Source: Enterococcus pallens ATCC BAA-351
Lineage (GTDB): Bacteria > Bacillota > Bacilli > Lactobacillales > Enterococcaceae
NCBI RefSeq assembly: GCF_000407485.1
Contig: NZ_ASWD01000005.1
Coordinates: forward strand, 62,001-126,000
Reading direction: 5' to 3'
Length of the DNA: 64,000 nucleotides
The notes beneath the pieces were generated by a model, which saw only the letters and a program-made list of their open reading frames with translations, did no database searches and was not told the origin of the DNA. Shown piece by piece: positions 1-64,000 of this stretch (its first letter is position 1; every line of letters starts with the position of its first letter). Position numbers and translations under genes: made by a program.

Positions 1-214
1 TGATGTGATTGTTCTATTGGATGCTACACAAGAAATGTATCATAATTATGCAAAACAACCACTAATCACAATGTCTATGGGCAAACTAGGTGTTGTCAGC
101 CGTATTTCTGGTGCAACATTCGGCTCAGCAGCAACCTTTGGAGCAGCGAAAAAAGCTTCAGCACCAGGACAAGTTTCAGTTGGCGAACTACGCACGATTT
201 TAGAAACATTATAG
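1..214 (+). CDS. aroD: 3-dehydroquinate dehydratase type I, C-terminal part
   Basis: Only the last 70 or so residues are in the window; the reading frame is open to the left edge (codons from base 2) and ends with TAG at 212-214. The C-terminal motif run (ITMSMGKLG, then [18 protein letters not shown]) is the type I dehydroquinase ending, where the conserved serine and glutamine of the SAPGQ lid contact the substrate. The enzyme converts 3-dehydroquinate to 3-dehydroshikimate in the shikimate pathway. Later shikimate and chorismate steps lie about 30 kb away at 30222-35115, so the pathway is split between loci. Two terminator-like hairpins follow. Assignment rests on recalled family motifs. 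Confidence 0.85.
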
Positions 215-224
215 GAAGTATTAA

Positions 225-255
225 GATCAGGTGAGCGATTGCCTGGTCTTTTTTT
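225..255 (+). terminator. intrinsic terminator after aroD
   Basis: A 7-bp stem, 225-231 with 242-248 (GATCAGG/CCTGGTC, one wobble), is followed by seven T. It lies 11 bases past the aroD stop. Confidence 0.85.
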
Positions 256-263
256 GATGAATC

Positions 264-319
264 GCCTTTTCAGACTTGTTTGCTGCTTCAGTGCTGAATG
301 AATTTGAAAAGGCTTTTTT
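264..319 (+). terminator. second terminator-like hairpin after aroD
   Basis: A perfect 9-bp stem (GCCTTTTCA at 264-272, TGAAAAGGC at 305-313) is followed by six T. The loop holds its own small TTCAG/CTGAA hairpin. It probably backs up the terminator at 225-255 and insulates the arg operon. Confidence 0.7.
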
Positions 320-413
320 GTGTATAAATGAATAAAATTGTGCATATCGAGGGTTTAATAGTGGAATAGTGAATAAATTTGCGCAATTTGGTGAAAAAGT
401 TTATAAAAAAGCA

Positions 414-442
414 TTGACTTATTCATGTTAGAATTCTATAAT
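414..442 (+). promoter_or_regulatory. argCJBD promoter
   Basis: TTGACT at 414-419, a 17-base spacer and TATAAT at 437-442 form a near-consensus sigma-A promoter 57 bases before argC. Confidence 0.8.
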
Positions 443-461
443 CATAAACTATACAACTACT

Positions 462-481
462 AATTGCATTTTTATGCAATT
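462..481 (+). promoter_or_regulatory. candidate ArgR operator (ARG box)
   Basis: AATTGCAT-TTTT-ATGCAATT is a perfect 8-4-8 palindrome just downstream of the promoter. The half-site TGCAT around an AT-rich centre resembles the known ARG box pattern of ArgR/AhrC repressors. A weaker partial match (TGAATAAATTTGCG) lies near 370-384 upstream. Binding at 462-481 would block transcription when arginine is plentiful; this is inference from position and sequence. Confidence 0.65.
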
Positions 482-498
482 TGATCGGAGGGTTTTGA

Positions 499-1530
499 GT
501 GAAAGTATCAATTATCGGTGTGACTGGCTACAGCGGATTAGAATTACTGCGTTTATTGAATAATCATCCAGCTGTAGAAATTGTTTCAATCCACAGTCAT
601 TCACAAAACGGGGAAGCGATCGATCGACGATTCCCACATTTGAAACATCTGATCGAATTGCCTTTAGAAGAAGTCGATCCTGAGAAAATTATGGCCCAGG
701 CAGATTTAGTATTTTTCGCGGCTCCATCTGGGGTAGCCAAAGATCAAGCACTACCTTTTATCGAAAAACAGTTTCCAGTGATTGATTTATCTGGCGACTA
801 TCGTTTGAAAAATCCAGCGCAGTATGAAAAATGGTACGGCAAATCCAGCGCACCTGTTTCAGCCTTAGAACAGGCAACTTACGGCTTGGCTGATTTCCAA
901 CTGCCGAAGGATTTGAAGCTGATTGCTAACCCTGGCTGTTACGCCACTGCAGCAATCTTATCCGTTGCTCCATTAGTGAAGCAGCAGCTGATTGAAAAGA
1001 ACTCGATTATCTTTGATGGTAAGTCAGGCTTATCAGGTGCAGGCAAGAAGCTTTCTGAAGCAGCTCATTATACTGAAGCGAACGACAACATGTCGGTTTA
1101 CAAATTGAATCAGCACCAGCATATTCCAGAAATTGTCCAACAGCTGCAGGCATGGGATGCTGAAATTCCAGCGGTTCAGTTTTCGACAGCTTTGATTCCA
1201 GTGACTCGTGGAATTTTGATGACCACCTATTGTAAAGCTAAAGCTGGTGTTACTGGCAGCGAAGTTCGCGAAGCTTTTGAAGCAGAGTATGGCAATAAAC
1301 CATTTATTCGCCTGCAGGAGGGCCAAGATTTCCCTTGCATCAAGCAAGTGGTAGGCTCCAACTACTGTGACATTGGCATGGCTTATAATGAAGCAACTCA
1401 GACGATAACGGTAATTAGCGTAATTGACAACCTAGTCAAAGGCGCAGCCGGCCAAGCAATTCAAAACTTGAACTTACTAATGAATCTACCGGAAACGACT
1501 GGCTTAGAGCTGGTACCTGTTTATCCGTAA
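499..1530 (+). CDS. argC: N-acetyl-gamma-glutamyl-phosphate reductase
   Basis: Third enzyme of arginine synthesis: NADPH-dependent reduction of N-acetylglutamyl phosphate to the semialdehyde. The 343-residue length is typical of the family. The N-terminal Rossmann motif GVTGYSG (residues 7-13) and the catalytic cysteine in NPGCYAT (C147) are visible. The GTG start is chosen because GGAGGG lies 6 bases upstream. It is the first gene of argC-argJ-argB-argD, 18 bases before argJ, and probably under ArgR control from the palindrome at 462-481. Confidence 0.95.
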   Translation: MKVSIIGVTGYSGLELLRLLNNHPAVEIVSIHSHSQNGEAIDRRFPHLKHLIELPLEEVDPEKIMAQADLVFFAAPSGVAKDQALPFIEKQFPVIDLSGDYRLKNPAQYEKWYGKSSAPVSALEQATYGLADFQLPKDLKLIANPGCYATAAILSVAPLVKQQLIEKNSIIFDGKSGLSGAGKKLSEAAHYTEANDNMSVYKLNQHQHIPEIVQQLQAWDAEIPAVQFSTALIPVTRGILMTTYCKAKAGVTGSEVREAFEAEYGNKPFIRLQEGQDFPCIKQVVGSNYCDIGMAYNEATQTITVISVIDNLVKGAAGQAIQNLNLLMNLPETTGLELVPVYP

Positions 1531-1548
1531 CAACAAAGGAGAAGACTT

Positions 1549-2742
1549 ATGAATATAATTGATGGAACAATCGCCAGTCCGAAAGGCTTTCAGGCCACTG
1601 GCTTACACTGTGGATTAAAGAAAAACAAATTAGACTTAGGAGTAATTTACTCTGAAAAAGCTGCGAAGGCCGCAGCAGTTTACACCACCAACCAAGTGAA
1701 GGCAGCACCAATTTATGTAACAAAAGAAGCAATGCAGGAACCAACGATTCAAGCCGTAGTCGTTAACTCAGGCTACGCCAATGCTTGCACTGGTGAAATC
1801 GGCTTAGTTCATGCAAAACAAATGCAACAGGCCACAGCGGATCACTTAGGTGTTACAGCTGATAAAGTAGCCGTTGCTTCCACTGGAGTTATTGGTAAGA
1901 TTATGCCAATCGAATTGGTGGAGCAAGGCATTCAAAAGGTGGATATGGACGATTGCGAGCCTTACCACTTCCATGAAGCAATTATGACAACTGATACCAC
2001 CACCAAAGAAATAGTGGTGCAGGACAAAATTAACGGCGAGACTGTAACGATTGCTGGAACGGCTAAAGGATCAGGTATGATCCATCCGAACATGGCAACC
2101 ATGCTGGCTTTCATTACGACGGATGCCGAAATTTCACAAGAGCTGCTACAGGAATTGTTAAGTGAAAAGACTGAAACGACCTTTAACCAAATTACAGTCG
2201 ATGGCGATACGTCAACTAACGACATGGTGTTAGTTTTAGCTAACGGGCTTGCAGGCAACACTGAAATTGAAAAGGACACAGAAGGCTATGATAAGTTCGT
2301 AGCGATGTTCCAGCTAGTAAGTGAAACCTTGGCCCAAATGATCGCCAAAGACGGCGAGGGAGCTACCAAGCTGATTGAGGTACAGGTAGAAGGCGCAACT
2401 GACGAGTTGGCTGCCCGGATGATCGCCAAAAAGATCGTTGGCTCAATGTTAGTAAAGACTGCGATGTTTGGAGAAGATCCTAACTGGGGCAGAATCATCT
2501 GTGCTATCGGTTATTCAGAAACAAAGATTGATCCCGAGAAGGTCGATATGTGGATCGGCAGTGTACAGGTACTGAAAAACAGCCAACCACAAACCTTTGA
2601 CGAAGATGCGATTAAACAAATTTTAGAACAAGACAAGATTGTTATTGCTGTTGATATGAATTTAGGAAACGCAAAAGGTGCCGCTTGGGGCTGTGACTTA
2701 ACCTACAAATACGTTGAAGTCAATGCGTTATACCATACGTAA
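1549..2742 (+). CDS. argJ: bifunctional ornithine acetyltransferase / N-acetylglutamate synthase
   Basis: Recycles the acetyl group by moving it from N-acetylornithine to glutamate, giving the cyclic form of the arginine pathway. The [14 protein letters not shown] stretch contains the Thr184 self-cleavage site (ATML) at which the precursor splits into alpha and beta chains in this Ntn-hydrolase-like family. At 397 residues it is full length. It has an AAGGAG ribosome site, and argB follows after 13 bases. Whether it also makes N-acetylglutamate from acetyl-CoA cannot be told from sequence alone. Confidence 0.95.
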
Positions 2743-2755
2743 GGGGAGTAAAGAC

Positions 2756-3505
2756 ATGGGAAAAATCGTAGTGAAAATTGGCGGCGTCGCCAGTGATAAT
2801 TTAACCGAAGAATTTTTTGAAACATTAGCAGATTGGCAAGCAGCCGGCAAAGAAATCGTGATCGTTCACGGTGGCGGTTATTACATCACCGAAATGATGG
2901 AAAAACTAAATGTTCCAGTAACGATCGCTAACGGACTGCGTGTAACCTCTGCGCAAGCACTAAAAATCACTCAAATGGTGTTAATTGGCCAAGTTCAGCC
3001 TGCCATCACCACGGTTTTCCAGCAAAATGGTTTCTCAGCTGTTGGGCTGCATGCTTCTTGCGGCCAGCTGATTCAAGGAACTTTTATCGACAAAGACAAC
3101 TTGGGCTATGTTGGCACCATTACCAATATCGGTACCGGCATGATTAACGACGTATTAGCGAAAAATCATGTGCCAATCATCGCTCCTCTTGGCTTAACTG
3201 AAGAAGGTGAATGGTTAAATATCAATGCCGACACAGCGGCCTGCAAAATCGCAGAAGCTTTAGACGCAGAAGCTTTGTACCTAATCACTGACGTACCTGG
3301 CGTAAAATGTGAAGGCGAATGGTTGGAGCATTTAACGACTGACGATGTTGAACAATTAAAAGACCAAGAAGTAATTACAGGCGGCATGATTCCTAAGCTG
3401 GACAGTGCTACATCCGCATTGACCAAAGGCGTAAAGGAAGTCTTCATTACTAACAGTATCGCAAAATGCGGCACAAAGATCACGAAAGCGAAGGTGTTTG
3501 CATGA
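2756..3505 (+). CDS. argB: acetylglutamate kinase
   Basis: Phosphorylates N-acetylglutamate, the second step of the pathway. Amino acid kinase fold: KIGG near residue 7, HGGG in the N-terminal third, and NINADTAACKIAE with the ATP-contact region LITDVPGV further on. The ATG at 2756 follows AGGGGAG at a good distance; an in-frame ATG at 2714 would overlap argJ and has no ribosome site. The resulting 249 residues fit the family. The stop overlaps the argD start as ATGA, implying translational coupling. Confidence 0.94.
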   Translation: MGKIVVKIGGVASDNLTEEFFETLADWQAAGKEIVIVHGGGYYITEMMEKLNVPVTIANGLRVTSAQALKITQMVLIGQVQPAITTVFQQNGFSAVGLHASCGQLIQGTFIDKDNLGYVGTITNIGTGMINDVLAKNHVPIIAPLGLTEEGEWLNINADTAACKIAEALDAEALYLITDVPGVKCEGEWLEHLTTDDVEQLKDQEVITGGMIPKLDSATSALTKGVKEVFITNSIAKCGTKITKAKVFA

Positions 3506-4650
3506 CTCATCTATTTCCTAATTACAAAAGAGAACCCATTGATCTAGTCAGAGGCTTCGGCAATTATGTCGAAGACCAAACGGGTAAAGAATATTTAGAT
3601 TTCACCAGCGGAATTGGGGTAAACAGCTTAGGCCATCAGCACCCCAAGCTAATTCGAGCTCTAGAAAAACAAATGCACTTAATTTGGCATACTTCCAATC
3701 TATACTCCAGCAAGCTGCAGGAAGACGTAGCCAAGAAATTAGCCAACAACAAAAATTACCTGGCCTTCTTCTGCAACAGCGGAACCGAAGCCAACGAAGC
3801 AGCTATCAAGTTAGCCCGGAAAGCCACCGGACGTTCAAAAATTATCAGCTTCCAGCAATCATTCCATGGACGTACCTATGGCGCACTTAGCGCCACCGGC
3901 CAAGAAGCGCTGCATGAAGGGTTTGCTCCAATTTTACCCGATTTCCAATACGTACCTTTTAACGAAATTGGACCATTGAAGAAACTTGTCGATCAAGATA
4001 CCGCAGCCGTCATGATCGAATTAATCCAAGGCGAAGGCGGCGTACTACCAGCCGAGGTCTCATTCGTCCAACAAGTCGCAGAGCTTTGTAAAGAACAAGG
4101 CACTTTGTTAATCGTCGATGAGATTCAAACAGGAATCGGCCGTACTGGTAACTTGTACGCCTACGAAGGCTATGGCATCGAGCCAGACATCTTCACCTTA
4201 GCCAAAGCTCTCGGCAACGGCATCCCAGTCGGCGCCATGTTAGGCAAAAAAGAATTAAAAGACGCCTTCGGACCAGGTTCTCACGGCACAACCTTCGGCG
4301 GAAACAAATTAGCTTTACGAGTTGCAGTAGCAGTATTGGATATTATTAACGATCCCAACTTCCTAGACAAAGTAAAACAAAAAGGCGATTACGCCTTGAA
4401 ATCCTTAAGCAGCTTGAAAGACTCAAGCGATAAGGTACTAGATGTCCGCGGCCAAGGTTTAATGATCGGTGTTCAGCTGAAAGATCAAGATACCTTAAAT
4501 GCTACTGTTACGAATTTACAGAAAAAAGGTTTATTAGTATTGAAAGCCGGCAACAACACACTACGCCTATTGCCACCTCTAACGATTGAACAGGATGAGT
4601 TAGAGAAGGGGATTGGGATGATTAAGGTGGAGTTGTTAGATAATAAGTAA
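3502..4650 (+). CDS. argD: acetylornithine aminotransferase
   Basis: PLP-dependent class III aminotransferase that makes N-acetylornithine from the semialdehyde. It shows GSGTEANEAA-like phosphate binding (CNSGTEANEA, residues 91-100), the DEIQTGIGR cofactor aspartate (about residue 206), and the PLP lysine in FTLAKALGNG (K235). At 382 residues it is full length. The start overlaps the argB stop by four bases. It is the last gene of the operon; argF and argGH are not nearby, so the final steps must be elsewhere if the strain makes arginine. Confidence 0.94.
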   Translation: MTHLFPNYKREPIDLVRGFGNYVEDQTGKEYLDFTSGIGVNSLGHQHPKLIRALEKQMHLIWHTSNLYSSKLQEDVAKKLANNKNYLAFFCNSGTEANEAAIKLARKATGRSKIISFQQSFHGRTYGALSATGQEALHEGFAPILPDFQYVPFNEIGPLKKLVDQDTAAVMIELIQGEGGVLPAEVSFVQQVAELCKEQGTLLIVDEIQTGIGRTGNLYAYEGYGIEPDIFTLAKALGNGIPVGAMLGKKELKDAFGPGSHGTTFGGNKLALRVAVAVLDIINDPNFLDKVKQKGDYALKSLSSLKDSSDKVLDVRGQGLMIGVQLKDQDTLNATVTNLQKKGLLVLKAGNNTLRLLPPLTIEQDELEKGIGMIKVELLDNK

Positions 4651-4659
4651 GTATGAGAG

Positions 4660-4691
4660 CTCGGAATACCGGAGGGTGTTTCGGGTTTTTT
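4660..4691 (+). terminator. probable terminator of argCJBD
   Basis: CTCGGAA (4660-4666) can pair with TTTCGGG (4679-4685), with wobbles, and is followed by six T. The stem is modest, but the position is right for the operon end. Confidence 0.55.
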
Positions 4692-4829
4692 AATTGGTTG
4701 ATGAATGGCAGAAAATTCGACTCATTAATAGATGATTTAAGTTAGTATGGTTTTTACATAGCATATTTAAAATGGTAACATTAGGTTAATACAAAACGGT
4801 TGACGCTTTCTGTACTAAGGAGAATTTCG

Positions 4830-5432
4830 ATGTTAGAAAATAAGTTGGACATTACAGATCAAATCGAACTGGCTAAAGCTGAAGAAAAGATCAGTAAACA
4901 AAAAGCTAAGCAACTATTTGAATCTGGAAAAATCAATGAATTAGAAGTAGGAACCTTTCAAGGATTAGCAGAAATTCATAAATATCTTTTTGACGATATT
5001 TACTATTTTGCTGGGAACGTGCGAGACGTTAATATTGCCAAAAGAAATTTCAGCTTTACTCCTGTAATGTATCTAAAAACAGCCTTAGAGCACATTGATA
5101 AAATGCCTCAGACTAACTATGAAGAAATCATTGCCAAATATGTAGAGATGAATGCTGCTCATCCTTTTCTCGAAGGTAACGGTAGAACTGTGAGAATCTG
5201 GCTAGATTTAATCTTGAAGAAAGAGCTTGAAAAGGTTATGGACTGGAGTCAGGTCGATAAAGAAGCCTATCTTTCTGCCATGGAACGTAGTCCGGTAAAT
5301 GATTTGGAGATCAGATTTTTGTTGAAGGATGCGCTGACAGATAAAGTTGATGATCGTGATGTGTTTATGAAGGGTATAGATACTAGCTATTTCTATGAAG
5401 GGTATATGGAGTATAGGATTGAAGAGTTGTAG
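4830..5432 (+). CDS. fic: class III Fic family protein (AMPylase/deAMPylase)
   Basis: Fic proteins transfer AMP from ATP onto target hydroxyls. The catalytic motif [12 protein letters not shown] is at residues 111-122 with H111 as the base. Near the C terminus SYFYEG (residues 186-191) fits the inhibitory motif (S/T)xxxE(G/N) of class III Fic enzymes, with E190 as the blocking glutamate. Length (200 residues) and both positions agree with the E. faecalis Fic I recall, which switches between AMPylation and deAMPylation. The ATG at 4830 has AAGGAG 10 bases upstream. It stands alone, without an antitoxin partner, in an AT-rich patch. The target protein cannot be inferred here. Confidence 0.9.
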
Positions 5433-5617
5433 GCTTAATTGTGGTCAGCATAGAAATACAAAACTTTCGTCAAATCGCGATATCAAGATAAGTATAAGAA
5501 AATATACTCAGATTCAAGTAATTATTCTATAAATCGCTGCTTATTTTTATAATAGGCAACGATTTATTTTTGTTTGCTATTATAATTAAACGTAAAGAAT
5601 TTAACGGAGGAAATCTC

Positions 5618-6423
5618 ATGAACTCTAAAAATATATACGATAGCAACAGATCTGCATGAAATGAAGCATTAAATTATCATCAAAAAGCTAGGGGTAATTC
5701 TTTGCAAAAAGGATTCCAATATTCTAATTTCACGACTTTCGATAGGGACTGCGATGCTGTACTGTTAGAAAAACTAGATGAAATTGATTTGACCGATAAA
5801 GTGATTGGTCAGCTACCTTGTAATAACGGAAGAGAGTTATTATCTCTAATGAAACTCGGAGCCAAAAAGCGGTCGGTTTTGACATCTTAGACAATGCAAT
5901 TCAAGAAGCAAAACAACTAGCAGAAATAGCTAAAATAGACGCTACATTTGAAAGAACTAATATTTTAAATATAAATGATTTATACAACAATTACTTCGAT
6001 TTCATTTATATATCAGAAGGCTCACTTCAGTGGTTTCCAGATTTGAATGAGTATTTTGCAGTCGTTAGCCGCTTGTTGAAAAAGGGTGGGCAACTATTAA
6101 TTTTTGAAATGCATCCAATTGCTTATATATTTGAGGTCGATTTTGATGCAAAAAGGCCCGATTTTGATTTGTTAGTCCCATATTTCGAAAAAGGACCTTA
6201 TCATTATAAGGACGGTCTAGATTATATTGGCGGTGTTGAGTATGAATTTAAAGAAGGTTATTGGTTCATGCACAAGCTGTCGGACATTTTGAAAGCCCTT
6301 ATAAAAAATGGACTGAGTTTGGAGGATATCGAGGAGTACAATTTGGAGACGGCTAATAATGGATCTACGAAGGTTTTGGATAAATTTCCGTTGAGTTATA
6401 TGGTTTTAAGTATAAATAATTAA
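5618..6423 (+). pseudogene. broken class I SAM-dependent methyltransferase
   Basis: Translation from the ATG at 5618 (after GGAGG) reads MNSKNIYDSNRSA and then hits TGA at 5657-5659, where the next residues (NEALNYHQKARGNS) continue in frame; a TGG-to-TGA change would explain it. The frame then runs through a motif I-like segment (VIGQLPCNNGRELL) to about 5870. There one base appears lost, because GFDILDNAIQEAKQLA resumes in the next frame and stays open to TAA at 6423. Further on, SEGSLQWFPDL and the LLKKGGQLLIFEMHP strand are typical of small-molecule methyltransferases of Bacillota. Two independent lesions mark it as a pseudogene. The lost substrate is unknown. Confidence 0.85.
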
Positions 6424-6531
6424 ATAGTTAAGTACGTATTGAATTTTAGTAATCTCAACGGCATAGTTTATATAATTAATTGTGTTTACCATTTAAGACA
6501 GACATAAGAAGTGGAAAGAAGGTAGATTTTA

Positions 6532-7305
6532 ATGATAGAACCTATTCTAACTTTAAGCAGTGCATTAATTACATTGATCACAACAATTGTAGGTATATTA
6601 ATAGAAAAGAAAAAAATTGAGAATGACAACAGTCCATCAAATACTCAAGATCAAAATTTTAGTGATATTAGCACAAAGGGAGATAATTCTTTTATAAATA
6701 TTACTGCAACACAAGTACAATCATCAGTGGTAGTTAAAGGTCATCAAGAGTTTAAGATTAGAGAGGAAGAATTTAAAGATAATCTTAGTAGATTGAGAGG
6801 ATACAACAAATTTGTATGGGTAATTTTCCCGATTATGGTTCTCCTATTAACATATATGGAAAAAATCCCTTCGTATGAAATTGCATGGTTAATTTGTGTT
6901 ATCACGATCAATTCCTTCTCCATCTCACTTTTTTTTAGATATCTATATCATAGATACGTAAAAGGACTAAAGGATAGAGGTTATGAACAAGATATAATTA
7001 GCAAATTTATAAGAAAGATTGAATACTTACTCTTTCCTTTGCTACTATTTTTTATATCTGCAAGAAGCATTGCTTTTTCTATTACTAGAACCCCATATGA
7101 AATGAGCATGCCAAGAACTTTTATCTTTGTCTTTTTTCTGTACTTACTTTCATTTTATACAGAAAATTTGATGTTTCAATTTGTTGTAGGAAAGAATATT
7201 TGGAAGATTCCATTTTTCTTAAAAAAACTTTTGATAACAATAGTAATTTTTTTGTCTATGATTTATTTGCGAGACATTTTTAATTGGTTTGTTATTAGTA
7301 TGTAA
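6532..7305 (+). CDS. hypothetical membrane protein
   Basis: A 257-residue protein that I do not recognise. It has a hydrophobic N-terminal segment (residues 3-22), then a polar, Asn/Ser-rich stretch of about 70 residues, and then at least four more membrane segments (about residues 97-113, 120-140, 165-182 and 200-215), with a last one near the C terminus. Charged Lys/Arg patches separate the segments. Codon use is strongly AT-biased compared with the arg and pyr genes on either side, which together with the neighbouring fic gene and the decayed methyltransferase suggests acquired DNA. The start follows an AGAAGG site. Confidence 0.6.
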   Translation: MIEPILTLSSALITLITTIVGILIEKKKIENDNSPSNTQDQNFSDISTKGDNSFINITATQVQSSVVVKGHQEFKIREEEFKDNLSRLRGYNKFVWVIFPIMVLLLTYMEKIPSYEIAWLICVITINSFSISLFFRYLYHRYVKGLKDRGYEQDIISKFIRKIEYLLFPLLLFFISARSIAFSITRTPYEMSMPRTFIFVFFLYLLSFYTENLMFQFVVGKNIWKIPFFLKKLLITIVIFLSMIYLRDIFNWFVISM

Positions 7306-7617
7306 AGTTGAGTAATGTCTAATTTATTTGTGATAGTTAAATATTTTTTTAATATAATCCATAGAAGTGAAGGAAATTATTAATGGGAGACATTAAGTAA
7401 ATAGAATTAAGTTTAGTAACTCACTTATACTAGCAGAATGATTCGAATTCATATCATTCTAAAATACTGTAATGATTTTAACATATATCATTATATAGTT
7501 TTGCGTAATCGAACTGAAACAATTCTACTCCCCCCCGCCGAGTTTTTCGTCGTTCTCACTTCCTTTATCCTTCCTTTTTTACTATACTGTGAATAGTAAC
7601 GAAAAAGGAGCACATGC
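7306..7617. other. intergenic region with a C7 run
   Basis: 312 bases without a convincing gene. It is AT-rich apart from a run of seven C at 7530-7536 followed by GCCG. TATACT near 7583 may be the -10 of the next gene, whose AAGGAG lies just before its ATG. It marks the right border of the AT-rich patch. Confidence 0.4.
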
Positions 7618-8316
7618 ATGGGCGAGAGAGCTGATATTTTTCTTAGTACATTTAATCGTATTGAAAAAGAATTGAAGAATCAATTGAATAATCCTTCGAA
7701 TATGGGCTTTAGTGAGATGGTTCGTCGTTTGTCGAAACGTAAGGGAACGTTAGTTGGAGATAATGAGAATGATTTGCTGCAGCTGGCGCAGCTGCGCAAT
7801 GCGATTGTGCATGATCAGATTGCAGATGATTTTGTAATTGCAGAGCCAAATGATTGGGCGGTTCAGCGGATAGCAGAGATTGAAGAGGCTCTGGTTCGGC
7901 CGAAAAAGGTTTTGCCGCGGTTTGGCAAAAATGTTACGGGCTTTGAACAGGATTTTCCGTTGCGGAGAATTATGGAGATTGTGGCTGAGAAGCGCTTTTC
8001 CCAGTTTCCGGTTTATCATCGGGGTCAGTTTAAGGGTTTAGTGACTTTGCGGACGATTGGTTTGTTCTTTGCTCAAGCTAGCTTAGCAGGTCCAGTGAAT
8101 CTGGAAGGAAAAAAGGCCGAGGATTTGCTGCAGACAAATGGGAAGAGTACGAATTTTCATTTTGTTTCTGCTGATACGAAGGTTGCTGAGGTTGAGGAAA
8201 TGTTCCGCAGCCAGACGACTTTGGAAGCAGTTTTGATCACAAAAGATGGCGATCCGAATGGCAACTTGGTAGGGATTGTTCGACCAAGGGATATTTATGC
8301 GCAGAAAGAGGAGTAG
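7618..8316 (+). CDS. CBS-pair protein with helical N-terminal domain
   Basis: The C-terminal half carries two CBS motifs (about residues 105-155 and 165-230; typical pieces are RFSQFPVYHRGQFKGLVT and AVLITKDGDPNGNLVGIVRPRDI), a module that usually binds adenosyl ligands and senses energy or nucleotide state. The first 90 residues are helical and contain RNAIVH (R60 to H65), matching the R-x4-H core of HEPN domains, although HEPN homology is not established. It ends with TAG within the region used to start lspA, so translation is probably coupled. The ligand and output are unknown. Confidence 0.75.
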   Translation: MGERADIFLSTFNRIEKELKNQLNNPSNMGFSEMVRRLSKRKGTLVGDNENDLLQLAQLRNAIVHDQIADDFVIAEPNDWAVQRIAEIEEALVRPKKVLPRFGKNVTGFEQDFPLRRIMEIVAEKRFSQFPVYHRGQFKGLVTLRTIGLFFAQASLAGPVNLEGKKAEDLLQTNGKSTNFHFVSADTKVAEVEEMFRSQTTLEAVLITKDGDPNGNLVGIVRPRDIYAQKEE

Positions 8317-8785
8317 TCTATTGTTAGCTGTATATTTATTGTTGAGCGCTGTAATTATTGGCCTCGATCAATGGTTCAAGTTTTGGATTGTCGGCAATTT
8401 TAATTTGGGTGATGTGCAACAGGTTATTCCGAATGTTTTGTCATTAACCTACATTCATAATACTGGAGGAGCCTTTAGTTTGTTAGAAGGGCAGCGGGTT
8501 TTCTTCATTATTATTACAGTGGTAGCTGTAGCTGCTGGGATTTATTATTTAGCCAAGCATTTGCAGGAAAGCAAATGGCTGACGATTGGTATCAGCTTAT
8601 TCTTGGCTGGAGCAGTGGGGAATTTTATTGATCGCCTGCGTTTAGGTTATGTAGTAGACATGTTTCAGCTGGATTTCATCAACTTTCCGATCTTCAATAT
8701 TGCGGATATGGCATTGGTGGTTGGTGTCGCGATGATATTTATTTACATTCTATTAGATGAGAGAGAAAAAAAGCATGGAAAATGA
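8297..8785 (+). CDS. lspA: lipoprotein signal peptidase (signal peptidase II)
   Basis: Membrane aspartyl protease that removes signal peptides from diacylglyceryl-modified prolipoproteins. Four membrane segments are visible, and the two catalytic aspartates sit in the conserved blocks GNFIDRLRLGYVVDM and FNIADMAL. Two starts are possible: ATG at 8297, giving a positively charged N terminus (MRRKR) and overlapping the CBS gene, or TTG at 8321, which has the better ribosome site (AGAGGAG at 8307-8313) and follows the CBS stop. The ATG is listed because the charged end suits the membrane topology. The next gene overlaps by 11 bases. Confidence 0.93.
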   Translation: MRRKRSSLLLAVYLLLSAVIIGLDQWFKFWIVGNFNLGDVQQVIPNVLSLTYIHNTGGAFSLLEGQRVFFIIITVVAVAAGIYYLAKHLQESKWLTIGISLFLAGAVGNFIDRLRLGYVVDMFQLDFINFPIFNIADMALVVGVAMIFIYILLDEREKKHGK

Positions 8786-9683
8786 AATTGAAGTAATTAT
8801 ACATGAAGAGAGTGGCCGGATTGACAAAGTGCTCAATGAACGGCTGAAAGATTATTCTCGTTCTCAGATTCAGCAATGGATCAAGGATGGACAGGTTTCG
8901 GTAGCTGAGCAACCGATTAAGGCCAATTACAAAGTGAGTAAAGGAGATCAGATTTTGATCCGTATTCCTGAGCCTGAAGAATTGGAGCTTTTGCCGGAGG
9001 ACTTGCAGCTGGATATTGTTTATGAGGATGAGGATGTAGTGGTGGTAAATAAACCCCAGGGCATGGTGGTTCATCCATCGGCTGGGCATTCCCATGGAAC
9101 GTTAGTTAACGGTCTATTACATCAAATTAAAAATTTATCTACTATTAATGATGTAGTTCGTCCAGGGATTGTTCATCGGATTGACAAGGACACTTCTGGC
9201 TTATTAATGGTAGCGAAAAATGATCAAGCTCATGAAGCTTTGGCAAAACAGCTGAAGGACAAAACGTCGTTAAGAAAATACGTAGCCTTGGTTCATGGAG
9301 AAATTTCTCATGAAAAAGGTCGGATTGAAGCACCAATCGGTCGTTCAAAGGTAGATCGGAAAATGCAGGCAGTAATTGAAGGCGGCAAGGAAGCCGTCAC
9401 ACATTTCGAAGTGCTGGAACGCTTTACGGACTTTACTTTGATCGAATTGCAATTGGAAACGGGGCGAACGCACCAAATCCGGGTACACATGCAATACATT
9501 GGTTATCCAGTAGCTGGTGATCCGTTATATGGACCGAAGAAAACCTTAAAGGGCAACGGACAGTTTTTACATGCGAAGCTATTAGGCTTTACTCATCCGA
9601 AAACGGGAGAGAGCTTAGTCTTCGAAGCACCGCTGCCGGAAATTTTTCAAAAAACTTTGCAGCAACTGCGAGAAAAAGATTGA
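8775..9683 (+). CDS. RluA/RluD-family pseudouridine synthase
   Basis: Converts specific uridines in large-subunit rRNA (or tRNA) to pseudouridine. An N-terminal S4-like RNA-binding domain (residues 12-60) precedes the catalytic domain, whose motif HRIDKDTSGLL holds the catalytic aspartate D137; the GRTHQIRVH block is also present. At 302 residues it matches the RluD type found beside lspA in many Bacillota. The ATG at 8775 is preferred to 8757 because the family starts with an acidic segment close to it. The exact rRNA position modified is not deducible. Confidence 0.92.
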   Translation: MENEIEVIIHEESGRIDKVLNERLKDYSRSQIQQWIKDGQVSVAEQPIKANYKVSKGDQILIRIPEPEELELLPEDLQLDIVYEDEDVVVVNKPQGMVVHPSAGHSHGTLVNGLLHQIKNLSTINDVVRPGIVHRIDKDTSGLLMVAKNDQAHEALAKQLKDKTSLRKYVALVHGEISHEKGRIEAPIGRSKVDRKMQAVIEGGKEAVTHFEVLERFTDFTLIELQLETGRTHQIRVHMQYIGYPVAGDPLYGPKKTLKGNGQFLHAKLLGFTHPKTGESLVFEAPLPEIFQKTLQQLREKD

Positions 9684-9708
9684 TTTCTTAGAAAAAGAAC
9701 GGTATAGT
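9680..9708 (+). promoter_or_regulatory. pyr operon promoter
   Basis: TTGATT (9680-9685), a 17-base spacer and TATAGT (9703-9708). The -35 overlaps the stop of the preceding gene. It drives the PyrR-regulated leader that follows. Confidence 0.75.
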
Positions 9709-9736
9709 ATTCCCAGTGAGAAAAATTGAATAGAAG

Positions 9737-10439
<703 letters not shown>

Positions 10440-10445
10440 AGACAA

Positions 10446-11717
10446 ATGCATGAGTTTCACAACGACGATGTGGTATTAGACATCAAGGATCGTCCTAGTG
10501 CAGGACATTGGGTAGGGTTAAGTATTCAACATCTGTTTACGATGTTTGGCGCAACAGTGCTGGTTCCGATTATGGTGGGAATCAATCCAAGTATTGCGCT
10601 GGTCAGTTCAGGGCTGGGAACGTTGGTATATCTAACAGTTACAAAGGGAAAAATTCCGGCTTACCTAGGCAGCAGCTTTGCCTTCATTGCAGCGATGCAG
10701 TTACTGATGAAATCTGACGGGTATCCGGCGGTCGCGCAAGGAGCTATGACTTGCGGATTAGTTTACCTGATCGTCTCCTTCTTGATTCGCAAGATCGGGT
10801 CGGCCTGGCTGGATAAAATTTTACCGCCAATTGTTGTGGGACCAGTTGTCATGGTTATCGGTTTGGGGTTAGCAGGTAATGCGGCTACCAACGCCATGTA
10901 CAACAACGACGTTTACGACTTTAAATATGTATTGGTTGCTTTAATTACCTTAGGACTAACGATTTTCTTCAACATGTTTTTCTCTGGCTTTCTAGGATTG
11001 ATTCCAATCCTGCTGGGAATTGTTTGCGGCTATATCACCGCAATGCTGTTTGGGATTATCGATTATCAACCGATTATTGACGCACACTGGTTTGCGCTTC
11101 CGGCTTTTGATGTACCATTTGCAACTTATCAGCCGAAGCTTTACCTGAATGCTATAACTACCATGGCTCCGATTGCATTTGTGACTATGACAGAGCACAT
11201 TGGACACTTGATGGTACTGAATAAACTAACTAAACGTAATTTCTTCGAAGATCCTGGCTTGGACCGCACATTAATGGGTGACGGCTTTGCACAAATTGTC
11301 GCTGGACTTGTGGGAGGTCCTCCGGTAACCAGCTATGGCGAAAACATCGGCGTACTGGCAATTACCCGCGTGCACAGTGTGTATGTAATCGGCGGTGCAG
11401 CAATCTTCGCTATCGCATTAGGCTTTGTTGGCAAGCTGAGCGCCTTAATCTTAAGCATTCCTGGGCCGGTTATCTCAGGTATCAGCTTCATCCTCTTCGG
11501 AGTGATTGCGGCCAGCGGCTTAAAGATTCTAATTGAAAACCAAATCAATTTTGACCGGAAAAAGAACCTGTTGATTGCTTCTACCATCTTGGTAATCGGC
11601 ATCGGCGGTTTGGTTTTCCAAGCAGGCACCTTTACTTTATCTTCAATGGCTCTAGCAACTGTGTTGGGCATTTTACTGAATTTGATTTTACCTGAAAAGG
11701 CACGCAGCGAAAAATAA
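10446..11717 (+). CDS. uraA: uracil permease
   Basis: A 423-residue NCS2 (nucleobase:cation symporter-2) carrier with about 12 to 14 membrane segments. Family blocks include the early QHLFTMFGATVLVP and the later GGPPVTSYGENIGVLAITR. It sits between pyrR and pyrB, as pyrP/uraA does in the Bacillus operon, so uracil uptake is controlled with UMP synthesis. It imports uracil across the cell membrane with protons. pyrB starts 13 bases after its stop. Confidence 0.93.
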   Translation: MHEFHNDDVVLDIKDRPSAGHWVGLSIQHLFTMFGATVLVPIMVGINPSIALVSSGLGTLVYLTVTKGKIPAYLGSSFAFIAAMQLLMKSDGYPAVAQGAMTCGLVYLIVSFLIRKIGSAWLDKILPPIVVGPVVMVIGLGLAGNAATNAMYNNDVYDFKYVLVALITLGLTIFFNMFFSGFLGLIPILLGIVCGYITAMLFGIIDYQPIIDAHWFALPAFDVPFATYQPKLYLNAITTMAPIAFVTMTEHIGHLMVLNKLTKRNFFEDPGLDRTLMGDGFAQIVAGLVGGPPVTSYGENIGVLAITRVHSVYVIGGAAIFAIALGFVGKLSALILSIPGPVISGISFILFGVIAASGLKILIENQINFDRKKNLLIASTILVIGIGGLVFQAGTFTLSSMALATVLGILLNLILPEKARSEK

Positions 11718-11729
11718 GGAGGAAGAATC

Positions 11730-12656
11730 ATGATCATCCAATCTGAAAAAATTAGTTTGAAGCATTTGTTGACAGTCGAAGCTTTATCCGATCAGGAAGT
11801 TATGGGACTTATTAAACGAGGACAGCAATTTAAAAATGGGGCGCAATGGTCACCAGAGAAGCCTCAGTACTTTGCAGCTAACTTGTTTTTTGAGAACAGC
11901 ACCCGAACCCATAAGAGTTTTGAAGTTGCTGAAAAGAAAATGGGCTTGGATGTCATTGATTTTGACTCACGAACCAGCTCCGTGCAAAAGGGCGAAACAC
12001 TATACGATACAGTGCTGACTATGTCAGCCATCGGCGTAGATGTCTGTGTCATCCGACATGGTGATGAAAATTATTACGATGAATTGATCCAAAGCCGAAC
12101 CGTTCACTGCTCGATCATTAATGGCGGAGATGGCAGTGGACAGCATCCAACACAATGTTTGCTGGATCTAATGACTATTTATGAAGAGTTCGGCTATTTT
12201 GAAGGCTTGAAGGTTGCCATTGTTGGCGATATTACGCATTCACGGGTAGCTAAATCCAATATGCAAATGCTGAATCGTTTGCGCTCAGAGGTGTACTTCT
12301 CAGGACCAGAGCAGTGGTACGATAAGAGCTTTGATGTTTATGGCGAATATCGTCCGCTGGATGAACTGGTAGAAATGGTTGATGTAGTGATGCTGCTGCG
12401 TGTACAGCACGAACGTCACGACGGCAACGAAAGCTTCTCTAAAGAAGGCTACCATCAAGAGTACGGTTTAACGATTGAACGAGCAAAACGAATGAAGGAA
12501 AAAGCGATTATCATGCATCCGGCGCCAGTCAACCGTGATGTGGAAATTGCTGACTCATTAGTAGAAAGCTATCAGTCACGAATTGTTGAGCAAATGAGCA
12601 ACGGCGTGTTCGTACGGATGGCGATCTTAGAAGCGATTTTGAATGGTGTAGCTTAG
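11730..12656 (+). CDS. pyrB: aspartate carbamoyltransferase catalytic subunit
   Basis: Condenses carbamoyl phosphate with aspartate, the committed pyrimidine step. The carbamoyl-phosphate motif [13 protein letters not shown] (about residues 52-64) and the HPTQCLLDL block are present. At 308 residues it is full length. No pyrI regulatory chain follows, as is usual in Bacillota. Its ATG has AAGGAGGAAG upstream. A structured 187-base gap separates it from pyrC. Confidence 0.95.
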
Positions 12657-12688
12657 GAAGATTCTTTTAAATAAAATTAGGCTGCCAG

Positions 12689-12767
12689 TCCAACTTTTCA
12701 CAGTTTGCAAGGATCAACACGAAAACTAAAACGAACTGTTAAACAGGAAACGAACAGTATAGTTGGA
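12689..12767 (+). other. structured intercistronic RNA between pyrB and pyrC
   Basis: TCCAACT (12689-12695) is complementary to AGTTGGA (12761-12767) and encloses ACTGTT (12735-12740) with AACAGT (12753-12758). There is no T-run and no PyrR motif, so it is neither a clear terminator nor a second PyrR site. Possible roles are mRNA processing or stability. The nearby AATTTTTC/GAAAAATT hairpin (about 12792-12810) precedes the pyrC ribosome site. Confidence 0.45.
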
Positions 12768-12843
12768 TGGTATACGGCGTGAAAATCGAACTAATTTTTC
12801 GGAGAAAAATTAATTCATTAAAAAGAACAAGGAGAGATGGATT

Positions 12844-14124
12844 ATGAAGGTATTAATTAAAAACGGTAAGATTGCTGGTAAAGGTAATCAATTAATAGAT
12901 GCAGATGTTTGGTTGGAAGATGGAATTATCGCAGGAATCGGCAAGTCTTTTGCAGACTTAGACTTTGATGAGGTTTATGATGCAAAGGGGCAACTAGTAA
13001 CACCTGGTTTAGTAGATGTCCATGTGCATTTAAGAGAACCAGGCTTCACCTACAAAGAAACCATCAAAACCGGCAGCCAAGCAGCAGCTCGCGGCGGATT
13101 TACAACCGTTTGTGCAATGCCAAATCTTGATCCTACTCCAGATACAGTTGAAAAATTTAACCAAGTTCTTGATATCATTAAACGTGATGCAGTGGTAAAA
13201 GTGCTGCAATACGCACCGATCACTGAGAACCTGCGCAGCGATGTACTAACAGATCAAGCTGGACTGAAAGCAGCAGGTGCATTTGCCTTCACTAACGATG
13301 GCGTTGGTGTGCAAACAGCTGGAACGATGTACTTAGCAATGCAGGAAGCAGCAAAACAAGGTATGGCTTTGGTCGCTCATACAGAAGATGATTCACTACT
13401 ATTCGGTGGAGTAATGCATAAAGGAAAAGTCAGTGAAAAGCTTGGCTTGCCAGGGATTATGAGCGCAACAGAATCTTCACAAATCGCTCGTGACGTGATT
13501 TTGGCTGAAGAAACGGGTGCTCACTACCATGTTTGTCACGTATCAACTAAAGAAAGTGTCCGGGTAATTCGTGATGCTAAGCGTGCAGGCGTTCATGTGA
13601 CGGCTGAGGTTTCTCCACACCACTTGATTCTGATGGATGAAGATATTCCTGAAGATAACGGCTTTTGGAAAATGAACCCGCCATTACGCGGCAAAGAAGA
13701 TCGCGATGACCTAATCGAAGGATTGCTGGATGGCACCATCGATTGTATCGCTACGGACCATGCCCCTCATGGTTTGGAAGAAAAAGATCAAACCTTCTTG
13801 AAGGCGCCATTTGGGATTGTGGGCAGTGAGACAGCTTTCCAATTAATCTATACCCACTTTGTGGAAACTGGCCGCTTTACTTTAGAACAAGTCATCGACT
13901 GGATGGCAGTGAAACCAGCAGCGATTTTCGGCTTAAACGCTGGAACCTTGACTATCGGCGCACCAGCTGATATCGCGGTATTCGATTTGGAAACAGAAGA
14001 AAAAATTGATGATCAGCAATTTGCTTCAATGGGTGTAAATACACCATTCGTAGGCTGGCCTGTTAAAGGCAATACGATGTTCACTTTTGTGGATGGCAAA
14101 CTGGTGTATAACAAGGAGGATTAA
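12844..14124 (+). CDS. pyrC: dihydroorotase
   Basis: Zinc amidohydrolase that cyclises carbamoyl aspartate to dihydroorotate. Metal-binding HVHLREPG (about residues 59-66) and the later DHAPH motif are present, in the class I type of about 425 residues common in Bacillota. It has an AAGGAGAG site before the ATG. Its stop lies four bases before the carA TTG start, within the carA ribosome-site region, so the two are likely coupled. Confidence 0.95.
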
Positions 14125-14128
14125 TAAG

Positions 14129-15208
14129 TTGAAGAGACTGCTAATTTTAGAAGACGGTACGGTATTTGAAGGAGAAGCTTTTGGTGCTGACGCTAATGTG
14201 TTTGGTGAAATTGTGTTTACTACTAGTATGACTGGTTACCAAGAAACCATTACGGACCAAAGCTTTAACGGACAAATCATTACCTTTACCTATCCAATGG
14301 TTGGAAACTACGGAATTAACCGTGACGACTATGAATCTATTGCGCCAACTTGTAAAGGAGTGGTTGTGAAGGAGCACGCGCGTCGTGCCAGCAACTGGCG
14401 TAATCAAATGACCTTAGATGAATTTTTGAAACGCAAAGGCATTCCGGGAATTGCAGGAATTGATACGCGGGCTTTAACGAAAAAGCTGCGCAATCACGGA
14501 ACTATGAAGGCCAGCCTTGTAGACGCGGGTGATCAACTGCATCATGCTTTCGATCAATTGAAGGCGACAGTGTTGCCAACCAATCAAGTACATCAAGTCT
14601 CTACCGTGACGCCTTATCCAAGTCCTGGTGTTGGCCGCAACGTAGTGGTTATCGATTTTGGTTTAAAACACAGCATTTTAAGAGAGTTATCTCGCCGCGA
14701 GTGCAACTTGACGGTTATGCCTTACAATACTGATGCAAAAACGATTTTGGATTTGGCTCCAGACGGTGTAATGCTGACGAATGGACCCGGAGATCCCAAA
14801 GATGTGCCAGAAGCGATTGAGATGATTCAAAAAATTCAGGGCAAAGTACCGATTTTCGGTATTTGTCTAGGACACCAATTGTTCTCATTAGCCAATGGAG
14901 CCGATACGTACAAAATGAAATTCGGTCACCGCGGCTTAAATCACCCCGTACGGGAAATTGCGACAGGAAGGATTGACTTTACTTCGCAAAACCACGGCTT
15001 TGCGGTGGATGAAGCGACAATTGATTCAACAAAATTAATGGTGACGCATGTGGAAGTGAATGACGGCACGATTGAAGGGGTAAGACATCGTCATTATCCA
15101 GCCTTCAGTGTGCAGTTCCACCCGGATGCAGCACCTGGACCACATGATGCACTGCATTTATTCGATGAATTTATGGAAATGATGGATGCATGGAAGGAGC
15201 AAGCATAA
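14129..15208 (+). CDS. carA: carbamoyl phosphate synthase small (glutaminase) subunit
   Basis: Class I glutamine amidotransferase that feeds ammonia to CarB. The nucleophile cysteine is in GICLGHQ, about two thirds along, with the catalytic His in the [12 protein letters not shown] block near the end. The start is set at TTG 14129 because AAGGAGGA lies 8 bases upstream and the protein then begins KRLLILEDG, as in the family; an in-frame ATG at 14087 lies inside pyrC and has no ribosome site. Length about 359 residues. carB begins on the next base after its stop. Confidence 0.93.
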
Positions 15209-18200
15209 ATGCCAAAACGCACAGATATTAAGAAAATTATGGTTATCGGTTCTGGACCGATTGTCATTGGACAAGCAGCCGAGTTTGACTATGCCGGCAC
15301 GCAAGCTTGCTTAGCTTTAAAAGAAGAGGGCTATGAAGTTGTTTTAGTAAACTCTAACCCTGCAACTATCATGACGGATAAGGAAGTAGCTGATTCAGTT
15401 TACATCGAACCGATTACTTTAGAATTCGTATCACGGATTTTGCGCAAGGAATTGCCGGATGCAATTTTGCCAACGTTAGGTGGGCAGACTGGACTAAACA
15501 TGGCGATGGAGCTAGCTTCTTCTGGCATTTTAGACGAGTTAAATATTGAATTATTAGGTACTAAGCTCTCAGCCATTGACCAAGCGGAAGACCGTGACTT
15601 ATTCAAACAATTAATGGAAGAGCTAAATCAGCCGATTCCTGAATCGGAGATTGTCAATACTGTAGAAGAAGCAGTTGCTTTTGCGAACACCATCGGCTAC
15701 CCAATCATCGTTCGTCCAGCCTTTACCTTAGGCGGAACCGGCGGCGGAATGTGCGACAACGAAGACGAGCTGCGAGTAATTGCGGAAAACGGCTTGAAGC
15801 TGTCACCAGTAACGCAATGTTTAATTGAAAAATCAATTGCCGGCTATAAGGAAATCGAATACGAAGTAATGCGCGATTCAGCTGACAATGCAATTGTGGT
15901 ATGTAATATGGAAAACTTTGACCCAGTGGGCATCCATACTGGTGACTCAATCGTGTTTGCTCCAAGTCAAACGATGTCAGATTATGAATATCAAATGCTG
16001 CGGGATGCGTCATTATCCATCATTCGCGCTTTGAAAATTGAAGGCGGCTGTAACGTTCAGTTGGCTTTAGATCCTCACAGCTTTAACTATTATGTGATCG
16101 AAGTAAATCCTCGGGTTTCGCGTTCTTCTGCTCTAGCAAGTAAAGCAACCGGTTATCCAATTGCTAAATTGGCAGCGAAAATTGCGGTCGGTTTAACCTT
16201 AGATGAAATGAAGAATCCAGTTACTGGTACAACCTATGCTGAATTTGAACCAGCTTTAGACTACGTGGTGGCTAAAATTCCTCGCTGGCCTTTTGATAAA
16301 TTCGAATCAGGCGAACGAGTATTAGGTACTCAAATGAAGGCTACTGGTGAAGTTATGGCAATCGGCCGTAATATCGAAGAGTCTTTATTAAAGGCTGTTC
16401 GCTCACTGGAAATCGGTACGTATCATGTCGAAATTGCTGAATTCAGCGAAGTTACGGATGAATTACTAACTGAAAAAATTGTTAAAGCTCAAGATGACCG
16501 CTTGTTCTACTTGGCAGAAGCCTTGCGCCGCGGCTACAGCATTGAAGAATTAAGTGAATTAACTAAGATTGATTTGTTCTTCTTAGATAAATTACTGCAC
16601 ATTGTCGAGCTGGAAAATGAATTGGCTCAGCAGGTGAAGGATACGGATGTACTGAAGAAAGCCAAGCAAAATGGTTTTTCTGACAAAAAAATCGCTGCAT
16701 TGTGGTCAATGACTGAAAAAGAAGTCAGCGACTTTAGACATGAAGCGAAAATCTTACCAGTTTATAAAATGGTGGATACCTGTGCCGCCGAGTTTGAATC
16801 ACAAACACCTTACTTCTACAGTACGTATGAATTTGAAAACGAAAGTGTTCGTTCAGAAAAGGAATCAGTTTTAGTCTTAGGTTCTGGTCCAATTCGTATC
16901 GGACAAGGGGTCGAGTTCGACTATGCGACTGTTCACTCGGTGAAGGCTATTCAATCTGCCGGCTATGAAGCGATTATTATGAACAGTAATCCAGAAACGG
17001 TATCGACGGACTTCTCAGTTTCTGATAAGCTTTATTTTGAGCCATTAACTTTGGAAGATGTAATGAACGTCATTGAGCTGGAGCAGCCAATCGGTGTCAT
17101 TGTCCAATTTGGTGGACAAACGGCGATTAACTTGGCTGAGCCTTTGGTTAAAAATGGTGTGAAAATCTTAGGAACCAGCATTGAAGATTTGGACCGGGCA
17201 GAAGACCGTGACCAATTCGAGCAAGTACTGAAAAAATTAGGGATTCCACAACCCGTTGGCGATACAGCTACCAGCAGTGAAGAGGCAGTCATTATTGCAG
17301 ATAGAATTGGTTATCCAGTGTTAGTACGTCCAAGCTATGTATTAGGTGGACGGGCAATGGAAATTGTTGAGAACCAGGTAGATTTAGAAGACTATATGGC
17401 CAATGCTGTGAAAGCTTCACCAGAGCATCCAGTTTTAGTTGACCGCTACATGGTAGGAAAAGAATGTGAAGTAGACGCGATTTGTGATGGCAAAACAGTG
17501 CTGATTCCGGGAATCATGGAGCATATCGAACGTGCTGGGGTTCACTCAGGCGACTCGATGGCTGTGTATCCGCCACAAACTTTCTCACCAGAAATTGTTG
17601 CGACTATTGAAGATTACACTCGCAAGCTGGCTTTGGGCATGAACTGCATCGGCATGATGAACATTCAATTTGTCATCCATGAAGAGCAAGTATATGTTAT
17701 TGAAGTGAACCCACGGGCGAGCCGAACAGTCCCATTCTTAAGTAAAATTACTAACATTCCAATGGCGCAAATTGCGACTAAAGCGATTTTAGGCAATAGC
17801 CTGGAAGAGTTAGGCTACCAAGATGGTCTGTATCCTGAAAGCAAGCTGGTTCATGTGAAGGCACCAGTCTTCAGCTTTACTAAATTGCAAAAGGTCGATA
17901 CTTACTTAGGACCTGAAATGAAATCAACCGGTGAAGTAATGGGCTCAGACCGCAGTCTAGAAAAAGCCTTGTACAAAGCATTTGAAGCTGCTGGTTTGCA
18001 CCTGCCGGATTACGGCGCTGTGTTGTTCACAGTCGCTGACGAGCACAAGGAAGAAGCGTTAGACTTAGCACAACGCTTTACTGATGTAGGCTACAGTTTG
18101 ATTGCTACAGCCGGTACTGCTAAATATCTGGCGGAAAACGGCTTGAATGCCAAGGTTATTGCGAAAATTTCCGAATCCTCTGAGGACAACGTAGTAGAAA

Positions 18201-18391
18201 TGATCCGCCGCGGTGAAGCACAGGTGGTCATCAATACAATGGATAAAAATCGTCAAAATACTTCAGAAGACGGCTTTATCATTCGTCGCGAAGCTGTTGA
18301 ACATGGTGTGCCATTGTTCACCTCATTAGATACAGCAAATGCTATTTTGCGAGTGATGGAATCACGGGTGTTCTCAATTCACGAAATTTAA
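15209..18391 (+). CDS. carB: carbamoyl phosphate synthase large subunit
   Basis: A 1060-residue synthetase with two tandem ATP-grasp halves ([20 protein letters not shown] near residue 11 and [20 protein letters not shown] near residue 555) and a C-terminal MGS-type regulatory domain (from about residue 930), where UMP and similar effectors bind. It makes carbamoyl phosphate for both UMP and arginine synthesis. Placed in the pyr operon, it is presumably pyrimidine-controlled; no second, arginine-specific pair is visible in the window. Confidence 0.96.
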
Positions 18392-18435
18392 AGCAGACAG
18401 GTTTGTCTGATAAAACGAATCATTCATTGATTTCC

Positions 18436-18468
18436 GGCTTCGCAAGCTAGGGTTTGCGAAGCCTTTCT
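18436..18468 (+). terminator. terminator-like hairpin inside the pyr operon
   Basis: A perfect 10-bp stem (GGCTTCGCAA at 18436-18445, TTGCGAAGCC at 18454-18463) is followed by TTTCTT and then by the pyrK ribosome site AAGGAGG. The U-run is short, so it may be a partial terminator or a 3'-end stabiliser that sets the ratio between carB and the pyrK-D-F-E genes. Confidence 0.6.
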
Positions 18469-18482
18469 TAAAGGAGGCCATT

Positions 18483-20175
<1,693 letters not shown>

Positions 20176-20176
<1 letters not shown>

Positions 20177-20892
20177 TGGAAAAACGACCAGTTATTGCAC
20201 TGGATTTCTCTTCTAAGGAAGCAATCAAAACCTTTTTAGCCCAGTTTCCTGCAGAGGAAAAATTATTTGTTAAAATCGGCATGGAGCTTTTTTATCAAGA
20301 GGGTCCGAGTATTGTCCATGAGCTGACTGCTGATGGTCATGACGTTTTCCTGGATTTGAAGCTTCACGATATTCCTAACACAGTCAAAAAAGCGATGAAG
20401 GGTCTAGCAAAATTAGGTGTTCGTATGACCAACGTTCATGCGGCTGGTGGAGTAGAAATGATGAAAGCAGCCAAAGAAGGCCTAACGGAAGGAACCGCTG
20501 AAGGAAAGGCAGTACCGGATTTAATTGCCGTAACTCAGTTAACTTCAACCAGCGAAGAGCAAATGCATCGAGATCAATTGATTCAAGTGCCATTGAAGGA
20601 AAGTGTTGTACATTATGCAAAGTGTGCGCAAGAAGCTGGGTTAGATGGAGTAGTCTGTTCTGCGTTGGAAGTAGAAATGATCCACAATGCAACTAGTGAT
20701 GACTTTATCTGTTTAACACCAGGCATTCGGCCTAAAGGTGCCAGTGTAGGTGACCAAAAACGGATAATGGACCCGCAACAGGCACGGAAAATCGGTTCAA
20801 ATTATATTGTTGTAGGTCGTCCGATTACGCAATCGGAAACACCATACGAAAGCTATCTTCAAATCAAAAAAGAATGGAACGGTGAAGAATGA
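20176..20892 (+). CDS. pyrF: orotidine 5'-phosphate decarboxylase
   Basis: Final step to UMP. The catalytic [10 protein letters not shown] motif (about residues 60-69) contains the Asp-Lys-Asp network of this barrel enzyme, and GIRPKG contacts phosphate. At 238 residues it is the usual bacterial size. Start and stop overlap both neighbours (TAATG with pyrD, ATGA with pyrE). Confidence 0.95.
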
Positions 20893-21521
20893 GAACAGTT
20901 GCAGAGAATATCGCAAAAGATTTATTAAAAATTGAAGCAGTCTTTTTAAGTCCAGATGAGCCTTTCACGTGGGCTAGCGGAATTAAATCACCGATTTATT
21001 GTGACAACCGGATTACAATGAGCTATCCAGAAGTTCGTCGCGAAATCGCCAAAGGGTTGGCAGAAGAAATCAAAGCCAACTACCCAGATGTCGAAGTAAT
21101 TGCTGGAACAGCCACTGCGGGCATTCCTCATGCTGCCTGGGTAGCAGAATTGTTGGATTTGCCAATGGTTTATATCCGCAGCAAAGCCAAAGATCATGGC
21201 AAGGGCAACCAAATTGAAGGCCGCATCACAGAAGGCCAAAAAATGGTAGTTATCGAAGATTTAATCTCGACTGGCGGCAGCGTGCTGGAAGCAGCTGAAG
21301 CAGCGAAAAGAGAAGGTGCTGATGTATTAGGAGTGGCAGCTATCTTTACCTATGAATTAGATAAAGGCGTTGAGAAATTCAAAGCAGCTGATATGCCATT
21401 ACTAACTTTGACCAACTATTCCACTTTGATTGAGATCGCTTTGCAAGAAAAGTATATTAATGAACAACAGCTGACCCTATTGAAAGAATGGCGTAAAGAT
21501 CCAGAGAACTGGTTAAGCTAA
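20889..21521 (+). CDS. pyrE: orotate phosphoribosyltransferase
   Basis: Joins orotate to PRPP to form OMP. The PRPP loop [18 protein letters not shown] is clear, and the hood/flexible-loop [15 protein letters not shown] precedes it. At 210 residues it is the Bacillus-type length. Last gene of the operon, overlapping pyrF by four bases and followed by an intrinsic terminator. Confidence 0.95.
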
Positions 21522-21530
21522 AAAATAGAG

Positions 21531-21558
21531 CTCCTCACATAAATGGTGGGGAGTTTTT
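21531..21558 (+). terminator. pyr operon terminator
   Basis: An 8-bp stem, CTCCTCAC (21531-21538) with GTGGGGAG (21546-21553), followed by five T. Confidence 0.88.
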
Positions 21559-21633
21559 GTGTGCCTTCTTGGTGCTTTTATAAAGCTTAAAAAGGGCTTT
21601 AATGGTATATTAAAAAGCAGTGGAGGGATGCAT

Positions 21634-22650
21634 ATGTATCAAAAATTTATTGAAAATATCCGGCTGCGTCGCTTTGTTGTCTTGGCAGTCCTCATTTTAG
21701 TGATTTATCTATCTCGTTCATTTATTACGATTGCGTTATTGACCTTTATTTTTACTTACTTATCATTAAAAATTATGAAATTGCTGCATCACTACTTGAA
21801 ATTGCCTCATGCAGCAGCCACGATCCTTCTGTACTTAGTGGCGATTTTTCTTTTGTACTTGCTGTTTTCAAAATATGCGACAATTTTAGCTCAGCAAGCA
21901 ATTCAAACGTATAATTCATTGCTGCACTTTTATCGTCATGCAGAATTTGATTCGACAGGAGTCACCAACTATTTATCCAATTATTTTGAAACGCACAATT
22001 GGCAGGATAAATTAGAAAGCGGAGCAGGTATCATTTTTCAACAGCTGCAAAATGTGGGTCGAATCGCGGTATCTTTCTTCTTGTCGTTTTTATTGAGTTT
22101 TTTCTTTATGATCGAGAAGGAACGAACCTTTCAGTTTTCGAGACACTTTTTGAGTAGTGATTATGCTTGGTTTTTCCAGGATGTCTATTATTTTGCCAAA
22201 ATTTTTGCGGAAACCTTTGGAGTGGTGTTGGAGGTTCAGCTGGTGATTGCTCTAGTAAATACCGCGATTACCACCGCTGGCCTAGCACTGATCGGCTTTG
22301 GTCAGCTGCCTTCATTGGCAATCATGATTTTCATATTGAGCTTAATTCCGGTAGCTGGGGTGATTATTTCCTTTATCCCGCTAACACTAATTGCTTACTC
22401 AATCAATGGTCTGCAGACAGTTGTTTATGTTTTGCTGCTGGTATTGGCGGTGCACATGGTAGAATCCTATATTCTAAATCCTAAGTTGATGTCCAGTCGT
22501 ACCAAGCTGCCAATTTTTTATACGTTCGTTATTTTATTACTAAGTGAACGATTTTTGGGAGTCTGGGGATTGATCGTGGGGATTCCAATCTTTACCTTCT
22601 TTTTAGAAGTTATTCATGTGCAAATCAAAAAAGAGCCGAGGAAAAATTAA
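21634..22650 (+). CDS. AI-2E family transporter (PerM-like)
   Basis: A 338-residue membrane protein with paired hydrophobic segments at the N terminus, a soluble middle part (about residues 85-140) and a C-terminal membrane block with the family pattern (SLIPVAGVIISFIPL, then HMVESYILNPKLMS and GVWGLIVGIPIFTF). Members export varied solutes; some act as sodium/proton antiporters, so no substrate is assigned. The ATG at 21634 has GGAGGG at the right distance. It converges with rqcH, and the two stop codons overlap. Confidence 0.82.
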   Translation: MYQKFIENIRLRRFVVLAVLILVIYLSRSFITIALLTFIFTYLSLKIMKLLHHYLKLPHAAATILLYLVAIFLLYLLFSKYATILAQQAIQTYNSLLHFYRHAEFDSTGVTNYLSNYFETHNWQDKLESGAGIIFQQLQNVGRIAVSFFLSFLLSFFFMIEKERTFQFSRHFLSSDYAWFFQDVYYFAKIFAETFGVVLEVQLVIALVNTAITTAGLALIGFGQLPSLAIMIFILSLIPVAGVIISFIPLTLIAYSINGLQTVVYVLLLVLAVHMVESYILNPKLMSSRTKLPIFYTFVILLLSERFLGVWGLIVGIPIFTFFLEVIHVQIKKEPRKN

Positions 22651-22668
22651 TTTCCTGGGCTCTTTTTT
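22633..22668. terminator. shared bidirectional terminator of two convergent genes
   Basis: Stem 22633-22644 with 22651-22662 (12 positions, one mismatch), T6 after it on the plus strand and A6 before it (T6 on the minus strand). The six-base loop holds most of both stop codons: TAA for the plus gene and TAA for the minus gene overlap in TTAA at 22647-22650. Confidence 0.88.
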
Positions 22669-24350
22669 AGTGTCTCGATTGTTTGTTCTTCTGGAGTGAC
22701 ATACAGCGTTTTTTGGTTTTCATAGATCACAAAACCTGGTTTGGCGCCGTTAGGTTTGTGAACATGCTTGACTGCGACATAATCAACCGGTACCTGAGCG
22801 GAGTGTCTGAACTTGGAAAAGTACGCCGCCAATTCAGCAGCCTCCAGCAAGGTTTCTTCACTGGGGTTATCGTCTTTTATAATAACGTGAGAGCCTGGGA
22901 TATTTTTAGCGTGGAGCCAAATATCGGTCTTGCGAGCTTTTTTCAAGGTCAATTGATCATTCTGCAGGTTATTTTTACCCACTAAAATTTGTGTACCGTC
23001 GCTGGCGTAAAAGACTTCTGGTTGAGAAGGTGCCTGCTTACGATTTTTCTTGCTTTTCTTCTTTTTCAGATAACCGCTGGCGACTAATTCTTCTTTGATT
23101 ACTTCAATATCCATCGGACCAGCAATTTCTAATTGTGACAGAATTGATTCCAAGTAGGCTAATTCTTCCTTGGCTTCATCAATTTGCTTGTAAATCAGCT
23201 TCACAGCATTTTTCAGCTTTTGATAGCGCTGGAAGTATTTTTGAGCATTTTGATTGGGTGTCAAGGCTGGATTCAAGCGAATTTTAATCAGTTTGTCTTC
23301 TTCATAATAATTTGGCAGCTGGACTTCTTCAGCGCCTCTTGGTACTTGAGTCATGAAGGTTGTCAGCAGCTCACCATCGCGGCGGAATTCCTCAGCGTTT
23401 TCGGAATCCTTCAAGGTTTTTTGACGTTTTTCTAATTTAGTCTGATTTCGCTTAATTTCATTTTCCACCCGTTTGATTAATTCATTGCCTAGCTGCTTCA
23501 CACGGTCTTTTTCAGCTTTTTCACCATAGAAGGCGTCCAACAATAGACTAAGGGTAGGGTAGCTTACAGGCTCAGCAAAGGTTACAAACTGCAGCGGAGC
23601 AAAAAATTCTTTGTCGTTTTTTATCCCTAGAGTTGGTTGCAGTTGATCTGTTATAGCTTGCCAGAAGCTTTGCCAAACGGCCATCTTCTCATTGGGCTGA
23701 TTGTTTAAGCGATAGGCTAATTCATCTGCCGTGTCACGACCTAAGCCTTGGAATTGCTGCTGTAAATATTTACCCGTCAATTCATCAGCGGTAGAAAGTA
23801 TATGGAAAAGTCTTTCTTTAGTAACAGTAAAAGGATTTTGCTGATCCTGCTTAGGCGGTGCGATGTACTCACTGCCTGGCAAAATTGAGCGGTAGGTATT
23901 TTGTGAGTGCCCAACGTGCTTAATGGCATCTAAAATTTTTCCAGTTTGGCTGTTTAATAAAACAATCGTCGAATGACGGCCCATCAGTTCAACAATTAAC
24001 GCAATATCCTGCAGGTCACCTAATTCATTGCGCTTTGTAAAGGTGAAGTGAATCACTCGGTCATTTTCGATTTGTTGAATATCTTCTAAAATGGCTCCTT
24101 CTAAATGCTTTCTCAGCATCATCACAAAATTAGGTGGAGTATCTGGATTTTGATAAGCAATTTCTGTCAGCTGAATACGGGCATAGCTGGGATGCGCTGA
24201 AAGCAGCAGGCGATGATTCTTGCCTTGTGAGCGGATTACTAGAACCACTTCGTTTTCATAGGGTTGGTGAATTTTTGAGATACGTCCGCTTAGCAGCACC
24301 CCTCGTAGTTCATTCACCATTGCATGGGTAAAAACTCCGTCGAATGACAT
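22647..24350 (-). CDS. rqcH: RqcH/NFACT ribosome-quality-control protein (FbpA-like)
   Basis: 567 residues with NFACT-N (MSFDGVFTHAMVNELRGVL...), coiled-coil middle (about residues 285-420, rich in Lys/Glu) and the NFACT-R block with DIWLHAKNIPGSHVII near residue 480. In Bacillota RqcH binds obstructed 50S subunits and adds alanine tails to stalled chains; in streptococci and enterococci relatives are also named fibronectin-binding proteins. It is single-gene, oriented against the AI-2E family gene. A TATAAT-like -10 lies at 24383-24388 on the minus strand. Confidence 0.88.
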   Translation of the reverse strand: MSFDGVFTHAMVNELRGVLLSGRISKIHQPYENEVVLVIRSQGKNHRLLLSAHPSYARIQLTEIAYQNPDTPPNFVMMLRKHLEGAILEDIQQIENDRVIHFTFTKRNELGDLQDIALIVELMGRHSTIVLLNSQTGKILDAIKHVGHSQNTYRSILPGSEYIAPPKQDQQNPFTVTKERLFHILSTADELTGKYLQQQFQGLGRDTADELAYRLNNQPNEKMAVWQSFWQAITDQLQPTLGIKNDKEFFAPLQFVTFAEPVSYPTLSLLLDAFYGEKAEKDRVKQLGNELIKRVENEIKRNQTKLEKRQKTLKDSENAEEFRRDGELLTTFMTQVPRGAEEVQLPNYYEEDKLIKIRLNPALTPNQNAQKYFQRYQKLKNAVKLIYKQIDEAKEELAYLESILSQLEIAGPMDIEVIKEELVASGYLKKKKSKKNRKQAPSQPEVFYASDGTQILVGKNNLQNDQLTLKKARKTDIWLHAKNIPGSHVIIKDDNPSEETLLEAAELAAYFSKFRHSAQVPVDYVAVKHVHKPNGAKPGFVIYENQKTLYVTPEEQTIETLKKSPGN

Positions 24351-24391
24351 CTTTTTCCCTCGTTTCTTTTCGTAGTGTCTCTATTATAACG

Positions 24392-24425
24392 AAAAAAACG
24401 TCAGTGACCAATAAAGGTCACTGAC
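24392..24425 (-). terminator. terminator of pckA
   Basis: A perfect 10-bp stem (24400-24409 with 24416-24425; GTCAGTGACC/GGTCACTGAC) followed on the minus strand by seven T. It lies just past the pckA stop and overlaps the likely rqcH promoter region. Confidence 0.88.
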
Positions 24426-24430
24426 AAATT

Positions 24431-26098
24431 TTAGTTGGCAAGTGTTTCTTTATAAGTTGCCAATTCTTCCAGCAATATAATCAGCTGTTTTTCAGTATCA
24501 TTTGGCAAACGATCATACCCGTTATTAATGGTCTTTCTTCTTTGAATGAAGGATAACCGTGTTTCAAAACGTTCGATCAGCTTTTGGATATATTCAGCAT
24601 CTTCAAACGGAGGAATATGTCCGTCGATTGGCAAATAGGATAATCCTTTCAATGGACCGAATGTTTCGAATTTCGCAGTATCTTCGACAATTTTTTCAAT
24701 GGAAGAAAGGGTATGCTGCGGCGTAACATCATTTCCTTCAAAGACTCCTGTATTCAGCAGGTAACAATCAGTCTGCTGTTTTTGGAACAATTCCAAGAAG
24801 TCTTGATAGTCCTCAGCCAATGGATAGCTCCGGAACGGGTTGGCAAAGGGTTCAATCACTAGCTGATCTGCTTTGGCATTGACAATGTTTTCAGCTGATG
24901 AACGTTTAGTAGCTAAAGTAACTCCGAAAACGGCCGCTAAACAAGGATCATTTACTTTAATCACAGGCGGTAAGCTGTCATCTTTCATAATCCAGAAGAT
25001 ACCATCAATCTTTTCGTCCAGATGATCTACCCGGTTCTCAGTCGCAAAACGGCTCTTAATACTACGGCCGTTACCGTTACGAATGTCTTCGGTCACCAAT
25101 ACTTTGTCGCCATTTTCGTTTAAAGTAACCCCGACGTTTTGGGCAGTAACTACGTAGCTAAGCTCTTCGCTATTGCTAGTATAATCTTGAGTTTTATCAA
25201 AATAGGAAGGTTCAAGAGCAGTGGTTGAGCCCTTTTCTTTAGAGATAACAAAAGCATCGTCATGGACTACTTTTATATCGTATTTGCCTTGGTGCTTAGC
25301 CAAGGTGATAGTTGATTTACCGGAACCTGATAAGCCAAAGGCAGCCATTGTATAATTTCGATTACCTGTGCAATATTGCTTCATGCCACCATGGCAGGCG
25401 ATAAAGCCGTTCCGGTGAGCAGTTGCCCATGCGAGGGTCAAAGTCGCTTTTTTTAGCTCGCCAAAATAGCGTAAGCCCAAAACTGCTGTACAATTATGAC
25501 GAGAATCTACTACAACTAAGCCATTTGGGAAATCAGGGTGTTTCCAATCAGGATCGGCTAATAAATAGATATCTCCTTCAGGAATAGGCGTTGAATTATC
25601 ATAGAAGCCTAGTGAATCCTGTGTAATTTGGAAGTTTAATAAATACGTATATAAATTAGCGGCATATTCCTTAGGCAGCATCAAGTGTGCCTGCATAGAA
25701 AATTCTTGATCCAGCCCTACATAGACATTTCCTTTATAGCACTCCTTTGCACCAATCTGAAAGACTGCTTCACGCAAAATTTTGTCATAATAAGCTTGGT
25801 CTATATCAGAATGGCCGATGATTCGACGAGCCGCTGCGGTTCTACCGACAATTTCGCCATCGTTAGAAACGAGTACTTTTGCATCAGAGGGTAATTCCAG
25901 CTCCTCTGTATACTTGACAGGCAAATCGGTTACGATGACATCAGGGGCATTTTTGGCTAGCTGATAAGCCTCAGATAAGGAAGTAACAGTGGTGACATTG
26001 TTGCCGTAAAAAGCGGTTTCAATAATCGTTCTGGTGCTTGAAAAGATCGGATTTCCAATGGTGATATCGGTCTGTTTAAAATGCTGAATGCTACTCAT
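24431..26098 (-). CDS. pckA: phosphoenolpyruvate carboxykinase (ATP)
   Basis: Interconverts oxaloacetate and PEP with ATP/ADP. The kinase P-loop GLSGSGKST (about residue 255), the metal-site VVHDDAFVI and the RSYPLAEDY region fit ATP-dependent PEPCK. At 555 residues it is near the family length. A GAGGAGG ribosome site precedes the ATG. In lactic acid bacteria it may run towards oxaloacetate or PEP depending on CO2 and carbon source; the sequence does not say which. Confidence 0.93.
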   Translation of the reverse strand: MSSIQHFKQTDITIGNPIFSSTRTIIETAFYGNNVTTVTSLSEAYQLAKNAPDVIVTDLPVKYTEELELPSDAKVLVSNDGEIVGRTAAARRIIGHSDIDQAYYDKILREAVFQIGAKECYKGNVYVGLDQEFSMQAHLMLPKEYAANLYTYLLNFQITQDSLGFYDNSTPIPEGDIYLLADPDWKHPDFPNGLVVVDSRHNCTAVLGLRYFGELKKATLTLAWATAHRNGFIACHGGMKQYCTGNRNYTMAAFGLSGSGKSTITLAKHQGKYDIKVVHDDAFVISKEKGSTTALEPSYFDKTQDYTSNSEELSYVVTAQNVGVTLNENGDKVLVTEDIRNGNGRSIKSRFATENRVDHLDEKIDGIFWIMKDDSLPPVIKVNDPCLAAVFGVTLATKRSSAENIVNAKADQLVIEPFANPFRSYPLAEDYQDFLELFQKQQTDCYLLNTGVFEGNDVTPQHTLSSIEKIVEDTAKFETFGPLKGLSYLPIDGHIPPFEDAEYIQKLIERFETRLSFIQRRKTINNGYDRLPNDTEKQLIILLEELATYKETLAN

Positions 26099-26258
26099 GT
26101 GGCGTCCTCCTCTACAAAATCTATAATATTATAATAGCATTAAAAACATTCCTGCACAAACGATAAAAAAACAAAGTTACTCGAAGTCATTCAATAAAAT
26201 AGAATAAGCTAGTCAAGACTTTGAGAAACGATTATAATAAAATGCAGGAGGGAAGCAA

Positions 26259-26834
26259 ATGAAGAATTTCTGGGTAACAGTGAAGGATAGGTTAACTGCT
26301 GGGTGGCAGTTGTTTCTTCAGGCTGTATCTGAAAACGAGAAGAAATCATTGACGATAGCAGCAAGCTTGGTCATTTTTTCAATTGTTTTTTCGGTGAGTG
26401 TGGGTTATGCCCAAAAAAGTATACGCAAGGACGAATTAAATACCTTGGTAAACCAACAGATTCAATCAAAGCATATCACTCCTTTTGCGTATGAAGAAGG
26501 TGATGCAGCCATCAAAGAGAGCCAAGCAATATCGGTGATGTTTGCTCAGCCACATGGGGATTCGTTAGAGAATGTATTAACGATTTTAGACAATCCCAAG
26601 CAAGAAGAAGAGCTAAACCGGACTTTTTACTATTATCCATTGGTTTATAACAGTAGTAAAATTGCAGAGGTTTATAACATAGATCCAACTAAAGTCACCT
26701 TTATTTTTTTTCAAAAGGGTCAAGAAAAAAATCGCTTTGTAGTGGAGGATTTGAAGGATTTAAATAAGGAATTTGTTCCCGAGTTAAACCGTTTGCCGAT
26801 GTGGCGTTTAAAAGATCAAAATGAGAATAACTAA
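26259..26834 (+). CDS. hypothetical single-pass membrane protein
   Basis: 191 residues: a short cytoplasmic N terminus, one membrane helix (about residues 31-50) and an extracytoplasmic domain rich in Asp, Glu, Lys and Asn. I do not recognise the family. It has a GGAGGG ribosome site and a TATAAT at 26233-26238. The gene is followed at once by the promoter of the Trp-codon leader. Confidence 0.6.
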   Translation: MKNFWVTVKDRLTAGWQLFLQAVSENEKKSLTIAASLVIFSIVFSVSVGYAQKSIRKDELNTLVNQQIQSKHITPFAYEEGDAAIKESQAISVMFAQPHGDSLENVLTILDNPKQEEELNRTFYYYPLVYNSSKIAEVYNIDPTKVTFIFFQKGQEKNRFVVEDLKDLNKEFVPELNRLPMWRLKDQNENN

Positions 26835-26864
26835 AATAATTTCATCTTTTTTTAATAAATAGCA

Positions 26865-26893
26865 TTGACAGCTCTCTGATTTTTCGATAGACT
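26865..26893 (+). promoter_or_regulatory. trpXYZ leader promoter
   Basis: Consensus TTGACA (26865-26870), exactly 17 bases, then TAGACT (26888-26893). Transcription should start near 26900, about 24 bases before the leader peptide. Confidence 0.85.
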
Positions 26894-26923
26894 ATTGTCA
26901 ATATCAAAGAAGGAGTGACATTC

Positions 26924-26980
26924 ATGATGAATACAAACTTATCCGTTCAATTGAATAGCTGGCAAAACTGGCGTAGATAA
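26924..26980 (+). CDS. Trp-rich leader peptide controlling trpXYZ
   Basis: An 18-codon open frame, MMNTNLSVQLNSWQNWRR, with AGGAG at 26911-26915, 8 bases before the ATG. It contains Trp codons at 26960-26962 and 26969-26971, separated by two codons, and stops with TAA at the edge of the first RNA pairing segment. Two tryptophans in 18 residues, just before an attenuator and a tryptophan importer, is the arrangement of a classical leader peptide, in which a ribosome short of Trp-tRNA stalls and changes RNA folding. The peptide is probably without function of its own. It resembles the aro leader peptide at 29965 (shared QLN and S before the sensing codons). Confidence 0.88.
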   Translation: MMNTNLSVQLNSWQNWRR

Positions 26981-27141
26981 GTTGTGTTTATGAATTCACT
27001 TCATAGATACAACGTTTAGACTATCTCTAAATTGTGTATCTATGCGCTGGTACTTTTTGTGTCGTTTCCCGCATAGAGCAATCTATGCGGTTTTTGTCTG
27101 TTTAGGCAACTGCCGCCATTTGTGGAGGTAGTTGCCTTTTT
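26981..27141 (+). promoter_or_regulatory. ribosome-mediated attenuator with tandem terminators (tryptophan)
   Basis: Segments: 1 (26981-26994), 2 (27000-27013), 3 (27032-27046), 4 (27069-27077), 5 (27082-27096), 6 (27104-27119), 7 (27123-27137). Possible pairs: 1:2 hairpin (14 positions, two wobbles); 2:3 (10 perfect, TGTATCTATG with CATAGATACA); 3:4 (8, TCTATGCG with CGCATAGA); 4:5 terminator T1 (9 perfect plus T5); 5:6 (ten pairs, with a bulge and internal loop, 27085-27096 with 27107-27119); 6:7 terminator T2 (AGGCAACT/AGTTGCCT plus inner pairs, then T5). A ribosome halted at the Trp codons leaves segment 1 free, so 1:2, 3:4 and 5:6 form and both terminators are avoided. A ribosome reaching the stop covers segment 1 and favours 2:3, 4:5 and 6:7. 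Pairings are read from sequence; the behaviour is inferred. Confidence 0.85.
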
Positions 27142-27187
27142 CGTATTTAAAAATAGACATTTACTTAAAAAATTGGGGGAATTATTT

Positions 27188-28201
27188 ATGAAAAACAAAG
27201 GGATTATCGGATCAATCATTGCATTAGCCGTGGTACTAATCGGAGTATTTGCTTACCAAATGGGTTCAAGACAAAACAATACAGAAGCTGGCCAGAAGGA
27301 AGAAATGAAGACAGTCGGCATTCTGCAATTTATCAGTCATCCTTCGTTGGATCAAATATCCGATGGTGTAATAGAAGGATTAAAGCAAGAGGGTTATGAA
27401 GATGGTAAAAATATCAACATTGAGTTTTTAAACGGTCAAGGTGATCAAAGTAAGCTAAACACAATGACTCAGCAATTATTAAATAAAAATTCAGATGTGT
27501 TAGTGGGCGTTGCAACACCAGCTGCAAAAGCTTTGGCGAATGGGACTTCTGACATTCCAGTAATCATGGGTGCCATTAGTGATCCAATTGGTTCTGGTTT
27601 AGTAGACAGCTTGGAAAAACCTGGCGGGAATGTTACTGGTGTAAATAACTTGGCACCAGTTGGTCAGCAATTCGAATTAATCAAAGCCTTGTTCCCAGAA
27701 GCAAAGAAAATTGCTTTATTATACTCTTCTTCTGAAGAAAACTCACAATCACAAATTGATAAGGCAGAAGAAATGGCCAAAAAAGAAGGCTACGAAGCGA
27801 CTCGTTATGCGGTATCTTCAAGTAATGAAATCGCACAATTAGCCCAATCTGCGGCTGCAGAGAATGATTTTATCTACGTACCACAAGATAATATTATCGC
27901 AAATGCATTTCAAACAGTTATCAATGAATCTGATAAAACGAAAACACCCGTTTTTGTATCTGTAGACAATATGGTAAATGAAGGAGGAATTGCTACCATC
28001 GGGCAAAATCAGTTCGACTTAGGCGTTGAAACAGGTAAAATGGCAGCTGATGTTTTAAATGGCAATACAGATGCTGGTAATACACCAGTTAACGTAATCG
28101 ACTATGGTGAGATGATTATTAACGAGAAGAAAGCTGCCGAATTAGGTATTACCATTCCAGAGGATATTAAAAAAGAAGCGAAATTAGTTGAAGGAGAATA
28201 G
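27188..28201 (+). CDS. trpX: tryptophan ABC transporter substrate-binding protein TrpX
   Basis: 337 residues of the ABC-type substrate-binding family seen in streptococcal TrpX (Peripla_BP-like core with GAISDPIGSGLV and a C-terminal LGITIPEDI ending). The N terminus is one hydrophobic anchor (about residues 5-24) without any cysteine, so it is a membrane-anchored rather than lipidated binding protein. It contains no tryptophan. The ATG at 27188 has a GGGG-type site; the frame is open upstream to 27122, but that part lies in the terminator. Substrate is inferred from the family and from the Trp-codon leader. Confidence 0.85.
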   Translation: MKNKGIIGSIIALAVVLIGVFAYQMGSRQNNTEAGQKEEMKTVGILQFISHPSLDQISDGVIEGLKQEGYEDGKNINIEFLNGQGDQSKLNTMTQQLLNKNSDVLVGVATPAAKALANGTSDIPVIMGAISDPIGSGLVDSLEKPGGNVTGVNNLAPVGQQFELIKALFPEAKKIALLYSSSEENSQSQIDKAEEMAKKEGYEATRYAVSSSNEIAQLAQSAAAENDFIYVPQDNIIANAFQTVINESDKTKTPVFVSVDNMVNEGGIATIGQNQFDLGVETGKMAADVLNGNTDAGNTPVNVIDYGEMIINEKKAAELGITIPEDIKKEAKLVEGE

Positions 28202-28204
28202 AAA

Positions 28205-29083
28205 ATGGTCATTTCAGCAATTGGACAAGGTTTTTTATGGGGGATTTTAGGTTTAGGTATTTTCATGACCTATCGCATTCTAAATTTCCCTGATATGACA
28301 ACTGAAGGTTCTTTTCCTTTAGGAGGAGCCGTATGTGTAACAGCAATCACGCAGGGAATTCATCCTTTGCTAGCAACACTTTTAGGTATTTTGGCCGGCA
28401 TGTGTGCAGGTTTTGTTACCGGTATGCTTTATACTAAAGGAAAAATTCCAGTGATTTTGGCAGGAATCCTAGTTATGTCAGGTTTAAACTCAGTGATGCT
28501 GTTTATCATGCAGACACCAAACTTGTCATTGCTGGGCAAACCAAAGATTCAAGACTTTTTCACTCGTTTAAACTTGCCTGATCACTATGATATTGTCATT
28601 TTAGGATTGATAGCAGTCAGTTTAATTATTGCTTTGCTGCTGTTCTTCTTTTTCACTGACTTTGGCCAAGCGTACATTGCGACTGGTGATAATGAAAACA
28701 TGGCACGTTCAATTGGGATTAATACAGATCGCATGAAAGTTATTGGTCTGACCTTATCTAATGGTGTGATAGCTTTATCAGGAGCTTTAATTGCTCAAAA
28801 TGATGGCTATGCTGATATCGGCAAAGGGATCGGTGTAATTGTAATCGGCTTAGCTTCAATTATTATTGGGGAAGTATTGTATGGCGAATTGTCCTTTGGT
28901 GAACGGTTAATCGCAGTTGTTTTAGGAAGTGTCATTTATCAATTATTAATCCTGCTAATTATTAAACTAGGACTGGATACAACTTATTTGAAAATCTTCT
29001 CATCGATCATTTTGGCAATCTGCCTAATGATTCCACGCTTGAAAGAAGCGCTAAACTTAAAAACAGGATTAGAAAAGGAGTAA
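28205..29083 (+). CDS. trpY: tryptophan ABC transporter permease TrpY
   Basis: A 292-residue integral membrane protein with about eight or nine membrane helices, of the branched-chain/sugar-type ABC permease family. Features include MTTEGSFPLGGAV near residue 30 and the cytoplasmic loop GDNENMARSIGINTDRMKVIGL, which contacts the ATPase. It begins three bases after the trpX stop. Only one Trp residue (W12) is present. Confidence 0.86.
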   Translation: MVISAIGQGFLWGILGLGIFMTYRILNFPDMTTEGSFPLGGAVCVTAITQGIHPLLATLLGILAGMCAGFVTGMLYTKGKIPVILAGILVMSGLNSVMLFIMQTPNLSLLGKPKIQDFFTRLNLPDHYDIVILGLIAVSLIIALLLFFFFTDFGQAYIATGDNENMARSIGINTDRMKVIGLTLSNGVIALSGALIAQNDGYADIGKGIGVIVIGLASIIIGEVLYGELSFGERLIAVVLGSVIYQLLILLIIKLGLDTTYLKIFSSIILAICLMIPRLKEALNLKTGLEKE

Positions 29084-29087
29084 GCAG

Positions 29088-29870
29088 ATGGAGGCATTAC
29101 AAATTAAACAAGCAACCAAAACCATTCGCAATGGTATCAACGACAAACGCCAAATTCTGCGCTCCGTTGATTTAACCATTCAACCAGGAGAATTTGTGAC
29201 CGTTTTAGGCGGAAATGGTGCTGGAAAAAGTACTTTGTTCAACAGTATTTCGGGAACGATGATGCTGGATAGCGGAACTGTTTCGGTTATGGGCAACGAT
29301 TTAACCAAGCTGCCAGAAGAAAAAAGAGCCAATTACATTTCTCGCGTGTTTCAAGATCCTAAAATGGGAACGGCTCCTCGTTTAACGGTAGCTGAAAATT
29401 TAGGCTTAGCGGAAAAGCGCGGCCAAAAACGTGCGCTGCGGCCTCGGGGCTTATCACAAAAACGAGAGGCCTATCATCAATTGTGCAGCCAAGTTGGCAA
29501 CGGCTTAGAAAATCATTTAGATACACCAACAGGATTTTTATCTGGCGGTCAACGCCAGGCGTTAAGTTTGCTAATGGCAACCTTAACCAAACCAGATTTG
29601 CTATTATTAGATGAACACACTGCAGCTTTAGATCCTAAAACAGCAAAACAATTAATGAAGGTAACTGATCAGAAAATCAAAGAAGAACAACTCACTTGTT
29701 TAATGGTTACTCACAAAATGGAGGATGCCCTAAACTATGGTGACCGAGTAATTGTGATGCAAAAGGGTCGAATCGTCAAAGACTTAAAGGGTGAGGAAAA
29801 AGCTAAGCTTTCCTTGACTGATTTGTTCTTATTTTTTGAGGAAGAGGAAGCGGCAGAGGAAAATAGCTAA
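29088..29870 (+). CDS. trpZ: tryptophan ABC transporter ATP-binding protein TrpZ
   Basis: 260-residue ABC ATPase: Walker A GGNGAGKST (about residues 41-49), signature LSGGQRQALS, Walker B LLLLDEHTAALDP and switch His in VTHKMED. It lies four bases after trpY and completes a three-gene importer. No tryptophan residues. No clear terminator follows before the aro leader promoter at 29902, so read-through into the second attenuator is possible. Confidence 0.88.
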   Translation: MEALQIKQATKTIRNGINDKRQILRSVDLTIQPGEFVTVLGGNGAGKSTLFNSISGTMMLDSGTVSVMGNDLTKLPEEKRANYISRVFQDPKMGTAPRLTVAENLGLAEKRGQKRALRPRGLSQKREAYHQLCSQVGNGLENHLDTPTGFLSGGQRQALSLLMATLTKPDLLLLDEHTAALDPKTAKQLMKVTDQKIKEEQLTCLMVTHKMEDALNYGDRVIVMQKGRIVKDLKGEEKAKLSLTDLFLFFEEEEAAEENS

Positions 29871-29901
29871 GGTCTGATGAACTAAAAGTTCAAAAAAAGC
29901 A

Positions 29902-29930
29902 TTGACAAGTAAATTAAAGAAATTTATACT
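29902..29930 (+). promoter_or_regulatory. aro operon leader promoter
   Basis: TTGACA (29902-29907), 17 bases, TATACT (29925-29930). Same design as the promoter at 26865. Confidence 0.87.
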
Positions 29931-29964
29931 TAGTGCAATCAGAAATCAGTTTGGAGCGATGATC

Positions 29965-30021
29965 ATGCAAACAACTAGACATCCACAACTGAATAATTCT
30001 TACTTTAGCTATTTTAGATAG
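29965..30021 (+). CDS. Tyr/Phe-rich leader peptide controlling the aro operon
   Basis: An 18-codon frame, MQTTRHPQLNNSYFSYFR, ending in TAG at 30019-30021. GGAG at 29953-29956 is 8 bases before this ATG; another in-frame ATG at 29959 is too close to it. The end reads Tyr-Phe-Ser-Tyr-Phe-Arg, so a shortage of either charged Tyr- or Phe-tRNA would stall ribosomes. The operon it precedes makes chorismate, tyrosine and phenylalanine precursors. Length, SD spacing, the QLN-S core and the Arg-stop ending match the Trp leader at 26924, indicating common origin. Confidence 0.88.
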   Translation: MQTTRHPQLNNSYFSYFR

Positions 30022-30184
30022 GTTTGTATTCATGAATTCATGGATGCAAACAATGCACGTTTGTATCTATGATGGCTGAAGAACTTTAAATTGACTTTAA
30101 AGCCATGTAGATGATTCATCTATAATGGCTTTTTTCTTTTAGTAGACCCATTGTAGATGTATTGCCTACAAGCGGGTCTTTTTT
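30022..30184 (+). promoter_or_regulatory. ribosome-mediated attenuator with tandem terminators (Tyr/Phe)
   Basis: Segments: 1 (30022-30034), 2 (30039-30051), 3 (30059-30077), 4 (30101-30113), 5 (30117-30130), 6 (30144-30159), 7 (30166-30179). Pairs: 1:2 (13, two wobbles, loop AATT); 2:3 (13, two wobbles); 3:4 (6 plus 5, AGCCAT/ATGGCT and TAGAT/ATCTA); 4:5 terminator T1 (6 plus 6 with a bulge, then T6); 5:6 (12 consecutive pairs, CATCTATAATGG with CCATTGTAGATG, one wobble); 6:7 terminator T2 (AGACCC/GGGTCT and TTGTAG/CTACAA, then T6). Read-through register is 1:2, 3:4, 5:6; stop register is 2:3, 4:5, 6:7. The near-perfect 5:6 helix shows that the second terminator is also conditional. Inferred function: termination when Tyr- and Phe-tRNA are charged. 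Confidence 0.87.
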
Positions 30185-30221
30185 GTCGATTGAAATTCAG
30201 GTTTAGAAAGAGGAATGAAGG

Positions 30222-31388
30222 ATGCGTTATTTAACAGCAGGAGAATCACACGGGCCACAATTAACAGCAATTATTGAAGGAGTACCAGCAGGAATAGCGG
30301 TATCTTTGGATGAAATTAATCAGGAGTTGGCTAGACGACAAGGCGGCTATGGCCGCGGTGGCAGAATGAAAATCGAAAAGGACCAGGTTCAGATTACCTC
30401 TGGCATTCGCCATGGGAAAACTTTGGGCTCTCCCATTACCATGATCGTCGAAAACCGTGACTGGAAAAACTGGCAAACCGTCATGTCAGTAGAAGAAGTT
30501 GCAGAAAAGGATACTCAATTACGCAAAGTAACTAAACCTCGTCCGGGACACGCTGATTTAGTAGGTGGAATGAAATACCAGCATCGAGATTTACGAAACA
30601 TCTTAGAACGCTCTTCTGCTAGAGAAACAACGATGCGGGTTGCAGTTGGCGGCTTAGCCAAGCAGATTTTAAAAGCGTTAGGCATTGAAATCGCCAGCCA
30701 CGTTGTAAATTTAGGTGGTATTGAAGCCAAAGTCCCTGAAGAAATCAGTGTTAAGGAAATTCAGCAGGCTGCTGCGGCTTCTGAGGTAAACATGGTAGAT
30801 CCTTCGATTGAAGAAGCAGTAAAAACCAAAATTGATGAAACGAAAAAAGCTGGCAATACTATCGGTGGCGTAGTAGAAGTCCGTTTAGAAAATGTTCCCG
30901 CTGGTTTAGGCAGCTACGTTCAATGGGATCGCAAGCTTGATGGTAAAATTGCTCAAGCAATTGTTAGTATCAATGCCTTTAAAGGTGTTGAGTTTGGCGT
31001 AGGCTTCCAAGCAGCAAATTTACCTGGCTCTGAAGTAATGGACGAAATTACTTGGCAAGAGGGGCAAGGCTACCAACGCAAATCAAATCATTTAGGCGGA
31101 TTCGAAGGCGGCATGACCAATGGTGAACAGATTATTGTCAGGGGAGTTATGAAGCCTATCCCTACATTATACAAACCACTAATGAGTGTTGATATTGATA
31201 CAAAAGAACCTTATAAAGCAAGTGTGGAACGTTCTGACAGTACAGCAGTACCAGCAGCAGCTATTGTAGCAGAAAATGTAGTAGCCACGGTTATTGCTAC
31301 TGAAATTCTGGAGCAGTTTCATTCAGATAATATCGCAGATCTAGTTCAAAATGTAGATGAGATGCGCAAACAGCATTTAGCATTTTAG
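30222..31388 (+). CDS. aroC: chorismate synthase
   Basis: Makes chorismate from EPSP using reduced FMN. The N-terminal [18 protein letters not shown] (residues 7 on), the GRGGRMKIE block, and [14 protein letters not shown] are family signatures. 388 residues, typical for the Bacillus-type enzyme (called aroF there). First gene after the attenuator, with a GAAGG site before the ATG. Downstream genes use chorismate towards tyrosine and phenylalanine. Confidence 0.95.
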
Positions 31389-31402
31389 GAAGGTTGTCTC
31401 AA

Positions 31403-32485
31403 ATGGAGAAGAAAGTTTTTGTCGTAGGTTTAGGTCTAATTGGTGCTTCCTTATGCCGAGCTATTAAGCAGCCTGACATTAAACTGTACGGTTGGGATTT
31501 TCAAGAAGAAAGCTGTCAGATTGCAAAAACAACAGGTATTGTAGATGAGGTAGCTAAGGGATTATCCTCAGCGGTAGAGATGGACATTATCATCTTGGCG
31601 GTACCAGTCAGCGTTTCAATGGACTATTTGCAAAGCTTAGCAGAGCTTCCATTAAAAAAAGATGCGATTGTTACCGATGTAGGCAGTACAAAATCGGCTG
31701 TCGTTCAATTAGCCAAAACACTCCCCTTTACTTTTGTAGGGGGACACCCGATGTCAGGGTCACATAAATCGGGGGTTAAGGCAGCAAATCCTAATCTCTT
31801 TGAAGAAGCTTATTACATTTTGACGCCAACTGGGGAGCAACAAACGGCTGTAGAAGAATTGATTGAGCTTTTAACGCCAACAAGAGCTAAATTTGTAGTT
31901 TTAGATCCTGAAAGCCATGATGAGATGGTAGGGGTGTTAAGTCACCTGCCTCACATTGTTGCTTCAGGATTAATGCAAATGAGTGATCAGCTGGCGACCA
32001 CCTATCCGAGGGCAAACCAACTAGCAGCAGGCGGATTCCGTGATATTACCCGGATCGCCTCTTCCGATCCTAAAATGTGGACGGATATATTGTTGACGAA
32101 TCGTAAAATATTGCTGAAGCTAATGGATGATTGGCAGCAAGAAATGGACGAAATTAAGCAGCAATTGCAAAGGAATGACAGGCAGGCAATTTATCAATTC
32201 TTTGCTCAGGCGAAGGAAACCCGCGATCATCTTCCGCAAAAGGATCGAGGTGCGATTCCAGCCTTTTACGATTTATTAGTAGATATTCCAGATATTGCTG
32301 GAGCAGTTGCTCAAGTAACAACCGTTTTGAGCCAGCATAAAATTTCAATTATCAACTTGAAAATTCAAGAAACACGAGAAGATATTTTTGGAGTTTTAGA
32401 ACTATCTTTTAAAAATAAAGCAGATTTATTAGCAGGCAAAGCGTTTGTGGAAGCAGAAAAATTTAGTTGTCGGATAAGGAGTTAA
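31403..32485 (+). CDS. tyrA: prephenate dehydrogenase
   Basis: NAD-dependent oxidation of prephenate to 4-hydroxyphenylpyruvate for tyrosine. Rossmann motif GLGLIGASL near the N terminus; the [10 protein letters not shown] substrate block follows; and a C-terminal ACT domain (from about residue 290: [16 protein letters not shown]) suggests allosteric feedback by an aromatic amino acid. 360 residues. The ATG at 31403 is 10 bases after AGGAAGG. Confidence 0.94.
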
Positions 32486-32489
32486 TACC

Positions 32490-33773
32490 ATGCGTTTAAT
32501 GTCAAAGTCAAAAGGTCTAACAGGTGAATTAATTGTTCCAGCAGATAAGTCGATTTCCCATCGTAGCGTGATGTTTGGAGCAATCAGTCATGGAAATACA
32601 ACGATCCATAATTTTTTAAAGGCTGAGGATTGTTTGAGTACTGTCGCTGTTTTTAAAAAGTTAGGCGTTTTAATAGAAGAAAAAGATGGTGTGTTAACCG
32701 TCCACGGGAAGGGATTTGAAGGCTTAAAACAGCCAACTGAAGTACTCGATGCAGGAAATTCAGGAACTACGATGCGTCTCGTGCTGGGGATTTTAGCTGG
32801 TCAGCCCTTTAACTCAACGATCCAAGGGGACAGCTCTTTAAACAAACGTCCAATGGAACGAGTAATGGGACCACTTCGTCAAATGGGGGCCGTACTAGCT
32901 GGCAACCAAGAAACAGAGTATCCGCCTATTACAGTAGAAGGCGGCACGTTGCGAGCGATTGACTATCAAATGCCAATTGCCAGTGCACAGGTCAAGTCCG
33001 CGATTTTGTTTGCAGCACTACAGGCTGAAGGTGAAACAACTGTAATTGAAAAAGAATGTTCACGCAACCACACAGAACAAATGATTCGTCAGTTTGGCGG
33101 CAATATCACGGTTAACGACAAAGAAATTCGACTTCCTGGTAAGCAGCAATTAACGGGACAAGAGGTTCATGTACCTGGGGACATTTCATCGGCAGCTTTT
33201 TTCTTAGTTGCCGCATTGTTAGCAGCAAATAGTTCATTATGCTTGAAAAAAGTTGGCGTTAATCCTACTCGTACAGGAATATTGGATGTTCTGGCACAAA
33301 TGGGGGCCAAGATTACTCGTACAAATGAGGATCAAAAAAACCAAGCAGCTGATTTACTGGTGGAGACTAGTTCATTAAACGCTTGTGAGATCAGTGGAGA
33401 AATTATTCCTCGTTTAATTGATGAATTGCCAATTCTTGCCTTAGCAGCAACTCAAGCAGAAGGTACGACAATTATTAAGGATGCTCAGGAATTAAAAGTC
33501 AAAGAAACTAACCGCATCGATGCAACAGCAGATGAATTAAATAAAATGGGGGCCAACATTGAACCGACGGAGGACGGCATGATTATTCACGGTCCGACTC
33601 CTTTACACGGAGCAGCGGTTGACAGCCATGGTGATCATCGCATCGGAATGATGCTGCAAATTGCTGCATTATTAACTGAGGAAGACGTTGAGTTAACTAA
33701 TCCAGAAGCAATTAATATTTCTTATCCAGACTTTTTCAAGGATTTAGATCAATTAATAAAGGAGCGAGTGTAA
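32490..33773 (+). CDS. aroA: 3-phosphoshikimate 1-carboxyvinyltransferase (EPSP synthase)
   Basis: Joins PEP to shikimate 3-phosphate. Conserved [14 protein letters not shown] (about residues 20-33), the GNSGTTMRL block near residue 92 and RIKETNR-like [14 protein letters not shown] are all present. 427 residues. The QSQ/QVKSA region ([11 protein letters not shown]) suits the class II type of Gram-positive cocci, but glyphosate behaviour is not inferred. AAGGAG lies before the ATG. Confidence 0.95.
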
Positions 33774-33775
33774 TA

Positions 33776-34276
33776 ATGGAATCAATTGTGTTGATTGGGT
33801 TTATGGGAGCAGGCAAAACAACAATAAGTAGAGAACTGGCAGAAACACTAAATTATCAGCGAGTAGATATGGACGATGTGCTGGTAGATCGTATTGGTCC
33901 GATTAATGTGTATTTTGAAGAGCATGGGGAGCCGTCATTTCGTGAGCACGAGACCAATTTATTAAAGGAAGCTGTTCAGCAATCTTCAGTAATTGCAACA
34001 GGAGGCGGCGTCATTTTACAAAAAGAAAACCAAAAAATCTTGTCAGACAAAATGGTCGTCTACTTGAAAACTGATCCAGATGTTTTAGTTGAGCGTATTC
34101 GCAATGACCGAGAAAATATTCGACCAAATGCTGCCAACAAAAACGATGGTGAAATTAAGCATCTATTCTTTTCTCGAGAAAAGTTGTATGAAAAGCTGGC
34201 GAAGGTGACAGTTGATACTTCTCATCGTACCCCACAGGAGATTGTTGCTGAGATTATGGAAAAGGTCGGTCTGTAA
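33776..34276 (+). CDS. aroK: shikimate kinase
   Basis: Phosphorylates shikimate at the 3-hydroxyl. Walker A GFMGAGKTT (residues 8-16), the MDD shikimate-binding acidic pair, FREHE and the ATGGGV loop are visible. 166 residues. Its stop shares a base with the pheA start (TAATGG), so the two are tightly coupled. Confidence 0.94.
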   Translation: MESIVLIGFMGAGKTTISRELAETLNYQRVDMDDVLVDRIGPINVYFEEHGEPSFREHETNLLKEAVQQSSVIATGGGVILQKENQKILSDKMVVYLKTDPDVLVERIRNDRENIRPNAANKNDGEIKHLFFSREKLYEKLAKVTVDTSHRTPQEIVAEIMEKVGL

Positions 34277-35115
34277 TGGATATTGGTTATTTGGGCCCAA
34301 AAGGTTCGTTTACTCATTCAGCTGCCTGCAGCTACTTTTCCAGCGGGAATTTGATTAGCTATGCTTCTTTAGTCCAGTTGATCGATGCTCGCATGAACAA
34401 ACAGATTGATTATGCTATGGTGCCAGTAGAAAATACGATTGAGGGCTCGGTTTTGCCGACGATTGATGGCATTTATCAAACCCTGCCAACAATTCAAGGG
34501 GAACTAGTGCTGCCAATTGCCCAACAGCTGATGGTGCATAAAAATCACCAAGATCACTGGCAGAAGGCTACTTTAATCTGTAGCCATCCCCAGGCCTTGG
34601 CACAATCACAGGTTTTCATACGTGATCATATGCCTCATGCGGAGATTGAACAAATGGCTTCGACCACTTTAGGGGCTAAAAAGGTTGCTGATCAACCTGA
34701 AGAAATTTATGCAGCAATTGGTCCCAAAATGGCTGCTAAAGAGTACGATTTAGTTATTGTGGAAGAAAATATTCAATCCGTCGCCAACAATGAAACACGT
34801 TTTTGGCTGTTAGGAGATGAGCCCATTGCTGCTGACTTGATTTTTGTTCAGCAAAAGGCTACTTTAATTGTCGATTTACCGATGGACCGTCCCGGAGCGT
34901 TGTATCATTTGTTGGAAATTTTTGCTAAAGCGAAAATAAATTTAACAAAGATTGAATCACGACCACAAAAAACACGTTTAGGTGACTACTTCTTCATCAT
35001 TGATTTAGAGGTGCCAGAAGATGTGAGCATACTAGAAAGTGCTTTGAAACAATTGGACGGACAGTCCTTCCCCTTTAATTTAATAGGAAACTATCCAACC
35101 TATCGAAAACCTTAG
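34276..35115 (+). CDS. pheA: prephenate dehydratase
   Basis: Converts prephenate to phenylpyruvate. The dehydratase domain opens with GYLGPKGSFTHSA and holds the VPVENTIEGSV motif and the ETRFWLL end with the conserved Thr; an ACT domain follows with the Phe-binding ESRPQKT motif (about residue 230). 279 residues, a monofunctional enzyme without fused chorismate mutase. Last gene of the operon; the stop lies inside the terminator stem-loop. Confidence 0.95.
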   Translation: MDIGYLGPKGSFTHSAACSYFSSGNLISYASLVQLIDARMNKQIDYAMVPVENTIEGSVLPTIDGIYQTLPTIQGELVLPIAQQLMVHKNHQDHWQKATLICSHPQALAQSQVFIRDHMPHAEIEQMASTTLGAKKVADQPEEIYAAIGPKMAAKEYDLVIVEENIQSVANNETRFWLLGDEPIAADLIFVQQKATLIVDLPMDRPGALYHLLEIFAKAKINLTKIESRPQKTRLGDYFFIIDLEVPEDVSILESALKQLDGQSFPFNLIGNYPTYRKP

Positions 35116-35141
35116 CACTACGTTAAGGTTTTCTTATTTTT
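35105..35141 (+). terminator. aro operon terminator
   Basis: A perfect 10-bp stem, GAAAACCTTA (35105-35114) with TAAGGTTTTC (35124-35133), followed by a T-rich tract. The stem contains the last pheA codons and the loop part of its stop. Confidence 0.85.
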
Positions 35142-35214
35142 GTGAGTATAATAAGACAAGAAAGCATTCATTTGCTATTTTTATACTATCATCATCGAAT
35201 GAAGAGGTGGACGA

Positions 35215-36387
35215 ATGAGTCGAGTGGATCGTTACAAAAAAATCCATGAAGAAAGTAAGAAATCTGAACGTAATGCTTCACTGGTTCGTCGTGAGCGTAA
35301 AAAGTCTGAAAGTGAAAAAAAACCTACGCCACCGATAGAGCCAAGTGTTACCCAAACTACCTATGAAGAACCGAAGGAAACCAATTATTCAGAAGCAAAA
35401 ACGAAACCTAAACGAAAGCTTCCTACATTAAAAATACCACGCTTTAAACGAAAATCAAAAAGGCCGGATGTTTACCCGACTGGCAAGAAGCCAAAGAAAA
35501 AACGTAGTGTAAAACGGATTATTCTTAGTATCATTGCTATATTATTGCTTTATTCTGTGGTAAGCTTCGCAGTTGGAAATGTAATGGCACGATTTGATTC
35601 CTCAATTCCTAAAGTAGAAACACAGGAGTTTAATGGAGTAGAATCAGCAGATGGGACTAAGAATATCTTACTTTTAGGCAGTGACACGCGAGACAACGTG
35701 ACTGGTCGGGCTGATTCCATGATGATTTTGCAGGTGGACGGTAAAGGCAAGACGAAGCTGGTTTCCTTCATGCGAGATATGTATGTGAACATTCCGGGAG
35801 TCGGCGAGAATAAGCTGAACGCTGCTTATGCATACGGAGGTGCTGATTTAGTACGTCAAACCTTGAAAGAGAATTTTGGTGTGGATTGCCGTTATTATGC
35901 GATGGTTGATTTCCAATCCTTTGAAAAGGGGATTGACGCGATGTTCCCACGAGGCGTACCAATTGAAGCGGAGAAGGATATGAGTTCTTATATCGATGAA
36001 CCAATTTCTAAAGGCTTCCAACGGATGAACGGTCACACGTTGTTAAATTATGCGCGCTTTCGAATGGATGAAGAAGGTGACTTTGGTCGTGTGAGACGGC
36101 AGCAGCAAGTCATTCAAACCGTTTTTGGTCAGCTGAAGAATCCGTTAGTTTTATTGCGGGGACCTTATGCAGCTGGAAAGATTTTCGGTTACCTGTCTAC
36201 AGATATGGGAAATGGCTTCTTATTAGCTAATTCATTTAATTTTGCTAAGACAGCGATGGGGATTGAACGATTAACCTTGCCAGTGGAAGGTTCTTGGTCT
36301 TACGGAGACACCTACAATGCGGGGAGTGTTTTGTATGTCGACTTTGCTCAAAATGCCCAAGCAGTTCAATCATTTTTAGCAAAATAA
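35215..36387 (+). CDS. LytR-CpsA-Psr (LCP) family wall-polymer ligase
   Basis: LCP enzymes attach teichoic acids or polysaccharides to peptidoglycan. A long, Lys/Arg/Glu-rich cytoplasmic tail of about 100 residues comes first, then one membrane helix (about 103-125), then the LCP domain with LLLGSDTRDNVTGRADSMMI, the arginine pair in FMRDMYVNIPG, and YARFRMDEEGDFGRVRRQQ. 390 residues. The GAGG site precedes the ATG. It may be the equivalent of enterococcal Psr, but which LCP paralogue is unresolved. Confidence 0.88.
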   Translation: MSRVDRYKKIHEESKKSERNASLVRRERKKSESEKKPTPPIEPSVTQTTYEEPKETNYSEAKTKPKRKLPTLKIPRFKRKSKRPDVYPTGKKPKKKRSVKRIILSIIAILLLYSVVSFAVGNVMARFDSSIPKVETQEFNGVESADGTKNILLLGSDTRDNVTGRADSMMILQVDGKGKTKLVSFMRDMYVNIPGVGENKLNAAYAYGGADLVRQTLKENFGVDCRYYAMVDFQSFEKGIDAMFPRGVPIEAEKDMSSYIDEPISKGFQRMNGHTLLNYARFRMDEEGDFGRVRRQQQVIQTVFGQLKNPLVLLRGPYAAGKIFGYLSTDMGNGFLLANSFNFAKTAMGIERLTLPVEGSWSYGDTYNAGSVLYVDFAQNAQAVQSFLAK

Positions 36388-36467
36388 CAGATTTTAGATT
36401 CCATTGACCTCTAGAGTATGCTATATTTTATTTATTGCAAATTTTCAAGTGAAACGAGGAAATCATC

Positions 36468-37316
36468 ATGAAATTAGCGATCGTGACAGATAGCTCTGCC
36501 TATCTAAATGAACGCATTAAAGATCATAAGGATTTATTTATCATTCCTATTCCTGTTGTAATTGATGGCCAGCCTTTTGAAGAAGGGGTAAACATTCAAG
36601 AAGATGAATTTTATCGTTTATTAAATCAAAGCCAAGAATTCCCAACAACCTCACAACCGGTTTTAGGTGAAGTAATTTCCTTATACCAAGATATTCAAGC
36701 TAAGGGTTATGACACAATTTTAAGTATTCATCTTTCAGAAGGTATTTCGGGTTTTGTCCGAACCTTGCATACGATCAAAGACGAACTGAAGGGCTTAACC
36801 ATCGTTCCTTACGACTCAACCATTACCAGTGTTCCAATGGGATATATGGTAGAAAAAGCGTTGGAACTGAAGGATCAGGGAAATAATTTGGACGAAATCA
36901 TTGCTGGAGTAGACCGCATCAGGGATACCACCAATGCCTACATTATTGTAGATGATTTAAACAATTTAGTCCGTGGTGGGCGTTTAACTAATGGTGCAGC
37001 AATTATTGGTGGTTTATTAAAGATCAAACCGGTTTTAACCTTTACAGATGGCAAGATTGTATTATACGAAAAAATTCGTTCGCTAAAGAAAGCCTTGCAG
37101 CGAACTGAGGAAATTATTGGCCAGCATCGGCAGGATTCTGCTGAAGAATTACGTTTGTATGTTATTCATGCCAATAATTTAGAATTGGCTCAAGTAGAGT
37201 ACGATAAATTAAAGCAGCAATATCCTGATGCAGTTATCGAAATTGGCAGCTTTGGTCCAGTAATTGGTACCCATTTAGGTGATAAGGCTGTTGCTCTAGG
37301 CGTTGCCGGTATGTAA
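36468..37316 (+). CDS. DegV family fatty-acid-binding protein
   Basis: 282-residue DegV-fold protein: the N-terminal VTDSSAYL, the TTSQPVLGE and SEGISGF ligand-contact blocks and the C-terminal GPVIGTHLGDKAVALG are all present. FakB-type members deliver exogenous fatty acids to the kinase FakA; sequence alone does not show which fatty acid or whether this one partners FakA. Single gene with its own terminator. Confidence 0.87.
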   Translation: MKLAIVTDSSAYLNERIKDHKDLFIIPIPVVIDGQPFEEGVNIQEDEFYRLLNQSQEFPTTSQPVLGEVISLYQDIQAKGYDTILSIHLSEGISGFVRTLHTIKDELKGLTIVPYDSTITSVPMGYMVEKALELKDQGNNLDEIIAGVDRIRDTTNAYIIVDDLNNLVRGGRLTNGAAIIGGLLKIKPVLTFTDGKIVLYEKIRSLKKALQRTEEIIGQHRQDSAEELRLYVIHANNLELAQVEYDKLKQQYPDAVIEIGSFGPVIGTHLGDKAVALGVAGM

Positions 37317-37320
37317 TCAG

Positions 37321-37358
37321 AGACCATTGAGAATTTTTTGTTCTCAACGGTCTTTTTT
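37321..37358 (+). terminator. terminator after the DegV gene
   Basis: AGACC/GGTCT and GAGAA/TTCTC stems (37321-37333 with 37341-37353) are followed by six T. Confidence 0.87.
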
Positions 37359-37397
37359 GTTTGTAAAATTATAGGTAGTTCGCTATGCTTTAGTTGT

Positions 37398-37412
37398 TTA
37401 GTAATTTACTAA
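37398..37412 (+). promoter_or_regulatory. palindrome TTAGTAA-T-TTACTAA upstream of the DUF6530/ATPase pair
   Basis: A perfect 7-1-7 inverted repeat, followed by a further TTTAGTAA copy at 37413-37420, lies just before the AAGGAG of the next gene. It could be a repressor operator; no regulator is encoded beside it. Confidence 0.4.
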
Positions 37413-37433
37413 TTTAGTAAAGGAGTAAAAAAG

Positions 37434-37913
37434 ATGAAAATTCCAACAAATTTGAAACACAAGCCAGTCTTCTTAGTAGAGGATTATGATAAAATTGATG
37501 GTTACAATGCCTGGGAAAGCGATGCAAAGGGGTTAACCTTAGGCTTGGCTCAATGGAATGATCGTGGTAAGGTCGATATTTCGGGCAAGGTGTGGCGTCA
37601 TACTGGCGAGAAATGGTCTCGCCAATCAGAAGAGCTGCCAATTACCCGGATTTTAGATATGGCGATTTTGGTTGCACAATCAAGTCTGTACTTGCAGGAC
37701 GCTTATCGCTACGAAAAATTCTATAATCCAGAAGATCCTACTGTTGATATCATCGGTCTGCAAGGCGGCCGCATGACGGTAAAGGTCGACACTGAAAATC
37801 CTAAAATCGATGAGGATATTATCCTATTTAATGATACGATGAATAAAAATGGTGATTTAATGGCGGAACGCTACCGAACCTTGAAGCGTCTGCTGACCGA
37901 ATTAGGTTATTAA
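37434..37913 (+). CDS. DUF6530-like protein, partner of the AAA+/VWA ATPase
   Basis: 159 residues, soluble, with no motif I can tie to a reaction; the overall pattern (KPVFLVEDYDKIDGYNAWES, and a middle helix ITRILDMAILVAQSS) recalls the DUF6530 family from memory. It lies 18 bases before the AAA+/VWA gene, so the two are probably co-transcribed and may act together. Strong AAAGGAG before the ATG. Confidence 0.65.
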   Translation: MKIPTNLKHKPVFLVEDYDKIDGYNAWESDAKGLTLGLAQWNDRGKVDISGKVWRHTGEKWSRQSEELPITRILDMAILVAQSSLYLQDAYRYEKFYNPEDPTVDIIGLQGGRMTVKVDTENPKIDEDIILFNDTMNKNGDLMAERYRTLKRLLTELGY

Positions 37914-37931
37914 AGAAAGGTGTGACATTAT

Positions 37932-40175
37932 ATGACGGAAACAACTCCTTATGCAGTTACGAAAGGCCGTCATTTCTCCAAGGTAGAACAGCAGATGATT
38001 TGGCGTAAGCCGGCTAGTCACCAGACTAGTGAAGAAGAGCTGCGTATTGCTTCTGAGATTAAATTAAACTGGGAAGATCCCGAAATGAAGGTAATGAATG
38101 TTCTATTAGAAGGCGATGCTGGCTCAGGGAAAACGCAGCTAGCTCGTGCATTGTCGGCAGATCTCCAGTTACCCTATACTAAAGTCACTTGCTTTGCTGA
38201 TATGGATAAAACAGATGTTTTTGGGGCTTTACTTCCAGTTGTGACTGCAGACGATGAAACAGATAATGAATTGCTGGAGGCTATCTATCAGGCTGATTGT
38301 TTAGAAGGTGTATTGGAGTTGATTGTTCGCCATTACTCCATTAGCCAAGAAAAAGCACGTGAAAAGTTTGCTGAATTAATTCAACGGGTCACTGATGAGG
38401 CGGATAATCGTCCAATCCAATACAAGTTTTATCCTTCTGAAATTGTTCGAGCTATTGAAAAAGGCTATTTATTGGAAATCCAAGAGCCGACCGTTATTCG
38501 TGATGCGTCGGTTTTAGTCGCTTTAAACTCTGCGCTGGAAAACAATGGAATTTTGAACATTCCTACAGGGATTATTCGACGTCACCCTGATTGTGTGGTT
38601 ATTATTACCACCAATCGAAACTACCAAGGAAATCGTCCTTTAAACGAATCTTTGCGAGACCGAGTGCAGCATGCTGAAAAAATGGATCTTCCTTCTATAG
38701 AAGTTATGATGGAGCGTGCGCAGGCAAAGACCGGTTTTGACGATAGTCGCTATCTAGAAATCATGGCTAAGATTATTCGCTTATTAGATGAAACTGCCAA
38801 AGCCAATGCCATTAAAGGTGTTGCTGGTATGCGATCTTACTTCTTTTGGGTGAATAGCTTAAAGCAAGGGCAAAATCCCTTGGAAAGTATTTTTCCAAAG
38901 GTCTTGTACAAACTAACTACTGATGAAAATGAGCTTTCAATATTGTCCAACGCTCTTGATGACAGCGGACTATTAGTTGAGCTGCAGCAGATTAAAAGTA
39001 AAGCGATTATTTATGAAAACAAAGGTCGGGTAATCAGTGCTGATGAAGCTGATGAACGAAATATTACTCAAGATGCTGAGCATGCGACACTAATAGGAGA
39101 GCCTACAGAAGAACCTGCTAATGAAACTGAGTCAGAACAAGCAATGGATTCAATAAAAGAAGAGCCGGCAACGGATCCTGCTATGATAGAAGAAGCTCCG
39201 GATACCAAACACAATGCTTCCGATGGAGAGAGCGAAAAAGCAGTATTGTCAGAAGAGGATAAGCTCGGATCTAATCTATCCTTAGACGAAATGGCTGAAT
39301 GGGATAAGCAGCAGCGAAAAGAATTAAATCGAGAAACTCGAGCTGTTTTAAAGGAGACCATTCACGCCAAGGAAGGTACCATAGTTCATCGGCCTAAACT
39401 TACCACTAAAGCTATTGATCAAGGCAAGGAGTTAACTAAAATTGTCCTGCCAGAGGTTGAAAGCTTAAGCAGGGTGATTAATGATCTTTTAGATAAAGAA
39501 GAAAGTGCCGATTATTCTAGCGGCAAATATTACGGAAGCCGCTTCAATCCATCACGAGTCGCTTATGGTGATCTTCGCAATTTTGATAAGAAAAATCCAC
39601 CTACAGAACAGCCTTCACTGGCTTTAGCGGTACGGGTAGATGAATCAGGGTCAATGGTTCGAGAAGATCGTATAGAAAAGGCCAAACAAGCAGCCCTTGC
39701 CTTAGGTTTATTTGCTGAGAAAATAAATATTCCTTTCACCTTGTATGGGGATTCTGCTGATGTCAGTCAACGGGAAAAAACATCATTGTTCTCATATAAG
39801 GAATTTAATGATCCGTATGATTTTCTAGCTGCCAAGATAGCCACGATGAAGCCACGACAAAACAATCGTGATGGTGTTCCGCTGCGATTGTTAGCTGAGA
39901 AGTTGAGTAATGAGACGGCAGATACAAAACTTTTATTGAATATTAGCGACGGACAACCCAAAGCATTACCAGATTACACAGCGAAAAAAGCCCAAGAAGA
40001 TATTCAGCAGGTTCTTGCTGATTACGAAAGAAAAGGAATTATTTTTATCGCATGTGCAATTGGTGAAGATAAACTAGCTATTAAATCAATTTACGGTGAA
40101 GACCGCTTTGTAGATATTAGTGATTTATCCACTATGCCGCAACAACTCTTGCAATTAATTAGTCGATTTGTTTAA
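37932..40175 (+). CDS. MoxR-like AAA+ ATPase fused to a VWA domain
   Basis: 747 residues. The N-terminal AAA+ module has Walker A GDAGSGKT (61-68) and a sensor-like VIITTNRNY strand near residue 230; it resembles MoxR/dynein-like ATPases. A long acidic linker (about 375-455) follows. The C-terminal VWA domain begins near residue 560 with the MIDAS motif DESGSM and a later LLLNISDGQP strand. MoxR and VWA proteins are normally separate gene products acting as metal-inserting or remodelling chaperones; here both are in one chain. The client is unknown; the preceding DUF6530-like protein is a candidate. Confidence 0.82.
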   Translation: MTETTPYAVTKGRHFSKVEQQMIWRKPASHQTSEEELRIASEIKLNWEDPEMKVMNVLLEGDAGSGKTQLARALSADLQLPYTKVTCFADMDKTDVFGALLPVVTADDETDNELLEAIYQADCLEGVLELIVRHYSISQEKAREKFAELIQRVTDEADNRPIQYKFYPSEIVRAIEKGYLLEIQEPTVIRDASVLVALNSALENNGILNIPTGIIRRHPDCVVIITTNRNYQGNRPLNESLRDRVQHAEKMDLPSIEVMMERAQAKTGFDDSRYLEIMAKIIRLLDETAKANAIKGVAGMRSYFFWVNSLKQGQNPLESIFPKVLYKLTTDENELSILSNALDDSGLLVELQQIKSKAIIYENKGRVISADEADERNITQDAEHATLIGEPTEEPANETESEQAMDSIKEEPATDPAMIEEAPDTKHNASDGESEKAVLSEEDKLGSNLSLDEMAEWDKQQRKELNRETRAVLKETIHAKEGTIVHRPKLTTKAIDQGKELTKIVLPEVESLSRVINDLLDKEESADYSSGKYYGSRFNPSRVAYGDLRNFDKKNPPTEQPSLALAVRVDESGSMVREDRIEKAKQAALALGLFAEKINIPFTLYGDSADVSQREKTSLFSYKEFNDPYDFLAAKIATMKPRQNNRDGVPLRLLAEKLSNETADTKLLLNISDGQPKALPDYTAKKAQEDIQQVLADYERKGIIFIACAIGEDKLAIKSIYGEDRFVDISDLSTMPQQLLQLISRFV

Positions 40176-40258
40176 CTATTTTTCTGCAAACAGATTATTT
40201 GTAATCTTTTTCTTTCTTCGTTAGGCTGTAACTAAGCTACAAGAAAGGAAGATACCCC

Positions 40259-40771
40259 ATGACAAAGAAAATTGCAGTAATTGTTACTGATCTAGTGGAA
40301 GATGTCGAGTTAACTTCCCCGAAAGAAGCTTTAGAAAAAGACGGGAATGAAGTCGTGCTGATTGAAAAGGAAGCAGGCAAAGAAATCACTGGAAAACAAG
40401 GTAATACATTTACGATTGATACCAGTATTGATGATGTAAAGCCTGAAGACTTTGACGCTTTGCTAATCCCAGGTGGTTTTTCACCGGATCAATTGCGAGC
40501 GGATCAACGCTTCGTAGATTTTGTTGCACACTTCTTGGAAAATGATCGTCCATTGTTTGCTATTTGCCATGCGCCACAGTTGTTTATTCAAACGGGTCTA
40601 ACAGAAGGCCGCACAATGACAGCGTATGATACTGTTCGACCTGATATTGCTTATGCAGGTGCAAATGTAAAAGATGAAGAAGTAGTGGTAGACAATAAGC
40701 TGGTAACTAGTCGTAATCCAGATGATATTCCAGCCTTTAACGAGAAAATTATTGAAATTCTTCATGCGTAA
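40259..40771 (+). CDS. DJ-1/PfpI family protein
   Basis: 170 residues of the PfpI/YfkM-like group. The nucleophile cysteine C103 is in LFAICHAPQ, with the upstream glutamate in VEDVEL (E14 or E17) and the LLIPGGFSPDQLR loop. Relatives are stress-induced proteins described as deglycases or proteases; the true activity is debated and not assigned here. GGAAG precedes the ATG. Confidence 0.88.
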   Translation: MTKKIAVIVTDLVEDVELTSPKEALEKDGNEVVLIEKEAGKEITGKQGNTFTIDTSIDDVKPEDFDALLIPGGFSPDQLRADQRFVDFVAHFLENDRPLFAICHAPQLFIQTGLTEGRTMTAYDTVRPDIAYAGANVKDEEVVVDNKLVTSRNPDDIPAFNEKIIEILHA

Positions 40772-40779
40772 TGATCTAG

Positions 40780-40813
40780 AGGTTGTGATGTTTGACGTCA
40801 CAGCTTCTTTTTT
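40780..40813 (+). terminator. terminator after the DJ-1 family gene
   Basis: AGGTTGTGA pairs with TCACAGCTT (9 positions, two wobbles), followed by CTTTTTT. Confidence 0.7.
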
Positions 40814-40892
40814 ACATTGAGCGAATAAGATAATTGACTTCTGAAAATAGATTTTCTCTGCAATAATAAAAAGGTTATTAACCAAAATCATT

Positions 40893-40930
40893 AAAAAAAC
40901 GCCTCTCAAAAATTTTCGAGAGACGTTTTT
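40893..40930 (-). terminator. terminator of the pyridoxine kinase operon
   Basis: Stem 40899-40907 with 40918-40926 (one mismatch). The minus strand then has six T; the plus strand also has T6, so it can work both ways. Confidence 0.82.
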
Positions 40931-40931
40931 T

Positions 40932-41471
40932 CTAGTAGCTTGCTCTAGGACCACCAATATATTTTGCTCGACTTCTTAAGGCTGTTACGTGGGCTCCGCC
41001 TAGTTCTTTGATAGAAGGTCGGACGGGGACTTGAACGTGTTTAACGTGCATACCAATAGAGGTATCACCAATATCAACACCTGCTTGAGCAACAATGTGT
41101 TCCACCTCGACTGGGTCTGTGAATTGCTCAAAAGCAGCAACAGAACAAGAACCCCCGGCATGTAACACAGGCTTCACATTAACAATCTCCCAATCTTTTT
41201 TCTCAGCAAGTTCCCGTTCAACGACTAAGGCCCGATTAATATGCTCACAGCCTTGAACTGCCAAATAAATACCCTTGGGGTCCAGAATTTCTTTCAAGGT
41301 TTCGATAACCCATTCGCCGACCTCTTTACTCGAGCTCTTACCGATCATACCGCCGACAATTTCGCTAGTAGTACAACCTAATACAAATACATTTCCTGAT
41401 TTTAACTCGGCTTCGTTTAAAACATCTTGAACAATGGTCGTTAGCGTTTCTTTTAATTCTGCTTTTTCCAT
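40932..41471 (-). CDS. UPF0340 / TIGR01440 family protein
   Basis: 179 residues: the family blocks [26 protein letters not shown] and the C-terminal [17 protein letters not shown] are present (compare Bacillus YwlG). Function is not established in the family. The ATG at 41471 is chosen because upstream codons overlap the S-component gene and lack family sequence. It is the third gene of an operon with a vitamin B6-type kinase and an ECF S component, so a role around that vitamin is possible but unproven. Confidence 0.82.
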
Positions 41472-41487
41472 ATCTGAAAACTTCCTT

Positions 41488-41982
41488 CTATTTAAATTGT
41501 AATCGATGAACGATGCGGTGCAATGCTTGGTAAAGTGGAAGCGTAACAGCAATACCGAAAAGATTTTGAACCAAATTAGTTGGCAATGAAGCAAAACCTG
41601 CTGGCCAACTGTAAAGCAATGCGGTAGCAAATGCGTACCCAACAATCATAAATAAACTAGCCAGTGAAAAGCCCAAAATCATTCCACCACGAGAGGAAAC
41701 CTTTTGATAGATTGCTCCTAAAATAAATCCTTGCAGGCCATGAATGACTATTGAAAAAAAGGCCCATTCAGGATAACCAGAAATTAAATCAATCAAGCCG
41801 CCACTTAAAGCTCCCACAGCTAATCCGCCAGCAGGACCAAACAATAAGGCTGAGGTATATATACCTGCTTCACAGAGAGTTACAAAGCCCTTTGTTGCTG
41901 GAACCGGAATAATAAACATGATTGAGAGTGTGACTGTTAAGGCTACCATCATTGCTAATGTAGTTAATGTTTTTACTTTCAT
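41488..41982 (-). CDS. ECF transporter S component, probably for pyridoxine or a related ring
   Basis: 164 residues with five to six membrane helices and the ECF-S style ([36 protein letters not shown]). S components bind the vitamin and share an EcfAA'T energising module encoded elsewhere. The start overlaps the kinase stop (ATGA), so the two are coupled, and the kinase phosphorylates pyridoxine or hydroxymethylpyrimidine; the substrate is inferred from that. Thiamine-precursor uptake is the main alternative. Confidence 0.78.
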
Positions 41983-42764
41983 TTCTTATCCTCCTTAAAC
42001 CAAACATTTCCATCGCCATTTTTCAGCACAACCCCATGTTGAATGGCCTGATAAACAAATTTTTTACTCCGGTGAATAGCTTCAACTGGCGATTGTCCTA
42101 GCACTAAGTTGGAAGCAATTGCCGAAGCGAAACTACAGCCTGCGCCATTAATCGTTTTCGCGGTCAGCTTTGGTTTACTGAATTGTTTAAACTGATGGCC
42201 ATCATAATAAAGATCCAGCGCTGTTTTTCCAGCTAAACGTTGTCCACCCTTAATTACCACTGTAGTATTGCCCTGCTGCTGAATAATTTTTGCAGCCTGT
42301 TGCATTGAGGTCTCGTCAGTAATAACCAGATCGCTTAATAATTCGGCTTCTTTCAAATTGGGCGTGACAATAGTAGCTAATGGAAATAATTCCTGCATCA
42401 ACAAATCCCGATAACGTTTCTGATAAACCTCGGTTGTTTCTTTGAAAGCCAATACCGGATCCAGAACGATTGGTACATTTTGCTTCTGTAAAAATTGTTT
42501 GATTACTGGAATTGAATCTGGGTGATGGATTAGTCCAATTTTAATGCCGTCCAAATCCACTCCTGATTGAATAGTTTGCAGCTGCTGATCCAAAAGTTCT
42601 GGTGAAAGATCTTGGATAATAAATTCTTCGTTTTCAACAATAGCTATACATGTAATGGCTGTTAGACCAAATAATCGATACTGTTCAAAGGTTTTTAAGT
42701 CTGCTTGCAGACCACCGCCGCCCAATGTATCTGATCCTGCTATGGTTAAGATAGTTTTTGTCAT
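41979..42764 (-). CDS. pdxK: pyridoxine/pyridoxal kinase (PdxK/ThiD family)
   Basis: 261-residue ribokinase-fold kinase: TIAGSDTLGGGGLQADLKTF at the N terminus, the IVLDPVLAFK strand, VVIKGGQRL, and the anion hole/catalytic base block TINGAGCSFASAIASNL, where the usual G(T/A)GD aspartate is replaced by GAGCSF, as in pyridoxal/HMP kinases of the ThiD2/PdxK type with a Cys. It phosphorylates vitamin B6 or the thiamine pyrimidine. GGAGG precedes the ATG. Confidence 0.82.
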   Translation of the reverse strand: MTKTILTIAGSDTLGGGGLQADLKTFEQYRLFGLTAITCIAIVENEEFIIQDLSPELLDQQLQTIQSGVDLDGIKIGLIHHPDSIPVIKQFLQKQNVPIVLDPVLAFKETTEVYQKRYRDLLMQELFPLATIVTPNLKEAELLSDLVITDETSMQQAAKIIQQQGNTTVVIKGGQRLAGKTALDLYYDGHQFKQFSKPKLTAKTINGAGCSFASAIASNLVLGQSPVEAIHRSKKFVYQAIQHGVVLKNGDGNVWFKEDKK

Positions 42765-42917
42765 AACAACCTCCTTATGTTTTCTTATTATAAACATTGT
42801 TATAAAAAACAAAACAGCCAATTGGTTGTTTTGTTACTCATCCAATTTAAGAAGTGTAATCATTTGTGAGAATTAGCGGAATCGGTTAGGATTGAGAAAA
42901 AGAAGGAGGAATCGCAA

Positions 42918-43541
42918 ATGAAAGTATTTGTTGCCGGAGCAACTGGCAGAGTTGCGCAACAGTTAATTGATCGCTTAGTAGAAAAGGGTCACTTTGTTTA
43001 TGCTGGAGCAAGAAGAGAAAATGAAATTCCTGAAAGTGATCAAGTAAAACCAGTTCATTTAGATTTACATGAAGATGTAGCTGATTTGGCAAAAACTTTA
43101 GGTGATGCAGAAGCTGTTTATTTTGTGGCAGGCTCACGAGGTAAGGATTTGCTGCAAACAGATTTATATGGCTCAGTAAAATTAATGCAAGCAGCCGAAC
43201 AAGAAGGAATTGGACGATACATTCAATTAAGTTCATTGTTTGCTTTAGTTCCAGAAAACTGGAGCGACAGTATTTTGGAATACAATATAGCTAAATATTT
43301 TTCTGATTCTTGGTTAATCAATAATACTGATTTAGATTATACAATTATTCAACCTGGTTCCTTAAAAGAAGAAAAAGGTAGTGGAAAAATTACTACGACC
43401 ATTGAAAAACGCAGTGAAAACTCCATCGAGAATGTCGCAACTGTTCTATCGGAAGTTTTGGAACGTCCAAATACTTATCAAAAAGTTATTCTGATGGGTG
43501 ATGGTGATACGCCAATTGACGAAGCACTTGCGGCTATCTAA
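42918..43541 (+). CDS. NAD(P)-binding SDR-type oxidoreductase
   Basis: 207 residues of the atypical short-chain family (YwnB/YhfK-like, NAD(P)H-binding). The dinucleotide motif GATGRVAQQ (residues 7-15), then YVAGSRGKD-type strand, and YNIAKYFSDSWL, whose YxxxK pair could be catalytic, are visible. The substrate is not deducible. AAGGAGG lies before the ATG. It is the only plus-strand gene between two minus-strand vitamin operons and shares a terminator with the next gene. Confidence 0.83.
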   Translation: MKVFVAGATGRVAQQLIDRLVEKGHFVYAGARRENEIPESDQVKPVHLDLHEDVADLAKTLGDAEAVYFVAGSRGKDLLQTDLYGSVKLMQAAEQEGIGRYIQLSSLFALVPENWSDSILEYNIAKYFSDSWLINNTDLDYTIIQPGSLKEEKGSGKITTTIEKRSENSIENVATVLSEVLERPNTYQKVILMGDGDTPIDEALAAI

Positions 43542-43578
43542 AAAAATGCAGCACACAGATTGAGTGTGCTGCATTTTT
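43541..43578. terminator. bidirectional terminator
   Basis: A perfect 10-bp stem (43547-43556 with 43564-43573, TGCAGCACAC/GTGTGCTGCA), flanked by T-runs on both strands, between convergent genes. Confidence 0.9.
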
Positions 43579-44034
43579 CTAATCATAATATTGAATTTCT
43601 GCTTGTTGTTGATCAAAGTCTATGAGTAATTGAAATCCTTTCTCCTGCTCATCTTGATCCCAAATCTCGACGAAACGAGGGAGAATTTCAATTAGAATTT
43701 CGGTGTCCTTGTGAGGGTAGGCGTTGTAGCTTTTCTCCCAATATTTTTGGTATAACTGATGGAAAACTTGTCCAGGTTCTTCAGCTACTAAACCATGATT
43801 TACAGCTTTCCCTTCAATTTGTACTCCCCAATAACAAATCGCTACATTAGGATTTTCGATCAATTGTTTTGTTTTTCGAAAATTTTTATCTGTTTTGAAG
43901 AGTAGACGACCTTCATGAATAATCACACTAACATTCCTTACAGTAACATGATCATTCAAACTAGTAGCTAAGGCCATAATTTTTTTCTTGCCAAGCTTCT
44001 TATAAAATTGTTCTAAAGCTGTTTGAAATTCCAT
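43579..44034 (-). CDS. pyridoxamine 5'-phosphate oxidase-like flavoprotein
   Basis: 151 residues of the small split-barrel FMN-binding family (IMALATSLNDHVTVRNVSVI then LLFKTDKNFRKTKQL). It shares one base with the ribU stop, so it is co-transcribed with the riboflavin importer and controlled by the same FMN riboswitch, which fits a flavin-dependent enzyme. Substrate unknown; general pyridoxine oxidase activity is not implied. Confidence 0.82.
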   Translation of the reverse strand: MEFQTALEQFYKKLGKKKIMALATSLNDHVTVRNVSVIIHEGRLLFKTDKNFRKTKQLIENPNVAICYWGVQIEGKAVNHGLVAEEPGQVFHQLYQKYWEKSYNAYPHKDTEILIEILPRFVEIWDQDEQEKGFQLLIDFDQQQAEIQYYD

Positions 44035-44633
44035 CAGCTAAACTCCCGTCTTAAGAAAATTGCTCGCAAGCGATCCATTGATAGATAGACGATACTGGAG
44101 CATACCCCAAATTTTATTAAATTAAAGGGAACGATACCGATAATTACTAATTTCCCAACACTATCTACAAACGGGTTTACCGCTTGAGTCATTGCGATAA
44201 TGGCGTCCATTGATAAACCGTAAAGTGTTGCGTAAAAAGGAATAATGAAGTAGATATTTGATAGACAAGCTACTACGATCGCAGAAATTGTTCCTGCCAG
44301 CATCCCCAAAAATGCTTGCTGCTTAGTGTTAGACCGTTGATAAAAGAACCATGATGGTAAAATGAAACTGGCGCTTAAAAGAAAATTCTGAATTTCCCCT
44401 GTGAACATAGAAGAGGTTCCTACTGTAGCTAACTTGATTAATAGTTTAATCAAGACAATCATTAAGCCAGAGACCGGCCCTAACAGAAACGTTCCAATCA
44501 GCTCTGGAACACCTGCCAGATCAAAGTCCATAAATGGCGGCATGAAGGGCAATGGGAATTTGAACATCATGAGTAAATAAGCAATAGCACCTAAAATAGC
44601 AGTTAATACGAGTTTTCTTGCAGTGAATTTCAT
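44034..44633 (-). CDS. ribU: riboflavin ECF transporter S component RibU
   Basis: 199 residues, six membrane helices, with the RibU pattern (FPLPFMPPFMDFDLAGVPELIGTFLLGPVSG). It captures riboflavin and needs the shared EcfAA'T module, which is not in the window. An AAGGTG site precedes the ATG. It lies downstream of an FMN riboswitch, which supports the substrate call strongly. Confidence 0.93.
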   Translation of the reverse strand: MKFTARKLVLTAILGAIAYLLMMFKFPLPFMPPFMDFDLAGVPELIGTFLLGPVSGLMIVLIKLLIKLATVGTSSMFTGEIQNFLLSASFILPSWFFYQRSNTKQQAFLGMLAGTISAIVVACLSNIYFIIPFYATLYGLSMDAIIAMTQAVNPFVDSVGKLVIIGIVPFNLIKFGVCSSIVYLSMDRLRAIFLRREFS

Positions 44634-44699
44634 CTTGTCACACCTTTCTTAAACATAAAAAAGAACCTTACAACAAATTCGCAAGGCACAGCAAAGTAG

Positions 44700-44744
44700 A
44701 AAAAAGGTGCTCAAATAGACCAAGGAAAGGTCACTAAACACGCC
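44700..44744 (-). terminator. riboswitch expression platform terminator
   Basis: On the minus strand, GGCGTG... pairs with ...GCACC, with an upper GACC/GGTC stem (44729-44732 with 44718-44721), followed by T6 (44700-44705). It lies between the FMN aptamer and ribU and would end transcription when FMN is bound. Confidence 0.7.
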
Positions 44745-44750
44745 TATTTT

Positions 44751-44859
44751 TCTTCTTCCATCCAGACTGTACTGTCGGTCTCAGAATTGCACTGAGTCAA
44801 CCTAAAAAGGCTCGCGGACTATCACCGCCGGTCGGGAATTTAACCCTGCCCTGAAGAAC
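44751..44859 (-). promoter_or_regulatory. FMN riboswitch (RFN element) of ribU
   Basis: The minus strand reads the conserved RFN pieces in order: a P1 strand TTCTTC, then AGGGCAGGGT, AATTCCCGACCGGCGGTGATAG, GCGAGCC, the variable arm, and the closing TGGATGGAAGAA. FMN binding would favour the downstream terminator and stop riboflavin uptake. Confidence 0.93.
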
Positions 44860-45024
44860 TATTGTGTCTATTTTCACATATCAAATCTGAAATTGCAAGC
44901 GTTTTTTAATTTTTTTCTTAGCAATCTATCGACTTTTTCTCATTAAAGACTAAAAAAAGTAGGCAGAGATATGATAAACTAGACGAAGTAACATTGAAGC
45001 AGAAAACTATTTTATCTATGAAAT

Positions 45025-45651
45025 GTGGTGAATACCATCATAAAGAAATCAAAAGCAATCAACTATTACATAAAACAAAAAGGACTAACCAAGGATCAGG
45101 CAGAATATCGTTGGCAGAAAACACATCGCCAGTACGAGGAGCTTGAGGCCTTGTTTTTATCCATTTACGCCGATACAACTGTCACTTTTGAAGAAAAACC
45201 AGAAAAGCTTAAGGCGTTAACGATTTATCAATGGATTAGTTTTGCCTTAATTTTTGTTGTGCCTTTTGTACTCGTAGCAACTTCTAAAGGGGAACGTACC
45301 GAATTATTTTACGTGGTGGTCTTCATCTTGCTGGTATCCAATTTATGGATAGCTGCTGCGATTAATCAGAAAAAAACTGAAGAGCTGCAAAACCAAAAGG
45401 CAGAGGCCCTGATGCGAAACAATCAAGAAGTCATTGATAAATTACGTAGAATTCAACATTTGGAAAGAGCCATGTATTACCAAAAACCGGAATTGCTATT
45501 GGCTTTGCATAAATTGAAACCTGAAGAGGTGAAACAAGATGAAGAAGAAGCTTACAGAGATGAGTCTGGAGGAACTTTGGCAGCTGTTTCCCATCGAATT
45601 GAGCAGCTCAAAAGCCGAGTGGCAAACTTATTATCAAGAAATCGAAAGTAA
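45025..45651 (+). CDS. hypothetical membrane protein with coiled-coil tail
   Basis: 208 residues, not recognised. An N-terminal soluble stretch, two membrane helices (about residues 70-85 and 92-112) and a Gln/Glu/Lys-rich helical tail. The start is unsure: GTG codons at 45025 and 45028 have no clear ribosome site. The last 113 bases overlap the next gene in another frame, unusually long, so the true C terminus may have been shifted by an indel. Confidence 0.55.
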   Translation: MVNTIIKKSKAINYYIKQKGLTKDQAEYRWQKTHRQYEELEALFLSIYADTTVTFEEKPEKLKALTIYQWISFALIFVVPFVLVATSKGERTELFYVVVFILLVSNLWIAAAINQKKTEELQNQKAEALMRNNQEVIDKLRRIQHLERAMYYQKPELLLALHKLKPEEVKQDEEEAYRDESGGTLAAVSHRIEQLKSRVANLLSRNRK

Positions 45652-46117
45652 GCTGAAGGATTGGATTCCAGAAGAAAACCTTCTAAGGATTTCTCACATT
45701 GGCAGCACAGCGATAAAAGAGATAAAAGCCAAGAACATTGTAGATGTTTTGGTAGAGCTGGCACCTAATACTAATCTTCAATCCGTAGCAAGTAGGTTAG
45801 AGCAACAAGATTGTCTTATCATGTCAACAACGGAAAAACGAATTTCTTTAAATCTCGGCTATACACCACAAGGATTCGCTGAAAAGGTTTATCATATCCA
45901 TCTACGTTATGTTGGAGACAATGATGAATTATATTTTCGTGATTATTTAAACCAATTCCCAGATACAGCTCACGAATATGAACAATTAAAAGAAGCTCTA
46001 GCTGTTGCGTATCGGAATGATCGAAATCGATATACTGATGAGAAAGGAGCTTTTATCAAGCAGGTTACTACAAAAGCCAAAAAGCTTTATGGAGTAAAAT
46101 ATAATAATCAAACATAA
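45539..46117 (+). CDS. GrpB family protein (UPF0157)
   Basis: 192 residues with the family start MSLEELWQLFPIEL and the RISHIGSTAIKEIKAKNIVDVLVEL block, which resembles a nucleotidyltransferase fold. GrpB is of unknown reaction, although some relatives are linked to coenzyme A metabolism. GAGGTG lies before the ATG. Its N terminus overlaps the preceding gene by 113 bases, but the family match shows that this frame is real. Confidence 0.85.
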   Translation: MKKKLTEMSLEELWQLFPIELSSSKAEWQTYYQEIESKLKDWIPEENLLRISHIGSTAIKEIKAKNIVDVLVELAPNTNLQSVASRLEQQDCLIMSTTEKRISLNLGYTPQGFAEKVYHIHLRYVGDNDELYFRDYLNQFPDTAHEYEQLKEALAVAYRNDRNRYTDEKGAFIKQVTTKAKKLYGVKYNNQT

Positions 46118-46360
46118 ATAGCGGTCGACTGCTTAAACAGAAAGATCATTAGGTAGTATCAAAAGAATTAGAAACTGGCTGCAAAGTAGAAAATCCTTTT
46201 GATACTTTTGCTAAGACTAAAAATCGGATTATGGCTGACTGATGAGATAGATCAGCTTTTTCTTTAGACTCGTCTAACAAGAGGAGTCTTTTTGTTGTAT
46301 GGTTATTGTTAGGAGAATGAGAAATAGGGTGTTAGAATTAAAAAAGAAGGAGGAAGAACG

Positions 46361-46726
46361 ATGCAAGAGGATTGGTTAATGCGTCAATTGCAAATTGTAC
46401 CTAAACAATTGCCGACGATAAAACAAACCAATAATGACCCGTTAATTGAAGTGGAAGATTCGCTAACTGGTGAGAAGCGGTCGGTTTCCTTAACGCAATA
46501 TATGCATGAAAATGTTTTATTAAGAAATATTTGCGAAGCTGAGGATGTATTTTTTGCCCATCTTCATCTTTTAACAAGTCATCAAATTACATCCATTTCT
46601 TCCTGGTTTTATCGAAAGCTGGCAAACATCTCTGAAACTGAACTCCTTCAAGCGAATTTCTCGGTAGAGGAAATTCGTCAAGGACAAGATGAAATCCAAC
46701 GACTTTTGAGTCAGCGAGATAACTGA
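46361..46726 (+). CDS. hypothetical protein
   Basis: 121 residues, soluble and helical, with a central stretch containing HLHLLTSHQITSI. I know no family. A GGAGGAAG site precedes the ATG, and another small gene follows after 25 bases, suggesting a two-gene unit. Confidence 0.55.
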   Translation: MQEDWLMRQLQIVPKQLPTIKQTNNDPLIEVEDSLTGEKRSVSLTQYMHENVLLRNICEAEDVFFAHLHLLTSHQITSISSWFYRKLANISETELLQANFSVEEIRQGQDEIQRLLSQRDN

Positions 46727-46751
46727 TAAATTTAATAAGTGTGGTGGAAGT

Positions 46752-47252
46752 ATGTCAGATTTAGCAACAGATATCATGCAATGGCTGGAACATTCTGCAG
46801 CCCAAAAAAGAAACAGCAAACAGTTAGCTTATTATGATCAACTTTGGCAAGACTTAATCCTTGAGATTCAGCGAATCGAAGGGTGCGAAGCTCCAATGGA
46901 CTATGAAGCGGATTTTGCTCGAATGGCTCAGTATTCAGGACCTCTTTATCGAGTTCATCACCAATTTGAACCTGAGCATCCTTTTGGTATAGTAGAGTCA
47001 GCTTCCTTTGTTTCTTGGACTAAGCAAAAAAAGTTCGCTGAGTATTCTTGGCTTGAAAAAGGGAAAGAAATATTGTTTATTGAAGGGAAGGCCGAATTTC
47101 CTGAAATAGGGATTGACTTAGCAGGAATAAAAAATTGGGCCAATAAGTATGAACACCCTTTAGCCTTTAACAAATGTGAAGCAGAACAAGAGGTTGTGTT
47201 CCCATTAAAGCTAGAACACATTGTTCATATGGAGATTAGATTGATAGCCTAA
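46752..47252 (+). CDS. hypothetical protein
   Basis: 166 residues, soluble, no signal sequence. The middle reads like a small beta-rich domain (ILFIEGKAEFPEIGIDLAGIKNW). Not recognised. GTGGTGG precedes the start. An intrinsic terminator includes its stop codon. Confidence 0.55.
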   Translation: MSDLATDIMQWLEHSAAQKRNSKQLAYYDQLWQDLILEIQRIEGCEAPMDYEADFARMAQYSGPLYRVHHQFEPEHPFGIVESASFVSWTKQKKFAEYSWLEKGKEILFIEGKAEFPEIGIDLAGIKNWANKYEHPLAFNKCEAEQEVVFPLKLEHIVHMEIRLIA

Positions 47253-47278
47253 GACAAATTGTCTAGGCTGTTTTTTTT
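47246..47278 (+). terminator. terminator after the two hypothetical genes
   Basis: AGCCT/AGGCT and AGAC/GTCT stems with one bulged base, then eight T. Confidence 0.87.
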
Positions 47279-47910
47279 AGTAAAAAAGTTAAATGTCTAA
47301 GGGAAGAGGGAAGCCTCTGTTTAAACTAATCTTTTAGATTACGTAACTAGGTAATGAAACCAGAATCATTCAGTAATAAGGGTGGATACTGAATTGACTA
47401 AAAGACATTTAATCGTTCAATAGTAACCTAAAGTGATTTCTTTCACAATCATAATGAAAATTTTAGTTTATCCGGCTAATTGATAGTAAAATTTCCTGCA
47501 TTAGTGATTTACTCAAAGTTATGATTGCTTTTAAGTTTCAATGCAGTTTGTTTTACGTTCTGTTTAACAACTAATCATGGCTGATAAAAAAGTTATAAGA
47601 AATTCGAATTGAAGTCGATAAAACAAATAGGCAAAAGATTCTCGATAAAAGTAGTTTTTTTGGACAAAGTTACAGTAAAAAGACTGATGATATAAAACTA
47701 TGAAATTGAATAGAAATCATGAATAATGAGTTTTTGATGATTCGTCCATAGATATCTAAACACCAAAATCTCTTATATAACTTTGTTTAATGTATATTAT
47801 GTAAACTAAAATAAAAATTTGTACAAACTTACGTATCCTTAGCAAAATCCCTGTATCATCAGCATTCGCATCGTTATATTCTCTAAAGCTACCAAATTAT
47901 GATGATTTTC
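47279..47910. other. long AT-rich gap without a gene
   Basis: About 630 bases with no open frame having a ribosome site on either strand. It includes scattered TATAAT-like elements and many short A/T runs. It may be the remains of a lost gene; nothing firmer can be seen. Confidence 0.4.
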
Positions 47911-47953
47911 AAAAAATCTAAAGAGCTTTTAAGTAAAATAAGCTCTTTAGATT
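47911..47953 (-). terminator. terminator of the sigma/anti-sigma operon
   Basis: A perfect 14-bp stem (47915-47928 with 47940-47953), with six T following on the minus strand. Confidence 0.9.
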
Positions 47954-47959
47954 CTTCTC

Positions 47960-49315
47960 TTAGTCTAACTTCAACTGCTGATCATTAATCTTAACAGCTT
48001 CCAAAGTATCTACATTAATCAAACCAAATTGCCATTCATAGGAATCGTCTTTTTCCTGATATTCTACAGTTAGTTTCTTGGTTGTACCATCCTTTAACAC
48101 AATTTCAATTGGTGCACCGTTTAATGATCCCGTATGTTCAAAACTAATGGAAATTGGTGATAATCGAATATTTTTTAATTGAATTTTTTGTTCGTTAACA
48201 GTTACAGTCTGATTTGGTAAATTCTTTGCCGGCAGTTCTTTTGGTTCCTGCAGCTGAATTGGCCAGTTTCCTTTTTGATACGTATCTGATACAAATCCTT
48301 CAACATATAAATCATAGTCAGCCAATTCTTTTTCACTTATTTCGAATATACGTTCGTAATAATCAGAACGTCCAGTTTCATTGCTATGAGTTCCTGCATC
48401 AACGCTATAGGAAGCGATTTCTTTTAGGGTATTTCCTGTATTTCGATTTTTTAAGTTAATAAAGGTTGCTGAACCGACTGTATTGATTTCTTTTATTTGT
48501 AAATGCAGCAACCCATCTTTGACACCTATCGCAGTTATTTCTGCATATTTTCCTAGTTTTAAAGGATCTTTTGAAGGTGTTAGATAAGTTTTTGATAGTT
48601 TTTCAAAGTCTAAGGATAAACGTTCTAATTCTTTTGGGTCTGCACCTCCACCATAACCTTCAGTGGCAGAACGATTCTCCCATTTATTAGACAGAGGAAT
48701 TTCCTGCCAGGGAACAGAATAAGTTTCTTGAAAATCTTTTCTATGGCTAGTAAAACTTTCTAATACATAACCGGGCTTTATTTTCTTCTCCCATTCAACT
48801 GCTTGAGTAATAAGTGTAGCGGTTTTAGTTGTGTTATCGTAGTCAACAACACGGCTGTTTCCTCCGTTGAGCATTCTCCAGCTTTCAATTTGAGTATCTT
48901 CAGCTAGTCGATCGCCAGTCAAATCGGTCAGCTGTGCAACAAAATAAGTCGTATTTCCGTCTTTAAAAGAACCAACTGCTTTCAAACGGATTCCTTGATC
49001 CTCCACTTCTTGATCCAATCGGTCTGAGTTAGCCAGCAGCACCTCAATTTCAGACCCGAAATGTTTTTGGTAAATCAGGCGCAATTCATCACGGAATGTA
49101 AAGGCCGTCAACAATAGGATACTAGCAGCTGCCACAGCAATTATCGCCATTTTTCTATAAGAAAGTTTTTTTGTTGGTTTTGCTAGTTTTTTAGTATGAA
49201 ATTGTTTTTTGATAGTTTCGGTATTTTTTTCTGTTAATGGTAGTTCTGAATACTCTAAAAATAGATCCAGCTGTTCATCAGTTAAGTATTCGAAAGGATG
49301 TTTTTTCTTATTCAC
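47960..49315 (-). CDS. anti-sigma factor (DUF4179-type) membrane protein
   Basis: 451 residues: a short cytoplasmic N-terminal region (about 1-50; anti-sigma binding is expected there), one membrane helix (about 57-73) and a large extracellular part of the DUF4179 kind (FRDELRLIYQKHFGSEIEVLL, then many beta strands). The start overlaps the sigma gene by eight bases. Such pairs sense surface stress by releasing the sigma factor, possibly through proteolysis; the signal is unknown. Confidence 0.83.
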   Translation of the reverse strand: MNKKKHPFEYLTDEQLDLFLEYSELPLTEKNTETIKKQFHTKKLAKPTKKLSYRKMAIIAVAAASILLLTAFTFRDELRLIYQKHFGSEIEVLLANSDRLDQEVEDQGIRLKAVGSFKDGNTTYFVAQLTDLTGDRLAEDTQIESWRMLNGGNSRVVDYDNTTKTATLITQAVEWEKKIKPGYVLESFTSHRKDFQETYSVPWQEIPLSNKWENRSATEGYGGGADPKELERLSLDFEKLSKTYLTPSKDPLKLGKYAEITAIGVKDGLLHLQIKEINTVGSATFINLKNRNTGNTLKEIASYSVDAGTHSNETGRSDYYERIFEISEKELADYDLYVEGFVSDTYQKGNWPIQLQEPKELPAKNLPNQTVTVNEQKIQLKNIRLSPISISFEHTGSLNGAPIEIVLKDGTTKKLTVEYQEKDDSYEWQFGLINVDTLEAVKINDQQLKLD

Positions 49316-49880
49316 AACTATTCACCTCGTTAATGAAATCTTGATATTCCAGAAATTCATGCAGTTTTTTCTTTCCTCGATACAAGCGATTGTCTACTTC
49401 TTTGCTGGATAAACCTAACTGCTTTTGAATCTCGCTAGGCTTCATTTCATAAAAAAAGCGCATAATTAAAATTCTACGGGTCGGTTCTTCCAGCTTCATC
49501 ACTGCATCATACAAATCCTGCCACGCAATATCTTCGTCCTTTTGTGCTGTTTCTGATAAATAGAGTTCGTTAACTTCACCAATATCTTCGTGCTGATGCC
49601 GGCTTTTTCCTTTCAATTTGTTGAGGGCTAAACTCTTTGTCATAATAACTAGATAACTTTTTAAACTGCCTTTTTTAGGTTTGTATTTTTCTGGCTGCTG
49701 CCAAAGACGTAAAAATACATCACTAATCACTTCTTCTATATCCATTTGCTGATTGGAATTTTTAACAGTTAATATGGTTGCTGCCACCGCCCATAACAAT
49801 TTGCTGTATTGATCAATAAGCTGATCAAAAAACTGTTCATCGCCAGCAAGTAATTTAGTTTTCACTTCCTCATCTGTCAT
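49308..49880 (-). CDS. ECF-type RNA polymerase sigma factor
   Basis: 190 residues with region 2 (EEVISDVFLRLWQQPEKY, about 55-75) and region 4 (DAVMKLEEPTRRILIMRFFYEMKPSEIQKQLGLS, about 125-160). The ATG at 49880 follows GGGAGGG. It lacks other sigma-70 regions. It should direct transcription of stress genes when freed from the anti-sigma gene that follows. A sigma-specific promoter in the window could not be picked out. Confidence 0.88.
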   Translation of the reverse strand: MTDEEVKTKLLAGDEQFFDQLIDQYSKLLWAVAATILTVKNSNQQMDIEEVISDVFLRLWQQPEKYKPKKGSLKSYLVIMTKSLALNKLKGKSRHQHEDIGEVNELYLSETAQKDEDIAWQDLYDAVMKLEEPTRRILIMRFFYEMKPSEIQKQLGLSSKEVDNRLYRGKKKLHEFLEYQDFINEVNSCE

Positions 49881-49940
49881 AGCTACCCTCCCTTTCACTA
49901 ACAATACAACCGAAATATGTGAAATTCCTCAGACAGCATG

Positions 49941-49986
49941 AAAAAAACGCTCACTAAACAAAAATGTTTTAGGAACGTTTTTTTGA
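49941..49986. terminator. candidate terminator between the Qnr-like and sigma genes
   Basis: AACG/CGTT and CTAAACA/TGTTTTAG arms form a bulged hairpin with A-runs and T-runs on its two sides; it serves the minus-strand gene ending at 50001. Confidence 0.6.
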
Positions 49987-50000
49987 ATAAGATGAGATGG

Positions 50001-50633
50001 CTAGTCAACAATTTTGATCCCTAATCCGGCTGCAATGATCAACGCCTGTTCTTGATTGACAATTAAATCCTTCAATCGATCCTGCGAGAGCATGATTCGT
50101 TCAAATTCGTTGCTAGAAAAATCTAAGCCAGTCATTCTGACATTCATCCAGTTGCTGTTAGTTAACTCATTATGTTCAATAAACAAATGCTTCCAAGTAA
50201 TCTCGAAAAACTCACTATCGTTTAGCTGACAATGATCAAACTGAACATTTTTTAGATTAGTCCCACTAAATGAAGCAAAATTGGCAATGCAATTGCTGAA
50301 GCGACAATCTCTCAAATAACTTTCAGCGAAATTGGTTCCCGTCAGCTTACATTGATCAAAGACTACTTGATGGAAGCTGCCTCCAATCCAGTCAAGATTA
50401 GACAAGTCACATTTTTCAAAGATGACGTTGTTGCATTCAACACGCTCTAACCGAGTACGTTGCATAGTAATCTTCTTTAGCTTTGAACCACGAATCATCA
50501 AGTTTCGGGCAGTCAAATAGCTGTAGTCCATTTCATTAATATCGATTCCTTCAAAGGTAGCTTCATCTTCTAAATAGAAATCATTTGTAAAATGGTTAGG
50601 TAAAATAGGGTGTGCCGGTCGGTTCTTTTTCAT
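50001..50633 (-). CDS. Qnr-like pentapeptide-repeat protein
   Basis: 210 residues of A(D/N)LxX-like pentapeptide repeats (for example CDLSNLDWIGGSFHQ, CKLTGTNFAESYLRDC, ELTNSNWMNVRMTGLDFS), which fold as a right-handed beta helix that mimics DNA. Length and the blocks GTNFAESYL and SEFFEITWKHL recall EfsQnr of E. faecalis, which protects gyrase from quinolones. A protective role is likely by family but is not shown by sequence. Confidence 0.82.
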   Translation of the reverse strand: MKKNRPAHPILPNHFTNDFYLEDEATFEGIDINEMDYSYLTARNLMIRGSKLKKITMQRTRLERVECNNVIFEKCDLSNLDWIGGSFHQVVFDQCKLTGTNFAESYLRDCRFSNCIANFASFSGTNLKNVQFDHCQLNDSEFFEITWKHLFIEHNELTNSNWMNVRMTGLDFSSNEFERIMLSQDRLKDLIVNQEQALIIAAGLGIKIVD

Positions 50634-50970
50634 GCAAGCTCTCCTTTTATTAATCTGAGTGAACCTGAGCTGCTAGAACAAGTGTCAGGAGGTTTGATAG
50701 AACGATCCTTTGTTAGTGCTTGAACACTTTCATTCAAAATCCGACTTCTCCAGTTGCCGTTTTAGCTTCACTCAATTTTTTTACATGCTCGTGATTAGTA
50801 TATCAGTTCCAGTTATTCGCTAAAATCTTTTTCTATATAATCAATGCATTAGCAGTATCTTTCTGACTAACTATTTCGTGATTTACTTCAGTATAAATTG
50901 TCGCAAACAAGTCGCCTTCAATTATTTGCCTAACATTCATCTAACACACTAGGACTGCTTACTCCTTTCA
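50634..50970. other. intergenic region
   Basis: 337 bases, AT-rich, no supported gene. It should contain the minus-strand promoter of the Qnr-like gene. Confidence 0.4.
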
Positions 50971-51402
50971 TTAGCCTTCTTCATAATAGAAAACTTCTAA
51001 ACGAATGCCATTAGGATCTTCGAAAAAGACAGCGTAATAATTGGGAGCAATTTTGTCATAATAGCGCGCTTCATTATGCAATATTGTTACGTCAAGCTGG
51101 CTGAGCTCTTCATAAAAATCATCAATTGCTTGTTTTGATTCAGCAGCGAAAGCAAAATGTTGAATAGCTTTTGGTGTTCTCACATCGATGTGCTGATTTT
51201 TCAACTCCGTTTTCGGAGAGCAAATTGCGAAATCCAAATCTTCATGCATATACTCAACCACTGACATGTCCATATGCGGTAAATCACCTTTGTATTTGTG
51301 AGTAATATCCCATCCAAGAATTGTAAACAGTTGATCATAAAACCTTTCAGATACTGCTATGTCTTCAACTGTAATATGTAAATGATGAAAACGATAGGTC
51401 AT
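50971..51402 (-). CDS. VOC (glyoxalase/bleomycin-resistance) family protein
   Basis: 143 residues: HHLHITVEDIAVSERFYDQLF is the N-terminal half of a vicinal-oxygen-chelate fold, and NYYAVFFEDPNGIRLEVFYYE the C-terminal half. Metal-ligand His and Glu positions are present (H7/H9 area and the final LEVF Glu). Substrate unknown. The start overlaps the end of the DUF2087 regulator only in a longer alternative; the ATG at 51402 has AGGGGAG upstream. Confidence 0.85.
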   Translation of the reverse strand: MTYRFHHLHITVEDIAVSERFYDQLFTILGWDITHKYKGDLPHMDMSVVEYMHEDLDFAICSPKTELKNQHIDVRTPKAIQHFAFAAESKQAIDDFYEELSQLDVTILHNEARYYDKIAPNYYAVFFEDPNGIRLEVFYYEEG

Positions 51403-51418
51403 CGCCAACTCCCCTTTC

Positions 51419-52129
51419 TTAATCAACTACCCAATAACTTTGGCCATCCTTGGTTCGATTCATAAAACCATATTCAATTAAATAGCGTCTTAAAGTGACA
51501 AAGTCCTCGTTAACCAGCTGCAATATTTCATTCACCGCTGCTTCTGAATAATTTTTACTTGTATCGAATCGTTCGACAATTTTTGTTAAGACGATCACCT
51601 TGCGTTTTTCCTTACTAGGTAACGACGTTAAACGGCCTTCTTCGGTAAAATAAGTAGCCAAGACCTTATTGCGTTCTTCTGGAGTAATGTGGTAACGTTC
51701 ATCAATCATTCGTGCTCCCCGATGAGGCGGGATAAACGGCTCTTCGTTAAGCAAGCTCATAATACTAAGAAAAACTTTGGCTTGCTTTTCTTTTTCCCGT
51801 AATTTAAAACGATGATTTCTGACCGTAGAAGTCGAAATGCCCATTCGTTGCGCGATTACTGAATCGCTTAGCTTACGAGCGAAAAGCTCTAAAATCTCTT
51901 GTTGAATCTCACTTAGTCCGCTGATTTCTTTGCGTTGAGCGATTAACGAGCCTAATGCTCCAGCATGCTCAGTATTTAAATGATGAATCATAGCTCGTTG
52001 TGCTACTGCTTGTTTATCATCAATCGGATAGATGTACCCCTCCTCGTATTGCTGCTTGCAATATAAACAACTGAATATTCCGGCTTGATAACGATAACCG
52101 TTTTGGTAATCCTCGATAGTTTCATCCAT
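51419..52129 (-). CDS. DUF2087 transcriptional regulator with zinc-finger-like and HTH domains
   Basis: 236 residues. An N-terminal CLYC ... HHLNTEH cluster could bind zinc, a LuxR-type helix-turn-helix follows (LARKLSDSVIAQRMGISTSTVRNHRFKLRE, about 85-115), and DUF2087 ends the chain (TSLPSKEKRKVIVLTKIVERFD then LRRYLIEYGFMNRTKDG). The ATG at 52129 has CCAGGA upstream; a longer start at 52144 is possible. It is the first gene before the VOC protein and is the likely regulator of it. Effector unknown. Confidence 0.83.
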   Translation of the reverse strand: MDETIEDYQNGYRYQAGIFSCLYCKQQYEEGYIYPIDDKQAVAQRAMIHHLNTEHAGALGSLIAQRKEISGLSEIQQEILELFARKLSDSVIAQRMGISTSTVRNHRFKLREKEKQAKVFLSIMSLLNEEPFIPPHRGARMIDERYHITPEERNKVLATYFTEEGRLTSLPSKEKRKVIVLTKIVERFDTSKNYSEAAVNEILQLVNEDFVTLRRYLIEYGFMNRTKDGQSYWVVD

Positions 52130-52276
52130 TATTCCTGGCTCCATTCTAATTCATCTATCTATAGACTAACATATTATTATTTTGTTTACAAATAGATAAA
52201 CATATCGGTGGATAAGCATTTGTTTATCGCGATTTTAGATTGTATGTCATACTAAAGAAAAGAAAGAGGTGATCAG

Positions 52277-53707
52277 ATGACTTCTGTAATGTGGTTTCGT
52301 CGCGATTTACGTTTAGAGGATAACACTGCGTTGTATCATGCTTTCGAAGATTCGGATGAGGTTGTCTTGCTTTTTCAAGTGAATCCCCAGCAGTTTTTAA
52401 AAGATAGCACAAATCATCAAGCTTTTTTTGCTAGTGTTGCTCATTTTCAGCTATCGGTAAATAAACAGCTGCATTTGCAAATTTTATATGGTGATCTAGC
52501 AGAAAGCTTTAATAAACTTAAGAAGACTTTGAAAGACTGGGATCGGATTTATTTTAATTATGATGAGCGTGGCTTTGGCGCAGAGCGTGACCATAAGATG
52601 CGCGCGTTTTTTAAAGAAAATAAGATTATCGTACATGATTATTTAGACCATCACCTACATGGCGCTAAAGAAATTAGAAATCAAAGTGGTGATTCCTACA
52701 AAGTATTTACCCCTTACTATAATCAATGGAAGCAATTGTCTAAACCAACACCTATAAAAGTGAATTTAAAAGCTGAAAAGGTATTAAAAGATCCATTGTT
52801 TCCAGAAGATGAGGAAAAATTTGCTGAATTATGCGAGGCTCTCCCAGACGAACCTCTTTATAAATTGGGAACAAGCGCTGCGAAAGAGCAATTAGAGCAT
52901 TTTATTTTAGAAGATGTCATGGATTATACGAAAGCGCGGGATATTCCTGCACAAGATCGAACGAGTCGCCTCTCCCCTTATTTACGAACTGGAGAACTTT
53001 CGATTCGAACGGTTTGGCAAAAACTGCAGGAAACTGAAGATAGTGAAGGAAAGCGAACCTTTGAAAAAGAGCTATGCTGGCGTGACTTTTATAATATGAT
53101 TTATGCTGCTAATCCCAAACAAAAGCAGCAGCCAATTCAAGCAAATTTTCAGTTTGTTCAATGGAATGACGATGCCGATTCTCTTAAGAAATGGCAGCAA
53201 GGACAAACCGGTTATCCGATTGTTGATGCGGCCATGCGTCAGTTAAATCAAACAGGTTGGATGCACAACCGTTTAAGAATGATTGTGGCTTCTTTTCTGA
53301 CGAAGGACTTGCTGATTGATTGGCGAAAGGGAGAAAAATACTTCCAAAAAAGTTTGATTGACTATGATCCTGCAAGTAATATTGGTGGCTGGCAATGGGC
53401 TGCTTCTACCGGAACGGATGCTGTACCTTATTTTCGTATCTTTAATCCAACCATTCAGTCGGAAAGATTTGATCCTTCGGGGGAATTTATTCGCAAATAC
53501 GTTCCAGAATTAAAGAATTTGCCAGATAAACTGATTCATCAGCCGGAAAAAATGTCTGACGAACAGCAGTCAGACTATGGTGTTTTTTTAGGTGAAGACT
53601 ATCCGGCGCCTATGGTTAATCATAAAGAAGCACGTCGCAAAGCGCTATCTGCTTATGAAGGCAGTCGAGAATTTGCTAAAGAAGCTCCAGGTTTTGATAA
53701 AGACTAA
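52277..53707 (+). CDS. phrB: deoxyribodipyrimidine photolyase
   Basis: 476 residues of the cryptochrome/photolyase family: an N-terminal antenna domain (MWFRRDLRLEDN), then the FAD-binding domain with DRTSRLSPYLRTGELSIR, CWRDFYNMI, GYPIVDAAMRQL, GWMHNRLRMIVASFL and WQWAASTGTD. This is the class I CPD photolyase pattern, repairing cyclobutane dimers in blue light. An AGAGGTG site precedes the ATG. Confidence 0.93.
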   Translation: MTSVMWFRRDLRLEDNTALYHAFEDSDEVVLLFQVNPQQFLKDSTNHQAFFASVAHFQLSVNKQLHLQILYGDLAESFNKLKKTLKDWDRIYFNYDERGFGAERDHKMRAFFKENKIIVHDYLDHHLHGAKEIRNQSGDSYKVFTPYYNQWKQLSKPTPIKVNLKAEKVLKDPLFPEDEEKFAELCEALPDEPLYKLGTSAAKEQLEHFILEDVMDYTKARDIPAQDRTSRLSPYLRTGELSIRTVWQKLQETEDSEGKRTFEKELCWRDFYNMIYAANPKQKQQPIQANFQFVQWNDDADSLKKWQQGQTGYPIVDAAMRQLNQTGWMHNRLRMIVASFLTKDLLIDWRKGEKYFQKSLIDYDPASNIGGWQWAASTGTDAVPYFRIFNPTIQSERFDPSGEFIRKYVPELKNLPDKLIHQPEKMSDEQQSDYGVFLGEDYPAPMVNHKEARRKALSAYEGSREFAKEAPGFDKD

Positions 53708-53711
53708 GCGC

Positions 53712-53748
53712 AAGCCGCTGAATTCCTAACTGGAGTTCAGCGGCTTTT
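53712..53748 (+). terminator. phrB terminator
   Basis: A perfect 11-bp stem (53712-53722 with 53736-53746), followed by T-rich sequence. Confidence 0.82.
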
Positions 53749-54549
53749 ATACAGCATTAATTCAGTTGGATAACCCATTTCGACTATTTTTTTGTATGGT
53801 CTAAAACCGCTGGCAATTAGCCGCTGTCTTTCCCCAATATCCAGTTTGTCTTTTTCTCTAAAGGTAGTTGTCGACAGAGTTTCTCGATCTAAACTTTTCA
53901 ATTTAAATAGTTCGCGTAATAGCCGTACTTCAATCTCCTGGTTCCATAAAAACGGTAAGGAGGATAAACCATCTATTCGATTATTAGACTGGTCATAAAT
54001 CAATAAACCGATAACTACATCTTCAGAGGTAGCTATCCATACATGCTTTTTTTGCAGCCGCTGTTTAACAGTGTAATAAAAACTATGCTCTTCATAATAA
54101 GGAAACGCCCATTGAATATGTTCCATATAGATAGCTAATTGATGGAGGTCTTCCATTTGTGCTAAACGAATAATACTTTGATGAGGGGAACGATAAAGTA
54201 TTCGCTTGGTTGCACCTACCAATCCAAAGGGTCTTTTTTGCTGACGAAACTGGCTGGGACTGACCTTGTAAATTTCTCTAAAGGCTTTGCTAAAGGACTG
54301 CTGATTTTGATAACCACTTGCTAACGCTACATTCATAATCGGTTGATCATTGTTTAATAAACTTAAAGCGGCTTCGTGTAATCGCCGCTTTTTAATATAG
54401 TCATAAAGCCTCCAATTAGTTGCCGCTGAAAACTCATGCTGCAAATGATATTTTGAATAATGCAGCTGTTGAGCTAACTTATCTAAAGAAATAGGTTGAT
54501 TTAGATGCTCATCAACATACTGTTCAATAATTGTAACCAGCTTACTCAA
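53737..54549 (-). CDS. AraC-type regulator fused to a GNAT-like domain
   Basis: 270 residues. Two AraC helix-turn-helix motifs fill the first 100 (LDKLAQQLHYSKYHLQHEF and IMNVALASGYQNQQSFSKAFREIYKVSPSQFR). The rest looks like an N-acetyltransferase fold (RLAQMEDLHQLAIYMEHI and VWIATSEDVVIGLLIYDQ). It overlaps helD by four bases, so the two are probably made together. A possible AraC-type sensor in the GNAT part is inference. Confidence 0.8.
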   Translation of the reverse strand: MSKLVTIIEQYVDEHLNQPISLDKLAQQLHYSKYHLQHEFSAATNWRLYDYIKKRRLHEAALSLLNNDQPIMNVALASGYQNQQSFSKAFREIYKVSPSQFRQQKRPFGLVGATKRILYRSPHQSIIRLAQMEDLHQLAIYMEHIQWAFPYYEEHSFYYTVKQRLQKKHVWIATSEDVVIGLLIYDQSNNRIDGLSSLPFLWNQEIEVRLLRELFKLKSLDRETLSTTTFREKDKLDIGERQRLIASGFRPYKKIVEMGYPTELMLYKSR

Positions 54550-56543
54550 GAGGCACCTCTTTCTATTAATACTAAATGATGGATTGCGCGTGTGGCCGCA
54601 ACAAACAATTGTTGTCGTCCAGCTTGGCCTGAAAAGTTCTCCGATTGACTATCTAAGATCATTACTGCATCAAATTCTAATCCCTTGGCTGTACTAACAC
54701 CACATAGATAAGTTCCCGTCTTTTCCAGTGTTTGATTGTTGTCTAGCAGCAAAGTAACTGCAAACAAGTTTTTCAATTCCTCATACCATTTTTGTGCCTG
54801 CTGTCTGTTTTTTGTAATTAAAGCAATTGTTTTAAAACAAGCTTTTAATGAGAACATTTTTCTTTGAATCGTGTCGACTGCTTCGTCGTATTTAACTTGC
54901 AGCACTTCTGGAGTAGTTCCGTGACGAACAACTGGTTCAATCTGCTGATCAAAGATTAAACGCTTAGCAAAAGTCATAATTTCATAGGTGGAACGATAAC
55001 TTTTGTTAAGTTGTACTAAGTCAGCCTTTGAGAAAACCTTTTGAAGTTGCTCAAGATTCATAGAATTCGCGACTGTTAATTGCTGACTGTAATCACCAAC
55101 TAACAATTTTTGACAGGGGAATAACTCCTGAATTACCTGCAGCTGCAAATACGTATAATCTTGAATTTCATCAATAACGACATACTTATTCTCCTTAAAA
55201 ACTAGTTTCTTATCAAAAAAAGAGTGAATATAAGCCAATGGAAATAGATCAGAAAAGCTAAACCTTTTCGTTGGTTGAATCCCTTGTTTGATTAGAAAGG
55301 CATCATAAAGAGCATTGCTAGAACGATAAGCCAGTAATTTCATCAATTTCTTATTAAGCTGTCCTTTTGTAGGCACTCGTTTTGGTCGGAATGGCTTACT
55401 CTTTATATCTTCTATTATATCATTGGCAATTAGCTCAAGCCGAACAATAATTGGTTGACGATGGTAGGCTAGAAAACGTCTATTTAAATAAGTAGGAGAA
55501 AATTCATAACCGGCAATTTCTAATGATTCTGTCTGAAAAATACATTGCTCAACCTCAGTCAAAAAGTCTTTCAATTCTTTAAAGCTGTTTGTCAAAGCTA
55601 GATAATCGACTCTTTCAGGCAGCTTCCCTGCTATTGCTTGTTCCATTTCCTCTAACCGAGAGATCACTGCAGTTTGTTGAGTCACCTGTTCCATCAGCAA
55701 ATCAATACTCCATTCATTCACTGGCTCCTCCCCAAGTTCTGGCAGTACTTCAGAAATATAAGTGCCAAAAACTCGATTGGGAGAAACAATTGTAATTTGT
55801 TCCGAAGAAAGTCGTTCTCGCTCCTGATATAAAAGAAAAGCAATGCGATGCAAGGCGATTGACGTTTTTCCAGACCCTGCTACGCCATGAACAATTAAAT
55901 CCCTGTGGTTCTTAGATCGGATAATTTGATTCTGCTCTTTTTGAATAGTACCGATGATAGTAGACATTCGTCCACTTTGTTGCGTACTCAACTCTTTTTG
56001 CAAAATGTCATCAAAAATGGTTGTTTGAGTATCCAATACGTAGTCAAGCTTGCCGTTTTTAAATTTTATTTGTCTTTTTCCGGTGATTGCTCCACTTACC
56101 GAACCGTTTGGCGCTTCATAATTGGCTGAACCAAAATCAAAGTCATAGAAAAGACTGGCTATCGGAGCTCGCCAATCATAAATTAATAGTTGATTCTGCT
56201 CATTAGAAAAGGAAAAGCGACCAATATATATAGGCTCTGTTTCCACTTCGCCATCAAAAAGAAAATCTACCCGAGTAAAATATGGATTAATTAATTGCTT
56301 TTGCAGTTTTTCTAATTGATGAAACGTGATAGAACCAGCTGCTACCTGTTGTTCCTGCAAACAAATATTGGCAAACATCTCATGAGGATCAATCTCTCCT
56401 TTATAATTAACGAGATATGCTTGAAATTGCTGTAATTCCTTAGAGGCTGATGTTAATGAATCCGTCCAAAATCTTTGCTGTGACAACATCTGTTGTTTAA
56501 TTTGCTGCCAATTCTGCTGTTCTTCCTTTTCAATTCTATTCAT
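54546..56543 (-). CDS. helD: HelD-like UvrD/Rep helicase (RNA polymerase recycling factor)
   Basis: 665 residues from the ATG at 56543, which is preceded by AAGGAGTGA. Superfamily 1 motifs: Walker A GVAGSGKTSIALHRIA (about 225-240), a DE box VVIDEIQDYTYLQLQ, QLNKSYRSTYEI, and a final GLEFDAVMILD/QLFVAATRAIHHLVL pair. HelD removes stalled RNA polymerase from DNA in Bacillota. The N-terminal coiled-coil arm (residues 1-70) is typical. It may instead be a general HelD-type paralogue. Confidence 0.86.
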   Translation of the reverse strand: MNRIEKEEQQNWQQIKQQMLSQQRFWTDSLTSASKELQQFQAYLVNYKGEIDPHEMFANICLQEQQVAAGSITFHQLEKLQKQLINPYFTRVDFLFDGEVETEPIYIGRFSFSNEQNQLLIYDWRAPIASLFYDFDFGSANYEAPNGSVSGAITGKRQIKFKNGKLDYVLDTQTTIFDDILQKELSTQQSGRMSTIIGTIQKEQNQIIRSKNHRDLIVHGVAGSGKTSIALHRIAFLLYQERERLSSEQITIVSPNRVFGTYISEVLPELGEEPVNEWSIDLLMEQVTQQTAVISRLEEMEQAIAGKLPERVDYLALTNSFKELKDFLTEVEQCIFQTESLEIAGYEFSPTYLNRRFLAYHRQPIIVRLELIANDIIEDIKSKPFRPKRVPTKGQLNKKLMKLLAYRSSNALYDAFLIKQGIQPTKRFSFSDLFPLAYIHSFFDKKLVFKENKYVVIDEIQDYTYLQLQVIQELFPCQKLLVGDYSQQLTVANSMNLEQLQKVFSKADLVQLNKSYRSTYEIMTFAKRLIFDQQIEPVVRHGTTPEVLQVKYDEAVDTIQRKMFSLKACFKTIALITKNRQQAQKWYEELKNLFAVTLLLDNNQTLEKTGTYLCGVSTAKGLEFDAVMILDSQSENFSGQAGRQQLFVAATRAIHHLVLIERGAS

Positions 56544-56625
56544 GATCCAGTCACTCCTTTTAGTCACATCAATCATTCATTATAAAGGAAGAATCAGCAT
56601 CAGTTTTGTCCAATCATGCGATCTT

Positions 56626-57129
56626 TTAATGCTCCAAATTTTGATAAAAATCTACTAGCTGTTTTTTTCGTTCGGCGGCTAATTGTTTTTTAGGTATTCC
56701 TTGAATTGCTCCTTCAATACCATAAAGCATATTCAAACAGGCTCCGGCATCTCGCTGAATCCGAATCTTTAAAAAAACTGACTCGGTGCCCATATTAATT
56801 AAATCCTCATAAGATTTGATACCGATTGCATTTAAATGTTCAGCTAATACCTTCCCAACATTAGGTAAATGTTGTAAATCTGTCATTGTTGCACCTTCTC
56901 TCCAAGCTGGTAAATCCTTCATCATGGTCTCGACAACGCCAACTGCTGCCCCTTCATCAATTCCTTGGGTTCGAATAACAAACTCGATCAAATCTTTTCG
57001 TTTTTCTTCGTAGGTTTGCATCCGACCATCCGGTGCTGCACAATAGAGACAATAGCTTTTATTGATATCTCCTTGTGCATGATCCTCCGGTCTTTCCATC
57101 GGCATTCCACAGGCAATACATTGTTTCAT
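56626..57129 (-). CDS. zinc-ribbon protein with TfoX C-terminal-type domain
   Basis: 167 residues from 57129; starts at 57135 or 57138 are alternatives. A small zinc ribbon (CIACGMPM ... YCLYC) opens the chain; a helical middle follows; and the C-terminal LPNVGKVLAEHLNAIGIKSYEDLINMG with ACLNMLYGIEGA matches the TfoX/Sxy C-terminal helix-hairpin fold. Function unknown. It shares the junction with the TetR stop, so the two are co-transcribed. Confidence 0.75.
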   Translation of the reverse strand: MKQCIACGMPMERPEDHAQGDINKSYCLYCAAPDGRMQTYEEKRKDLIEFVIRTQGIDEGAAVGVVETMMKDLPAWREGATMTDLQHLPNVGKVLAEHLNAIGIKSYEDLINMGTESVFLKIRIQRDAGACLNMLYGIEGAIQGIPKKQLAAERKKQLVDFYQNLEH

Positions 57130-57134
57130 TTTCA

Positions 57135-57713
57135 TCAACCTTTCCGAATTAAGTGTAAATATCCTTCAATCCATTCTTCCTGATAACGCTGAATCACTGA
57201 GCAATTCGGTGCAAACATTGCTTTGTTTTGTAAATAGTAATGAATTATTCCAAGCCAGGTATTAAAAAGTAAATGCGGCGGTACAGTGGGAAGATGATCT
57301 TCTTGCTCTAATAAAAGTAGTAAATGAGCCGATAAAGTTGATTGGTGAGCGAACAGTTTTTCTTGGGTGATTTTAGGTAAAAGCGACATATTAGAAATTA
57401 TTTGAGTATAAAATGCTTCCTTCTTTTGTAATAAAGCCAAATGCTGTGCTAAAAATTCCTCGATAGTTCCACTATCAGCAACAACCTGATGGATACGAGT
57501 ATTCATTTTTTTGAAGAAGGTATCAATAACTGCATCAATCAAATCTTCTCGAGTAGGAAAATGTAAAAATAGTGATCCGTGGGCTACACCAGCAGCTTGA
57601 GCAATTTTACTGGTGGGAATTTGAAATCCTTCTTCAGCAAATAAACGACTAGCTGAATCAATCAGACGCGTTCTTGTTTGCCGTTTCTTCTTATCCCGCA
57701 AGGTTTCTTTCAT
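57135..57713 (-). CDS. TetR/AcrR family regulator
   Basis: 193 residues: N-terminal helix-turn-helix FQIPTSKIAQAAGVAHGSLFLHFPTREDLIDAV is the TetR signature; the C-terminal ligand domain is unclassified. The ATG at 57713 is chosen for the usual short lead before the HTH. A palindromic site, TGAGTATACACTCA, lies upstream at about 57734. It may control the zinc-ribbon gene behind it. Confidence 0.87.
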   Translation of the reverse strand: MKETLRDKKKRQTRTRLIDSASRLFAEEGFQIPTSKIAQAAGVAHGSLFLHFPTREDLIDAVIDTFFKKMNTRIHQVVADSGTIEEFLAQHLALLQKKEAFYTQIISNMSLLPKITQEKLFAHQSTLSAHLLLLLEQEDHLPTVPPHLLFNTWLGIIHYYLQNKAMFAPNCSVIQRYQEEWIEGYLHLIRKG

Positions 57714-57733
57714 CCTTTTAGCCTCCTTTAACT

Positions 57734-57747
57734 GAGTATACACTCAT
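57734..57747 (-). promoter_or_regulatory. candidate TetR operator
   Basis: TGAGTATACACTCA is a near-perfect palindrome (five-base arms TGAGT/ACTCA) about 20 bases before the TetR start, a typical self-regulation position. Confidence 0.55.
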
Positions 57748-57838
57748 TCTATTTATTAGACTTAGTTCTGTCAATTACTGTTTTCGACTTTTTCAATAAA
57801 TGGTATGATGATGATACCTATCAGAAAGAGAGTCTATT

Positions 57839-58777
57839 ATGAAAACCTGGGAAAGTATCCAACAGACCATTGATTATATCGAGGAACATCTTGATCAAGA
57901 GCTAGCCTTAACAGAATTAGCTGCAGTGGCACATCTCTCACCGTTTTATTTCCAGCGTTTGTTTAAAAGATTAGTCGGACGGCCAGTCATGGAATATGTA
58001 AAGCTCCGGCGTCTGGCGCTTTCTTGCCACTTACTCGTTACTACTCAGAAAAGAATCCTTGAAATTGCTTTAGCTGTGGGGTTCAATAGTCATGCTTATT
58101 ATACGAAAGTCTTTAAAGCAGCATATGGAATGACACCTGAGAACTACCGGATTGAACAACCTGCTTTGAATCAAATGCTTCAGCCTGATTTGACAATGAC
58201 ACAAACCGTCTTAGCAGAAAATGATTCTTATATTGCTGAAGATATGGTACTGAATATCGAGTACCGTAGAATGACTGAGCCAGAGTATTATCAAGGGATT
58301 ATTGGTCAACTGATTATTGCCAACAATATTCCAATTGGCGGGACTACTGGTATTAATCAAGCGGATGCTGTTTGGGAACAATTTCACCTGATGAAAAAAG
58401 AATTTGCAACGTATTTTGTGGGAAACATTGAATTAGGGGCTTCTTTTTTACAGGATCCAGCACTTGATCCACTTGCTCTAGAACCAACAGAGACCTTTGA
58501 TTATTTTGCTGGCGGAAAGGTTACTCAACCAAGCCATACAAATTGGGAAACATGGACAATTACTCCAGGAGAGTATATTGTATGCCGGTTTGAAGTAGCC
58601 AACACAGTTGAGATGAAAAACGCTGCTCTTGCTAAAGCTCTTAACTATTTATTGGGAACCTGGTTGCCGAGCAAACAATTGATTACTAAACCTTATTCTA
58701 TTGAAAAATATTTGTCAGCTCCCCAAGAAGCAATCGCAGTTATAGAAATATGGGTAGCACCCTTACCCATTGCATAA
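57839..58777 (+). CDS. AraC family regulator with GyrI-like effector domain
   Basis: 312 residues: AraC HTH pair (LTELAAVAHLSPFYFQRLFKRLVG and ILEIALAVGFNSHAYYTKVFKAAYG) over the first 100 residues, then a GyrI-like/effector-binding domain with EYRRMTEPEYYQGIIGQL and the final IEKYLSAPQEAIAVIEIW block. Relatives such as Rob or SoxS-like drug regulators bind hydrophobic compounds there. It is divergent from TetR and convergent with the UvrA-like gene, so the local group suggests a xenobiotic response. Confidence 0.85.
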   Translation: MKTWESIQQTIDYIEEHLDQELALTELAAVAHLSPFYFQRLFKRLVGRPVMEYVKLRRLALSCHLLVTTQKRILEIALAVGFNSHAYYTKVFKAAYGMTPENYRIEQPALNQMLQPDLTMTQTVLAENDSYIAEDMVLNIEYRRMTEPEYYQGIIGQLIIANNIPIGGTTGINQADAVWEQFHLMKKEFATYFVGNIELGASFLQDPALDPLALEPTETFDYFAGGKVTQPSHTNWETWTITPGEYIVCRFEVANTVEMKNAALAKALNYLLGTWLPSKQLITKPYSIEKYLSAPQEAIAVIEIWVAPLPIA

Positions 58778-58778
58778 A

Positions 58779-58814
58779 AGAAACCTGCCACACTGCGCGA
58801 CAGGTTTCTTTTTT
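58779..58814. terminator. terminator shared by the AraC and UvrA-like genes
   Basis: AGAAACCTG (58779-58787) pairs perfectly with CAGGTTTCT (58801-58809), with T6 on the plus strand and a shorter T-run on the minus strand. Confidence 0.85.
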
Positions 58815-58817
58815 ATT

Positions 58818-61073
58818 TTATAGGGAAGCTTTTAAATAAGGTTTGGTAATTGAATCGTTACTGTCCAGCAATTCCTGCGGTGTACCGCTGAACATAATTT
58901 TTCCTCCCTTAGCTCCTCCCTCTGGTCCTACTTCAATTAACCAATCGGCTTGTTTCATAATAGCTAAGTGGTGCTCCAATAAAATTAAACTATTTCCTTG
59001 ATCTACCATTTGATTGAATAAGTGGAGCAGCTCCTGGATATCAGCCAAATGTAAGCCATCTGTTGGCTCATCTAATAAGTAAATAGAACCTTTCTTGTGC
59101 AATTGCCCAGCCAATTTTAAGCGCTGCAGCTCGCCACCAGATAAGGTAGTCAAGGATTGATTCAAGCGCAAATAGCCTAAACCTACATCTACTAAGGCCT
59201 TTAATTGGTTATTAAATTTTTCTTTTTCAAAAAAGTGATACGCTTCAGTAACCGTAAAATGCAAAACATCCACAATATTTTTTTCACGATACTGATAAGT
59301 TAAAATTTCTGGTGCATATCGCTCTCCATGACAAACCTCACAAACCGTTACAATGTCTTCCATAAAGGACATATCTGTCACAATAACTCCTTTTCCGTGA
59401 CAACGTGGGCAAGCCCCTTTTGAGTTATAACTAAAATAGGCAGCTGAGATATTATTTGCTTTAGCGAACAGCTGGCGGATGTCATTAAAAACATTTAAAT
59501 AGGTTAAGGGAGTCGAACGTAAATTAATTCCAATATTTTTCTGTGAAATTGCAACAATATCACGTCCTTGTTCCAGTGCGGTTTGACGTACTGCTTCGCC
59601 TAAGGAGCTCTTGCCCGAACCAGCTACACCGCATAGCACCGTTAGCACTCCCAATGGCACTTCGACTGAAACATTCTTTAAATTATGGATTGTTGTATCT
59701 TTTAGCGTTATAGTGCCAGTGGGTTTTCGTACTTGTTTCTTTACAGGAAATCGGCTTTGCAAGAGCTGGCTGGTAATCGTTCCGCTTTTAAGAAAATCCT
59801 GATAACTGCCGGCAAATTGAATTTCACCACCCGCTTCACCAGCACCAGGACCCATATCGATAATATAATCAGCAGCTTCAATAAGCTGAGGATGATGTTC
59901 AACTAGGATAACGGTATTTCCTTTATCTCTTAACATAGTTAAAGCTTGTTTGAAACGATCGATGTCTTTCGGGTGTAATCCAGCACTTGGTTCGTCCAAC
60001 ACATACATAATATCCGTTAAGGAGCTATTAATATATTTGGAAATTTTTATTCGCTGTGCTTCCCCACCAGACAATGTTCCTGTTGAGCGAGCTAAGGTTA
60101 AGTAGCTTAACCCAATATCTAACAAAGCAACCAGTCGTTTTTGTAATTCTCGTTGAATATCTACCGCTAAAGGAGCATCAATTTTCTGAACAAACTCCGC
60201 TAACTCATCCAAAGACATTAAGACTAGATCAGAAATATTCTTTCCATCAATTAAACAAGTCCTTACCCGATCATTTACTCGTGTACCATGACAAGCTGGA
60301 CAGGTTTCCACTGTTACAAAACGGTTTAATTGCTTTTGATGTCTTTTCCCTTCATCTTTATTTAATATACTGCGCTGCATTCGCGGAATCAGACCTTCGA
60401 ATAAAGCGGTATGAGGCCATTCTTTAGGAGGATTCTTTAGCTTAACTTGCGGTGAGTACAAAAATAGCTCCAGTTCTTCTGGTGAATAATCTTTAATTTT
60501 TTTATCTAAATCGAACAGCCCGCTGTCAGCATATCTCCTCCAACGCCAAAAGCCATGGTGAAAGGTCGGAAAGTCGATAGCATCCTGATTAAGGGATTGA
60601 TTAAAATCTACCAATTTATGAATATCAATAGTAGTCGTCGTACCTAAACCATCACATTGTGGACATTTTCCCTCAGGATGATTAAATGAAAAGGTATCGG
60701 AATACCCAATAAAAGGTTCCCCCACGCGTGAAAAGAGCAGCCGCAGAAAAGTGTAAATATCTGTGTAAGTTCCTACGGTTGAGCGGGCATTTGCTGACAG
60801 TTTTTTTTGGTCAATCACAATTCCCACTGGCAGCTGTTCAATCGACGCAACTTCCGGCCGGCCATATTTAGGTAAATATTGCTGTAAAAAGCTCGGAAAG
60901 GTTTCATTTAATTCCCGTCGTGACTCTGCTGCCAAGGTATCAAATACTAAGGATGATTTTCCTGAACCTGATAATCCAGTGACAACCGTTAATTGTTTTT
61001 TGGGTATCGCAGTCGAAACATTCTTTAGATTATTTTGTCTTGCATTCTTGATCGTAATCCATTGCTGTTCCAT
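58818..61073 (-). CDS. short UvrA-like ABC ATPase
   Basis: 751 residues, against about 940 for UvrA. Two ABC units: Walker A GLSGSGKSS (about 33-41) and GVAGSGKSS (about 483), signatures TLSGGEAQRI and TLSGGELQRL, and zinc-finger cysteines CPQCDGLGT, CPACHG and CPRCHGKG/CEVCHG. The missing length is likely the UvrB-binding or insertion region, as in the class of UvrA paralogues next to regulators, some linked to drug or antibiotic tolerance. DNA binding is likely; a role in excision repair is not shown. GGAGG precedes the ATG. Confidence 0.86.
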   Translation of the reverse strand: MEQQWITIKNARQNNLKNVSTAIPKKQLTVVTGLSGSGKSSLVFDTLAAESRRELNETFPSFLQQYLPKYGRPEVASIEQLPVGIVIDQKKLSANARSTVGTYTDIYTFLRLLFSRVGEPFIGYSDTFSFNHPEGKCPQCDGLGTTTTIDIHKLVDFNQSLNQDAIDFPTFHHGFWRWRRYADSGLFDLDKKIKDYSPEELELFLYSPQVKLKNPPKEWPHTALFEGLIPRMQRSILNKDEGKRHQKQLNRFVTVETCPACHGTRVNDRVRTCLIDGKNISDLVLMSLDELAEFVQKIDAPLAVDIQRELQKRLVALLDIGLSYLTLARSTGTLSGGEAQRIKISKYINSSLTDIMYVLDEPSAGLHPKDIDRFKQALTMLRDKGNTVILVEHHPQLIEAADYIIDMGPGAGEAGGEIQFAGSYQDFLKSGTITSQLLQSRFPVKKQVRKPTGTITLKDTTIHNLKNVSVEVPLGVLTVLCGVAGSGKSSLGEAVRQTALEQGRDIVAISQKNIGINLRSTPLTYLNVFNDIRQLFAKANNISAAYFSYNSKGACPRCHGKGVIVTDMSFMEDIVTVCEVCHGERYAPEILTYQYREKNIVDVLHFTVTEAYHFFEKEKFNNQLKALVDVGLGYLRLNQSLTTLSGGELQRLKLAGQLHKKGSIYLLDEPTDGLHLADIQELLHLFNQMVDQGNSLILLEHHLAIMKQADWLIEVGPEGGAKGGKIMFSGTPQELLDSNDSITKPYLKASL

Positions 61074-61268
61074 GATTGAACCTCCTTGTTCTTTGCTATG
61101 ATAAATGGGTCATATATAGTCTAGGACATCCTAGCAAAGAACGCAAAGAAACTAATTTTCGCGGGTATTTATTAAGTAATCGTCACAAACTTTCTATTTA
61201 GTTTGACGCATTTTAGTAAAACCTATAGAATAAATAATGATTGCACTTTCAGAGATAAGGAGCGTTCT

Positions 61269-63371
61269 ATGTCTCACATTAAACAATACAAACACTTTAT
61301 AAATACTAGATTTGGTTTTTTCAGCTTATTGCTATTATTGCTGTGGATAAAAAATATGTTCGGTTATGTAATGGATTTCCATCTTACTTTGCAAAGTCCA
61401 TTGCAGTTCTTCATATTGCTAATTAATCCAATCAGTGTGTCTATGCTGCTGATAAGTATCGGGCTATTTATTAAACGTACTCGGGTTGCCTATACAGTCT
61501 TATTTGGTATTTATTTCTTATTATCCATTTGGCTGTTTTCCAATGCCGTTTATTATCGAGAGTTCACTGATTTTATCACTATCAATACTTTGTTAGGAGC
61601 TGGGCAGGTTTCAACCGGACTGGGGGAAAGCGCGGTTCGTTTGTTCAGAATTTATGATGTCTTTTACATTATTGATCTATTTATCCTTCCACTTTTATTA
61701 TGGAAGAAAAAGATTAAAATGGATAATCGAGTTCCACGATTACGCCAAGCCACGGCCTTAGCAATGGTTTCTTTGCTGATTGGCAGCGGGAATCTCTTCT
61801 TAGCTGAAATTGACCGTTCTGGCTTGCTGAGTCGTCAGTTTTCTCGTGAACATTTAGTGAAATATCTGGGGATTAATGCCTTTACCTTTTATGATGGCTA
61901 TCAAACTTATCAAAATAACCAGGTCCGAGCTGAAGCTAGTCCAACTGATTTAAAAGAAGTTGAAGACTATGTGGCCGATCATCAGGCAGCACCAAATGAT
62001 CAAATGTATGGGATTGCTAAAGGTAAAAACGTCGTCTACATTCATTTGGAAAGCTTCCAGCAATTTTTAATCGATTATCAATTGACTGATGAAAATGGCG
62101 AAGCTCATACTGTAACCCCATTTTTAAATAGCTTGTTTCATGATCAAAGTACTTACAGCTTTGATAACTTTTTCCATCAGGTAAAGGCCGGTAAAACTTC
62201 TGATGCAGAAACTCTGCTGGAGAATTCTTTATTTGGTTTAAATCAAGGTGCCTTGTTTACCCAAATGGGTGATAAGAATACGTTTGAAGCTGCACCTAAT
62301 ATACTTCAGCAGACAGCTGGTTATACTTCGGCCGTTTTTCATGGACACTCAGCCAGCTTTTGGAATCGGGATGCTACCTATAAGCATCTAGGTTACGACT
62401 ATTTCTTTGATTCCAGCTACTATGATATTAATGAAGATAATTCTTTCCAATATGGGATGCACGACAAGCCGTTTTTGAATCAGTCGGTTCAGTATTTAGA
62501 ACACTTACAGCAGCCTTTTTATGCAAAAATGATTACTGTATCGAACCATTATCCTTATTCCAGTTTTAATAATGAGGAAGATGGATTTCCCTTAGCTAAT
62601 ACTAGTGATTCTACGATTAATGGTTACTTTGCTACAGCAAACTATTTGGATACAGCTTTGCAGGAATTCTTCGATTATATGAAAGCCAGTGGTTTGTACG
62701 ATAATTCCATTTTTGTTCTTTACGGAGATCACTACGGCATTTCAAATACTCGTAATAGTGAACTGGCTCCTTTATTAGGCAAGTCCTCTGAGGAATGGGG
62801 AGATTTTGACAATGCTCAAATGCAGCGTGTCCCATTCATGATTCATATTCCCGGACAAACGAACGGGGGAATTAATCACACGTATGGCGGACAAGTAGAT
62901 GCTTTGCCAACGTTACTGCATTTACTAGGGATTCCTACTGATGACTACTTAATGCTGGGACAAGATCTTTTTTCTTCAGAGCACCAGCAAGTTGTGGCCT
63001 TTAGAGATGGTGACTTTGTAACGCCAGAATATACTTTTTACGGTGGAAAGATTTATGACAATCAAACTGGATTGCCAGTTGATGAGCCGAATCTCGAGCA
63101 GCAAAAGCTGTTTACAAAACTAAATCAAGCAGTCGATGAGCAATTGATGACCTCTGATAAAATCAATAACGGCGATTTGCTGCGATTTTATCAAGGAAGC
63201 GGCTTGAAATCTATTAATCCACAAGATTTTGACTATCACAACCAGCTGGAACGCCTTTTGCAAATTGAGTCAGACAAAGGTAAAAATTCAACTAGTCTTT
63301 ATAGTCAAAACAACGAACAAACAACCGTTCCGCTTTATCGGACGGAAACCTATACTGAATACCAAAAATAG
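61269..63371 (+). CDS. LtaS-type lipoteichoic acid synthase family protein
   Basis: 700 residues: about five membrane helices (residues 15-165), then an extracellular sulfatase-type domain with metal Glu in VVYIHLESFQ, the catalytic threonine in AGKTSDAETLLENSLFG (about residue 300), VFHGHSASFWNRD, and YGDHYG. It polymerises glycerol phosphate from phosphatidylglycerol or primes the polymer. The ATG at 61269 has AAGGAG. Which LtaS paralogue it represents is unsure. Confidence 0.88.
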   Translation: MSHIKQYKHFINTRFGFFSLLLLLLWIKNMFGYVMDFHLTLQSPLQFFILLINPISVSMLLISIGLFIKRTRVAYTVLFGIYFLLSIWLFSNAVYYREFTDFITINTLLGAGQVSTGLGESAVRLFRIYDVFYIIDLFILPLLLWKKKIKMDNRVPRLRQATALAMVSLLIGSGNLFLAEIDRSGLLSRQFSREHLVKYLGINAFTFYDGYQTYQNNQVRAEASPTDLKEVEDYVADHQAAPNDQMYGIAKGKNVVYIHLESFQQFLIDYQLTDENGEAHTVTPFLNSLFHDQSTYSFDNFFHQVKAGKTSDAETLLENSLFGLNQGALFTQMGDKNTFEAAPNILQQTAGYTSAVFHGHSASFWNRDATYKHLGYDYFFDSSYYDINEDNSFQYGMHDKPFLNQSVQYLEHLQQPFYAKMITVSNHYPYSSFNNEEDGFPLANTSDSTINGYFATANYLDTALQEFFDYMKASGLYDNSIFVLYGDHYGISNTRNSELAPLLGKSSEEWGDFDNAQMQRVPFMIHIPGQTNGGINHTYGGQVDALPTLLHLLGIPTDDYLMLGQDLFSSEHQQVVAFRDGDFVTPEYTFYGGKIYDNQTGLPVDEPNLEQQKLFTKLNQAVDEQLMTSDKINNGDLLRFYQGSGLKSINPQDFDYHNQLERLLQIESDKGKNSTSLYSQNNEQTTVPLYRTETYTEYQK

Positions 63372-63396
63372 TGGGACAGACTCCCACTATTTTTTA
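63367..63396 (+). terminator. terminator of the LtaS-family gene
   Basis: A 10-bp perfect stem (63367-63376 with 63382-63391), which contains the TAG stop codon, followed by T6. Confidence 0.88.
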
Positions 63397-63434
63397 TTTA
63401 CATCAAGATAAATTAAGCTAAAATTTTTATTGCC

Positions 63435-63791
63435 CTACTCTTCCACTACAATTACAGCTAAATCCTCTGACTTTTCTAGTTTAGGATGGTCAGAAGATAC
63501 ATAGCCATCGTAAACCACTACCGAAAATTCTCGTTTCGTTTTTATTGCTAAAGCGATTAGTCTAGCAATGGTTCCTTCCTGCAGATTTCCATTAATGATT
63601 AGTTTCTTTCTTGATTTATTTAATAAGCTGGTTAACTTCTCCATCGCTTTCCGAGGGTTCATATGAAAATCCTTGTATGTAATGAACTCGGAAATCTTAT
63701 TAGGTGTACAGCCTAATAAGATGTGCTTTTCTTCTACTACCTCATTTGATTTATTTTGCCTTTCTAAAAGATAACTCAAAATCCTGTTCAT
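63435..63791 (-). CDS. hypothetical protein
   Basis: 118 residues, soluble, mixed alpha/beta. The LIINGNLQEGTIARLIALAIKTKREFSVVVYDG stretch looks like a small Rossmann-like core. I do not recognise the family. It is divergent from the MerR-type gene, which may regulate it. Confidence 0.55.
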   Translation of the reverse strand: MNRILSYLLERQNKSNEVVEEKHILLGCTPNKISEFITYKDFHMNPRKAMEKLTSLLNKSRKKLIINGNLQEGTIARLIALAIKTKREFSVVVYDGYVSSDHPKLEKSEDLAVIVVEE

Positions 63792-63844
63792 CCTGTTTAG
63801 CTCCTTTTGTCCTTTACTTGAAGGTTATTTTGAAATGCTATACC

Positions 63845-63870
63845 ATAGTTATAAACTATCCCTTAAAGGG
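63845..63870 (+). promoter_or_regulatory. two palindromes before the MerR gene
   Basis: ATAGTT-ATA-AACTAT (63845-63859) and CCCTT-A-AAGGG (63860-63870) lie side by side. The second resembles MerR-family operators of the BmrR/TipA kind. They probably control the MerR gene and perhaps its divergent neighbour. Confidence 0.55.
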
Positions 63871-63889
63871 AAGGTCAAGGAGGAAACAG

Positions 63890-64000
63890 GTGGATTATAA
63901 AAATTTGTTAACGATCGGTAAATTAGCCAAAATATCTGGGGTACATGTGAAAGCCTTACGTTATTATGAAAGCATTGGAATATTGCCGCCAACCTATGTT
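63890..64000 (+). CDS. MerR family regulator, N-terminal part
   Basis: The window ends after 37 codons. LTIGKLAKISGVHVKALRYYESIGILPP is the MerR helix-turn-helix and wing. The GTG start follows AAGGAGG. The effector domain is outside the window, so the signal is unknown. Confidence 0.88.
   Translation, partial: MDYKNLLTIGKLAKISGVHVKALRYYESIGILPPTYV

Follow-up and report, generated by a model that had tools for sequence, protein, structure and literature searches.

Each of the two leaders that precede the trpX operon and the aromatic operon in the window (the 64,000-nt stretch of the Enterococcus pallens contig NZ_ASWD01000005.1 that was analysed) appears to act as a ribosome-mediated attenuator of transcription built from eight segments that can pair, in which a single decision of the ribosome would be relayed to two serial terminators. 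We give this reading a probability of about 80%. It is built on the computed anatomy of the leaders, its conservation and covariation, the positions of the control codons and a ribosome-dependent fold predicted for the stage before segment 5 emerges.

Anatomy of the leaders and the proposed relay

Both leaders possess what is expected of a peptide-leader attenuator, a short ORF with a Shine–Dalgarno-like site and clustered cognate codons, Trp before trpXYZ and Tyr/Phe before the aro operon (Table 1). The Trp leader peptide MMNTNLSVQLNSWQNWRR, the end of which is identical in relatives, carries W13 and W16 within a WQNW motif ahead of trpXYZ, while the Tyr/Phe leader peptide MIMQTTRHPQLNNSYFSYFR carries Y15, F16, Y18 and F19 as YFSYF ahead of aroC-tyrA-aroA-aroK-pheA. 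Among the downstream genes aroC, tyrA, aroA and pheA each exceed a curated cut-off and trpX (27188-28201) exceeds the NF041285 TrpX cut-off; the shikimate-kinase-like gene (33776-34276) stays below the cut-offs, as do the permease-like (28205-29083) and ABC-ATPase-like (29088-29870) genes, both of which gave generic matches. The trp promoter would be a weak call by itself because 15 sites of this kind occur in the region where 12.5 are expected.

Table 1. Positions of the leader features and operons within the window
Feature	Position	Strand	Remarks
Sigma-70-like promoter, trp leader	26865..26893	+	TTGACA-17-TAGACT; 10/12 consensus matches
Trp leader peptide ORF	26924..26980	+	MMNTNLSVQLNSWQNWRR, then stop codon; AAGGAG at 26910
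trp segment 0, within ORF end	26967..26979	+	13 pairs with segment 3
trp segments 1 and 2, hairpin 1:2	26981..27013	+	Segment 1 26981-26994, segment 2 27000-27013; begins directly after stop codon
trp segment 3	27035..27052	+	Possible partners: 0, 2 or 4
trp T1	27069..27095	+	Segment 4 27069-27077, segment 5 27082-27090; U-run 27091-27095
trp 5:6 antiterminator duplex	27087..27116	+	27087-27100 with 27103-27116
trp T2 (segments 6 and 7)	27104..27141	+	Stem 27104-27137; U-run from 27138
Operon behind trp leader	27188..29870	+	trpX, permease-like gene, ABC-ATPase-like gene
Sigma-70-like promoter, aro leader	29902..29930	+	TTGACA-17-TATACT; 11/12 consensus matches, best of the region
Tyr/Phe leader peptide ORF	29959..30021	+	MIMQTTRHPQLNNSYFSYFR, then stop codon; GGAG at 29953
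aro segment 0, within ORF end	30005..30020	+	15 pairs with segment 3
aro segments 1 and 2, hairpin 1:2	30022..30051	+	Begins directly after stop codon
aro segment 3	30059..30079	+	Possible partners: 0, 2 or 4
aro T1	30099..30135	+	Segment 4 30099-30114, segment 5 30117-30132; hairpin 30099-30132
aro 5:6 antiterminator duplex	30117..30159	+	30117-30128 with 30148-30159
aro T2 (segments 6 and 7)	30144..30184	+	Stem 30144-30179; U-run from 30180
Rfam RF02863 (sRNA_2410) match	30005..30151	+	77 bits; gathering score 61
Operon behind aro leader	30222..35115	+	aroC, tyrA, aroA, pheA, shikimate-kinase-like gene

In the proposed layout the final stretch of the leader ORF would serve as segment 0, segment 1 would follow from the stop codon onwards and 6:7 would make up the T2 hairpin. 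When no ribosome is present, segment 3 would be tied up by segment 0 in the aro leader or by segment 2 in the trp leader, leaving 4:5 and 6:7 free to form and terminate transcription. A ribosome that completes the ORF would cover segment 0 together with the first bases of segment 1, which should permit 2:3 and then 4:5 (T1) and 6:7 (T2), again with termination. A ribosome held at the Trp codons of the trp leader or the Tyr/Phe codons of the aro leader would cover part or all of segment 0 but leave segment 1 open to form 1:2. Segment 3 could then take the newly made segment 4, segment 5 would be partnerless until it takes segment 6, and both terminators would fail. In the cell the leaders would probably respond to starvation.

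The leader peptides are conserved well beyond the window. The RF02863 set comprised 148 loci including the window copy, with one (L102) left out as it runs off its contig; at all 147 usable loci the last 8 codons of the leader ORF contain at least three aromatic residues and in 131 the peptide ends in YFSYFR. All 30 RF04312 loci examined have an ORF with a Shine–Dalgarno-like site and a W within the last ten codons, and two or more aromatics are present in the ORF end at 27 of them compared to 9 of 180 displaced windows. All 143 testable leaders have the pairing of segment 3 with segment 0, which lies within the leader ORF, and the cascade of seven segments postulated from the sequence alone has consequently grown to eight.

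Conservation and covariation of the 5:6 pairing

The sequence-only reading had placed two intrinsic terminators in each leader, with complementarity between the 3′ arm of T1 and the 5′ arm of T2, and both features are present, so that mutually exclusive pairings end in an intrinsic terminator as in a peptide-leader attenuator. A simple terminator scan of the window picked up only trp T1 among the four; the others were probably missed because of bulges, mismatches or long loops. In aro T1 the opening bases of the U-run (30130-30135) lie within the stem. The 12 consecutive aro 5:6 pairs originally proposed hold, at −16.1 kcal/mol. For trp, ten interrupted pairs (27085-27096 with 27107-27119) had been suggested; the pairing exists but is stronger and slightly shifted in register, RNAduplex giving 12 pairs (27087-27091 with 27112-27116 and 27094-27100 with 27103-27109) at −15.5 kcal/mol, of which 11 are usable since the innermost would leave a 2-nt loop. 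When segment 6 was dinucleotide-shuffled 100 times, no shuffle matched the strength of the real duplex in either leader (aro copy L004, trp copy L149).

Among relatives, the 5:6 pairing has an energy of −8 kcal/mol or lower in 67/67 aro-type, 74/74 transporter-type and 17/19 order-level leaders measured (54, 56 and 18 distinct sequences, respectively), the aro-type count excluding 5 of 72 leaders in which the script found no T2. T2 was located by an energy rule, because a simpler finder mistook 5:6, or a hairpin in the coding sequence further down, for T2 in part of the leaders. Leader classes were aligned separately because a joint alignment blurred the 5:6 diagonal to 84.3% with a neighbour at 79.5%. 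In the transporter-type leaders alone the best diagonal is 99.3% paired over 8 columns and the runner-up 70.2%.

Covariation of segments 5 and 6, anticipated in the sequence-only reading, was found as compensatory changes, and the relay was not refuted by the opposite pattern, loss of 5:6 from homologues with conserved T1 and T2. One transporter-type pair occurs as GC 23, GU 23 and AU 11 times, with none of 57 distinct sequences unpaired, and one site in the trp leaders (readable in 42 of 47) as C-G 27, U-A 11, U-G 3, U-C 1 and C-A 0, these being counts over related, not independent, sequences rather than events counted on a tree. On the weaker side, 16 of the 47 two-terminator trp leaders fail to beat 95 of 100 shuffles.

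It could be argued that T2 is a constitutive back-up terminator and that the 5:6 complementarity is a relic of a T1 hairpin duplication in which segment 6 was copied from segment 4; the leaders would still be peptide-leader attenuators. Segment 6 is identical to segment 4 at 593/699 (aro), 487/577 (transporter), 137/163 (order) and 215/267 (trp) comparable positions, which makes an old duplication plausible, and 9 of 56 distinct trp leaders, having T1 only by the rule of the script, manage without T2. In 6 trp leaders (two of them near-identical), however, segment 6 tracks segment 5 with a U-A pair while segment 4 stays G and merely wobbles, and in 282 of the 549 trp 5:6 pairs the segment-5 base has no partner in 4:5, lying at the loop edge or on the U-run side. 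The make-up of the terminators weighs further against a mere back-up. At least five U in the eight positions after 4:5 are found in 0/74 transporter-type, 60/72 other (mostly aro) and 1/19 order-level leaders, and it is not evident how the ribosome could act on the sole terminator of the transporter type if 5:6 were absent. We therefore consider the back-up explanation unlikely, though it retains more weight than the two discussed below.

Since transporter-type leaders lack the T1 U-run yet possess 5:6 and T2, the relay is conserved and T1 optional. The original idea that the relay serves to couple T1 and T2 is thus supported in its chain logic, but coupling is not the sole purpose, as 74/74 transporter-type leaders keep the chain with no U-run after 4:5. 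We think it probable that the eight-segment chain is a modular device, conserved across the order, in which terminators are gained or lost via U-runs or the last hairpin, and that it also accounts for two published orphan riboswitch candidates and for one Rfam small RNA. Most biosynthetic operons would then carry two terminators, transporters one at the far end, and some trp leaders just the near one.

Folding with a masked ribosome

Leaders were folded with a masked ribosome, its leading edge set at A-site + 12, at the point where segment 4 has been made and segment 5 has not, because equilibrium folding of the full length cannot test a kinetic switch. Antitermination is predicted about where the Trp or Tyr/Phe codons lie. 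In trp leaders predicted capture of segment 4 peaks at codons −6 to −3, with W at −6 (89%) and −3 (84%), although the contrast is modest (0.74-0.78 within the peak codons vs 0.42-0.57 outside). In aro-type leaders it peaks at codons −8 to −3, with Tyr/Phe at −7, −6, −5, −3 and −2, the Phe at −2 sitting on the falling edge (0.69). The aro leader of the window discriminates less sharply: 3:4 still stands at 0.40 for a ribosome on the stop codon and is already at 0.92-0.93 for one two codons ahead of the first Tyr. Moving the leading edge by 3 nt shifts the peak codons by one codon (64 of 192 leaders).

Masked equilibrium folding of the full length was dropped as a direct test of the switch, as T1 and T2 were both favoured at every ribosome position tested. 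Free-energy folding, to which the sequence-only reading had looked for a decision between the two registers, thus gives a divided answer: before segment 5 the ribosome position selects the fold in silico, with the control codons at the deciding place, but at full length both terminators form regardless of the ribosome. With equilibrium favouring the terminators after segment 5 has emerged, only a kinetic switch could work, and escape past T1 would presumably be kinetic as well. The two registers first postulated, 1:2/3:4/5:6 for read-through and 2:3/4:5/6:7 for termination, are supported by the conservation and covariation of 5:6 and by the masked folding; that T1 and T2 switch jointly in the cell is what we infer.

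Rfam families, riboswitch proposals and known systems

Of 395 genomes sampled in the window's order, 215 have an RF02863 (sRNA_2410) hit with E <= 0.001, 99 of them above the curated cut-off, which the aro leader of the window passes and the trp leader fails (17.6 bits). RF04312 (trpB motif) matches both window leaders (E 4.7e-6 and 2.7e-5) at 48.9 and 44.9 bits, below its gathering cut-off of 59 bits that 6 of 8 close Enterococcus trpX loci (L241-L248) pass; a phylum-wide search found it in 2 of 348 genomes, both belonging to the order of the window. The T-box model RF00230 gave no match in either window leader and none on this contig, with 24 matches elsewhere in the genome. Both RF02863 and RF04312 look like peptide-leader attenuators. 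RF04312 spans 2:3 and 4:5 with T1 as in the trp leader, but it was published as a riboswitch candidate and its Rfam model is without the leader ORF, segments 0, 1, 6 and 7, and T2. On the aro leader RF02863 covers segment 0 through the first part of segment 6 and, as we read it, the printed consensus already contains the 0:3 and 1:2 pairings; the family is nevertheless filed as a small RNA, and 'attenuat' and 'leader' are absent from the sRNA_2410 source paper.

Riboswitches binding an aromatic amino acid or precursor have been proposed for gbs1262 and gbs2033 of Streptococcus agalactiae and for the trpB motif, with covarying hairpins, and with premature termination seen by RNA-seq at the two Streptococcus elements (PMC4448216); for their part, the authors of another riboswitch proposal leave a classic attenuator possible (PMC11109978). 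We regard this as very improbable for our leaders: ORFs with matching control codons occur at 30/30 and 147/147 loci, segment 0 lies inside the ORF, what is conserved structurally is a series of pairings that exclude one another, and the control codons are about where folding predicts antitermination. Moreover, among 42 homologous transporter loci 20 have a leader of this kind, 12 a T-box and none both. A trans-acting role of the terminated leader as a small RNA, in line with its Rfam label and with two transcripts on a Northern blot of E. faecium Aus0004 (PMC5593968), is least probable of all given the leader ORF at 147/147 usable loci, a TrpX-like transporter or aro reference match downstream in 128/148 and the short terminated RNAs equally expected from attenuation, with which such a role would in any case be compatible. 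The two Northern transcripts were not counted as proof that both terminators act, since L006, the best RF02863 copy, is transporter-type with 1 U in 8 after 4:5.

If the attenuator reading is correct, the trpB motif and gbs2033-type candidates need no ligand, the translating ribosome being the sensor, and peptide leaders would be a common control of aromatic amino-acid genes in the order beside the T-boxes of trpX (PMC9382623), which are also present at some of the homologous transporter loci examined. It would also suggest Tyr or Phe as the substrate of TrpX-like transporters behind Tyr/Phe leaders, and the long pairing relay would show how a distant terminator stays under ribosome control.

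Several known systems share parts of this arrangement. Judged by their neighbour genes, gbs1262 and gbs2033 may be the two leader types described here: they lie upstream of paralogous ABC transporters, gbs2033 in addition preceding the aroFBC-tyrA operon of E. faecium, and yield short terminated forms by RNA-seq, but were interpreted as riboswitches, the section on them leaving a leader peptide unmentioned (PMC4448216). The homologous trpXYZ operon of Streptococcus suis is likewise reported under transcription attenuation, by a T-box that recognises uncharged tRNA itself and has no leader ORF (PMC9382623). Rli60 of Listeria monocytogenes offers a precedent in the Firmicutes, once predicted as a riboswitch or sRNA and then shown to be a ribosome-mediated attenuator, albeit for branched-chain amino acids and with one terminator and one antiterminator described (PMC5864092). 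Among the matches listed from the open-access literature, we recognised no described relay or leader peptide for the present elements. The sequence-only reading knew of no such relay described for a peptide leader; both components are in print. Two adjacent intrinsic terminators occur in the ermK attenuator of Bacillus licheniformis, a macrolide-resistance rather than an amino-acid leader, comparable by its adjacent terminators (PMC4335068). The enteric his attenuator has a peptide leader and a hairpin relay (AB, CD, EF vs BC, DE) with one terminator; there, as described, the translating ribosome covers the first segment for read-through, whereas in the window leaders segment 1 must stay free (PMC10989985). 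The leaders studied here are a variant of this known kind, with two extra segments compared to his, of which one lies in the ORF and competes for segment 3, and with their chain extended to a second terminator.

The two leaders and pairing between segments 5 and 6

The trp and aro leaders lie ~3 kb apart in this 5.4 Mb genome, and both contain a promoter-like site, a Shine–Dalgarno (SD)-like site and a short ORF. The two terminators per leader, T1 (hairpin 4:5) and T2 (hairpin 6:7), were located where the sequence-only reading had placed them, both 3′ of the ORF stop codon. Among the named species genomes scanned, the nearest TrpX is that of Enterococcus sp. 665A (96% identical), and Lactobacillales was accordingly assumed as the order.

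Features of the window
Feature	Coordinates	Strand	Remarks
trp leader			5′ of trpX, a permease-like gene and an ATPase-like gene
trp leader peptide ORF			MMNTNLSVQLNSWQNWRR*
trp 5:6 pairing, best register	27087-27091/27112-27116 plus 27094-27100/27103-27109		RNAduplex, −15.5 kcal/mol
aro leader			5′ of aroC-tyrA-aroA-(shikimate kinase-like)-pheA
aro leader peptide ORF			MIMQTTRHPQLNNSYFSYFR*
FMN riboswitch	44746-44862	(-)	exceeds Rfam gathering score
PyrR binding site	9735-9873	(+)	exceeds Rfam gathering score

Segments 5 and 6 of the aro leader can form precisely the 12 consecutive pairs claimed for them (−16.1 kcal/mol), while in the trp leader the complementarity held but not the proposed register. 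When segment 6 was shuffled 100 times with its dinucleotides preserved, no shuffle paired equally well in either copy. The comparison was extended to 148 loci of the Tyr/Phe family RF02863 (5 from the window's own genome, the window's copy among them, 30 from the family search and 113 among the matches listed there), to a further 20 from the order outside the window's own family, and to 60 loci of the trp type (56 distinct). By downstream tblastn the 148 divide into 76 with a TrpX-like transporter, 52 matching an AroC or aroE-like reference and 20 matching neither. Five proteins from the latter, all incomplete and below cut-offs, had as best match shikimate dehydrogenase (two), 3-dehydroquinate synthase, shikimate kinase and DAHP synthase (one each); the remaining no-match loci were judged by eye only.

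The 5:6 pairing reached −8 kcal/mol or lower in 67/67 aro-type, 74/74 transporter-type and 17/19 order-level leaders (54, 56 and 18 distinct), and outdid 98 or more of 100 shuffles in 64, 63 and 16 of them; left out beforehand were five aro-type leaders lacking a T2 call, together with L102 (contig end) and L123 and L184 (no segment 4 found). When segments 5 and 6 were aligned separately, class by class, the 5:6 diagonal came out on top in all three classes, with 95.3% paired in aro-type leaders against 82.6% for its one-column neighbour, 99.3% against 70.2% for the next in transporter-type leaders and 93.1% against 59.5% in order-level leaders. Both terminators were called by the script's rule in 47 of the 56 distinct trp loci, all 47 with 5:6 at or below −6 kcal/mol (p ≤ 0.05 in 31). 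The variable segment 5 base could be read together with its partner in 42 of the 47, independently of the duplex: C-G in 27, U-A in 11, U-G in three, U-C in one and C-A in none. In six trp leaders, a tally that depends on the duplex and includes the near-identical L219 and L220, an A in segment 6 matches a U in segment 5 while segment 4 still has G, which would not be expected if segment 6 were a bare copy of segment 4. Segments 5 and 6, whose covariation in homologues the sequence-only reading named as a check, are conserved and covary.

An additional segment within the ORF, and ribosome position

The cascade of seven segments originally proposed overlooked one, since the last codons of the ORF (segment 0) pair with segment 3. 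This pairing is present in all 143 Tyr/Phe leaders (of 147) with a located segment 3, with a median of −16.9 kcal/mol; the median in 56 trp leaders is −15.6 kcal/mol, with p ≤ 0.04 in 87.5%. It would explain why the Tyr/Phe leader peptides encode Ser by AGC and Arg by AGA, in 142/147 each, despite six codons for either residue.

The edge of the ribosome footprint was taken to lie at A-site + 12, and leaders were folded with the ribosome masked up to this point and the transcript ending at segment 4. In the window trp leader, 3:4 pairing was 0.00–0.01 at the two codons preceding W13, 0.69 at W13, 0.71 at Q14, N15 and W16, and 0.40 and 0.14 at the two Arg codons; with the ribosome on the stop codon it was 0.00. 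For the aro leader the values were 0.90–0.93 from Y15 to Y18 and also at the two codons preceding Y15, 0.63 at F19 and 0.40 on the stop codon; with no ribosome, 3:4 was 0.00. Across 56 trp leaders, whose Trp codons mostly stand at −6 and −3, capture of segment 4 was 0.74–0.78 at codons −6 to −3, 0.46–0.57 at the codons flanking these and 0.42 on the stop codon. In 70 aro-type leaders it was 0.85–0.93 over −8 to −3, dropping to 0.69 at −2 and to 0.38 on the stop codon; in 66 transporter-type leaders it was 0.67–0.80 over −8 to −3, against 0.45 on the stop codon. Shifting the ribosome edge by 3 nt moved the capture window by one codon (64 of 192 leaders). As evidence against ribosome-dependent switching, equilibrium folding with segment 5 present returned the terminators at all ribosome positions, from which we infer that the switch must be kinetic.

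Optional terminators and neighbouring genes

At least five U in the eight nucleotides after hairpin 4:5 were found in 60/72 non-transporter leaders, 1/19 order-level leaders and 0/74 measurable transporter-type leaders. T2 is present in 74/74 transporter-type leaders, where 4:5 followed by 5:6 is the only evident route from the ribosome to a terminator. By the script's rule T1 stands alone in nine leaders of the trp type (L204-L208, L210, L217, L221, L227), none of which comes from the window's family, and the second terminator is therefore optional in the trp class as well.

TrpX-like loci were also collected by protein (42, of which 40 were scanned with Rfam). A Trp or Tyr/Phe leader occurs at 20/42, all Enterococcus or Lactobacillus, and a T-box over cut-off at 12/40, one of them Streptococcus. 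None of the 42 combines the two, and nine lack both on the same rules, seven of the nine having been scanned with Rfam. One further locus of the 42, L273 of Peptostreptococcus russellii, outside Lactobacillales, has an SD-like site and a Tyr-rich ORF ending RYYYYFGYYI ~340 bases 5′ of a TrpX-like gene, possibly an independent Tyr leader. In the window's own genome, TrpX-like transporter genes follow Tyr/Phe rather than Trp leaders at L001, L002 and L005; the two scanned, L001 and L005, score 335 and 307 bits, below the TrpX cut-off of 390, and Tyr or Phe as substrate would fit. At the second aro locus there (L003, contig 2 near 535 kb), which has a Tyr/Phe leader, the aroE-like frame 3′ of T2 stops after 59 codons and is apparently an aroE remnant; a DAHP-synthase-like frame begins ~280 bases past its start. 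The two relatives scanned, L147 and L055, carry a longer shikimate dehydrogenase frame at this position, and at L077 an ORF judged by eye to be small-transposase-like replaces aroE ~380 bases past the stop codon of an aro-type leader.

Distribution, earlier labels and precedents

RF02863 matches the aro leader and four other places in the window's genome. Within the family, 101/105 genomes have a match at E ≤ 0.01 (95 over cut-off), and of 395 genomes sampled across the order 215 do so at E ≤ 0.001 (99 over cut-off; 52/80 genera). One of 14 control genomes was matched at E ≤ 1 in the own-genome search and none in the family and order searches. BLAST with the trp leader found matches in 102/105 family genomes at E ≤ 0.001, some over 30–50 bases only. 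RF04312, the trpB motif, matches 173 of the order's 395 sampled genomes at E ≤ 1e-4 (59 over cut-off; 41/80 genera), with Lactococcus lactis as the sole control matched; at E ≤ 0.1, 4/14 controls have matches.

RF02863 (sRNA_2410) was named after a putative E. faecium small RNA for which Northern blots showed two transcripts, and neither 'attenuat' nor 'leader' occurs in the source paper's text (PMC5593968). A Streptococcus agalactiae transcriptome study found short terminated forms of two elements 5′ of paralogous ABC transporters and interpreted the elements as previously undescribed families of aromatic amino acid riboswitches (PMC4448216). Given their neighbours, trpB of Fusobacterium and aroFBC-tyrA of E. 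faecium, they are probably of the trp and Tyr/Phe types. The trpB motif itself is listed among strong candidates for a riboswitch by authors who also allow for a classic attenuator (PMC11109978). In 30/30 RF04312 loci, the best matches with loci among the search results, an ORF preceded by an SD-like site carries Trp within its last ten codons and stops 12–30 nt 5′ of the motif; at least two aromatic residues occur in these codons in 27/30, against 9/180 displaced windows.

In the open-access literature we found no earlier description of leader peptides for RF02863 or RF04312, of an eight-segment chain with one segment inside the ORF, or of one chain serving one or two terminators, and as far as open-access papers show these are new. 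A relay of hairpins, as in the window leaders, is already reported for the his peptide leader (PMC10989985), and two adjacent terminators, likewise shared with the window leaders, for ermK (PMC4335068). Rli60 provides the precedent of a peptide leader taken for a riboswitch (PMC5864092).
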